This document shows, piece after piece, positions 1 to 35,329 of a DNA stretch of 35,329 nt. The notes under the pieces were generated by a model. The model had not been told where the DNA came from, did no database searches, and saw only the letters and a program-made list of their open reading frames with translations. Every line of letters starts with the position of its first letter. The stretch's first letter is position 1. The stretch comes from Pseudopedobacter sp. (lineage in GTDB: Bacteria > Bacteroidota > Bacteroidia > Sphingobacteriales > Sphingobacteriaceae). A program made the position numbers and the translations under genes. The stretch spans positions 1 to 35,329 of the forward strand of contig JACMOI010000025.1 in NCBI GenBank assembly GCA_014378105.1, written 5' to 3'.

Positions 1-26
1 TGTCTCGTCCTGAAAGAAGTTGACTA
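1..26 (+). repeat. Left terminal inverted repeat of the IS3 element
   Basis: It pairs with the complement of 1319-1344. Shared blocks are TGT, CGTCCT, AAA and GTTGACTA. The outermost TG/CA ends are typical of IS3-family elements. Confidence 0.8.
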
Positions 27-41
27 ATAAAACGTCAACAT

Positions 42-440
42 ATGAGTTATCAAGTAATTAAACAAAAAGGTAAAAGCTCGTCAAAAAAGTACAGCGAAGT
101 TTTTAGAAGAATGGTAGTTCAAGAGTTCGAGAGAGGACCTCTGAATAAAGACCAATTACAGGTCAAATACGGCATTGGCGGCAATACTCGAATATTTGAA
201 TGGTGTAAGAAGTATGGTAAATTGCACTATCCGAGTAAAGGAAGTATAGGTGCCCCCATGAAAGACCCTCAAAAACGAAGGATAAAAGATCTTGAGAAAG
301 AATTGGCGGATGCAAAGCTGAAGCTGTTGGCCTATGAAAAGCTGATTTCGATTGCAGAAAAGGAAGAAGGGATCAGTATCTTAAAAAAGGACGAAGCCAG
401 ACAATTACCGAGCTTGCCCAAACCTACCCGCGAAAAGTGA
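42..440 (+). CDS. IS3-family transposase OrfA (helix-turn-helix subunit)
   Basis: This 132-residue protein is the DNA-binding half of an IS3-type transposase. The N-terminal half (residues about 17-65, around the motif YSEVFRRMVVQEFE) has the helix-turn-helix layout that recognises the terminal inverted repeats. Residues about 78-110 are a Lys/Glu-rich leucine-zipper-like coiled coil (KRRIKDLEKELADAKLKLLAY) used for dimerisation. Alone it is expected to act as a regulator; fused by frameshifting to OrfB it gives the active transposase. The stop codon overlaps the nominal OrfB start by 4 bases. Length and layout are normal for the family, and no disruption is seen. Confidence 0.9.
   Translation: MSYQVIKQKGKSSSKKYSEVFRRMVVQEFERGPLNKDQLQVKYGIGGNTRIFEWCKKYGKLHYPSKGSIGAPMKDPQKRRIKDLEKELADAKLKLLAYEKLISIAEKEEGISILKKDEARQLPSLPKPTREK
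383..389 (+). promoter_or_regulatory. Programmed -1 ribosomal frameshift heptamer A AAA AAG
   Basis: In the orfA frame the codons read TTA AAA AAG, giving the classical slippery heptamer in the correct phase. After a -1 slip the frame continues open as GGA CGA AGC CAG ... straight into the orfB frame (389 and 437 share phase), adding about 16 residues before the nominal OrfB GTG. This is how IS3 elements make the OrfAB transposase. Confidence 0.8.
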
Positions 441-1288
441 GTATGTTTTGTGAGTTGTTTGGCTATTCAAAACAAGCTTATTACAAACAGTTTACACATC
501 AGACCAGGCGTAAAGAAAGTTATAGCCAGCTAAAAGCAGAAGTGTTACAAATCCGTCAACAGATGCCTCGGCTAGGGACACGTAAACTTCATTTTTTACT
601 ACAAAAGACTTGCCCTATAGGTAGAGATAGGTTTTTTGATTTATTACGTAAAGAAGGGCTATTGGTCTTAAAACGAAGAAAGTATACCGTTACCACAGAT
701 TCCAGGCACTGGATGAGGAAATATCCAAATCAGATTAAAAACTTGGTTTTAACCAGACCTGAACAGCTATGGGTGGCTGACATTACTTACATCGAGACAA
801 TGGAAGGCAATGCTTATTTACATTTAATTACGGATGCTTATTCCAAACAGGTAATGGGACACGAACTATGCTCAAACATGGAGGCCTCTTCTACACTAAA
901 AGCACTTGATATGGCTATTTGCAAGCGAAAGTATCTTGAGACTGATTTGATTCATCATTCGGACAGAGGGTTACAATATTGCAGCAAGCTTTATATTGAT
1001 CATCTGATTAACAATAACATACAAATCAGCATGACTGAGAGTGGGAGTCCTTATGATAATGCGGTGGCAGAACGAATGAACGGAATCCTAAAAGAAGAGT
1101 TTGGATTAGGTGAACAGATAAATAGCCTGGAAGAAGCTCAATATCTTGCTATGAATAGCATTGATGTTTATAATAGCTTACGTCCGCATTTAAGTTGCCA
1201 AATGCTAACACCTATCCGTATGCACAATCAACAAAAGATAAAAGTAAAAACCTACAAAAAAACCTCAAACATTTTTAAAGATGTTTGA
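437..1288 (+). CDS. IS3-family transposase OrfB (DDE integrase domain)
   Basis: This 283-residue frame is the catalytic half of the transposase, an rve-type RNase H-fold integrase. The N-terminal part contains the HTH_21-like segment (MPRLGTRKLHFLL). The DDE triad is visible: Asp in LWVADITYI, Asp in HHSDRGLQYC, and Glu in YDNAVAERMNGILKEEF. Residues after that match the usual C-terminal SLRPHLSCQMLTP block (canonical NxxRPHxxLxxxTP). The GTG at 437 overlaps the orfA stop, but the natural product is probably the OrfAB fusion from the slip at 383-389. The last codons run through a terminator hairpin. No frameshift or stop interrupts it, so this copy looks functional. Confidence 0.9.
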   Translation: MSMFCELFGYSKQAYYKQFTHQTRRKESYSQLKAEVLQIRQQMPRLGTRKLHFLLQKTCPIGRDRFFDLLRKEGLLVLKRRKYTVTTDSRHWMRKYPNQIKNLVLTRPEQLWVADITYIETMEGNAYLHLITDAYSKQVMGHELCSNMEASSTLKALDMAICKRKYLETDLIHHSDRGLQYCSKLYIDHLINNNIQISMTESGSPYDNAVAERMNGILKEEFGLGEQINSLEEAQYLAMNSIDVYNSLRPHLSCQMLTPIRMHNQQKIKVKTYKKTSNIFKDV

Positions 1289-1295
1289 GGTTTTT
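1261..1295 (+). terminator. Intrinsic terminator overlapping the end of orfB
   Basis: A perfect 12-bp stem, AACCTCAAACAT (1261-1272) with ATGTTTGAGGTT (1281-1292), has an 8-base loop and is followed by more T residues. A run of A precedes the stem, so it could also stop transcription entering from the right. The orfB stop codon lies inside the 3' arm. Confidence 0.8.
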
Positions 1296-1318
1296 ACGCC
1301 ATATTAGTATTCACAAAC

Positions 1319-1344
1319 TAGTCAACCTATTTTAGGACGTTACA
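1319..1344 (-). repeat. Right terminal inverted repeat of the IS3 element
   Basis: Read on the minus strand it begins TGTAACGTCCT and ends GTTGACTA, matching the left end with about five mismatches. It sets the right boundary of the element at 1344. Confidence 0.8.
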
Positions 1345-1486
1345 TTAGCCCTAATTATTGTAATCTTCATGAAAAATTGTTAATAACTAAAACAATTGAT
1401 AATCAGTATCAAGATCATAAAAATTAAAATCATATTTGCATTTATCCACAAATTAGAAGTAATTTGAACTTCAATTAAAATTTAAT

Positions 1487-2452
1487 ATGGCTAAAGAAGT
1501 AAATATACCTCGGTTAGATTTAAACGATTATTTAAGTGGTTCTTCTGAAAAAAAGAAAGCATTTTCAGATACCATTGGGAGTGCCTTTAACGAAACTGGT
1601 TTTGTCACTATCACCAATCATGGTTTAGATAAAGCGTTGATTGAGAAATTATATCAGCAGGTTCAAAACTTTTTCACTTTGCCAGAAGAAAAGAAGTTGA
1701 AATATGAAAAAGTAGAATTGGCTGGTCAGCGTGGTTATACTTCAAAAGGTCGCGAAAAAGCGAAAGATGCTAAAACTCCAGATTTGAAAGAATTTTGGCA
1801 AACTGGTCAGTATGTAGAAGATGGGGATTCTATCAAAGTCGAATATCCTGATAATGTTATCGTAGATGAATATCCAGCTTTTAACGAAGTGACCAAAGAA
1901 GTTTATCAGAAATTAGAAAATGCAGGGAAGCATATTTTAAATGCAATTTCAGTTTATTTAGGACTTCCAGAACATTATTTCGAAGATAAAGTACATAACG
2001 GAAACTCGATTTTAAGAGGGATTCATTATTTTCCAATAGAAAATCCAGATGACTTACCTGCCGATGCGGTAAGGGCAGGAGCACATGAAGATATCAATCT
2101 GATTACGCTTTTAATTGGCGCCAGTGCAGATGGATTGGAAGTGTTGACACGTGATAACGAATGGTTTGCTATTAAGGCTCAGGGTGAGGATATCGTGGTA
2201 AACGTGGGCGATATGTTGCAGCGTTTAACCAATAATAAACTGAGATCAACAACTCATCGTGTGGTAAACCCACCAAGGGAGTTGATGAAGAATTCGCGTT
2301 ACTCGGTTCCGTTTTTCTTGCATCCAAAATCAAATATGGATTTAAGCTGCCTAGATTTATGTATCGATGCAAATCATCCCAAAGATTACAATGATATCAC
2401 CGCAGGTGAATATTTGGACGAGCGTTTACGTGAAATCGGTTTAAAGAAATAA
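1487..2452 (+). CDS. Isopenicillin-N-synthase-like 2-oxoglutarate/Fe(II) oxygenase
   Basis: This 321-residue protein has the two-domain layout of the IPNS/flavonol-synthase-like superfamily. The N-terminal DIOX_N region spans about residues 6-130 (NIPRLDLNDYL, GFVTITNHGLD). The C-terminal 2OG-FeII oxygenase domain spans about 170-290. The iron ligands are visible as H200 and D202 in AHEDINLITLL and H257 in TTHRVVNPP; R271 and S273 (RYSVPFF) are the usual 2-oxoglutarate carboxylate anchor. All catalytic residues are present, so it should be active, but the substrate cannot be read from the sequence; similarity to IPNS does not imply beta-lactam synthesis. It is monocistronic, downstream of an insertion sequence and convergent with argH across a shared terminator. 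Confidence 0.85.
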   Translation: MAKEVNIPRLDLNDYLSGSSEKKKAFSDTIGSAFNETGFVTITNHGLDKALIEKLYQQVQNFFTLPEEKKLKYEKVELAGQRGYTSKGREKAKDAKTPDLKEFWQTGQYVEDGDSIKVEYPDNVIVDEYPAFNEVTKEVYQKLENAGKHILNAISVYLGLPEHYFEDKVHNGNSILRGIHYFPIENPDDLPADAVRAGAHEDINLITLLIGASADGLEVLTRDNEWFAIKAQGEDIVVNVGDMLQRLTNNKLRSTTHRVVNPPRELMKNSRYSVPFFLHPKSNMDLSCLDLCIDANHPKDYNDITAGEYLDERLREIGLKK

Positions 2453-2472
2453 TTCTCAGTATTTAGAGAATA

Positions 2473-2505
2473 GGAAAGAAGGTGCCCGAGAGGGTACCTT
2501 TCTTT
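2473..2505. terminator. Bidirectional terminator between the oxygenase gene and argH
   Basis: The stem GGTGCCC (2481-2487) pairs with GGGTACC (2492-2498) around the loop GAGA, with one G-T pair. Flanking AAAGAA and TTTCTTT extend the stem and supply a U-rich tail on either strand. It lies in the 56-base gap between two convergent genes. Confidence 0.75.
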
Positions 2506-2508
2506 GGT

Positions 2509-3840
2509 TTAAGAAATCAAATCATTTATCGCTTTCTCAATCTTCTCAAACTTAAACTCCGCAATCAAATCCTTCATCATTGCTTTCACTTCAGGTAAAT
2601 TCAAATTACCAATACTTCCTTCGTGAGTATGATTGATTTCATATTTTCCACCAAAGTTTCCTGCTTCAATATCCAAGCCTACTTTTTGATAAGCTTCTCT
2701 GAAAGGCGTTCCGGCTAAAACCAGTTTATTTACTTCTTCCACAGAAAAAAGATATTGGTATTTTGGGTCGTCCAGAATGTTGTCCTTGATTTTGATGTTT
2801 TTCAACATGAATTTAGTTATATCTAAACATGCCATTAAACTCTGGAAAGCAGGAAAAAGTGTTTCTTTCTGCAATTGCATATCGCGGTGATACCCGCTTG
2901 GCAAATTGGTCGTCAACATCATAATCTGATTGGGCAAAGCCTGTAATTGGTTGGTCCGTCCACGAATCAATTCCCAAACATCGGGATTCTTTTTGTGTGG
3001 CATGATACTGCTTCCAGTGGTGAGTTCATCAGGGAAAGAAATGAATCCAAAATTTTGATTCATAAATAAACAGGCATCCATCGCCATTTTATTTAATGTC
3101 GCCGCAATAGACGACATTGCCTGAGATAGGATTCTTTCTGTTTTTCCGCGACCCATTTGTGCATAAACCACATTATAATTCAGGTGATCAAAACCTAACA
3201 ATTGAGTAGTCATGGTCCTGTTCAAAGGAAAGGAAGAACCGTAACCTGCAGCAGAACCTAAAGGGTTTTTATTACAGATTTTATAGCTCGCCAACAGCAG
3301 TTCTAAATCGTCGATCAAGCTTTCAGCATAAGCACCAAACCACAAACCGAAAGAAGAAGGCATGGCGATTTGTAAATGCGTATAACCCGGCATCAGCTTT
3401 TCTTTATGCGTTGCAGCTAATTGAATCAAGAGTTCAAAAAGTTCCTTGACAGAGCCTACCATTTCTTGAATTTGGCTTCTGAAAAATAGTTTTAAATCCA
3501 CCAAAACCTGATCATTTCGGGAACGACCACTATGGATTTTCTTTCCGGCTTCGCCGATTCTTTGCGTCAACAGCATCTCTACTTGTGAGTGCACATCTTC
3601 TACACCTTCATCAATAGTGAATTTGCCATCTGCAATTTCTTTATAGATATTTTTCAACTCCTGCTGAACTGTGGCTAAATCTTCGTCAGGCAATAAACCA
3701 ATACTGTTAAGCATTTTGGTATGAGCTAAAGAACCTAAAACATCAAAAGACGCTAAAAACAGATCCATTTCACGGTCTTGCCCAACAGTGAATTGCTCTA
3801 CTAAATTATTGGTTGATGTTTCTTTTTGCCAAAGTTTCAT
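2509..3840 (-). CDS. argH: Argininosuccinate lyase
   Basis: It catalyses the last step of arginine synthesis, splitting argininosuccinate into arginine and fumarate in the cytoplasm. The 443-residue protein belongs to the fumarase/aspartase superfamily and is close to the usual length of about 450-460. The signature loop is TTGSSIMPHKKNPDVWELIR (consensus GSxxMxxKxNP), which holds the catalytic serine. HSGRSRNDQV near residues 102-111 and the YTHLQ/MPSSFGLW segment also match the family. It ends the arginine operon but is separated from argE by an inserted fic gene and two repeat arrays. A TAnnTTTG box at 3869-3876 suggests it has a promoter of its own. Start ATG at 3840. Confidence 0.95.
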   Translation of the reverse strand: MKLWQKETSTNNLVEQFTVGQDREMDLFLASFDVLGSLAHTKMLNSIGLLPDEDLATVQQELKNIYKEIADGKFTIDEGVEDVHSQVEMLLTQRIGEAGKKIHSGRSRNDQVLVDLKLFFRSQIQEMVGSVKELFELLIQLAATHKEKLMPGYTHLQIAMPSSFGLWFGAYAESLIDDLELLLASYKICNKNPLGSAAGYGSSFPLNRTMTTQLLGFDHLNYNVVYAQMGRGKTERILSQAMSSIAATLNKMAMDACLFMNQNFGFISFPDELTTGSSIMPHKKNPDVWELIRGRTNQLQALPNQIMMLTTNLPSGYHRDMQLQKETLFPAFQSLMACLDITKFMLKNIKIKDNILDDPKYQYLFSVEEVNKLVLAGTPFREAYQKVGLDIEAGNFGGKYEINHTHEGSIGNLNLPEVKAMMKDLIAEFKFEKIEKAINDLIS

Positions 3841-3868
3841 GTTATGATTTTAAACGCTAAGCGTGTTC

Positions 3869-3876
3869 CAAATTTA
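3869..3876 (-). promoter_or_regulatory. Candidate -7 promoter box for argH
   Basis: On the minus strand this reads TAAATTTG, a perfect match to the Bacteroidota -7 consensus TAnnTTTG, 29 bases before the argH ATG. The -33 region is not a clear TTTG. The left TGTCGA array begins 27 bp upstream of this box. Confidence 0.45.
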
Positions 3877-3903
3877 CAATTGTTAATTTTTAACCTTAAA
3901 TCT

Positions 3904-3996
3904 TATATGTCGATTCAATCGGCATATAAAATTAACATGTCGAAATAATTAAAAATAATCGACACGTTTTGATAACACGTCGAATCAATCGACATG
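3904..3996. repeat. TGTCGA palindrome array, left copy (between argH and fic)
   Basis: This is a 93-bp copy of a sequence found again at 5117-5209 in the same orientation, without indels and about 82% identical. It holds three inverted-repeat sites: ATGTCGATTCAATCGGCAT (3907-3925), a wider pair TGTCGA/TCGACA (3938-3943 and 3959-3964), and ACGTCGAATCAATCGACAT (3977-3995). Matching positions are better kept in the TGTCGA half-sites than between them, which suggests protein binding. Confidence 0.85.
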
Positions 3997-4008
3997 AGAT
4001 TCTCACTC

Positions 4009-5103
4009 TTATTTTGATAAAATAGCCATTAATCCTTTATTGATATAATAGGTTTCTTTACCAATTTTAGTAGATTCCAATACACCTGCTTTCTCTAATT
4101 TTTTTAAATAATCAGAAGCAGTCTGCCTTTTTGCAATATTATTTTCTTCCAATATTTTTATTTTGATATACGGATAACTATACAATAAATCACACAACTC
4201 GCGAGAATAGGATGCTTTTAATGCTTTCTCAATCTTCTCTTCAGAATTGGTTTTCAATTGCAGAATAGCATTTATTTTTTGGAGTGTTAAAGCAGCAGTT
4301 TCGCCAACTCCTTTTACAATAAACTTCACCCAATCTACCCAAATCCCTTTTTCTGTTACTTCTCTTAACAAGCGATAATAATCTGCCTTGTTTTGTATGA
4401 TGTAGTAACTGAGGTATAAAACGGGTAAGCCAATTAAGTTCTGATTAATAAGATACAATACATTCAAAATTCTTCCTGTTCTTCCGTTCCCATCTGAGAA
4501 AGGATGAATAGCTTCAAATTGATAGTGAATGAGTGCCATTTTGATGAGACCATCCAGATTGGAAAACTCATTATCATTCATAAAATGCTCCAGTTCTTTT
4601 AATTTCTCTCTGATGATAGTATCACCTTCTGGAGGTGTATAAACTATTAGTTGATTTGTTGGGTTTGCAAGTTTTGTTCCGGGAGTGTTTCTGATATTCT
4701 CATCTGTATTTCTCAAACGTTGCATTACACCTACTAATAAATTAGTAGTGATAATACCTGTTTTTTGCATTTCTTGTAATCCCCAATACATTGCTTCACG
4801 ATATTGGATTACTTCTTTAGCAGCTGCATTTTTAATACTGTCAGAAAACCGTAGGGTTTCCTTGTACAATTCGTCTTGTGTGGTAACAATATTTTCTATC
4901 GCACTTGATTCTTTACTTTCCTGTAATACAATGGTGTTTAACAGTAAGTTGGGATTAGGTAAGGTTTGGCAATAACCTTTTAGTTCAGCTAATAATTTAT
5001 TCGCTTCAATGGATATTTTTAATATTTCCACGCTTTCCAGATTTGCCTTTGGAGGTAAATTTGGTAAAGAATTATAAGGTTTGTTCCTGTCAAAACTCTT
5101 CAT
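4009..5103 (-). CDS. Class II Fic-domain AMPylase with C-terminal winged helix
   Basis: This 364-residue protein is a Fic/DOC-family nucleotidyltransferase, expected to transfer AMP from ATP to target hydroxyls. The catalytic loop HPFSDGNGRTGR lies at residues 200-211 and matches HPFx[D/E]GNGRxxR fully, so it should be active. The N-terminal inhibitory helix carries SSAIEN at 66-71, matching (S/T)xxxE(G/N), and puts it in class II (autoinhibited by Glu70). Residues about 295-364 look like a winged helix-turn-helix (AKRQTASDYLKKLEKAGVL), common in this subgroup. It sits alone between argE and argH and is flanked on both sides by TGTCGA repeat arrays. The target cannot be inferred. No antitoxin-like small ORF is present. 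Confidence 0.88.
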   Translation of the reverse strand: MKSFDRNKPYNSLPNLPPKANLESVEILKISIEANKLLAELKGYCQTLPNPNLLLNTIVLQESKESSAIENIVTTQDELYKETLRFSDSIKNAAAKEVIQYREAMYWGLQEMQKTGIITTNLLVGVMQRLRNTDENIRNTPGTKLANPTNQLIVYTPPEGDTIIREKLKELEHFMNDNEFSNLDGLIKMALIHYQFEAIHPFSDGNGRTGRILNVLYLINQNLIGLPVLYLSYYIIQNKADYYRLLREVTEKGIWVDWVKFIVKGVGETAALTLQKINAILQLKTNSEEKIEKALKASYSRELCDLLYSYPYIKIKILEENNIAKRQTASDYLKKLEKAGVLESTKIGKETYYINKGLMAILSK

Positions 5104-5116
5104 TTTCTTTGATTTT

Positions 5117-5209
5117 TATATGTCGATTTAATCGACATGAAAAATTAACGTGTCGAAAATAATGAAAAAAATCGACATGTTATTATAATAGGTCGATTCA
5201 ATCGACATA
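5117..5209. repeat. TGTCGA palindrome array, right copy (upstream of fic)
   Basis: This is the direct-repeat partner of 3904-3996. It contains a perfect 19-bp palindrome ATGTCGATTTAATCGACAT (5120-5138), a wide pair TGTCGA/TCGACA (5151-5156 and 5172-5177), and AGGTCGATTCAATCGACAT (5190-5208). The spacings (70 bp between outer sites, 21 bp between the wide half-sites) are the same as in the left copy. The first palindrome lies 16 bp upstream of the fic ATG, where an operator would be placed. Confidence 0.85.
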
Positions 5210-5305
5210 AGAAATTATCAGGGATATGAATCTTAGATTTATGTTTTTTTATAAAAGAAATCATTTTATATCATTTCAGGTCAATCTAAAATCGTCCTTC
5301 CTAAA

Positions 5306-6370
5306 TCAAAATAAAATCTTTTTCAACATCGTCTCATATCCCTCAATTCCTTCTTCAATCTCTTTCAAATAAATAAATTCATCCGCTGTATGCGACCTTG
5401 CCGAATCCCCTGGGCCGCATTTTAGTGATGGAATATCTAAGAGCGCTTGATCTGAAGTAGTGGGCGATCCGTAAGTATTTCTTTCTAAAGCTTTTCCAGC
5501 TTGTACAATGGGGTGCTCTTTTGGAATAGATGAAGACTTCAACCTTACAGAACGCGGAATTACCTCACAATCCACAGAAGAACGAATAATTTTTAAAACA
5601 TCCTCATTATTGTAAGCATCAGTTACACGGACATCCACTGTAAAAGTACAGTTATCAGGAACTACATTGTGTAAACTTCCTGCATTGATCATAGTCACAG
5701 TCATTTTTACCGGACCCAAAGAATCTGAAACTTTAGTGAACTGATAATTCTGGAACCACTCGATATCTTTTAATGCTTTATATATGGCGTTTTCGCCTTC
5801 ATTTCTGGCAGCATGACCAGATTTTCCTTTTACGTGACAATCCAACACTAACAGACCTTTTTCTGCGATGGCCAAATCCATTAAGGTAGGTTCACCAATA
5901 ATGGCGAAATCTAATTTGCCTAACTCAGGGATAATAGATTCTAAACCACCTTTGCCAGAATTTTCTTCTTCAGCAGTAGTGGCTATTACGATATTGTATT
6001 TTAAATTCTCCTGATTGTAAAAGTGTAGGAAGGTGGCTATCAAAGAAACCAAACAGCCTCCAGCATCATTGCTTCCCAAGCCAAATAACTTTCCATCAAC
6101 TTCATCTGGAGAAAAAGGATTACGAGTATAGCTTTTATTAGGCTTCACCGTATCGTGATGAGAATTCAATAAAATAGTTTTTTTCTTTATGTCAAAATGT
6201 TTGTTGTAAGCCCAAATATTGAACCCTTTGGTATAGAAGTCAACTCCGTTTTGGGTGAAGAAATCTGAAAGAATAGCAAAAGTCCCATCTTCTTCTTTAC
6301 TAAAAGAAGGTGTTGCAATTAGTTTTTTCAATAATTCAACTGCATTTTGATATAGGTTTTTATCAATCAT
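5306..6370 (-). CDS. argE: N-acyl-ornithine deacylase (M20 peptidase family)
   Basis: This 354-residue M20/ArgE-DapE family metal hydrolase removes the acyl group from the arginine pathway intermediate. Metal-binding motifs are visible: NSHHDTVKP, LGSNDAGGCLVSL, and TTAEEENSGKGGLESI with the catalytic Glu pair. The dimerisation domain lies around VKGKSGHAARNEGENA, and TTSDQALL supplies later ligands. Because argF' in this operon looks succinyl-specific, the substrate is probably N-succinyl-citrulline or succinyl-ornithine rather than the acetyl compound; this is inference. It lies 33 bp downstream of proC. In an uninterrupted ancestral operon argH would follow, but fic intervenes. Confidence 0.85.
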   Translation of the reverse strand: MIDKNLYQNAVELLKKLIATPSFSKEEDGTFAILSDFFTQNGVDFYTKGFNIWAYNKHFDIKKKTILLNSHHDTVKPNKSYTRNPFSPDEVDGKLFGLGSNDAGGCLVSLIATFLHFYNQENLKYNIVIATTAEEENSGKGGLESIIPELGKLDFAIIGEPTLMDLAIAEKGLLVLDCHVKGKSGHAARNEGENAIYKALKDIEWFQNYQFTKVSDSLGPVKMTVTMINAGSLHNVVPDNCTFTVDVRVTDAYNNEDVLKIIRSSVDCEVIPRSVRLKSSSIPKEHPIVQAGKALERNTYGSPTTSDQALLDIPSLKCGPGDSARSHTADEFIYLKEIEEGIEGYETMLKKILF

Positions 6371-6403
6371 TTTAGGTCCTTGATTCTTGTATCTTTCATG
6401 TTG

Positions 6404-7216
6404 CTACTCTTTAGTATATAATTCCCCTGCAATTTTTGCCGAAGTTTTAATCCCTTTAATCATGGCTGAGCTGAAACCATTGTGCTCCATTTCGTTTAAT
6501 CCGGCAATGGTGCAACCTTTTGGCGAGGTCACTTTATCAATCTCATGTTCTGGGTGTGATGCCAATTGCAATAATAAATCGGCAGCGCCTTTAGCTGTTT
6601 GTGCCGCCATCATCAAAGCATCTTTTGCATGGAAACCAACTTCTACACCGCCTTGTGAAGCCGCTCTAATCGAACGTAAGAAGAAAGCAATTCCACAGGC
6701 ACATAGAGCCGTTGCCGAAGTCATTAAATCTTCTTGAATTTGAATAGTCATTCCAACGGTGTCAAAAATATCCTTTACTATTTTAAGGCTTTCCGCCGAT
6801 GCATTATCGGTGGCAAAACAAGTCATAGATTGCTGAATGGCAATAGAAGTATTTGGCATCACCCGCACCACTTGTAAATCATCGTATAATTTTTCTCGGA
6901 TATTTTTACAAGTCACACCAGAAACCACTGAAGTAAATAATTGCATTTGCGGATTAATAGAAGATTTGATTTCATCCAACACCTTATTTACCTGTTGCGG
7001 TAAAACAGCTAGAACAATAATATCTGCATCTTTTACAGCAATAGCATTATCACTCGAAGTTTGGAAACCTTGAGTTGCATAATCGGCTAAACCGGTTAAA
7101 GTTCTTTTGGTTAAAGTAATTGATTTAGCAGGATATAAACCGCTTTTCACTAAGCCTTTGGCTAATGATAAACCAATATTTCCGCTTCCTATGATGGTTA
7201 TTTTCTTTGCTTCCAT
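6404..7216 (-). CDS. proC: Pyrroline-5-carboxylate reductase
   Basis: It makes L-proline from 1-pyrroline-5-carboxylate using NAD(P)H in the cytoplasm. The N-terminal Rossmann motif is ITIIGSGNIGLSLAKGL. The C-terminal dimerisation domain contains the family block around TSPKGCTIAGLNEMEHNG (usual TSPGGTTxxGL). Length is about 270 residues, as expected. The start was placed at the ATG at 7216 (MEAKKITII), which leaves the usual short N-terminus; an in-frame ATG at 7237 adds 7 residues and cannot be excluded. Its place inside the arginine operon between argB and argE links proline with ornithine metabolism. Confidence 0.9.
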   Translation of the reverse strand: MEAKKITIIGSGNIGLSLAKGLVKSGLYPAKSITLTKRTLTGLADYATQGFQTSSDNAIAVKDADIIVLAVLPQQVNKVLDEIKSSINPQMQLFTSVVSGVTCKNIREKLYDDLQVVRVMPNTSIAIQQSMTCFATDNASAESLKIVKDIFDTVGMTIQIQEDLMTSATALCACGIAFFLRSIRAASQGGVEVGFHAKDALMMAAQTAKGAADLLLQLASHPEHEIDKVTSPKGCTIAGLNEMEHNGFSSAMIKGIKTSAKIAGELYTKE

Positions 7217-7340
7217 TCTTTTTAGTTTGTTATGCATTAGTTTTTAGAACTTTCAAGACTAACACTTTATTTATTTTTGGTGTTTTAACAGACCATGAAT
7301 TAACTTCAATTCTTTCAAAACCCAATCCAGCTCTTTGATC

Positions 7341-7390
7341 TTCGTGTCCTCTGTGTTAAAAAAACAAATTTAGCTCTGTTAACTCTGTGG
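7341..7390 (-). repeat. CACAGAG-type dispersed repeat after argB
   Basis: Directly after the argB stop codon the minus strand reads CCACAGAGTTAACAGAG, then a T-rich stretch, then AACACAGAGGACACGAAG. Degenerate CACAGAG motifs like these recur in intergenic DNA of many Bacteroidota genomes, often next to GxxExxY-type genes. Only one copy lies in the window, so the repeat status rests on recognition. Confidence 0.5.
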
Positions 7391-8278
7391 TTAAATAACC
7401 AATTTAGTCCCAAAAGCATGGGCAATTCCCAAGTCTCCCAAATCATCGGCTTTGCCAATAAACACTTCTTTCACGCCTTTATTTATCGCTTCAAAAGCGG
7501 TGTGTAATTTAGGTAACATTCCATCAGCAATAATTCCTTTGGCTTTTAAATCTTCGTATTTAGAAGGATTGATTTCTCGGATAACTGAGCTTTCATCATT
7601 CACATCTAACAAAACTCCTTTTTTTTCGAAACAGTAAACCAGCGAAGTTTTATATTGCTTAGACATTCCAATTGCTAAAGCTGAGGCAATGGTATCTGCA
7701 TTTGTGTTTAATAACTGGCTTTTCCCATCATGCGTAATAGCTGAAAAAACAGGGATAAAACCATTACCAATCAATTTTGATAAATTCTCTTTTTGTATAG
7801 CGTTTTCATCTAAATCTCCTACGTAACCAAAATCTACCTCCTGAAAAGTGGTATCTATTTTAGATTTGATTTTTTGGATAGGTCGTTTTTTTGCTTTGAT
7901 TAAATTTCCATCAGCACCGCATAAACCTAAGGCATTACAACCATGCATTTGTAATTGAGCCACCAAGTTTTTGCTAATTAATCCGGCATAAACCATGGTT
8001 ACGATTCTTAAAGTTTCAATATCCGTGATTCTGCGTCCTTCAATCATTTTGGCTTCGATGTGTATTTCGGTTGCCAACTTTGTCGCCATTTTGCCACCAC
8101 CGTGGACCAGAATTTTATATCCTTTTAAATCGGCGAAAGCCTTTAAAAACTCATGTAGTTTTTCAGAATCATCAATGATATTTCCTCCAATTTTTATAAC
8201 AGTTAGAGCCTCGCCCTGGCTCTCTCCAAAGGAGAGGGAGTTAGAAGTTGATAAATTTTGAGGATTACTAAGCTCCAT
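7391..8278 (-). CDS. argB: N-acylglutamate kinase
   Basis: This amino-acid-kinase-family enzyme phosphorylates the gamma-carboxylate of N-acetyl- or N-succinyl-glutamate. Core motifs are VIKIGGNIID (nucleotide binding), LVHGGGKMATKLA (acyl-glutamate/phosphate loop) and NTNADTIASALA. The kinase core begins near residue 26. The first 25 residues (MELSNPQNLSTSNSLSFGES...) are not family sequence and are mostly encoded by a REP-like palindrome at 8205-8242. No closer in-frame start codon precedes LTVIKIGG, so the ATG at 8278 is likely used and the repeat is translated. The product is 295 residues, against about 260-270 without the extension. The stop is followed at once by a CACAGAG repeat. Confidence 0.92.
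   Translation of the reverse strand: MELSNPQNLSTSNSLSFGESQGEALTVIKIGGNIIDDSEKLHEFLKAFADLKGYKILVHGGGKMATKLATEIHIEAKMIEGRRITDIETLRIVTMVYAGLISKNLVAQLQMHGCNALGLCGADGNLIKAKKRPIQKIKSKIDTTFQEVDFGYVGDLDENAIQKENLSKLIGNGFIPVFSAITHDGKSQLLNTNADTIASALAIGMSKQYKTSLVYCFEKKGVLLDVNDESSVIREINPSKYEDLKAKGIIADGMLPKLHTAFEAINKGVKEVFIGKADDLGDLGIAHAFGTKLVI
8205..8242 (-). repeat. REP-like palindrome inside the 5' end of argB
   Basis: On the minus strand it reads ACTCCCTCTCCTTTGGAGAG followed by AGCCAGGGCGAGGCTC: a short hairpin (CTCTCC/GGAGAG) with a GC-rich tail. Palindromes with the core CTCTCC-TTTGGAGAGGG and a GGGxGAGGC tail are widely dispersed in Bacteroidota. Here it is in frame and encodes part of the ArgB N-terminus. 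It is in the opposite orientation to the copy at 8319-8352. Confidence 0.75.
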
Positions 8279-8318
8279 TAATGTTTTTTTTAAATTTTAT
8301 TTTTCAACAATATATGTA

Positions 8319-8352
8319 AGCCCTCTCTTTCGGAGAGGGTTTGGGTGAGGCT
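8319..8352 (+). repeat. REP-like palindrome in the argF'-argB spacer
   Basis: The plus strand reads AGCCCTCTCTTTCGGAGAGG, then GTTTGGGTGAGGCT: hairpin CCCTCTC/GAGAGGG plus a GGGTGAGGC tail. It is the same family as 8205-8242 but inverted, giving a head-to-head pair about 75 bp apart. A T-run follows on the plus strand. Confidence 0.75.
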
Positions 8353-8357
8353 TTTTT

Positions 8358-8383
8358 CTCTTCGGAGAGGATTTAGGGGAGGC
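8358..8383 (+). repeat. Second REP-like element, overlapping the argF' stop codon
   Basis: It reads CTCTTCGGAGAGGATTTAGG GGAGGC on the plus strand, a variant of the dispersed form with a short hairpin (CTCT/AGAG) and a GGATTTAGGGGAGGC tail. On the minus strand the tail encodes the last residues Cys-Leu-Pro and the TAA stop of argF'. Confidence 0.7.
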
Positions 8384-9329
8384 ATATGCTCTCTAAAATA
8401 CTCTTCAAAACCGCCTGCGCTGCCCAAACACGGTTATTAGCCTGATTTAAAACTAGTGAATTTGGTCCGTCTAAAATTTCATGTGATAATTCTAAACCTC
8501 TTCTCACGGGTAAGCAGTGCATTACGCCAGCATTATTGGTAAGTTTCAATTTTTCGTTGGTCATCATCCATGAATCATCATTGATGAGCATCTTGCCATA
8601 ATCAGTATAAGACGACCAGTTTTTTACATAAACAAAATCGGCTCCAGCTAAAGCTTCATCCTGATTGTTGGTTACTCTAGCTTTACCCACAAATTCTGGA
8701 GCTAAATCATAACCTTCAGGATGCGTAATTACAAAATCATAATCTGCTTTATTCATCCACTCGGCAAAGGAATTGGCCACCGCCTGAGGCAATGGTTTCA
8801 CATGTGGTGCCCAAGTTAAAACTACCTTGGGTTTTTCTGTTTTCTTTAATTCCTCAATCGTAATTAAATCTGCCAAACTTTGCAACGGATGGCGTGTTGC
8901 AGATTCCAAACTGACTACTGGAACACCACAAAACTTCACGAATTTATTGAAAATCTCTTCGGAATAATCCTCTTCACGGTTCAATAAACTAGGGAAAGAT
9001 CTGAAACCGATAATGTCACAATATTGGCCCATTACACCGGCCGCTTCACGAATGTGTTCCACTGTGGTACCGTTCATGATGATGCCATCCTGAGTTTCTA
9101 CTGCCCAACCTTCTTTATCGAGATTCATCACCATTACCTGCAGTCCTAAATTCAATGCGGCTTTTTGAGTGCTTAAACGTGTTCGCAAACTAGGGTTCAA
9201 GAATATCAAACCTAAAGTTTTGTGCTTGCCTAATTGCTCATTCGCAAATGGACTTTTCTTTAGCGATATTGCATCGGAAACCAATTGATGAATGTCAGAT
9301 ACGTCATAAATGGAGGTGAATAGTTTCAT
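8373..9329 (-). CDS. argF': N-succinylornithine carbamoyltransferase (ArgF'-type)
   Basis: This 318-residue transcarbamylase resembles the Bacteroides fragilis N-succinylornithine enzyme rather than ordinary ornithine carbamoyltransferase. The carbamoyl-phosphate loop is SLRTRLSTQKAALNLG, and MHCLPVRRG and ESATRHPLQSLADL are present. The specificity position before Glu-His in the 80s loop is Val90 (GIIMNGTTVEHI). From memory of published work, Pro90 marks the succinyl enzyme, Glu92 the acetyl enzyme of Xanthomonas, and Val at that site gives succinyl specificity. The assignment is therefore family-based plus one residue. The last three residues (CLP) and the stop come from a REP-like element. 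It starts 3 bp after argD. Confidence 0.88.
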   Translation of the reverse strand: MKLFTSIYDVSDIHQLVSDAISLKKSPFANEQLGKHKTLGLIFLNPSLRTRLSTQKAALNLGLQVMVMNLDKEGWAVETQDGIIMNGTTVEHIREAAGVMGQYCDIIGFRSFPSLLNREEDYSEEIFNKFVKFCGVPVVSLESATRHPLQSLADLITIEELKKTEKPKVVLTWAPHVKPLPQAVANSFAEWMNKADYDFVITHPEGYDLAPEFVGKARVTNNQDEALAGADFVYVKNWSSYTDYGKMLINDDSWMMTNEKLKLTNNAGVMHCLPVRRGLELSHEILDGPNSLVLNQANNRVWAAQAVLKSILESICLP

Positions 9330-9332
9330 TTT

Positions 9333-10466
9333 TTATTGATTTATTATTTTAGAAAAGGAGGTTAAAAATCTATCCGCATGAGCTATTGTTAAATTTAATG
9401 CAGGTAATAAACGAATGACATTCGGACTAGAAGTTCCAGTGAAAATATGTTCTTTAAAAAGCAAGTCTTTTCTCACATGAGCCATATCTTCGGGCAAATC
9501 AATTCCTATCATTAAGCCTCTTCCTCTAACCTCTTTTACTTTATCGAATTTCTTTAATTCAGAAATCAAATAGTCTCCAATTTTTGCAGCATTCTCCATT
9601 GAATTTTCCTCTTCCATCACTTCTAAAACAGCTAAAGCAGCAGCACAAGCCAAATGATTTCCACCGAAAGTAGTCCCCAGCATGCCATGCCAAGGTTTCA
9701 ATTTCGGACTGATACTGATGGCTCCGATAGGAAACCCATTTCCGATGCCTTTTGCCATTGGATAAATATCCGCATCCACACCAGCAAAATCATGAGCATA
9801 AAACTTGCCACTTCTACCATATCCACATTGAATAGAATCGGCAATAAAATAAGCACCATGCTCATCACAAAGTGAACGAATGGTTTGTAAAAACTCATCA
9901 CTAGCTACTCTTATTCCGCCCACACCTTGAATGCCTTCAATAATTACGGCACAAATTTCTTCACCTTCATCCTCGAAAACACTTTTTAAAGCCTCAATAT
10001 CATTAAAAGGAAGAAAAATAACATTGGAGTTTTGATTAACCGGAGCAACAATTTTTGGATTATCAGTTACTGAAACAGCTAAAGAAGTTCTGCCGTGGAA
10101 AGCTTTACTGAAAGCGATGATTTTCTTTCTCCCATTTGCAAATGAAGCTAGTTTCAGTGCATTTTCATTAGCCTCAGCTCCAGAGTTGCATAAGAAAAGT
10201 TGATAATCTTCTTTACCGGAAACCTTACCTAATTTTTCAGCCAATTCCACTTGTAAAGGAATCTCAATGGAGTTAGAGTAAAAGCCGATTTTATACAATT
10301 GGTCTTCTAAACGCTTCACATAATGTGGGTGGGTGTGGCCGATAGAAATTACAGCATGACCGCCATATAAATCTAGATATTCTTGTCCTTTATCATCCCA
10401 AACCAAACTTCCTTCGCCTTTAACGATGTTGATGTTGTTGATTGGATATACGTCGAATAACTTCAT
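9333..10466 (-). CDS. argD: N-acylornithine aminotransferase
   Basis: This class III PLP-dependent aminotransferase makes N-acyl-ornithine from N-acyl-glutamate semialdehyde with glutamate as donor. It has 377 residues. The PLP lysine is in MAKGIGNGFPIGAI. Other family marks are YLDLYGGHAVISIGHTHPHY near the N-terminus, CNSGAEANENALKLA (phosphate binding) and VIIEGIQGVGGI. It lies between argC (4-bp spacer) and argF' (3-bp spacer), so it is co-transcribed. No unusual residues were noted. Whether it prefers acetyl or succinyl substrates cannot be read from the sequence; the neighbouring ArgF'-type enzyme suggests succinyl. Confidence 0.93.
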   Translation of the reverse strand: MKLFDVYPINNINIVKGEGSLVWDDKGQEYLDLYGGHAVISIGHTHPHYVKRLEDQLYKIGFYSNSIEIPLQVELAEKLGKVSGKEDYQLFLCNSGAEANENALKLASFANGRKKIIAFSKAFHGRTSLAVSVTDNPKIVAPVNQNSNVIFLPFNDIEALKSVFEDEGEEICAVIIEGIQGVGGIRVASDEFLQTIRSLCDEHGAYFIADSIQCGYGRSGKFYAHDFAGVDADIYPMAKGIGNGFPIGAISISPKLKPWHGMLGTTFGGNHLACAAALAVLEVMEEENSMENAAKIGDYLISELKKFDKVKEVRGRGLMIGIDLPEDMAHVRKDLLFKEHIFTGTSSPNVIRLLPALNLTIAHADRFLTSFSKIINQ

Positions 10467-10470
10467 GATT

Positions 10471-11454
10471 TTAAAAATAAGAGGATTTAAGTTTAAGTCC
10501 TATTGTTTCAGGAATTCCGAAAAGCAAATTCATGTTCTGCACTGCTTGGCCAGATGCACCTTTTAATAAATTATCGATGATGGATAAAATCATCAATTTG
10601 TTGCCGTGTTTCTCTAAATAGATGAAGCATTTATTAGTATTCACGACTTGTTTTAAAGCTATATTGGATTTACTGATATGTGTAAACGGAGCGTCAGCAT
10701 AAAAATCCTGATAGATTTCCTCTGCTTCCTCCAAACTCAAATCGCATTCTAAATAACAACTTGCTATGATTCCACGGGTAAAATCACCTCGATAAGGAAC
10801 AAAATTGATCTCTTTATCAAAATCAGTTTGTAAATGTAATAGGCTTTCACCGATTTCATTTAAGTGTTGATGTTCGAATGCTTTGTAAACCGATAAGTTG
10901 TTGTTTCTCCAGCTGAAATGTGTAGTTGCTCCGGGTTTTTGTCCAGCTCCGGTAGAACCTGTAGTTGCCGAAATATGGACTTCAGATTTTAATAAACATG
11001 CATTTGCCAAAGGCAATAAAGCCAATTGTAAGCAAGTTGCAAAACAACCTGGATTGGCAATATTGTTTGCAGTTTTAATGGCTTTTTTATTCAATTCTGG
11101 CAAACCGTAAACGAATTTCCGATTTCCGATTTCCGATTTTTGATTGAGCCTGAAATCCTGAGAGAGGTCAATAATTTTGATGTTATCATTGAAGGAATTA
11201 GCTTCCAAAAACTTTCTTGCGTCACCATGTCCAACGCAAAGAAAAAGAACATCAATTTCTTGTGATAATTGGTCGGTGAATTTTATATCAGTGTCTCCTA
11301 ATAAATCAGTGTGCACATCAGAAATTAAATTTCCTGCATTACTATTACTATGAATAAATGCAATTTCCGTTTCAGGATGATTGATTAAAATCCTTAATAA
11401 TTCACCACCTGTGTAACCTGCTCCTCCAATAATTCCTACTTTAATTCTTTTCAT
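10471..11454 (-). CDS. argC: N-acyl-gamma-glutamyl-phosphate reductase
   Basis: It reduces N-acyl-glutamyl-phosphate to the semialdehyde with NADPH. The 327-residue protein has an N-terminal Rossmann motif (VGIIGGAGYTGGELLRIL) and the catalytic cysteine in NPGCFATCLQLALLPL. The loop GSTGAGQKPGATTHFSWR also matches the family. Next to the conserved FVYGLPELN the variable loop reads NQKSEIGNRK, encoded by tandem heptamers (11115-11142) of a type common in Bacteroidota intergenic DNA. It is separated from argG by 2 bp and from argD by 4 bp, so the three are one transcription unit. Confidence 0.93.
   Translation of the reverse strand: MKRIKVGIIGGAGYTGGELLRILINHPETEIAFIHSNSNAGNLISDVHTDLLGDTDIKFTDQLSQEIDVLFLCVGHGDARKFLEANSFNDNIKIIDLSQDFRLNQKSEIGNRKFVYGLPELNKKAIKTANNIANPGCFATCLQLALLPLANACLLKSEVHISATTGSTGAGQKPGATTHFSWRNNNLSVYKAFEHQHLNEIGESLLHLQTDFDKEINFVPYRGDFTRGIIASCYLECDLSLEEAEEIYQDFYADAPFTHISKSNIALKQVVNTNKCFIYLEKHGNKLMILSIIDNLLKGASGQAVQNMNLLFGIPETIGLKLKSSYF
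11115..11142 (-). repeat. Heptamer tandem repeat within argC
   Basis: Three exact copies of ATTTCCG (11115-11135) are followed by a degenerate ATTTTTG. On the coding strand it reads CGGAAAT repeats giving the KSEIGNRK peptide. It falls in a loop that varies among ArgC proteins, so the frame tolerates it. Confidence 0.6.
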
Positions 11455-11456
11455 CT

Positions 11457-12650
11457 TTAAATCCCTTCATTTACTTTATGCCAGATAGAAACCTGGTTTC
11501 CAAAAATTTTAGAGAATCCTTTTACATCTTCGCCAGTGTAACCTTCGTTCATTTCGCCATAGCTACCAAATTTACTGCTCATCAAATCATTTTCTGACTC
11601 AATTCCGATTACCAAGAAACGATAAGGTAATAGCTGAACAAATACTTTTCCGTTTACGGTTTTTTGAGAGTTACTTAAGAAAGCTTCTATATCTCTCATT
11701 ATTGGATCGTGGAACTGGCCTTCATGCATCCAGTTGCCATAAAACATGGATAACTGATCTTTCCAGCTCAACTGCCATTTAGTAAGCGTATGTTTCTCTA
11801 AAGCATGATGTGCTTTAATAATCACCATCGGCGCTGCCGCTTCAAATCCTACTCTTCCTTTTATTCCGATAATGGTGTCGCCAACATGAATATCTCTCCC
11901 TATGCCGAAAGGAGCAGCAATTTCTTGTAATGCCTGAATGGCTTCAGAAGGATGTCCGAATTTATTTCCATTAACAGCAATCAACTCACCTTTTGTAAAT
12001 TCTAGCTCTAAATTTTCAGCCTCTGATTTGGTCATTTGAGTTGGCCAAGCTTCCTCTGGTAACATTCCGTTAGAAGTTAAGGTTTCCTTTCCTCCTACTG
12101 ATGTTCCCCAAATTCCTTTATTGATAGAGTATTTTGCTTTTTCGGCGTTGATCTCCACACCATGTTTATGCAGGTATTCAATCTCTGCTTCGCGACTTAA
12201 TTTTAAATCTCTGATCGGTGTAATGATTCCTACTTTTGGGATCAAGATATTAAAAATCATATCGAAACGAACCTGATCGTTTCCTGCTCCAGTGCTTCCG
12301 TGGGCTACAAAATCGGCATCTATTTCTTTAGCATAATTTGCAATGGCTGTAGCTTGAGTGACACGTTCGGCGCTTACAGAAAGTGGATAAGTGTTGTTTT
12401 TTAACACATTTCCGAATATCAGATATTTAAGGCAAGAATCGTAATACCCTTTTACTGCTTCCACCGCATGATGAGAAGTCACCCCTAAACTATAAGCTCG
12501 TTCTTCAATCTGCTTTAATTCCTCTACAGAAAACCCTCCTGTATTTACGATTACTGAGTGAACTTCCAAATCCAAATCTTTGGTTAGGTAAATGCAACAA
12601 AATGAGGTGTCTAATCCTCCGCTAAACGCTAAAACAACTTTCTTTTTCAT
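11457..12650 (-). CDS. argG: Argininosuccinate synthase
   Basis: It condenses citrulline and aspartate with ATP to argininosuccinate. The N-terminal PP-loop VVLAFSGGLDTSFCCIYL is the ATP pyrophosphatase signature, and HGSTGAGNDQVRFD is the conserved substrate-binding block. The start was set at the ATG at 12650 (MKKKVVLAF), giving about 397 residues. The frame stays open to an ATG at 12698, but the extra 16 residues (MISVRNTQISILNTHN) are encoded by an intergenic hairpin and are unlike the family. It sits 79 bp downstream of the acyltransferase gene and 2 bp before argC. Confidence 0.94.
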   Translation of the reverse strand: MKKKVVLAFSGGLDTSFCCIYLTKDLDLEVHSVIVNTGGFSVEELKQIEERAYSLGVTSHHAVEAVKGYYDSCLKYLIFGNVLKNNTYPLSVSAERVTQATAIANYAKEIDADFVAHGSTGAGNDQVRFDMIFNILIPKVGIITPIRDLKLSREAEIEYLHKHGVEINAEKAKYSINKGIWGTSVGGKETLTSNGMLPEEAWPTQMTKSEAENLELEFTKGELIAVNGNKFGHPSEAIQALQEIAAPFGIGRDIHVGDTIIGIKGRVGFEAAAPMVIIKAHHALEKHTLTKWQLSWKDQLSMFYGNWMHEGQFHDPIMRDIEAFLSNSQKTVNGKVFVQLLPYRFLVIGIESENDLMSSKFGSYGEMNEGYTGEDVKGFSKIFGNQVSIWHKVNEGI

Positions 12651-12663
12651 GTTATGAGTATTT

Positions 12664-12709
12664 AGTATTGAGATTTGCGTATTTCGTACCGAAATCAAAT
12701 CTCAATACT
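12664..12709. repeat. Long perfect hairpin between the acyltransferase gene and argG
   Basis: A 14-bp perfect stem AGTATTGAGATTTG (12664-12677) with CAAATCTCAATACT (12696-12709) encloses a second perfect stem ATTTCG (12681-12686) with CGAAAT (12690-12695), separated by a 3-base bulge (CGT) and a TAC loop. The two stack into about 20 bp of duplex. No T-run follows on the minus strand, so it is not a simple terminator; it resembles dispersed AATACTCAATACT-type palindromes and could act as an RNA-processing or stability element within the operon. Confidence 0.75.
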
Positions 12710-12729
12710 TTATACGTTTTACTCAATTC

Positions 12730-13395
12730 TTATAATAATATTCCAAATTCTGTAGCTACAATTTTGGTGAAGCTTTTTAATTTGGCTTCAATACGTTTTA
12801 ATAAATTTGCCTTTTTACTGAGCTGCTTAAATCTCTCTTCTTCAAAAGGTTTCTTTTCTTCAGGATCATAAAGCATGGCAGTGCACATGCAGTTCTGGCG
12901 ACCTTTGCTCATCAGAATATCATAATTTACACAGCTTTGGCAACCCTTCCAAAAATTTTCATCTTGTGTTAATTCAGAATAAGTCACTGGCTCGTAACCT
13001 AAATCAGAATTTATTTTCATTACCGCTAAACCTGTTGTTAAACCAAAGATTTTAGAATTTGGGTATTTCTGACGTGAAAGTTCAAATATTTTAGTTTTGA
13101 TGGCTTTTGCCAAACCAGCTTTTCTATAAATAGGGTTTACAATTAAGCCAGAGTTTGCTACAAAATCACCATGGCTCCAGGTTTCAATATAGCAGAAGCC
13201 CGCCCAAGTGCCATCTTTTTGCAAAGCAATTACTGCCTTGCCCTCTAGCATTTTATTGGCAATATATTCTGGTGAACGTTTGGCAATACCAGTTCCACGA
13301 GCTTTGGCAGATTCAGCCATTTCATCGCAGATGGTTTCTGCAAAAGTGATATGTTGCGAGCCTGCAACTAGTATATTAAAATCGTGAGTATGCAT
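12730..13395 (-). CDS. GNAT acyltransferase, probable first arginine enzyme (N-acylglutamate synthase)
   Basis: This 221-residue protein has a GNAT fold: motif A around GLIVNPIYRKAGLAKAI (acyl-CoA phosphate loop R-x-x-G-x-A) and a beta-strand block KAVIALQKDGTWAGFCYIE. It is the first structural gene of the arginine operon. No other gene here could acylate glutamate, and neither a classical argJ nor an argA is present, so it is the likely N-succinyl- or N-acetyl-glutamate synthase. This is inference from position and fold. Residues about 149-170 carry a cysteine cluster, GCQSCVNY ... NCMC, which could bind a metal or arginine-feedback ligand; its role is unknown. The leader ORF ends 96 bp upstream. 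Confidence 0.75.
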   Translation of the reverse strand: MHTHDFNILVAGSQHITFAETICDEMAESAKARGTGIAKRSPEYIANKMLEGKAVIALQKDGTWAGFCYIETWSHGDFVANSGLIVNPIYRKAGLAKAIKTKIFELSRQKYPNSKIFGLTTGLAVMKINSDLGYEPVTYSELTQDENFWKGCQSCVNYDILMSKGRQNCMCTAMLYDPEEKKPFEEERFKQLSKKANLLKRIEAKLKSFTKIVATEFGILL

Positions 13396-13449
13396 TTATT
13401 TTGAGTGGAACTGTGTCCACATTTTAATAAGTAATAAATTTTTAAGGGA

Positions 13450-13464
13450 ACCATCCACGATGGT
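13450..13464 (-). promoter_or_regulatory. Distal hairpin of the arg leader
   Basis: The minus strand reads ACCATC-GTG-GATGGT, a perfect 6-bp stem with a 3-base loop, between the leader ORF stop and the first enzyme gene, followed by TCCCTTAAAAATTT. The tail is U-poor, so it would be a weak terminator. The bases just 5' of it (ATTGA in RNA sense, 13464-13468) can instead pair with TCAAT near the leader stop (13487-13491). Confidence 0.4.
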
Positions 13465-13483
13465 CAATAGATTAGGATTTTCT

Positions 13484-13501
13484 CAGATTGATCAAAATCT
13501 G
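13484..13501 (-). promoter_or_regulatory. Proximal hairpin overlapping the arg leader stop codon
   Basis: CAGATT-TTGATC-AATCTG forms a perfect 6-bp stem with a 6-base loop that contains the leader TGA. A ribosome waiting on the upstream CGA codons would leave this hairpin free; one reaching the stop codon would melt it. This is the geometry expected for an attenuator, but the folding was judged by eye only. Confidence 0.4.
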
Positions 13502-13563
13502 GGAATGTACAGGGGTCGTCGTCGTAAAGAGATTGTTCTTGAAGAAGGTAAACAAATAAACAT
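13492..13563 (-). CDS. Arginine-rich leader peptide of the arginine operon
   Basis: This is a 23-codon ORF, ATG at 13563 to TGA at 13492, beginning MFICLPSSRT and ending LRRRPLYIPRF. It has five arginines: three consecutive CGA codons (13524-13516) and two AGA codons, all before the stop. An AAAGGA purine run lies about 13 bases before the ATG. It is located 96 bp upstream of the first arginine gene on the same strand. The layout matches transcription-attenuation leaders known for his, thr and ilv operons: low charged tRNA-Arg would stall the ribosome on the CGA run and change downstream folding. Only the sequence layout is seen; function is inferred. Confidence 0.75.
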   Translation of the reverse strand: MFICLPSSRTISLRRRPLYIPRF

Positions 13564-13894
13564 AGCAAGTGCTATTTCCTTTGCGGAAGCAATACACTTG
13601 TCTGTATGTAGATGAGTTTGTTTCATTTTCTTTAGCTATCAGGGAGTTAACCTGTTTTCTACAGCAAAAGAGCACATAATTTTTATCAATAACAACATTT
13701 AATTTAATTAATGATGTTTTGTTGATTTTATCTTAACGATGGTTTTGAACCAAATACCGAAATGGGCTAAGGTTTAAAATTTAATTGATAAGTAGGTTTT
13801 GCATTAAGGAATGTAACGGCGGCCTTTTTTTGAAGTCAGGAATTATATAGTTGAAGAAAAAGATATAGTGAAAAGCCTTTGAAGGTACCTTAAA
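13564..13894. other. Intergenic region upstream of the arginine leader
   Basis: This gap lies between the desaturase stop (13895) and the leader ORF. It holds the tentative arg promoter. A 67-residue minus-strand frame (13675-13472) overlaps the leader in another phase, shows no family resemblance and is not called as a gene. Nothing else definite was found; no strong terminator for the desaturase gene is visible. Confidence 0.5.
13665..13696 (-). promoter_or_regulatory. Candidate promoter of the arginine operon
   Basis: On the minus strand GTTG (13696-13693) is followed 20 bases later by CTCTTTTG (13672-13665), an approximate match to the Bacteroidota TTTG / TAnnTTTG pair. It would start transcription roughly 95 bases before the leader ATG. 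The -7 box has two mismatches, so this is tentative. Confidence 0.3.
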
Positions 13895-14623
13895 TTAAGC
13901 TTTTCTAAATCTGATGATTCTTAACCAATGCATTACTTTCATAATTGGATATACTGGATCTATTTCAAACCATCTTTTACCAAAATTTGGGCTGTTTGGA
14001 AACTTATGGTGGTTATTTTGAAATAATTCTCCCAACATTAAAAAATCGAAAGGAGTTGAGTTTTTTGATTTGTCTTGGTTATCAAAATTAGAATATCCGT
14101 ATTTATGACCGCACCAATTTACTACTGCACCATGCAAAGGACCCATTACAAAATGGAAAGGAAGCAATAACCACATCCACCATTGGGTGGCGAAAATTAA
14201 ATAAAATCCGAAATAAGCTATAGAAAAAATGATTCTTGAAGCCATAGAGGTTCCTAAATTATCAATGAACTTCCACTCGGGATATTCGCCTCTAAATTGC
14301 GGTTCAGGCTCTTGTAAATCTTTTTCGTAAATAACATACTGACCACGTGTATTCCACATCATTTGGAAAACATCTTCAAAAAAATGCGGAGAATGAGGAT
14401 CCTTTTCAGTATCGGAAAACGCATGGTGCATGCGGTGCATAATAGCGTAAGCTTTTGGCTTTAAGTACGATGCACCTTGGCCAATGTAAGTTAATATATA
14501 AAAGAAACGATACCAAAAGGGATTCATGCTGAACATTTTGTGCGAAGCATAGCGATGTAAAAAGAATGTTTGCACAAAAAGAGAAAGGAACCAATGTGTG
14601 ATAAAGAAAATGATAATATACAT
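13895..14623 (-). CDS. Membrane fatty-acyl desaturase
   Basis: This 242-residue integral membrane di-iron desaturase of the acyl-CoA/lipid desaturase family introduces a double bond into acyl chains. The three histidine boxes are visible: HRYASHK near residues 23-29, HRMHHAFSD near 63-71, and FQNNHHKFP near the C-terminus, with an additional His in NWCGHKYGY. Hydrophobic segments cover the N-terminus (YIIIFFITHWFLSLFV) and the middle (RIIFSIAYFGFYLIFATQWW, LLLPFHFVMG). The protein is compact compared with about 260-330 residues for many relatives, but all boxes are kept. It lies 56 bp downstream of the TPR gene on the same strand and upstream of the arginine operon, with no functional link seen. 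Confidence 0.85.
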   Translation of the reverse strand: MYIIIFFITHWFLSLFVQTFFLHRYASHKMFSMNPFWYRFFYILTYIGQGASYLKPKAYAIMHRMHHAFSDTEKDPHSPHFFEDVFQMMWNTRGQYVIYEKDLQEPEPQFRGEYPEWKFIDNLGTSMASRIIFSIAYFGFYLIFATQWWMWLLLPFHFVMGPLHGAVVNWCGHKYGYSNFDNQDKSKNSTPFDFLMLGELFQNNHHKFPNSPNFGKRWFEIDPVYPIMKVMHWLRIIRFRKA

Positions 14624-14679
14624 TTAGAAGTTATAGTTGAGTAATTGTTATTCTTAACGAATAATTACAATATAAGGTT

Positions 14680-15681
14680 TTAGGGAAGGAATAGTTTTTT
14701 AAATAAGTCAAACTTGTGTCTGTTTTCAGACACTTTACTTTCAATGGCAAGATAAGAATAAGTTTGAGCGCTTTCTAAATATAAGTCTAGTTTATAGCTC
14801 GATTGAATGTTTAGTAATAACTTTTTTACTAAAAATAAATCTTTTTCAGCTAACGAATAATCTTTAATAGCGTTCTTAACTTTTGCCAAAAATAACAATG
14901 CTTGTACTCTTTTTTCAGTTTTATTTAATCTTCGAGCTAATTCGTCAGCTTGTATAAAGAACCATTTTGCTTGTGTATATTGTTTATTTTTGAGGTATAT
15001 CTTTCCAAGAATGTAATAGCATTGTTGCTCCTGATTTTTATCATGTTGCATTAAAAGAATTCTATTTAATATCAATAATTCAGCTTCTTTTAATTTTCCT
15101 AAACTTAAATATATTTGAGTTTTCCACAAAAGAATATCAGTTAGACTTACTTTTTTATTAGCTTTTCTAAAATATTGCTCACTCTTTTTAATGTGACTCA
15201 TGGAGGTCTCAAAATCATTTTTTAAAAAATATAATTTTGATAAGTTTTGTGATAGAATGACTATTTCATCAGAATCTTTTAGGAAGGTGAAATCATTCAA
15301 GCCAGAAAGGAAATAAGGTAATGCGTCATTATAATTGCCATCGTAAGCTTTTTTTAGGCCCGATATCTTATTGACTACTGCATGTTGTGAGAGCGTATTT
15401 TTGAGAATAAATTTATCAGAAATGTAGCTATAATTGAAATACTTGCGTGATAATTGAGGATAGCTACTAAAATAAATATTCTTATCAAGAAGGCTCAGCC
15501 CTGAATAAATCCATCGATCAGGATTTGAAAAATTTAAATATTCACCGATTAAAAAATTTTGCTGATGAAACGCGTTTTCTATAATTGTTGATTTTTCTAG
15601 GTTATTAGGCCTCCTATCTGCGAAAGCATAAACACCATAAAATATCAGACAAACTAAAAAGCGGAATTTTAACTTTTTCAT
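14680..15681 (-). CDS. Secreted or anchored tetratricopeptide-repeat protein
   Basis: The start was set at the ATG at 15681 (MKKLKFRFLVCLIFYGVYAF), which gives a clear N-terminal signal/anchor segment; a TTG five codons earlier keeps the frame but is unlikely. The 333-residue protein then shows degenerate TPR units: GNYNDALPYFLSGL, NDFETSMSHIKKSEQYFRKA, GKLKEAELLIL, KQYTQAKWFFIQADELARRL and KDYSLAEKDLFLVKKLL. This resembles the periplasmic sensor half of Bacteroidota TPR-kinase or TPR-LuxR proteins, but it ends after the TPRs (FDLFKKLFLP) with no membrane segment or output domain. It may be a stand-alone TPR protein or a truncated sensor; no remnant of an output domain was seen downstream. 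Function unknown. Confidence 0.65.
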   Translation of the reverse strand: MKKLKFRFLVCLIFYGVYAFADRRPNNLEKSTIIENAFHQQNFLIGEYLNFSNPDRWIYSGLSLLDKNIYFSSYPQLSRKYFNYSYISDKFILKNTLSQHAVVNKISGLKKAYDGNYNDALPYFLSGLNDFTFLKDSDEIVILSQNLSKLYFLKNDFETSMSHIKKSEQYFRKANKKVSLTDILLWKTQIYLSLGKLKEAELLILNRILLMQHDKNQEQQCYYILGKIYLKNKQYTQAKWFFIQADELARRLNKTEKRVQALLFLAKVKNAIKDYSLAEKDLFLVKKLLLNIQSSYKLDLYLESAQTYSYLAIESKVSENRHKFDLFKKLFLP

Positions 15682-15744
15682 GAATTTAAAGAGCAACTGA
15701 ATATACGTTTGTTATTGGCAAAACGTATAAATCAAATTTCTTGT

Positions 15745-15752
15745 TACTTTTG
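15745..15752 (+). promoter_or_regulatory. Candidate -7 promoter box for the B12-binding protein gene
   Basis: TACTTTTG matches TAnnTTTG exactly and lies 33 bases before the ATG at 15786. No clear TTTG is found at the right distance upstream. The TPR gene diverges from the same region. Confidence 0.4.
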
Positions 15753-15785
15753 TTTTTAACCTGATTATAAATTTTGTTCGGTAAA

Positions 15786-16205
15786 ATGGAAAAGGAATTC
15801 AACAGACCAATAAGGGTTCTAGTAGCTAAGGTGGGATTAGATGGGCATGACCGCGGAGCTAAAATTATTGCAACATCTTTAAGAGATGCTGGAATGGAGG
15901 TAATTTACACCGGACTTAGGCAAACTCCAGAAATGGTAGTCAACACTGCTTTACAGGAGGATGTTGACGCTATCGGTATTTCGATACTTTCAGGAGCACA
16001 TATGACAGTTTTTCCAAAAATCATGGCGTTAATTAAGGAGAAAAAAATGGATGATGTTTTGGTCACAGGAGGAGGAATTATTCCAGAAAGTGACCATAAA
16101 GAACTGATGAAATTAGGGGTAGGTCAGCTATTTACTCCAGGAACCCCAACAACAGAAATAGCCAATTATATCAAAAATTGGGTGAGAGTAAATAGGAATT
16201 TTTAA
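15786..16205 (+). CDS. Stand-alone cobalamin-binding domain of methylmalonyl-CoA mutase type
   Basis: This 139-residue protein corresponds to the C-terminal B12-binding domain of acyl-CoA mutases. The cobalamin signature is complete: [10 protein letters not shown] (DxHxxG, His being the lower axial ligand), SILSGAHM and [10 protein letters not shown]. In split mutases such a small subunit pairs with a separate catalytic subunit (methylmalonyl- or isobutyryl-CoA mutase type), but none lies in this window. The start is the ATG at 15786 ([11 protein letters not shown]); an upstream TTG at 15774 is in frame but less likely. It is followed after 12 bp by an enoyl-CoA hydratase gene, consistent with acyl-CoA metabolism. 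Confidence 0.88.
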
Positions 16206-16217
16206 ATCAAGGTATAG

Positions 16218-17000
16218 ATGAAGTATGAGAATATTTTAGTTGATAAAAAGGAAGAAATTCTTTGGATTACAATTAACAGAGAAAGCAAACTAAATGCACT
16301 TAATAAACCAACTTTAGATGAGTTGAATGATGCTATTTTCAATGCTCAAAATGATACTGAAATAGGAGGAATTATTATTACAGGTGCTGGCGAAAAAGCT
16401 TTTGTAGCTGGCGCCGATATTTCTGAGTTTTCTTCTTATAACAACGAAGAGGGTAAAGTTTTAGCTAAGAAAGGTCATGATAAAGTTTTTAATTTAATTG
16501 CAAATAGTCCCAAGCCGGTTATAGCAGCTATCAATGGCTTCGCTTTGGGCGGGGGCTTAGAATTGACGTTAGCCTGCCAAATCAGAATTGCATCAGAAAA
16601 TGCTAAATTAGGTTTGCCAGAAGTTACATTAGGCTTAATTCCTGGTTATGGGGGTACTCAGAGACTAACCCAGTTGGTCGGAAGGGGAAAAGCGATGGAA
16701 ATGATTTTGACTGCAGATATGATCAATGCAGAAAGCGCCTTAAGTTTTGGATTAGTTAATCAGGTGGTTCCACTAATAGATTTGCTTGCAACAAGTGAAG
16801 GCATGATGAAAAAGATTTTGAGTAGATCGCCAAAAGCAGTTAAAGCTGCAATAACTGCTATAAATGCCTCATTAGATTCATCCATAAACGGTTTTGAAGT
16901 CGAAATTGAAGAGTTTGGAAACTGTTTTGGAACCGATGATTTTAAGGAGGGAGTAGCCGCATTTTTAGAAAAGCGGAAAGCGAATTTCAAAAGAGATTAA
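16218..17000 (+). CDS. Enoyl-CoA hydratase/isomerase (crotonase family)
   Basis: This 260-residue crotonase has the full-length fold. The oxyanion-hole segments are AFVAGADISEF and AINGFALGGGLELTLACQIR. The catalytic glutamates are in GGGLEL and LPEVTLGLIPGYGGTQRL, matching hydratases. It should hydrate short-chain trans-2-enoyl-CoA; the exact chain length or a crotonyl-CoA role is not determined by the sequence. It is co-directional with and 12 bp after the B12-binding protein gene, so the two are probably co-transcribed and may work in the same branched- or short-chain acyl-CoA route. No disruption or unusual residue was seen. Confidence 0.9.
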   Translation: MKYENILVDKKEEILWITINRESKLNALNKPTLDELNDAIFNAQNDTEIGGIIITGAGEKAFVAGADISEFSSYNNEEGKVLAKKGHDKVFNLIANSPKPVIAAINGFALGGGLELTLACQIRIASENAKLGLPEVTLGLIPGYGGTQRLTQLVGRGKAMEMILTADMINAESALSFGLVNQVVPLIDLLATSEGMMKKILSRSPKAVKAAITAINASLDSSINGFEVEIEEFGNCFGTDDFKEGVAAFLEKRKANFKRD

Positions 17001-17130
17001 ATTCACTTTGAATTATTTTAATATCTTGAAAGTTTATTATGTAGAAAGTTTTTCCCATTTAAAATAAATAATTATATTCGCTTTAAGATGAGGACACCTA
17101 AGCTAAAGCTTTAAGAAAACAGCCTAATTA

Positions 17131-18558
17131 ATGAAAAAAATCTTAATTATAGATGACGAAGTAAATATTGGTTTGCTGCTTTCAAAATTTCTTTCTAGAA
17201 ATGGCTTTGAAGTAAAAACTGCTACTTCAGGAGTAACTGCATTTGATATTTTAAGCGTAGAAAGTTTTAATTTAGTCCTTTGTGATTTCAGGTTGGAAGA
17301 TACAGATGGGCGTGAAATTTTAAAGAGAATTAAACTTAATTATCCAAGAACTGGCGTAATTATTATCACCGGATATTCTGACATTAAATTGGCTGTTGAA
17401 CTCATTAAAATGGGAGCTTATGATTATATCACTAAGCCTCTATATCCTGATGAGATCTTAAATACCATTAATAAAGCAATTGAAACCCAACAAGCTTTAA
17501 ATGAGGAGATGGATAAGCCGAAATCTACTTCTGATGCTCCAAAAAACAGAGAAGTTAAGAAGCAGGATTTTGAACCTGAGGATTATGTTGCTGGTCAAAG
17601 TCCAGCTGCTAAAGAATTAATAAGGCAAATAGATTTAGTAGCACCAACAAATTACAGTGTTATTTTGATTGGTGAAAGTGGTACTGGTAAAGAATCCGTA
17701 GCCAAAGGTATTCACATGAAAAGCCCAAGAAGAGATAAGCCTTTTGTGGCAATGGATTGTGGTTCATTAACAAAGGAATTAGCAGGTTCAGAGTTTTTTG
17801 GTCATGAAAAAGGCTCTTTTACTGGAGCTTTATATACTAAAATTGGGCATTTTGAAATGGCCAACGGTGGCACTTTATTTTTAGATGAGGTGGGCAACCT
17901 TTCCTATGAAATTCAAGCTGCATTATTAAGAACGGTACAAGAGAGAAAGGTGAAAAGAATAGGGTCTACTAAAGAAATTGATTTGGATGTGAGAATTATT
18001 GTCGCAACAAATGAGAATTTAATAGATGCCATTGCTAAAGGAAGATTTAGGGAGGATTTATATCACCGTTTTAATGAATTTGGTATTTATATGCCACCAT
18101 TAAGAGAGCGAGGAAAAGATATTATGATTTTTGCCGAGTACTTTTTAAATTCAGCAAATAAAGAATTAGACAGGGATGTAAAAGGCTTTTCATCTGAAGT
18201 TGAGGGTTGTCTTCTAATATATCCATGGCCAGGTAACGTTAGGGAATTGAAAAATGTCATGAGGAGAGCAGTTTTACTAAGTGAAGGTGATTTTGTGCAG
18301 ATCAAAGCTTTACCTCTCGAAATTTCCACACATTCAAAAGTATCAGCATTTGAGAGTGCTATGGAAAGTAACTCATCATCCGGAGGGGCGATAAAAGAAA
18401 GAAAACTAGATTTAAAAAACGCTGCTTTGGAAGCGGAATACGAAACTATTCTTAAAGTTTTAAAAGAAGTTAATTTCAATAAAACAAAAGCCGCTCAAAT
18501 TTTAAATATTGACAGAAAAACGCTTTACAATAAAATGAAAGCAATTAATTTAGATTAA
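17131..18558 (+). CDS. Sigma54-dependent response regulator (NtrC family)
   Basis: This 475-residue activator has three domains. The receiver covers residues 1-118, with acidic pocket IIDDE, phosphoacceptor Asp52 in LVLCDFRLED and Lys in YITKPLYPD. The AAA+ sigma54-interaction domain covers about 150-385, with Walker A GESGTGKES and Walker B GGTLFLDEVGN. A Fis-type helix-turn-helix lies at the C-terminus (KTKAAQILNIDRKTLYNKMK). The sigma54 contact loop reads GSFTGA at 228-233 instead of the usual GAFTGA. It lies just upstream of the large PAS kinase gene (16-bp gap), its likely partner. Transcription from sigma54 promoters is expected after phosphorylation. Confidence 0.93.
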   Translation: MKKILIIDDEVNIGLLLSKFLSRNGFEVKTATSGVTAFDILSVESFNLVLCDFRLEDTDGREILKRIKLNYPRTGVIIITGYSDIKLAVELIKMGAYDYITKPLYPDEILNTINKAIETQQALNEEMDKPKSTSDAPKNREVKKQDFEPEDYVAGQSPAAKELIRQIDLVAPTNYSVILIGESGTGKESVAKGIHMKSPRRDKPFVAMDCGSLTKELAGSEFFGHEKGSFTGALYTKIGHFEMANGGTLFLDEVGNLSYEIQAALLRTVQERKVKRIGSTKEIDLDVRIIVATNENLIDAIAKGRFREDLYHRFNEFGIYMPPLRERGKDIMIFAEYFLNSANKELDRDVKGFSSEVEGCLLIYPWPGNVRELKNVMRRAVLLSEGDFVQIKALPLEISTHSKVSAFESAMESNSSSGGAIKERKLDLKNAALEAEYETILKVLKEVNFNKTKAAQILNIDRKTLYNKMKAINLD

Positions 18559-18574
18559 ATCTACAAAAAAAATA

Positions 18575-21397
18575 GTGGCTTTAAATAGTATAGCGGTTGG
18601 AAAAGAAAAGAAGGGATTTAATATCCCTATGGGGTATTTTTGGATAATTTTAATCATATGTATTACGCCTACTATTCTAGCTATTTTAGGTATTGAAATT
18701 AGTTATGATGATTACCGAATCATCTCCTTTTCTAAAATTACACAAGACGTATCTACAACGCTAGTTCTTGGTCGAACCTTTACTACCATTTGGATTATAT
18801 TTAGTATCGCAATAGGAATCTTCACCTGCATACTCACCCTTATCGATTTTAGAGTTAAAAGAAATGTTGCCTCGCCTATATTGGGTTTGTTAATGGTCAG
18901 TGTTTCAGTTTTTGATATGGTTCAATTACTGATTATACTTGGTGCACTTAAGATTAATCTTGGTACTGATGAAGCGATTTATTTTAGCTGGTTTCTGAGT
19001 CGAATACTTCACGCTTGTTTATTGATTATAGGAACGGTTGCAATACTTAACAGTTCTTCTGATCCATTGAAAACCGCTGCGCAAAAAGTAAGTTTAATTA
19101 GATTCTTAGGGTGGCTTTTTAGTATCGTAACGGTTGCTTTAATTTTTTATTTAATAAGGGTAAAATCTATTCCGATATTCTTTATTAATAGAGATGCTTT
19201 TTTTACTCATCCTTTTGAGTTGATCAGCATAGTCTTATACCTAATATGGGGAGGACTAATGATGCCTAGAGTATTAAAATTGAATAACGGTATATTTTTT
19301 CAGATGCTTATTCTGAGCATGATACCTGCAATTTTTTCGGATGCACACATGTCTGTTTTCTATAAGAATTTTGATATTGAGTATAATTTTGCTCAGTTTT
19401 TAAAATTCTTTACCTACGTGGTACCATTGTTAGGAATCAGTTTAAATTATGCTAGAAATATATCCAAACAACACCAAATGAATATGGTATTGGATGTGGA
19501 AATAAAAGCCAAAGAAAAAGTTCAGAAAGATTTAGAGAGAAGACAGAACATATTAAAACATGCTGAGAAATTGGCAAATATGGGCAGTTGGGATTTAGAC
19601 ATAGTAACCAAAGAGATTAATTTTTCCGATGCTCTTTATAAGATTTTTGGCTATATGCCAAATTCGATAACCCCAAGTTTAGAGCTCATGTACAATATGA
19701 TTATACCTGATTTTAGGTCAGAATATAAAAGCATGTTAGAGAACGCAATTAAAAAACAAAGTTCTTTTAATACAGAATATGAGGTTTTATGGGTAAATGG
19801 AGAGCGAAGATATATTTTAGCGCAATGCCGATACATTAACGAGGACAAAAAGATTGTTGGAACTTGTTTGGATATTACTGAGTTAAAGGAAACTTCTAGA
19901 AAGCTTTCTCAAAATGAGGTTTTATTGAAAGAGGCTGAATCAATTTCTCATAATGGAAGCTTTGAATGGTTTGCTGGGGTTGATCATTTCTTTTGGTCAG
20001 ATGAATTGTTTAGAATTCATGGATATGAACCCAATATCATAGATATTACTTTAGGATTTTACAAATCTTTAATTTATCCAGACGATTTAGAAAAATGCGA
20101 GAGTACGATAAATAGGATACTCGAAAATAAAAAAGATTTTTCATTAGAATATAGAATTATCAGGCCAGATAAGCAAATTCGTTATGTTTATTTAACAGCA
20201 AAAATTATCTCTGACAAAGAGGAGAGCATTAACAAAGTCATCGGTAACCTGCAAGATATTACTGAGCTTAAGAATACCGCTATTTTATTGGAGGAAACAG
20301 AGAGTATTTATAAAACAATTGCTAGTAATGTTCCAGATTCTATCTTATTAATGTATGATAGAAATTATAAAATAATTCTTTTTGATGGCCCAATTTTAGA
20401 GAATGTTAAGTTCAAAACTGAATTAGTAAGGGGATTACACATTAGCGAACTTTTTTCTCAAGAAGAGTTAGCAGAAAATATTGAAATTCTAGACAAAGCA
20501 TTTCTTGGAGAAGAATTCCAAATCGAGAAAGATTTTGAAGAAGATAGGACTTTTATGATAGATTTTAAACCAGTAAAAAATGCAACTGGAGAAATCTTCA
20601 ACGTAATGGTGGTGATGCATGACATTACGGAGATTAAGAAAGTTCAGAAAAGTTTAGAGTCTAAAGTCGATGAGCTAAATAGGTCTAATCAAGATCTGGA
20701 ACAGTTTGCTTACGTGGCTTCGCATGATTTACAAGAACCTCTTAGAAAAATCAGATCCTTCGGAGATAGGTTGCGAAATAAGTTTAGTGGTGGGTTACCT
20801 GATGAAGGTCTAGACTATATTAAACGTATGCAAAGTGCATCAGAAAGGATGCAAACATTAATTGATGATTTACTTACTTTCTCTAGAGTTACAAGAACAG
20901 ATGAAGGTTACGAAAGTGTAGATTTGCATGATCAGATTCAGAAAATTATTGAAGATTTAGAGTATACCATAGAAAAGAAAAATGCGACTATCGATTTATT
21001 AGTAAATCATAAGATTATGGCAATTCCTGGCCAAATCAGGCAATTATTCCAGAATTTAATAAGTAATGCGATTAAATTTACAAAAGAGGGAATACCGCCG
21101 GTAGTTGAAATTAAATCTGAAATTTTAAGAGGTGAAAGTATATCTCCCGAATTAGAACCGAATAAAGATTTTTGTCGTATTGTAGTTAAAGATAATGGAA
21201 TAGGTTTCGATCAACAATACGCGAGTAAAATATTTGAACTCTTCCAACGACTTCACACCAGAAACGAATATCAAGGTACAGGTATTGGCCTGGCAGTTTG
21301 TAAGAAAATTGTGGAAAAACATGAAGGGACAATTAACGTCGAAAGTGTACAAAATGAAGGAACAACATTTACAATTATCTTGCCTTTAACACATTAA
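18575..21397 (+). CDS. Membrane PAS histidine kinase with MASE-type sensor
   Basis: This is a 940-residue sensor kinase. Residues about 18-295 contain eight or so hydrophobic helices resembling the MASE4-type integral membrane sensor (GYFWIILIICITPTILAIL at the start). Three PAS/PAC-like units follow, about 330-445 (GSWDLDIVTKEINFSDALYK), 455-570 (GSFEWFAGVDHFFWSDELFR) and 575-695. The HisKA domain has the phosphoacceptor H717 in FAYVASHDLQEPLRKI, and the HATPase_c domain ends the protein (NLISNAIKFTKEG, DNGIGFDQQY, GTGIGLAVCKKIV). Start GTG at 18575; an ATG at 18629 just before the first helix is an alternative. Output is probably the adjacent receivers. Confidence 0.88.
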   Translation: MALNSIAVGKEKKGFNIPMGYFWIILIICITPTILAILGIEISYDDYRIISFSKITQDVSTTLVLGRTFTTIWIIFSIAIGIFTCILTLIDFRVKRNVASPILGLLMVSVSVFDMVQLLIILGALKINLGTDEAIYFSWFLSRILHACLLIIGTVAILNSSSDPLKTAAQKVSLIRFLGWLFSIVTVALIFYLIRVKSIPIFFINRDAFFTHPFELISIVLYLIWGGLMMPRVLKLNNGIFFQMLILSMIPAIFSDAHMSVFYKNFDIEYNFAQFLKFFTYVVPLLGISLNYARNISKQHQMNMVLDVEIKAKEKVQKDLERRQNILKHAEKLANMGSWDLDIVTKEINFSDALYKIFGYMPNSITPSLELMYNMIIPDFRSEYKSMLENAIKKQSSFNTEYEVLWVNGERRYILAQCRYINEDKKIVGTCLDITELKETSRKLSQNEVLLKEAESISHNGSFEWFAGVDHFFWSDELFRIHGYEPNIIDITLGFYKSLIYPDDLEKCESTINRILENKKDFSLEYRIIRPDKQIRYVYLTAKIISDKEESINKVIGNLQDITELKNTAILLEETESIYKTIASNVPDSILLMYDRNYKIILFDGPILENVKFKTELVRGLHISELFSQEELAENIEILDKAFLGEEFQIEKDFEEDRTFMIDFKPVKNATGEIFNVMVVMHDITEIKKVQKSLESKVDELNRSNQDLEQFAYVASHDLQEPLRKIRSFGDRLRNKFSGGLPDEGLDYIKRMQSASERMQTLIDDLLTFSRVTRTDEGYESVDLHDQIQKIIEDLEYTIEKKNATIDLLVNHKIMAIPGQIRQLFQNLISNAIKFTKEGIPPVVEIKSEILRGESISPELEPNKDFCRIVVKDNGIGFDQQYASKIFELFQRLHTRNEYQGTGIGLAVCKKIVEKHEGTINVESVQNEGTTFTIILPLTH

Positions 21398-21398
21398 T

Positions 21399-21815
21399 AT
21401 GGAAAAAGACTACGCGACAGTAAATGTTAACACAAAGTCAATTTGGATTGCGGACGATGACCCTGATGACAGAATGATAATTAAAGAAGCTTTTGAAGAA
21501 AATCATTATGATAACCTCATCAGCTTTTTTGAAGATGGAGAAAAAGTTTTGATGAAATTTAAGGAAAGCCCTGATCTTCCTTCACTTTTAATTTTGGATT
21601 TAAACATGCCAAAAGTAAATGGATTAGAGTTATTGATACTTTTAAAGAAAAACGAGAAAACCAAGCATATTCCGGTGATTATTTTGACCACATCAAAAAA
21701 TAAATTGGATAAGCAGAAGTTGATTGAAATTGGTGCTGATGACTATATTACAAAGCCTTATAGCTTTGATTTAATGATTGAAATCACAAAGAATTTGATT
21801 GAAAAGTATGGCTGA
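21399..21815 (+). CDS. Single-domain response regulator (RcpA-like receiver)
   Basis: The 138-residue protein is only a receiver domain: acidic pocket WIADDDPDDR, phosphoacceptor Asp67 in LLILDLNMPKVNG, Thr in IILTTSK and Lys119 in YITKPYS. Stand-alone receivers like this often sit beside kinases having the FxYVASHDLQEPLR H-box, as in bacteriophytochrome operons, and accept phosphate from them. It starts 1 base after the kinase stop, and its own end overlaps the next gene by 8 bases, so the three are translationally coupled. With no output domain, it presumably acts by protein contact or as a phosphate relay. Confidence 0.92.
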   Translation: MEKDYATVNVNTKSIWIADDDPDDRMIIKEAFEENHYDNLISFFEDGEKVLMKFKESPDLPSLLILDLNMPKVNGLELLILLKKNEKTKHIPVIILTTSKNKLDKQKLIEIGADDYITKPYSFDLMIEITKNLIEKYG

Positions 21816-23286
21816 TCTTAAACCTGTAAGAGTATTATTAATTGATGATGATGAGGATGATTATATCCTGACAAGAGACATCTTTAACGAAATTCCCCAA
21901 AGGGAGAATTATAAGCTTAGTTGGTTTAATAATTACGAAGAAGGCATTAATGCAATGCTTAAAAGTCACTATGACATCTATCTGGTTGATTATCGCTTAG
22001 GAAAGCACACAGGCTTAGATTTACTGCATGAAGCTATTAAATCAAATGTGGATGAACCAATAATCATCTTAACAGGAAAAGGAGACTCTAAAGTAGATGA
22101 GGAAGCGCTAGAAACGGGTGCGGCTGATTATTTAGTTAAAGATCAGATTGATCCTTATACAATTGAACGTTCTATCCGATATGCTTTGAAACATAAGCAA
22201 ACTTTAAAAGCGCTGAGAGAAAGCGAAAATAAATTCCGTATTATCTTCGAAAGATCAAAAGAGCCATTTGTAATTATGGACTCTTTAGGAAACATCAGAG
22301 ATATTAATAAAGCAGGTTTAACTTTCTTTGACTATACCAAAGACGAGCTTTTATCTTTAAATGCAACCACATTTTATAATAATAAACAAGATAGCGTTAC
22401 TTTTTCTGAATTGATGGATGCAAAAGGGGCCATTAATGATTTTGAAACTGACTTTCTTACTAGAAGAGAAGAAGTTAAAAAAGTTTTAATATCGGCATTC
22501 TTACAAATAGATCAACATGCTACTGAAGAGCTTTACTATTGTATTTTTCATGATATTACAGTAAGAAAATTAGAAGAGAAGGCTTCAGTAGATGCAGAAA
22601 AAATAGCAATAACAGAACGTATTGCAAGAAGTTTAGCAAACGAAATACGAAATCCTTTATCCAATATAAATTTATCAATAGAGCAATTAAAAATTGATGT
22701 GCAGTCTGAGGACGAATCTATTAAGCTTTATATTGATATCATTAAATCGAATTTTGAAAGAATAAATCTATTGATAACTGATTTTATCAACTCAACTCAA
22801 TCTCTTGAATTAAAAATTCAAACCAAAGCGCTAAATATGCTTATTGATGAAAGCGTTGAGTTTGCATCAAAAGACATTGAAAGCCATCAAATCAATTTAG
22901 AGAAAAACTATAATCAAACTGATCTTTTGGTAGATGTCGACTATGAAAAAATGGTAAGTGTGGTTTTTAATATTTTATCAAATGCTATACATTCAGCCTC
23001 TAAAAATGTTAGTATCACAATTAAGGAAACTTCCGATTTTGCTATTATTGAAATTAAAGATGATGGCATAGGGATATCTTTCCAAAATCAAACAAGGATT
23101 TTTGAGCCTTTTTTCACTACTAAACCAAAAGGCTTAGGTTTAGGTTTAACCAATGCACAAAAAAGTATTTCTAGCCATAAAGGAAGGTTAGAGTTTAAAA
23201 GTATAGAAGGTGAGGGGTCTACTTTTACAATTTACTTGCCTTTAAGTAATCAAACTCAATTGTGGGACACCCATAATCCAGATTAA
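21808..23286 (+). CDS. REC-PAS-histidine-kinase-like protein lacking the phosphoacceptor His
   Basis: The start was set at the ATG at 21808 (MADLKPVRVLLIDDDEDDY), overlapping the receiver gene by 8 bases. It encodes 492 residues: receiver (Asp61 in YLVDYRLGKHTG), PAS at about 140-255 (FRIIFERSKEPFVIMDSLGN), HisKA at about 262-335 and HATPase_c to the end (NILSNAIHSA, IKDDGIGIS, GLGLGLTNAQKSI). The H-box reads RSLANEIRNPLSN where the family has HEIRNPL: the histidine position is Asn278 (AAC). ATP-binding boxes are intact. It may therefore be unable to autophosphorylate and act as a phosphatase or scaffold. No frameshift or stop occurs. Confidence 0.85.
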   Translation: MADLKPVRVLLIDDDEDDYILTRDIFNEIPQRENYKLSWFNNYEEGINAMLKSHYDIYLVDYRLGKHTGLDLLHEAIKSNVDEPIIILTGKGDSKVDEEALETGAADYLVKDQIDPYTIERSIRYALKHKQTLKALRESENKFRIIFERSKEPFVIMDSLGNIRDINKAGLTFFDYTKDELLSLNATTFYNNKQDSVTFSELMDAKGAINDFETDFLTRREEVKKVLISAFLQIDQHATEELYYCIFHDITVRKLEEKASVDAEKIAITERIARSLANEIRNPLSNINLSIEQLKIDVQSEDESIKLYIDIIKSNFERINLLITDFINSTQSLELKIQTKALNMLIDESVEFASKDIESHQINLEKNYNQTDLLVDVDYEKMVSVVFNILSNAIHSASKNVSITIKETSDFAIIEIKDDGIGISFQNQTRIFEPFFTTKPKGLGLGLTNAQKSISSHKGRLEFKSIEGEGSTFTIYLPLSNQTQLWDTHNPD

Positions 23287-23329
23287 TTATTTCCTTAAAT
23301 GAAACTTATAAAATAAATTAAAAAACCAT

Positions 23330-23337
23330 TAAGTTTG
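23330..23337 (+). promoter_or_regulatory. Candidate -7 promoter box for the OmpA-like gene
   Basis: TAAGTTTG matches TAnnTTTG exactly, 19 bases before the ATG at 23357. The -33 region is not a clear match. Confidence 0.4.
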
Positions 23338-23356
23338 TGGCTTAATATAATTTAAT

Positions 23357-24325
23357 ATGAAGAAAATTTACACCCTATTATTAGCAACTTTATTAATTCC
23401 TGCCGCATCAATTGCTCAAGATAAAATGACTGCTAAAGCAAAAACATTTGGAGGAAGAGACCAATTTAGAACATTTTCAATAGGTTTAAATGGAGGTGCA
23501 CTAGCTCCTGTTGTTTTAACCGGAGGCAATAACGATTACACCAACTGGGATATAAATTTTGGTTATGGTATTTCTTTACGAAAACAAGTAGCAAACTCCT
23601 TTGGATTACAAGCAAACTTGACAATGGGAGACTTATCTGGAAATAATTCTGATGCTCCTGGAGGTGTGGCTGGAATTTACAAATCTTTTAAAACTAAAAT
23701 TGCTTATGCAGCTGATTTAAGAGGGGTAATTAATGTGGCAACTGTTGATTTCTTAAAAAGAGAAAATAATGTGAATTTTTCTATTTCTTTTGGATATGGT
23801 TTAATGGGTTATTCTCCAAGTTATATAACTTCTGATGGAAACTCAGTGACTTGGGAAGGCAAGGCCAATGGAGGAAGTAAATACGTAAAGGAAGTTTATT
23901 TGCCGTTAGGCGCTGGGGTTAAATTCAAAGTGACTGACTGCATTAATTTTGATTTAGGTTATACCATGAATTACGTTGATGGAGATAATGTTGATGGAAG
24001 TAGATTAAAAAAGAAAAATGATAAGTTTTCTTATACTTCTTTAGGATTAGAGTTTGCTTTAGGATCAAAATTAAAGCAAGATTTAACTTGGGCAAATCCA
24101 GTATCAAACATGTATGACGAGTTAAATGACTCTTCGTTACGTGAAGAGGTAAAGAAACTAAAAACTCGTACCGATAGTGTTGATCAATCTGTGGAAGATT
24201 TGAAAAAGGATTCAGATGGTGATGGTGTAGCAGATCAGTTTGATAAATGCCCGAATACACCAGCTGGTGCTAAAGTTGATGGAGCTGGTTGTCCTTTAAA
24301 TGTTCTTAAAAAAGATAGCAAATAA
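23357..24325 (+). CDS. OmpA-like outer-membrane beta-barrel with a thrombospondin type-3 repeat
   Basis: This 322-residue protein has a signal peptide ending near IPAASIAQD. Residues about 40-240 alternate like an eight-stranded barrel with many Gly/aromatic strand ends (DINFGYGISLRKQVANSFGL, FSISFGYGLMGYSP, FDLGYTMNYVDGD). A short coiled segment (LREEVKKLKTRTDSVDQSVE) and one calcium-binding type-3 repeat (DSDGDGVADQFDKCPNTPAG) follow. In the usual OmpA-family arrangement a peptidoglycan-binding OmpA_C domain comes next, but this protein stops 20 residues later (LNVLKKDSK) and is followed by a strong terminator. It would span the outer membrane without a clear peptidoglycan anchor. It is a single-gene unit. 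Confidence 0.82.
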   Translation: MKKIYTLLLATLLIPAASIAQDKMTAKAKTFGGRDQFRTFSIGLNGGALAPVVLTGGNNDYTNWDINFGYGISLRKQVANSFGLQANLTMGDLSGNNSDAPGGVAGIYKSFKTKIAYAADLRGVINVATVDFLKRENNVNFSISFGYGLMGYSPSYITSDGNSVTWEGKANGGSKYVKEVYLPLGAGVKFKVTDCINFDLGYTMNYVDGDNVDGSRLKKKNDKFSYTSLGLEFALGSKLKQDLTWANPVSNMYDELNDSSLREEVKKLKTRTDSVDQSVEDLKKDSDGDGVADQFDKCPNTPAGAKVDGAGCPLNVLKKDSK

Positions 24326-24341
24326 TAGTTTGTTGATTTAA

Positions 24342-24373
24342 AAAAGCTCCGAGAAATTTTCGGAGCTTTTTTT
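24342..24373 (+). terminator. Intrinsic terminator after the OmpA-like gene
   Basis: AAAAGCTCCGA (24342-24352) pairs perfectly with TCGGAGCTTTT (24360-24370) around a 7-base loop, followed by more T residues. This is the clearest rho-independent terminator in the window. Confidence 0.92.
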
Positions 24374-24406
24374 GTTTAAAGAAAATATGAAAATATTAAT
24401 TAATAC

Positions 24407-25444
24407 ATGTCAATCTTTATAGGAAAACAAAGGAACAATATTGTGCTCATTATCCTTATTTTATTAGGGTTAGTTATTTTGTACAGCTTAAGAGATTTAA
24501 TAAATGCCTTCTTAGGGTCCATTATTTTGTACACTATTTTTAAACCATTGTTTATTTATTTGAAGAAAAAAATAGGTAGAATATTTTCCGCATTATTTAT
24601 AATATTGACATCTTTTATCATCATTATTATTCCATTTTTCACGCTTAGTTATATGATCGTGAATAGATTGACAACTTTAAAGAAGGATCAATTTATGGTA
24701 AAAGCCATGATTTCAAGATTAGATGATTATGTTGGGCTAAAGTTAAATCAACCAGATTTAATTGATAAATACGTTTCTAAATTTAGTGATTTTGTACAGG
24801 ATCTTTTTCCAACGGTTGTGGGAAGTGCATTAAATATTTTTTTAGTCATTGTTATTATGTATTTCATTTTATATTTCATGTTTGTACAATATGATTTGTT
24901 TGAGGGAAATCTTTTAAAATATGCTCCATTAAAAGAACACCACGCTATCCAATTTGGTGTAGAACTTAAAAATGCAACTTATTCTAATGTACTCGGGCAA
25001 GGTTTAATCGCCTTAGTTCAAGGAATGCTGGTGAGTATTTGTTTTTTTATAGTAGGGATTAATGACGCCGTTTTTTGGGGTATAATAGCTTTATTTTTAT
25101 CGTTTATGCCAGTAATCGGTGCACCAGTAGTTACCTTACCAGCAACATTAATTTTATTCTTGAATGGACAAACTTGGCAAGGAACTTTTATGCTTTTGGC
25201 TACCTTGTTAGTCATTATCAACATCGATAATGTGATTCGCTTTATTATTAATAAGCGATTAGCAGATACCCATCCAATTATCACAGTAATTGGAGTAATT
25301 ATAGGACTTCCATTATTTGGTGCTGCGGGTCTAGTTTTCGGACCCCTACTTTTAGTTTGGTTTGTTCATTTGTTGAAAATTTACGAAATGGATAGGATGG
25401 CAGAAGAAAGATTGAAGGTGATGCAAGAAAATAAGAGAGTTTAA
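24407..25444 (+). CDS. AI-2E/PerM family membrane permease
   Basis: This 345-residue polytopic protein of the AI-2E transporter family (TqsA/PerM/YdiK type) has about seven or eight hydrophobic segments, for example IVLIILILLGLVILYSLRDL, FSALFIILTSFIIIIIPFF, ALNIFLVIVIMYFILYFMF and LVQGMLVSICFFIVGI. The C-terminal family block PVIGAPVVTLPATLILFLNG ... LPLFGAAGLVFGPLLLVW is well preserved. Substrates in this family range from autoinducer-2 to sodium/proton exchange, so no specific solute is assigned. It stands alone between the OmpA-like gene terminator and the YtxH cassette, and nothing points to a quorum-sensing role here. Confidence 0.88.
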   Translation: MSIFIGKQRNNIVLIILILLGLVILYSLRDLINAFLGSIILYTIFKPLFIYLKKKIGRIFSALFIILTSFIIIIIPFFTLSYMIVNRLTTLKKDQFMVKAMISRLDDYVGLKLNQPDLIDKYVSKFSDFVQDLFPTVVGSALNIFLVIVIMYFILYFMFVQYDLFEGNLLKYAPLKEHHAIQFGVELKNATYSNVLGQGLIALVQGMLVSICFFIVGINDAVFWGIIALFLSFMPVIGAPVVTLPATLILFLNGQTWQGTFMLLATLLVIINIDNVIRFIINKRLADTHPIITVIGVIIGLPLFGAAGLVFGPLLLVWFVHLLKIYEMDRMAEERLKVMQENKRV

Positions 25445-25528
25445 TTTACTTTTTAACCTTTATTAAAACACTTTGGCATCGTATTTTCTTGTAATAAGAT
25501 ATCTATAACATTTAAAAAATATTATATT

Positions 25529-25795
25529 ATGAATGATAACTCAAAAACTGCAATTGCACTTTTAGCTGGATTAGCTGCAGGTGCGGCCCTAGGACTTTTA
25601 TTTGCACCTGAAAAAGGTTCAGAAACAAGAGATAAATTATCCGAATCTTTAAAAAATTTAGGAGACAGTATTAAAGAAAAAGCGGCTGATGAAATTGATA
25701 ACCTTACTGAATTTAAGGAAAAAGTAGTTACCAATATCAAGTCAAAAATTAAAAAAGCAGAAGACGAATATTTGCAAGAAACTGAATCCGCATAA
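25529..25795 (+). CDS. YtxH-domain small membrane-associated protein
   Basis: This 88-residue protein has an N-terminal glycine/alanine-rich hydrophobic segment ([20 protein letters not shown]) followed by the family phrase [10 protein letters not shown] and a charged amphipathic helix up to the C-terminus ([18 protein letters not shown]). This is the YtxH / general-stress-protein layout. It begins a three-gene cluster with a holin-like protein and a hypothetical protein, a combination frequently seen in Bacteroidota. The biochemical role is unknown; an envelope-stress association is plausible from relatives. Confidence 0.85.
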
Positions 25796-25814
25796 ATTTA
25801 AGGAAGCCTGACGC

Positions 25815-26171
25815 ATGAATGATCAAAACGCAATAGAAGACTTTATTGATAAAATAAAAGACTACCTAAACACACGTATGAAGTTGGGAAAACTTACTCT
25901 AATCGAAAAAGGGGTATTGATTTTCGCTAATTTAATTACCAACGGTTTTGTAGTAATATTCTTAATTCTTGCATTTTTATTTGCCAGTTTAGGTTTAAGC
26001 CTTTACTTGTCAGCGTTATTGAATAATACTTTCGCTGGCTTCTTTATTGTCGCATTCGTTTATTCTTTGGTAGCTCTTATTGCTTATCTGATTAAAGATA
26101 AGTATATAGAGAAAAAGGTCGTTAATGCAATGATTAAAAAGGTATTTAAAGATGAGGAGGGAAATTCATGA
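25815..26171 (+). CDS. Holin-like membrane protein (DUF1469/Phage_holin_3_6 type)
   Basis: The 118-residue protein has an N-terminal amphipathic helix (DFIDKIKDYLNTRMKLGKL) and two adjacent transmembrane helices (FVVIFLILAFLFASLGLSLY and FFIVAFVYSLVALIAYLI) with a short turn between, then a basic tail. That is the fold of the actinobacterial-type holin 3 superfamily, which in chromosomal settings is a membrane protein of unknown role rather than a lysis protein. No phage genes are nearby. It is 19 bp after the YtxH gene and overlaps the next gene by 4 bases (ATGA). Confidence 0.75.
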   Translation: MNDQNAIEDFIDKIKDYLNTRMKLGKLTLIEKGVLIFANLITNGFVVIFLILAFLFASLGLSLYLSALLNNTFAGFFIVAFVYSLVALIAYLIKDKYIEKKVVNAMIKKVFKDEEGNS

Positions 26172-26626
26172 TTAATCCTAAAATTGAAAATTTAGAGCAA
26201 TTAAGATCTGAAATTGCGATACTTAAATTAAAAAAAGCAGAAGATGAGATTTACTTTAATCAATCTTTTCAAAAAGTTAAAAATGTAGTTGAAACACCTA
26301 TTCGTTGGTTTAACAATGTACTTTCTTTTTTAGGCTTAAATAGCGAATCTGAAGAAGGCAAAATAAAAGCTGATTGGATTACAAGTGTTGGCAGAGTCGC
26401 TTTGCCTTTCTTATTAAATAAAACGGTCTTGAGAGGTAGAGGTTTTTTTGTAAGAGCTTTAGTTTCTTTAATATCTCAAAAGTCGATAAGCTCTAAAAAC
26501 TTTAATAAAAACGTCTTATCACATTGGATAGATAACCTTACCGAATGGATAGAAAGCTCAGTTAAAGACAAAAAGAAATCAAAAAATATCGACTATGGTA
26601 TTCCTCCGGAAAGTGAAACTTATTAA
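26168..26626 (+). CDS. Conserved hypothetical protein of the YtxH/holin-like cassette
   Basis: This 152-residue protein was not recognised with certainty. It starts with a coiled segment (NLEQLRSEIAILKLKKAEDE), then an aromatic stretch (PIRWFNNVLSFLGL) and a hydrophobic, basic region (SVGRVALPFLLNKTVLRGRG) that may sit at the membrane. It overlaps the holin-like gene by 4 bases, so the two are translationally coupled. It ends 4 bp from the convergent GDP-fucose synthase gene. Confidence 0.65.
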   Translation: MINPKIENLEQLRSEIAILKLKKAEDEIYFNQSFQKVKNVVETPIRWFNNVLSFLGLNSESEEGKIKADWITSVGRVALPFLLNKTVLRGRGFFVRALVSLISQKSISSKNFNKNVLSHWIDNLTEWIESSVKDKKKSKNIDYGIPPESETY

Positions 26627-26630
26627 GGTC

Positions 26631-27566
26631 TTATCCTTTTACGTGTTTGATTAAAAAATCTTGATAAGCCAGTTCAATACCTTCTCTTAAATCAATCTTG
26701 TGTTTCCAGCCTTTTTCATGGATTTTACTTACATCCATCAATTTCCTTGGTGTGCCATCTGGCTTAGAGCTATCAAAAACAAGATCACCCTCAAATCCTA
26801 TAATTTCTTTAATGAGTAAGGCTAAATCCTTAATTGTTAAATCTACACCAGTTCCAATATTTATCAAATTTGGCTCGTCATAATTTTGCATCAAATAAAA
26901 ACATGCATCAGCTAAATCATCGGCAAATAAAAACTCTCTCATTGGGCTTCCACTTCCCCAAATAGTAACCGTTTTGCTTCCGTTAATTTTCGCTTCGTAA
27001 CACTTTCTAATTAAAGCAGGTAATACATGTGAATTTTGTGGATGATAATTATCATTATATCCATATAAATTAGTTGGCATAACTGATATAAAATTACAGC
27101 CATATTGTGCCCTGTAGGCATCGCACATTTTTATTCCAGTAATTTTTGCGATCGCATAAGGTTCATTAGATTCTTCTAATAAGCCAGTTAATAGATATTC
27201 TTCTTTTAAAGGCTGAGGAGCCATCTTAGGATAAATACAACTAGAACCCAATAACATTAATTTCTTAACATTGTTTAAGTAAGAGTGGTGAATTACATTA
27301 TTCTGAATCTGTAGATTATCATATAGGAAATCTGCTCTATAAGTATTATTAGCTATAATTCCACCTACTTTGGCAGCAGCTAAGAAAACATATTCAGGTT
27401 TTTCTTTCGAAAAAAAATCAGCAGCAGCGATTTGATCTCGCAAGTCTAATTCTTTAGAACTTCTTTTGATAATGTTCTGATAACCTTCCTTTTCTAATTT
27501 CCTTACGATTGCAGAACCAACCATTCCGTTATGGCCAGCAACATAAATTTTAGCAGATTTTTCCAA
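26631..27566 (-). CDS. fcl: GDP-L-fucose synthase
   Basis: This 311-residue short-chain dehydrogenase/epimerase converts GDP-4-keto-6-deoxymannose to GDP-L-fucose with NADPH, feeding surface polysaccharide or glycan synthesis. The Rossmann motif is [16 protein letters not shown]. The catalytic triad is visible as Ser in [10 protein letters not shown], and Tyr and Lys in [28 protein letters not shown] is family specific. The usual partner GDP-mannose 4,6-dehydratase (gmd) is not adjacent in this window. It is divergent from trmB, with a candidate promoter at 27589-27596. Confidence 0.92.
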
Positions 27567-27588
27567 TTTATTTATTTCTTATAAAGTT

Positions 27589-27596
27589 CAAAGATA
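27589..27596 (-). promoter_or_regulatory. Candidate -7 promoter box for fcl
   Basis: On the minus strand it reads TATCTTTG, an exact TAnnTTTG, with TTTA 18 bases upstream (27618-27615). It lies 23 bases before the ATG at 27566. Confidence 0.5.
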
Positions 27597-27658
27597 AAAT
27601 TCTATTCTGTCTCTTAAAACTCAAAACCTTAATTCATTAGATAATAAATATGAAATCT

Positions 27659-27666
27659 TATTTTTG
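27659..27666 (+). promoter_or_regulatory. Candidate -7 promoter box for trmB
   Basis: TATTTTTG matches TAnnTTTG exactly, with TTAG 18 bases upstream (27637-27640). It lies 16 bases before the GTG start at 27682. Confidence 0.5.
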
Positions 27667-27681
27667 TAAAAAATTGAGATA

Positions 27682-28335
27682 GTGGCAAAAAGAAAATTAC
27701 AACGTTTTACAGAGATTGGGACTTTTAAAAACGTCAGAGAATTAGAAGAAGGCAAGCCTTTAAAAGGTGTTTGGGCTAAAGAATTCTTTAAAAACCATCA
27801 TCCAATAATATTGGAATTAGCTTGTGGAAAAGGAGAATATACCGTTAATCTTGGAAGAAAATATCCTAATAAAAATTTTATTGGTATAGATTATAAAGGT
27901 AATCGACTTTGGGTAGGTGCTAAAATGGCAATTGAGGAAGGAATTGAAAATGTTGGGTTTCTAAGAATTCAAATTCAGAATATCATGGATTATTTTGAGG
28001 TCGGTGAGATTGATGAAATCTGGATTACTTTCCCAGACCCTCAAGCACAAAGTCCTTTAGAAAGAAAAAGGCTAACCAACCCCATGTTTCTAGGGAAGTA
28101 TAAAACTGTTTTAAAACCTAAAGGAATTATGCATCTGAAAACAGATAATGATGGTTTTTTTGAATATACTCTAAAAAAAGTTGTGGAGTTAAAGCTTCCA
28201 ATTCTTCAAAAAACAGATAACGTTTATCGTGATTTTCATCAGGATGAAATCCTGTCAATAAAAACTCACTATGAAAGAATTTACCTCCAAAAAGGAAAAA
28301 ATATCAATTATGTAAAATTTAAATTTAATGAATAG
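27682..28335 (+). CDS. trmB: tRNA (guanine46-N7)-methyltransferase
   Basis: It methylates G46 in the variable loop of tRNAs using S-adenosylmethionine. The 217-residue protein has the SAM motif ILELACGKGEYTVNLG and the family-specific TFPDPQAQSPLERKRLTNP segment, a diverged form of FPDPWxKxxHxKRR. The C-terminal catalytic stretch TDNDGFFEYT and THYERIYLQKGKNINYVKF are typical. The start codon is GTG at 27682; no in-frame ATG is nearby. Its last 8 bases overlap the following alkyltransferase-like gene, suggesting coupled translation. Confidence 0.92.
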   Translation: MAKRKLQRFTEIGTFKNVRELEEGKPLKGVWAKEFFKNHHPIILELACGKGEYTVNLGRKYPNKNFIGIDYKGNRLWVGAKMAIEEGIENVGFLRIQIQNIMDYFEVGEIDEIWITFPDPQAQSPLERKRLTNPMFLGKYKTVLKPKGIMHLKTDNDGFFEYTLKKVVELKLPILQKTDNVYRDFHQDEILSIKTHYERIYLQKGKNINYVKFKFNE

Positions 28336-28669
28336 TGCTTCATTTTACGAGCAAGTTTTTCAGGTTGTTGCTTTAATCCCGAATGGAAGAGTTACTTCTT
28401 ATGGTGTAATTGCGGCGTATTTAGGTGCTAAAAGTTCGTCAAGGATGGTAGGTTATGCGATGAATGATGCCGTTAAAGCCATCCCGCCTATTCCTGCTCA
28501 TCGAGTGGTAAATAGAAATGGCTTACTTACTGGTAAATTTCATTTTTCTACACCAACTAAAATGCAAGAATTGTTAGAAGCAGAAGGTGTTAAAGTTATT
28601 GATGATAAAATAGTCAATTTCAAAAAGCTTTTTTGGGATCCTTCTGTTGAATTAGATTTAGAGAGATAG
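28328..28669 (+). CDS. Alkyltransferase-like protein (MGMT fold, no catalytic Cys)
   Basis: This 113-residue protein has the DNA-binding fold of O6-alkylguanine-DNA alkyltransferase. The helix-turn-helix GRVTSYGVIAAYLGAKSSSR and the recognition block MVGYAMNDA are present. The active-site motif, PCHRV in alkyltransferases, reads IPAHRVVNRNG here: Ala57 replaces the acceptor cysteine. This places it with the ATL proteins (as in E. coli YbaZ, which has Trp), known to bind alkylated guanines and hand them to nucleotide excision repair rather than repair them directly. It overlaps trmB by 8 bases and ends 55 bp before the dehydrogenase gene. Confidence 0.9.
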   Translation: MNSASFYEQVFQVVALIPNGRVTSYGVIAAYLGAKSSSRMVGYAMNDAVKAIPPIPAHRVVNRNGLLTGKFHFSTPTKMQELLEAEGVKVIDDKIVNFKKLFWDPSVELDLER

Positions 28670-28724
28670 ATTTTCGTTAGTTTTACCTTTAACCCAATTG
28701 TAACAAAATTTAGTATTTAAACTT

Positions 28725-30701
28725 ATGTTTTTTGACGCAAAAAATCTTGCCCACGCCGAGCTCATAAATATTTATAAAAGTCTTTTGCTTCCGCGGATGA
28801 TTGAAGAAAAGATGCTGAAGTTGTTGAGGCAAGAAAAGATTGGCAAATGGTTCTCAGGAATTGGGCAAGAAGCTATTTCTGTAGGTTGTACCCTGGCTTT
28901 GGATGATGATGAATACATTCTGCCGATGCACCGAAATCTAGGTGTTTTTACATCCCGTAAAATCCCACTATGGAAATTAATGGCGCAATGGCAAGGTAAG
29001 GCTACAGGTTTTACAAAAGGCAGAGATCGATCCTTCCATTTTGGAACACAAGAGTATAAAATCATCGGGATGATTTCTCACTTAGGTCCGCAATTGGCGG
29101 TTGCCGATGGAATAGCTTTAGCTAATACTTTAGCCAAAAAGAAAAAAGTGACGTTAGCTTTTACAGGAGAAGGAGCAACTAGCGAAGGTGATTTTCATGA
29201 AGCACTAAACGTAGCAGCAGTTTGGGATTTGCCGGTCATTTTTGTGATTGAGAATAATGGCTATGGTTTGTCTACGCCCACATCTGAACAATATCGTTGT
29301 AAAGATTTGGTAGATAAAGCCGTTGGTTATGGCATGGAGGGGGTGAAAATCGATGGGAATAATATTTTGGAAGTTTATCATACCATTAAATCTTTGGCTG
29401 AAAGTTTAAGGGAAAATCCGAGACCTGTTTTAGTAGAATGTGTCACTTTTAGAATGCGTGGACATGAAGAAGCATCTGGAGTAAAATATGTCCCTCAAGA
29501 ATTATTTGAAGAATGGGAAAAGAAAGATCCAGTTAAAACCTTTGAAGCATTTTTATTGCAAAACAACGTTTTAAATCAGGATTTTATCCTACAAACTAAA
29601 ACCGAAAACATCAGATACCTACAAGAAGAAATTGACAAAGCGTTTGCCGAGCCGGAACCCGAAATTTCTGAAGAACAAGAGTTAAAGGATATGTATGCGG
29701 CAGTAAATCTTCCGCAAACCCAAGAAGCTAATACTTTTTCTGAAGGTAGATATATTGATGCGATTAGCATGGCATTGAAATATTCTATGGAAAAAAATCC
29801 AAACTTGGTAATTATGGGTCAGGATATTGCGGAATATGGAGGAGCTTTCAAAATAACACAAGGATTCGTAGCGCAATTTGGCAAAGAAAGAGTTAGAAAC
29901 ACTCCGATTTGTGAATCAGCCATTTTAGGCGCTGGATTGGGTTTATCCATCAACGGCTACAAATCCGTTGTAGAAATGCAATTCGCTGATTTTGTAAGTT
30001 GTGGATTTAATCAAATCATCAATAATTTAGCAAAAACACATTATCGTTGGGGAGAGAAAGTAGATGTTGTGGTAAGAATGCCCACTGGGGGTGGAACTGG
30101 GGCTGGACCTTTTCATTCTCAAAGTAACGAAGCTTGGTTTACTAAAACGCCTGGATTGAAGGTGGTTTATCCTGCTTTCCCTGAGGATGTTTATGGATTG
30201 TTAATCTCTGCTATCGAAGATCCAAATCCAGTTTTATTTTTTGAGCATAAATATCTTTATCGGAAAATTTCTGGCTCAATTCCTGCTGGAGGTTATAGCA
30301 TCCCAATTGGAAAGGCGAAATTACATAGTCAAGGGAATCAATTTAGTCTGATTACTTATGGATTAGGGATGCATTGGGCTTTAGCGTATCAGAAAAATCA
30401 TCCTGAAGCTGAATTTGATTTATTGGATTTACGTTCTTTACAACCTTGGGATAAAGAATCAGTATATAAATCAGTTAAGAAAACAGGTAGAGTTTTGATT
30501 TTACATGAGGATACACTTTGCTGTGGTTTAGGAGCAGAGATTTCTGCAAGCATTACGGAAAATTGTTTTTCTTATTTAGATGCTCCAATTTTGCGTTGTG
30601 GAAGTTTAGACACCGCAATCCCGATGAATAAAGGATTGGAATTGCAGTTTTTAGCACAAAATAAATTAGAAGAAACCATCAAAAAATTATTAGCTTATTA
30701 A
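28725..30701 (+). CDS. 2-oxoacid dehydrogenase E1, fused alpha and beta subunits
   Basis: This 658-residue fusion joins E1 alpha (about residues 1-320) and E1 beta (about 340-658) of a thiamine-diphosphate-dependent dehydrogenase, most like branched-chain (2-oxoisovalerate) enzymes. The alpha half has RSFHFGTQEY and the TPP motif, which reads GEGATSEGDFHEALN ... ENN (residues 148-178) with Glu149 where most families have Asp in GDG. The beta half has IMGQDIAEYGGAFKITQGF, RVRNTPICESAILGAGLG and LFFEHKYLYR. The product would feed acyl groups to a lipoyl E2, but no E2 or E3 gene is adjacent. A small lipoprotein gene starts 2 bases after its stop. Confidence 0.88.
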   Translation: MFFDAKNLAHAELINIYKSLLLPRMIEEKMLKLLRQEKIGKWFSGIGQEAISVGCTLALDDDEYILPMHRNLGVFTSRKIPLWKLMAQWQGKATGFTKGRDRSFHFGTQEYKIIGMISHLGPQLAVADGIALANTLAKKKKVTLAFTGEGATSEGDFHEALNVAAVWDLPVIFVIENNGYGLSTPTSEQYRCKDLVDKAVGYGMEGVKIDGNNILEVYHTIKSLAESLRENPRPVLVECVTFRMRGHEEASGVKYVPQELFEEWEKKDPVKTFEAFLLQNNVLNQDFILQTKTENIRYLQEEIDKAFAEPEPEISEEQELKDMYAAVNLPQTQEANTFSEGRYIDAISMALKYSMEKNPNLVIMGQDIAEYGGAFKITQGFVAQFGKERVRNTPICESAILGAGLGLSINGYKSVVEMQFADFVSCGFNQIINNLAKTHYRWGEKVDVVVRMPTGGGTGAGPFHSQSNEAWFTKTPGLKVVYPAFPEDVYGLLISAIEDPNPVLFFEHKYLYRKISGSIPAGGYSIPIGKAKLHSQGNQFSLITYGLGMHWALAYQKNHPEAEFDLLDLRSLQPWDKESVYKSVKKTGRVLILHEDTLCCGLGAEISASITENCFSYLDAPILRCGSLDTAIPMNKGLELQFLAQNKLEETIKKLLAY

Positions 30702-30703
30702 GC

Positions 30704-31498
30704 ATGAAAATTTTTAACTCATTAGTTTTTTTATTAGCTGCAAACATCTTTCTAAGTGCTTGTAATACAAGTCAGCAAACAAGTAATCACCTCAAAGATT
30801 CTTTATTGTCGACCAATAGTTCTGATAGTACTATTTTAGTTTATGCCAGTGGACTGGAGAAAATAAGCCCATCATTGCAACAGGAAGAAAGTCCTGTTTA
30901 TACAAAGGGAGATTATAATTTTTATGTAACGATCATGAGTAAAGATAGTCTCCCCGTAATTTACCGAGAGTTTGGTGATTCCGGTGAATATGGCTACATA
31001 GATAAGACATACTATCTTGAAAATGGAGAGTTGGTTTTGTATCTAGAAAAATCGAAACAAGCATTGGCGGGTGAAAAGCCAAATTTTCAATATAAGCAAA
31101 GTAGAATTTATTTCAGAAATAATGTTTTTTTAAAAGCGGAAGAACGCTTTGCCGAAAGTGATTCATTAATCAAGCAAACACAATTTTCTTTGGTTGATCA
31201 AAATTTGGTCGATAAAAATAAACAATTTGATTTTCAAACTTTACAGGATGCCGTTCATCATTCGGGGGATTTCAATTTAACTTTCGATAGAATACAAAGC
31301 GCAGCAAGAGGCAAAAACTATTTGGTTTTAAGCAGCATCAATAGTGGGTATGAATCTAGCTATCAAATAACAAAACCCGATTCGATCTTTGCAAATATCC
31401 AAACCAATCCAGATGCATTTAGAGGTAAAAAGATAAATATAAAATACAATAGAGAAGGTACCCATATGATTTATAAAAGTGCCAATTTAGGATTCTGA
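30704..31498 (+). CDS. Lipoprotein of unknown function
   Basis: This 264-residue protein starts MKIFNSLVFLLAANIFLSAC, a signal sequence with lipobox LSAC (lipidated Cys20), followed by a Ser/Thr/Asn-rich linker. The rest is soluble and probably periplasmic or surface exposed, with alternating beta-like stretches (GDYNFYVTIMSKDSLPVIYR, LENGELVLYLEKSK). No known family was recognised. It begins 2 bases after the E1 gene, so it is probably expressed with it, although a functional link is not evident. Its 3' end overlaps the convergent SprT-like gene by 12 bp. Confidence 0.75.
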   Translation: MKIFNSLVFLLAANIFLSACNTSQQTSNHLKDSLLSTNSSDSTILVYASGLEKISPSLQQEESPVYTKGDYNFYVTIMSKDSLPVIYREFGDSGEYGYIDKTYYLENGELVLYLEKSKQALAGEKPNFQYKQSRIYFRNNVFLKAEERFAESDSLIKQTQFSLVDQNLVDKNKQFDFQTLQDAVHHSGDFNLTFDRIQSAARGKNYLVLSSINSGYESSYQITKPDSIFANIQTNPDAFRGKKINIKYNREGTHMIYKSANLGF

Positions 31499-32107
31499 GT
31501 TTAATAATTGTACTTCAGCAATAGGGCTAAATAGATAGATTAATCCAGTTTTAACCTCCACACATCGATAACGTTTTCGAATTCTTTCTAGTTTTTTAAA
31601 AGTCCTACCGTTTTTCATCACGAAAACACAATTTGAAGGAATTTTTTCAACCGTCACTATCGAAGGATCTGGCTGATCATAAATTTTAAGGGTTTTATAT
31701 AGGTTCAAATCAGAACAACTTGATGCCGCAGGATTATGCAAATAAGCTACAATAGCTTTTTTAACATCCATTGGGAAAATCTCTAATTCAAAAAACGGAA
31801 TCATCATCCTTTTAAAATTATCCTTCCACTCAGTTCCATGGGGTTTAACCCAATTTTTATATTCATTAAAAGTTACCAAATGTGCAAATTCATGAACAGT
31901 AGTTACTAAAAATGAAAATTGATTGAGGTTGTAATTTACAGAAATTTTATGCCCCTCGCCCTTAAACGGAGAGCGGTAGTCACCCAGTTTTGTATTTCTA
32001 GTTTTCGAGATTTTAAAATCGCACCGATAAAAATCAATCCATCGGGCAATTAAAGGAGCCGCATTTTCCGGAATGTATTTTGTAAGTATTTTAACTTTTG
32101 GGTCCAA
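31487..32107 (-). CDS. SprT-like putative zinc protease
   Basis: This 206-residue SprT-like protein has the zinc-binding HExxH motif at residues 72-76 (TVHEFAHLVTF). PHGTEWKDNFKRMM is also typical of SprT/Spartan metallopeptidases. The C-terminal part (RKRYRCVEVKTGLIYLF) fits the small zinc-ribbon-like end but shows no clear cysteine pair. The start appears to be TTG at 32107 (MDPKVKILTKYIPENA); no ATG lies near, and a stop codon occurs 4 codons upstream. Function in bacteria is undefined. Convergent overlap with the lipoprotein gene is 12 bp. Confidence 0.8.
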   Translation of the reverse strand: MDPKVKILTKYIPENAAPLIARWIDFYRCDFKISKTRNTKLGDYRSPFKGEGHKISVNYNLNQFSFLVTTVHEFAHLVTFNEYKNWVKPHGTEWKDNFKRMMIPFFELEIFPMDVKKAIVAYLHNPAASSCSDLNLYKTLKIYDQPDPSIVTVEKIPSNCVFVMKNGRTFKKLERIRKRYRCVEVKTGLIYLFSPIAEVQLLNSES

Positions 32108-32123
32108 TCTTAATATTTATTTT

Positions 32124-32208
32124 ATTTGCGCGTTCGGGCGGACTTTTTGCTCATATTTCTCATGCATTAGGATCAAGGCTGGTATCTGCTCCAATTCCTA
32201 ACGCAAAT
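32124..32208. repeat. Intergenic dispersed-repeat-like element between lutB and sprT-like
   Basis: This GC-richer block of about 85 bp is bounded by ATTTGCG (32124-32130) and CGCAAAT (32202-32208), with GCGTTCGGGC near one end and ATTCCTAACGC at the other. Blocks running from a GCGTTAGGAATTG-type end to a CCCGAACGC end occur between genes in many Bacteroidota. Only one copy is in the window, so the assignment rests on recognition and on the terminal inverted repeat. Confidence 0.45.
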
Positions 32209-32211
32209 TAA

Positions 32212-33591
32212 TTAATTCGGGTGGTTTTCTTTCCACTCTTTACTGAAGGATTTTGGAGTTACTTCGGGTAAAATTCTTTGATCTCCCCAAGTTTTACTAA
32301 AGAATTTTTTAAGAATGCGATTCTTAAATTTCCCTCCAAATCTATCCATAAAACTTCTTTTTAACATCCCTTTCTTCCAGAAATACCATCCCCAGCTTTC
32401 CATTTTAGTATTAAACCCTTGCTCAACCGCATCTTTTCTATTTAAGAGTAACATTTTATGAATATCAATTTTAACTGGGCAAACTTCAGAACATTTTCCA
32501 CATAGGCTTGATGCATAACTTAAATGTTTAAAATCTTCCATCCCCTTTAGGTGTGGGGTAATGATAGATCCAATTGGTCCGCTGTAAGTAGTGTCATAAG
32601 CATGACCTCCAATATTTTTATATATAGGACAACCGTTTAAGCAAGCGCCACAACGGATACAATATAAACCTTGTCTTTGTTCTTTATGAGCTAATAAATC
32701 CGTCCTTCCATTATCTAAAAGAATAACGTACATTTCCTCTGGGCCATCAGTCTCACTTTTCTGTCTTGGGCCGTTTAAAATCGTATTATAAACAGTTAAG
32801 TTTTGTCCTGTTCCATGTGTGGATAACATAGGCCAAAAAAGATCAAGATCAGTAATTGAAGGAATCATTTTCTCCATTCCAACAACAGCAATATGAATTT
32901 TAGGAAAAGTGGTAGTTAATCTGGCGTTTCCTTCATTTTCGGTTATGGCAATACTTCCACTATCTGCAATTAAAAAGTTAGCCCCTGATATACCAATATC
33001 TGCAGTTAAATATTTTTCTCTTAATAATTCTCTGGCTTTTTGTGTTAATTGTTCAGGGGTTGCATCTATCGGCGTTCCAAATCTTTCATGGAAAAGTTCA
33101 GCGATATTCTCTTTACTCAAGTGCATGGCAGGCGTTACAATATGATAAGGCTTTTGACCAAGTAACTGCACAATATATTCTCCTAAATCTGATTCTAATG
33201 ATTCAATTCCGTGGCTTTCTAAAAATTCATTAATATGAATTTCCTCAGTTACCATAGATTTCGATTTGATAACAGTTTTAGCATTTGCTTTTTGGATGAT
33301 TTTTAGAATTTCTTGTTGAGCTTCCTCTGCTGTATTTGCCCAAATCACTTTCCCTCCTCTTCGCTGAAAATTAGATTCAAACTCTGGTAAAAGCTTGTCT
33401 AAATTCTCCATCACTTTCCATTTAATACTATGACCTTTTTTTTTTGCAAAATCTAAATTTACCAATCTGGATAAACCTCTTTCAACAGCGGTATCGTACT
33501 TTCCAATATTATGATTAATTATTCCTCTGTGAGAAATATCAAAGGCTTTTTTCTCGGAAACTTCAACAAACTGGTCAGCAACTTTTATCAT
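32212..33591 (-). CDS. lutB: Lactate utilization iron-sulfur protein LutB
   Basis: This 459-residue protein has an N-terminal LUD domain (about residues 60-290, AKTVIKSKSMVTEEIHINEF and GISGANFLIADSGSIAITEN) and two C-terminal [4Fe-4S] motifs, CIRCGACLNGCPIYK and CGKCSEVCPVKI. It matches LutB/YkgF, the iron-sulfur subunit of L-lactate oxidation that acts with LutA and LutC. Neither partner is adjacent here. A minus-strand TTTG / TAAATTTG pair lies directly upstream and would place the transcription start at or very near the ATG at 33591. Confidence 0.9.
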   Translation of the reverse strand: MIKVADQFVEVSEKKAFDISHRGIINHNIGKYDTAVERGLSRLVNLDFAKKKGHSIKWKVMENLDKLLPEFESNFQRRGGKVIWANTAEEAQQEILKIIQKANAKTVIKSKSMVTEEIHINEFLESHGIESLESDLGEYIVQLLGQKPYHIVTPAMHLSKENIAELFHERFGTPIDATPEQLTQKARELLREKYLTADIGISGANFLIADSGSIAITENEGNARLTTTFPKIHIAVVGMEKMIPSITDLDLFWPMLSTHGTGQNLTVYNTILNGPRQKSETDGPEEMYVILLDNGRTDLLAHKEQRQGLYCIRCGACLNGCPIYKNIGGHAYDTTYSGPIGSIITPHLKGMEDFKHLSYASSLCGKCSEVCPVKIDIHKMLLLNRKDAVEQGFNTKMESWGWYFWKKGMLKRSFMDRFGGKFKNRILKKFFSKTWGDQRILPEVTPKSFSKEWKENHPN

Positions 33592-33595
33592 GTTT

Positions 33596-33628
33596 CAAAT
33601 TTAACATTTCCCTTAAAACTATCTCAAA
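33596..33628 (-). promoter_or_regulatory. Candidate promoter of lutB
   Basis: On the minus strand TTTG (33628-33625) is followed 21 bases later by TAAATTTG (33603-33596), a good Bacteroidota -33/-7 pair. The -7 box ends 4 bases before the ATG, so the mRNA would be leaderless or nearly so. Confidence 0.35.
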
Positions 33629-34123
33629 TTTCATAAAATTAACTGTTGTTAGAAAATAATAGAACTTAAAGTTAATACCTCTCGTATAATTGATAAATAA
33701 ATAGTTAAAACACCTATTAATTGCTTGAGACATGCTAAAAATGAAATTATATTTTATCACTAGAGAATATATATCTCAATTAATAAATCAATTTCTTGTA
33801 ATATCGCGATATTTTGAAAAAGTTATTAACATTATTTTTATAGAAATGTTTAAAACCGTTGTTGATCATGCTGAGGAAATTTATTTAAAGCACAGTTCCC
33901 CAATAGGAAATGATTTCCTCAAAATCAATAACCACACGCATTCTTATCCAATCCTAAAAATAAAATATTTTAATTAGAAAATTTTTAAAGTTTCAAATAA
34001 AAATGGTAAAGCAAATACTCATTAGAAGATTCGTTTTAAATATTAATTCTAAAGAGTTCAACCTAAATTTAAAAAATCAGAATCGGCTCAAATCTTGACT
34101 CAAAATATCACTTATAAAAAAAT
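33629..34123. other. Intergenic region between lutB and the collagen-like gene
   Basis: This region is very AT-rich and has no convincing gene. An 81-residue frame (33732-33977, plus) has no recognisable family, signal or start context and is probably chance. An inverted repeat TGAGGAAAT (33872-33880) with ATTTCCTCA (33913-33921) and a short palindrome AATATCGCGATATT near 33797-33810 are the only structures noted. The promoter of the collagen-like gene should be here but was not identified. Confidence 0.5.
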
Positions 34124-35329
34124 ATGAAAAAATTATTACTACTTCTAATTGTTTCTTTTCTTTTAACATGCAATAATTCATTCGCACAGTCAGGGCTTGA
34201 TGGATTTCAATATCAGGCTGTTGTTCGTAAAGCTGATGGAAAAGAATTAGTAAACCAAAGTATTAATGCTCGCTTTACGCTTTTAAGCGGTTCTTCAAAT
34301 GGAGTCGAAGTATACTCGGAAGTTCAAAAACTTAGCACTAATCAATTTGGATTATTTACACACATTATTGGTCGCGGTGTTCCAGTTTCTTCGATTAAAT
34401 TAACTGACATAGATTTTTCTGTTTCTAACTACTATTTAAAAGTTGAGCTTGACTTGAATGGGGGTAAAAACTTTCAACCATTTGGAAGCTCAGAGTTAAT
34501 TGCAGTGCCTTTTGCTCTTTATGCTAAATCAAGTGGTAGTTCTAATCCAAAGTCTAGTGGAATCGCTGGGTCAGCTGGTCCTCAGGGAGAGAAAGGCGAT
34601 AAAGGAGACACAGGATTAATTGGTCCAAAAGGCGATAAGGGAGATGCTGGAGCCTCAGGTGCAAACGGTAAAAATGGAATAGATGGATCAAAAGGAGATA
34701 TCGGATTAGTTGGTGCAACTGGATCAAAAGGAGAAACAGGAGCTACTGGGATAAATGGAATAAACGGTTCAAAAGGCGACACAGGAATCAATGGTATAGT
34801 CGGATTAAAAGGCGATGCAGGAACCAACGGAGCCAAAGGCGACACAGGAACAAAAGGCGATGTAGGAACAGCTGGAATAAAAGGCGACACAGGGATAAAA
34901 GGTGATGTAGGCACAAATGGAACGAATGGAGTTGATGGTGCAACCGGCCCACAAGGATTAGCAGGTCCGCAAGGATTGAAAGGTGACACTGGAACTACAG
35001 GTACAAATGGAATTGATGGCACAACCGGCGCAACTGGTACGGCTGGCCCGCAAGGAATAAAAGGCGACACTGGAGCTACAGGCACAAACGGAACGAATGG
35101 AATTAATGGCGCAACTGGTCCGCAAGGATTGAAAGGATTAACCGGGGCAACTGGTACGGCAGGTTCTCAAGGAATAAAAGGTGACACTGGAGCTACAGGC
35201 GCAGCAGGTCCACAAGGATTAAAGGGCGACATTGGATTAACCGGCGCAACTGGTACAGCAGGTCCTCAAGGAATAAAAGGCGACACTGGAGCTACAAGTA
35301 CAAACGGAACAAATGGAGTTGATGGAACA
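34124..35329 (+). CDS. Secreted collagen-like repeat protein, 3' end beyond the window
   Basis: The frame opens at ATG 34124 and stays open to the last base, giving at least 402 residues. A signal peptide ends near SFAQS (residues 19-23). Residues about 25-137 form the N-terminal domain common in Bacteroidota collagen-like and adhesin proteins (GFQYQAVVRKADGKELVNQS, STNQFGLFTHIIG, IAVPFALYAK). From residue 146 to the edge the chain is Gly-X-Y triplets, about 85 of them, rich in GDT, GAT, GTN, GPQ and KGD. One triplet starts with Ser instead of Gly (codon 392). The protein is expected at the cell surface, possibly as an adhesive or fibre; the C-terminal domain that would settle this is not in the window. 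Confidence 0.88.
   Translation, partial: MKKLLLLLIVSFLLTCNNSFAQSGLDGFQYQAVVRKADGKELVNQSINARFTLLSGSSNGVEVYSEVQKLSTNQFGLFTHIIGRGVPVSSIKLTDIDFSVSNYYLKVELDLNGGKNFQPFGSSELIAVPFALYAKSSGSSNPKSSGIAGSAGPQGEKGDKGDTGLIGPKGDKGDAGASGANGKNGIDGSKGDIGLVGATGSKGETGATGINGINGSKGDTGINGIVGLKGDAGTNGAKGDTGTKGDVGTAGIKGDTGIKGDVGTNGTNGVDGATGPQGLAGPQGLKGDTGTTGTNGIDGTTGATGTAGPQGIKGDTGATGTNGTNGINGATGPQGLKGLTGATGTAGSQGIKGDTGATGAAGPQGLKGDIGLTGATGTAGPQGIKGDTGATSTNGTNGVDGT
34559..35329 (+). repeat. Gly-X-Y coding repeat tract
   Basis: The tract codes for about 85 triplets and contains longer modular units. A block of about 51 bases from GCAACTGGTAC to GGAGCTACA occurs with few changes at 35030-35080, 35147-35197 and 35246-35296, spaced 117 and 99 bases apart. 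This points to expansion by internal duplication. It runs off the right edge. Confidence 0.9.

Follow-up and report, generated by a model that had tools for sequence, protein, structure and literature searches.

How is arginine biosynthesis adjusted to arginine supply in a bacterium in which no ArgR can be found? This question is raised by an arginine operon in the stretch of DNA analysed here (35,329 nt; called the window, by which we mean the whole stretch). The genome to which it belongs is rated 96.68% complete and gave no match to ArgR (ArgR_C), while the same search was positive in 8 of 14 control genomes. The accessible portions of the open PMC literature yielded no account of arginine control in Bacteroidota lacking ArgR. 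We propose that the operon is preceded by a cis-acting, ribosome-mediated attenuator, which would tune it to arginine supply in bacteria without ArgR, and we give this reading a probability of roughly 0.6. That the leader is translated and regulates the operon seems highly probable; that it senses arginine through a starvation stall is likely, with room for doubt.

The leader ORF and the arginine operon

A preliminary description of this DNA reported a 23-codon, arginine-rich ORF upstream of the first arginine gene. The leader ORF (MFICLPSSRTISLRRRPLYIPRF) is indeed present on the minus strand, with its stop codon TGA at 13494-13492. Its three consecutive Arg codons, CGA CGA CGA (13524-13516), are the proposed arginine sensor, and the peptide ends in P-R-F-stop (13492-13503), a terminus conserved in an alignment of relatives. 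The conserved form of the ORF, however, has 44 codons (MKQTHLHTDKCIASAKEIALAMFICLPSSRTISLRRRPLYIPRF; 13492-13626): it starts at an in-frame ATG at 13626, which is common to relatives and lies 63 nt upstream of the start reported earlier. This form gives a profile match with E = 1.2e-14, and its pN/pS is lowest in frame 0. The string CGNCGNCG occurs 49 times per strand across the 3.35-Mb genome.

That arginine genes lie downstream was confirmed by family-profile matches. All are on the minus strand, and the first is GNAT (12730-13395), a probable N-acylglutamate synthase. Scores above the cut-off identify argG (11457-12698; TIGR00032), argC (10471-11454; TIGR01850), argB (7391-8278; TIGR00761), proC (6404-7237; TIGR00112) and argH (2509-3840; TIGR00838). 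For an argD-type aminotransferase (9333-10466) and an N-acylornithine carbamoyltransferase (argF'; 8373-9329), the best match falls below the curated cut-off, and an ArgE/DapE-type deacylase (5306-6370), also below cut-off, has a Peptidase_M20 match. Between the deacylase gene and argH lies a gene for a SoFic-like protein adenylyltransferase (Fic; 4009-5103, minus strand).

GNAT is likely the first enzyme of the arginine pathway. By sequence, its relatives of solved structure are GNAT acetyltransferases (5 distinct sequences), and we take it to be a relative of Bacteroides BT3761. The GapMind paper (PMC7311316), in its accessible part, describes the latter as probably an N-succinylglutamate synthase. 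In 14 family genomes there is also another GNAT copy, which is more distant (49-58% identity).

Conservation of the leader in Sphingobacteriaceae

Family loci were fetched with the GNAT protein: 129 family genomes have GNAT, and 110 of these were read. Another 80 named loci were also fetched, which overlap partly with those 110 genomes. Two loci on cut contigs (L110 and L171) were removed before clade tables were drawn up, and identical tails were merged. Where no genus name is given, clades are referred to as E, g16, g5g8 and 'pedo' (our label for genus g14); Sphingobacteriaceae and Bacteroidia, as names of the family and class, follow those of the named loci.

The preliminary description looked to related operons for a similar leader, and an Arg-containing short ORF does occupy the same place in nearly all relatives read. 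All but two of the 167 distinct family loci (165; the exceptions are L076 and L252) end the leader with Arg within its last two codons, and RR is found within the last 14 codons in 147, although the score by which ORFs were picked favours Arg near the stop; the counts of Arg per 10 codons and of ORFs of 36-48 codons given below carry controls without this score. One leader (L014) ends ITLR and has no motif. At the expected leader start, L161 has no ATG and L056 only TTG. The chosen leaders are 44 codons long in 80 loci, 41 in 55 and of other lengths in the rest, with a bias to 44, since 120 of the 167 have several in-frame ATGs and our script took the one nearest 44 codons. Choosing the longest ATG form instead gives 44 codons in 76 loci and 41 in 46, and where there is a single in-frame ATG (46 loci) the figures are 22 and 16.

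Between genera, the leader can be aligned at its end alone, as R-x-R-R-P-x-x-P-R-x-stop. The Mucilaginibacter version is S-R-R-R-x-[FY]-[IM]-P-R-V, and two other genera have F-P-R-R. 'Pedo' (19 loci) ends S-R-Q-x-[FY]-T-P-R-I, without the RR pair, which leaves it one CGG and the Arg that precedes the stop. In ATG-started ORFs upstream of GNAT, the most Arg-rich stretch of 10 codons holds 3.66 Arg on average (166 distinct family loci), compared to 1.20 after shuffling and 1.86 for the other strand. Four or more Arg are reached at 134 loci versus 21 on the other strand, and five or more at 1 locus versus 12.

A profile built from 23 leaders gave significant matches (E <= 1e-3) in 38 of 61 family genomes, always at the GNAT locus, and no second place at this threshold in any of the 61. 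Of the 23 genomes with no profile match, 13 have no GNAT match and 10 have GNAT but too divergent a leader, these being the P-R-R genera, the S-R-Q genus and G019. Pfam and NCBIfam searches with three family leaders and one leader from another family returned nothing credible (one Pfam match, E 0.12, is below the cut-off).

Coding selection and codon choice

In all six clades, frame 0 has a lower pN/pS (0.54-0.70) than either of the other frames in the N-terminal part of the leader, and the value drops to 0.06-0.37 in the last 11 codons. For the window genus, the N-terminal values by frame are 0.70, 0.74 and 1.23, so the margin over frame 1 is small. Such frame-specific selection is an indirect sign that the leader is translated. 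Conservation of the leader, coding selection on it and its link to the arginine operon are well supported.

Motif loci number 134 (of 164 distinct loci). All of them use CGA for the first Arg of the RR pair, and 124 use it for the second. In the RR-motif clades, CGA makes up 46-93% of Arg codons in the leader tail versus 3-25% in available GNAT DNA, and in 20 ORFs of the window it accounts for 23 of 248 Arg codons. The 'pedo' tail has no CGA, using mostly CGG and CGT. Further along, at the P-R of the same 134 loci, codons vary synonymously: Pro is CCC in 51, CCA in 38, CCT in 22 and CCG in 10, and Arg is CGG in 65, AGG in 26, AGA in 21 and CGA in 20. The expectation, raised earlier, of synonymous codon variation at constant Arg thus fails within the family, where RR is almost fixed as CGA, and holds between families (CGT, CGC, AGG, AGA).

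Among the tRNA matches listed, the Arg anticodons of the genome are ACG, CCG and CCT. TCG is absent from the 29 matches listed, a list that is incomplete, since scoring covered 150 of the 353 candidates and also missed TCT, an anticodon that every genome should have.

A promoter-like element upstream of the leader

Bacteroidota promoters have a -33/-7 consensus, and an element of this type, TTG followed by GCTCTTTTGC, lies upstream of the leader at 13664-13695 on the minus strand. The motif GCTNTTTTGC is kept in 13 of 13 aligned loci of the window genus. Two patterns, both picked after the sequences had been seen, were counted across clades. TTG-N14..26-TTTGC, placed 20-90 nt 5' of the ORF, occurs in 13/13 loci of the window genus, 58/63 of Mucilaginibacter and 18/19 of 'pedo', with a shuffled expectation of 0.1-0.2; elsewhere it is found in 3/21 Sphingobacterium, 2/8 Parapedobacter and 12/24 E loci. 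TAnnTTTG occurs in 20/21 Sphingobacterium and 8/8 Parapedobacter loci; as a strict, general promoter motif it was rejected, being present in 1/13 loci of the window genus, 2/63 of Mucilaginibacter and 0/19 of 'pedo'. The promoter-like element argues against a transcription start downstream of 13492, and we infer that the leader ORF is inside the transcript.

Hairpins of the window and its genus

Folding gives four hairpins on the minus strand. H0 (CAGG/CCTG; 13640-13654) is a small hairpin between the promoter-like element and the leader start. P1 (CAGATT/AATCTG; 13484-13501) overlaps the stop codon, and H2 (GACCATC/GATGGTT; 13449-13465) lies between the leader and the first enzyme; both had been described before and were recovered here. 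H3 (GTGGA/TCCAC; 13405-13420), overlooked earlier, ends 10 nt before the GNAT ATG. Its fifth pair is AT, TG, CG or GC in eight loci whose arms were put in register by hand. P1, H2 and H3 recur at fixed places in the window genus, with arms that differ between loci. Taken singly, the hairpins of the window are near chance: relative to shuffled sequences, significance (p <= 0.05) is reached by H0 at 4 of the 13 loci of the genus (window p 0.19), by H2 at 7 (window p 0.08) and by H3 at 3 (window p 0.13). The leader RNA as a whole (141 nt) is not unusually stable (z -0.44). An 8-codon ORF, MWTQFHSK-stop (13396-13422, minus strand), contains H3 and adjoins the GNAT start codon; its equivalents have an early stop in L003 and ACG in place of ATG in L007.

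A third pairing, ATTGA/TCAAT, had been suggested to compete with both P1 and H2. Of the 13 genus loci, two can form it at that place, namely the window and, with a G-U pair, L006; this excludes it as a conserved antiterminator.

How far P1 extends beyond the genus was assessed in two ways. Compared with partners swapped in from other clades, its own arms rank in the best 5% in 8/13 loci of the window genus, 21/21 of Sphingobacterium, 6/25 of E, 3/8 of Parapedobacter, 4/4 of g16, 2/6 of g5g8, 2/63 of Mucilaginibacter and 0/19 of 'pedo'. P1 surpasses shuffled sequences in 1/13, 21/21, 9/25, 5/8, 4/4, 1/6, 2/63 and 3/19 loci of these clades, respectively, and in 5/15 leaders of other families. 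A family-wide P1 stem is ruled out by these counts. Rfam gave no match in the window, none in 13380-13700 up to E 5, and none in 10 related loci at gathering scores.

A computed switch in Sphingobacterium and Parapedobacter

For Sphingobacterium, a structure of four helices was obtained: one pairs the RRP codons to the GNAT start, one spans the stop codon, one is H2, and one joins the stop-region loop to the H2 loop. These helices pair in 96.7% of cells (21 loci), compared to 25-39% when slid, a comparison in which the structure is favoured because it was derived from the same sequences, with RNAalifold and with loops read by eye. Covariation is 0.195 versus 0.110, and 0 of 500 shuffles are as high. 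All seven pairs of H2 covary, and the other helices are mostly invariant. The RRP-to-start helix is paired in 98.6% of cells, with one two-sided change; as this helix and P1 hardly vary, their support comes from conservation, not covariation. Parapedobacter has the same roles in other letters, with ACGACCC/GGGTCGT where Sphingobacterium has CGACCTA/TAGGTCG. Its structure is paired in 98.0% of cells (10 of 500 shuffles as high), with covariation matched by 6 of 500 shuffles and further pair types by 187 of 500.

Swapped partners give the RRP-to-start pairing only modest support: own partners rank in the best 5% in 4/21 Sphingobacterium, 1/8 Parapedobacter, 0/4 g16 and 0/13 window-genus loci. 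For kissing of the P1 and H2 loops, the corresponding counts are 10/21 in Sphingobacterium, 2/8 in Parapedobacter and 3/4 in g16, and for a negative-control segment 2/21, 1/8 and 0/4. Outside these three clades, comparison with swapped partners led us to reject both pairings as family-wide features.

We then computed the cost of opening the GNAT start with parts of the leader held open. When the RR codons are forced open, the start becomes more than 1 kcal/mol cheaper to open in 20/21 Sphingobacterium and 6/8 Parapedobacter loci, and in 1/13 loci of the window genus, 4/63 of Mucilaginibacter, 2/24 of E, 1/4 of g16 and 0/19 of 'pedo'. For the window itself there is no gain, the cost being 2.5 kcal/mol with the RR codons blocked and 2.5 without. 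A block in mid-leader opens the start in 4/21 Sphingobacterium, 0/8 Parapedobacter and 2/13 window-genus loci, and a block at the stop in 11/21, 0/8 and 0/13. A mixed group of 8 loci was excluded from the swapped-partner and start-opening computations, and the latter kept 2 of 6 g5g8 and 24 of 25 E loci, the rest being too short. These computations lend the mechanism support in two genera, where output at the level of translation seems rather probable.

ArgR and leaders in other families

Among 296 genomes of the class Bacteroidia, 14 gave a match to ArgR_C, and none was detected in the other 282. Ten of the 14 have GNAT among the matches listed; G187, G224, G253 and G344 have no listed GNAT. 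Nine of the ten, which are the genomes with a strong ArgR match plus a listed GNAT (G181, G218, G247, G276, G301, G324, G364, G414 and G430), carry the ArgR match on the strand of GNAT, at a distance of 41-149 nt upstream of it. The tenth, G250, has a weak ArgR match (8e-5) elsewhere in the genome. The position of ArgR directly upstream of GNAT in these nine indicates that the place before the operon is filled by argR or by a leader.

The 108 listed GNAT genomes include 95 from outside the family, of which 60 were read. ORFs of 36-48 codons that end 60-230 nt before GNAT and have Arg in the last three codons occur at 18 of these 60 loci; examples end PFFPRR, PYCPRR, FYRSRI and RFTFRV. In 200 shuffles such ORFs were seen at 1.4 loci on average and never at more than 4, and the other strand has 4. 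One of the 18 (L227) sits in an ArgR genome, and its ORF is probably a chance one. At least 3 Arg in 10 codons are seen at 38 of 60 loci versus 19 on the other strand, and the Arg count has p <= 0.05 relative to shuffles at 20. A convincing leader is absent from many of the 60. Three loci of one family (L211, L212 and L213; family f52), inspected by eye, show two successive Arg-rich short ORFs before GNAT, which in L211 end LRRRRPMRRR-stop and VRRFFPRP-stop; they also have arms resembling GCCC/GGGC on either side of the second stop, and further on GTGAGTCC or a similar stretch recurs.

Upstream of GNAT, 14 of the 60 loci have a hairpin that closes the loop UA[CU]G[UC], and in 12 of them it is 83-136 nt before the gene. 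The other strand gave 2, and 100 shuffles gave 1.28 on average and never more than 3; the hairpin is also present at 6/6 g5g8 and 1/13 window-genus loci. As the motif was spotted in the same loci, these counts are descriptive. At L177 and L183 the loop is complementary to sequence just past the leader stop.

Proposed mechanism and alternatives

The proposed events are as follows. Transcription would start about 40-50 nt upstream of the 44-codon ORF, to judge from the conserved promoter-like element, and a ribosome would translate the leader, as frame-specific selection indirectly suggests. If charged tRNA-Arg were short, this ribosome would halt at the CGA CGA codons; CGA is rare and, judging by the tRNA genes in our incomplete list, would be read only by the ICG anticodon. 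The halted ribosome would alter the RNA fold behind it and free the GNAT start region. With enough arginine, the ribosome would reach P-R-x-stop and leave, and the RNA would refold and shut the GNAT start region. The last step draws on the RRP/GNAT-start pairing of Sphingobacterium and Parapedobacter; in the window genus, which lacks that pairing, the candidate output element is H3, before the GNAT ATG. That the leader senses arginine is inferred from its codons, from the operon that it precedes and from the lack of a detected repressor. The 'pedo' leader, with its one CGG and the Arg next to the stop, is thin for a starvation sensor, and such a sensor does not require preferred lengths of 44 and 41 codons or a conserved Pro.

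The output might instead depend on Rho, with the leader ribosome governing access of Rho to a C-rich, G-poor stretch between P1 and GNAT, so that transcription ends before GNAT. This possibility, which concerns the output step and is compatible with sensing by a stall, we regard as doubtful. The genome encodes Rho. C exceeds G at +12 to +32 from the stop in 8 of 9 groups, strongly so in four (C 0.32-0.38, G 0.01-0.15), and at +52 to +75 in 8 of 9, with one tie; at +32 to +52, however, G exceeds C in 3 of 9 groups, including the window genus, and a skew of this kind may be general in AT-rich intergenic DNA. Sites consisting of a hairpin and a T-rich tail before GNAT are near the shuffled level in the window genus (8/13 loci versus 6.8), which suits termination by Rho, and Rho acts in orf34-speF, according to the accessible part of PMC6386406. 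Yet a halted ribosome exposes more RNA, which is the wrong sign for Rho unless P1 or H2 hides it.

The leader might also act through its peptide. A chain of about 44 residues, with R-x-R-R-P-x-x-P-R-x in the tunnel, could respond to high free arginine by stalling the ribosome at the stop or ahead of it, thereby shutting the operon, as a bacterial counterpart of the fungal arginine attenuator peptide. We consider such an arrest unlikely, though several observations agree with it: the Pro and Arg of P-R are kept while their codons vary, two leader lengths (44 and 41 codons) are preferred, other families have recurrent ORFs of 36-48 codons with terminal Arg well beyond the shuffled maximum, and one genus keeps P-R-I-stop without the RR pair. 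The nearly fixed CGA suggests decoding rather than peptide chemistry, however; part of the tail is also under RNA-pairing constraint, and the N-terminal part evolves fast. A broader form of this idea, to which we also give a low probability, is an ancient, class-wide switch standing in for ArgR. Its leader peptide, of about 39-45 residues, would end with Arg close to the stop; one hairpin would span the stop codon and another would kiss the first through its loop (UAYGY in several families). The switch would sense nascent peptide and codons together, like the fungal arginine attenuator peptide.

A classical attenuator with an intrinsic terminator, as in his or trp, is quite improbable. The preliminary description had likened the locus to his, thr and ilv, and this wiring did not hold up: the competing pairing is confined to the two genus loci noted above, terminator-like sites are near the shuffled level, and the switch that can be computed acts on translation initiation. 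ATTGA/TCAAT was the pairing tested as antiterminator, and no conserved one was found. The window has no intrinsic terminator on the sense strand, the sole site from a pattern scan of 13380-13900 reading the other strand, and Mucilaginibacter, like the window genus, is near the shuffled level (34/63 versus 30.3). Parts of the family do exceed it, namely E (20/25 versus 11.9), Sphingobacterium (18/21 versus 11.7), g16 (4/4 versus 1.3) and 'pedo' (7/19 versus 3.0), and termination, whether intrinsic or by Rho, is therefore possible there. The genome also has a WWW leader before a trpD-like gene, which would fit an attenuator of the classical kind.

That the ORF encodes a small protein with its own function, or is there by chance, is very improbable: frame-specific selection over the whole ORF agrees with a functional protein, but the N-terminal part is barely alignable between genera, no Pfam or NCBIfam match is credible and 38 of 38 significant profile matches fall at the arginine operon, while chance is disfavoured by the Arg-count controls, the single-place profile matches and the frame-specific selection.

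Relation to known systems

We judge the arginine leader to be a case of leader-peptide attenuation, a mechanism known in kind, applied here to arginine biosynthesis. The his, trp, thr and ilv attenuators have codons for the end product in a leader ORF and a hairpin at its end. The present leader differs from them in that no conserved terminator/antiterminator pair was found, in its preferred lengths and in a nearly fixed rare codon. The fungal arginine attenuator peptide is eukaryotic, lies upstream of an arginine gene and stalls through its nascent chain when arginine is high; going by this description alone, it resembles our leader as a conserved peptide before an arginine gene. Bacteroid-trp RNA functions through a leader peptide before an amino-acid operon in Bacteroidetes. 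It concerns tryptophan, whereas the arginine leader has no match in Rfam, where Bacteroid-trp is RF01692. The genome of the window has a 30-codon ORF with a TTG start and WWW (L284:1482-1574, plus strand), upstream of a gene that we take, from its sequence, to be trpD-like; this ORF overlaps a Bacteroid-trp match below the cut-off and is probably a second leader-peptide attenuator of this genome.

The closest logic is that of Salmonella orf34-speF, a translational attenuator backed by experiment, as described in the accessible part of PMC6386406. There, orf34 (speFL) has two consecutive Arg codons plus one beside the stop, a hairpin just past the stop and leader RNA that pairs with the start region of the next gene, and low arginine leads to expression, as we propose here (PMC6386406). 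It differs in belonging to another phylum, in preceding an ornithine decarboxylase gene, in its DUF2618 peptide and in being induced by ornithine too (PMC6386406). Our leader has no Pfam match to DUF2618 (the speFL peptide), and the downstream operon, unlike speF, makes arginine. In rbfL of Staphylococcus aureus, rare Arg codons likewise sense arginine and act on translation initiation, but rbfL has 8 codons, overlaps the ribosome site of its target, works with the opposite sign and targets a biofilm regulator, according to what is accessible of PMC13009471.

No leader-peptide attenuator of a bacterial arginine biosynthesis operon was found in a search of the open PMC literature. None is named in the accessible parts of PMC8632094, PMC4833913, PMC11109978, PMC7366714, PMC2864571 and PMC2965389. 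PMC9723704, in its accessible part, reports hints that amino-acid operons in Flavobacterium psychrophilum are preceded by leader-peptide attenuators; arginine is not named among them.

The usual controller of operons like this one is a repressor protein; here, as far as sequence can tell, the leader very probably does that job, and leader and argR gene swap places before one operon. In Bacteroidota, a phylum that makes little use of Shine-Dalgarno pairing, the leader would represent attenuation at the level of translation. The proposal makes a prediction at the level of codons, CGA CGA, and it offers a specific, testable answer to how arginine may be controlled in a large group of Bacteroidota without ArgR.
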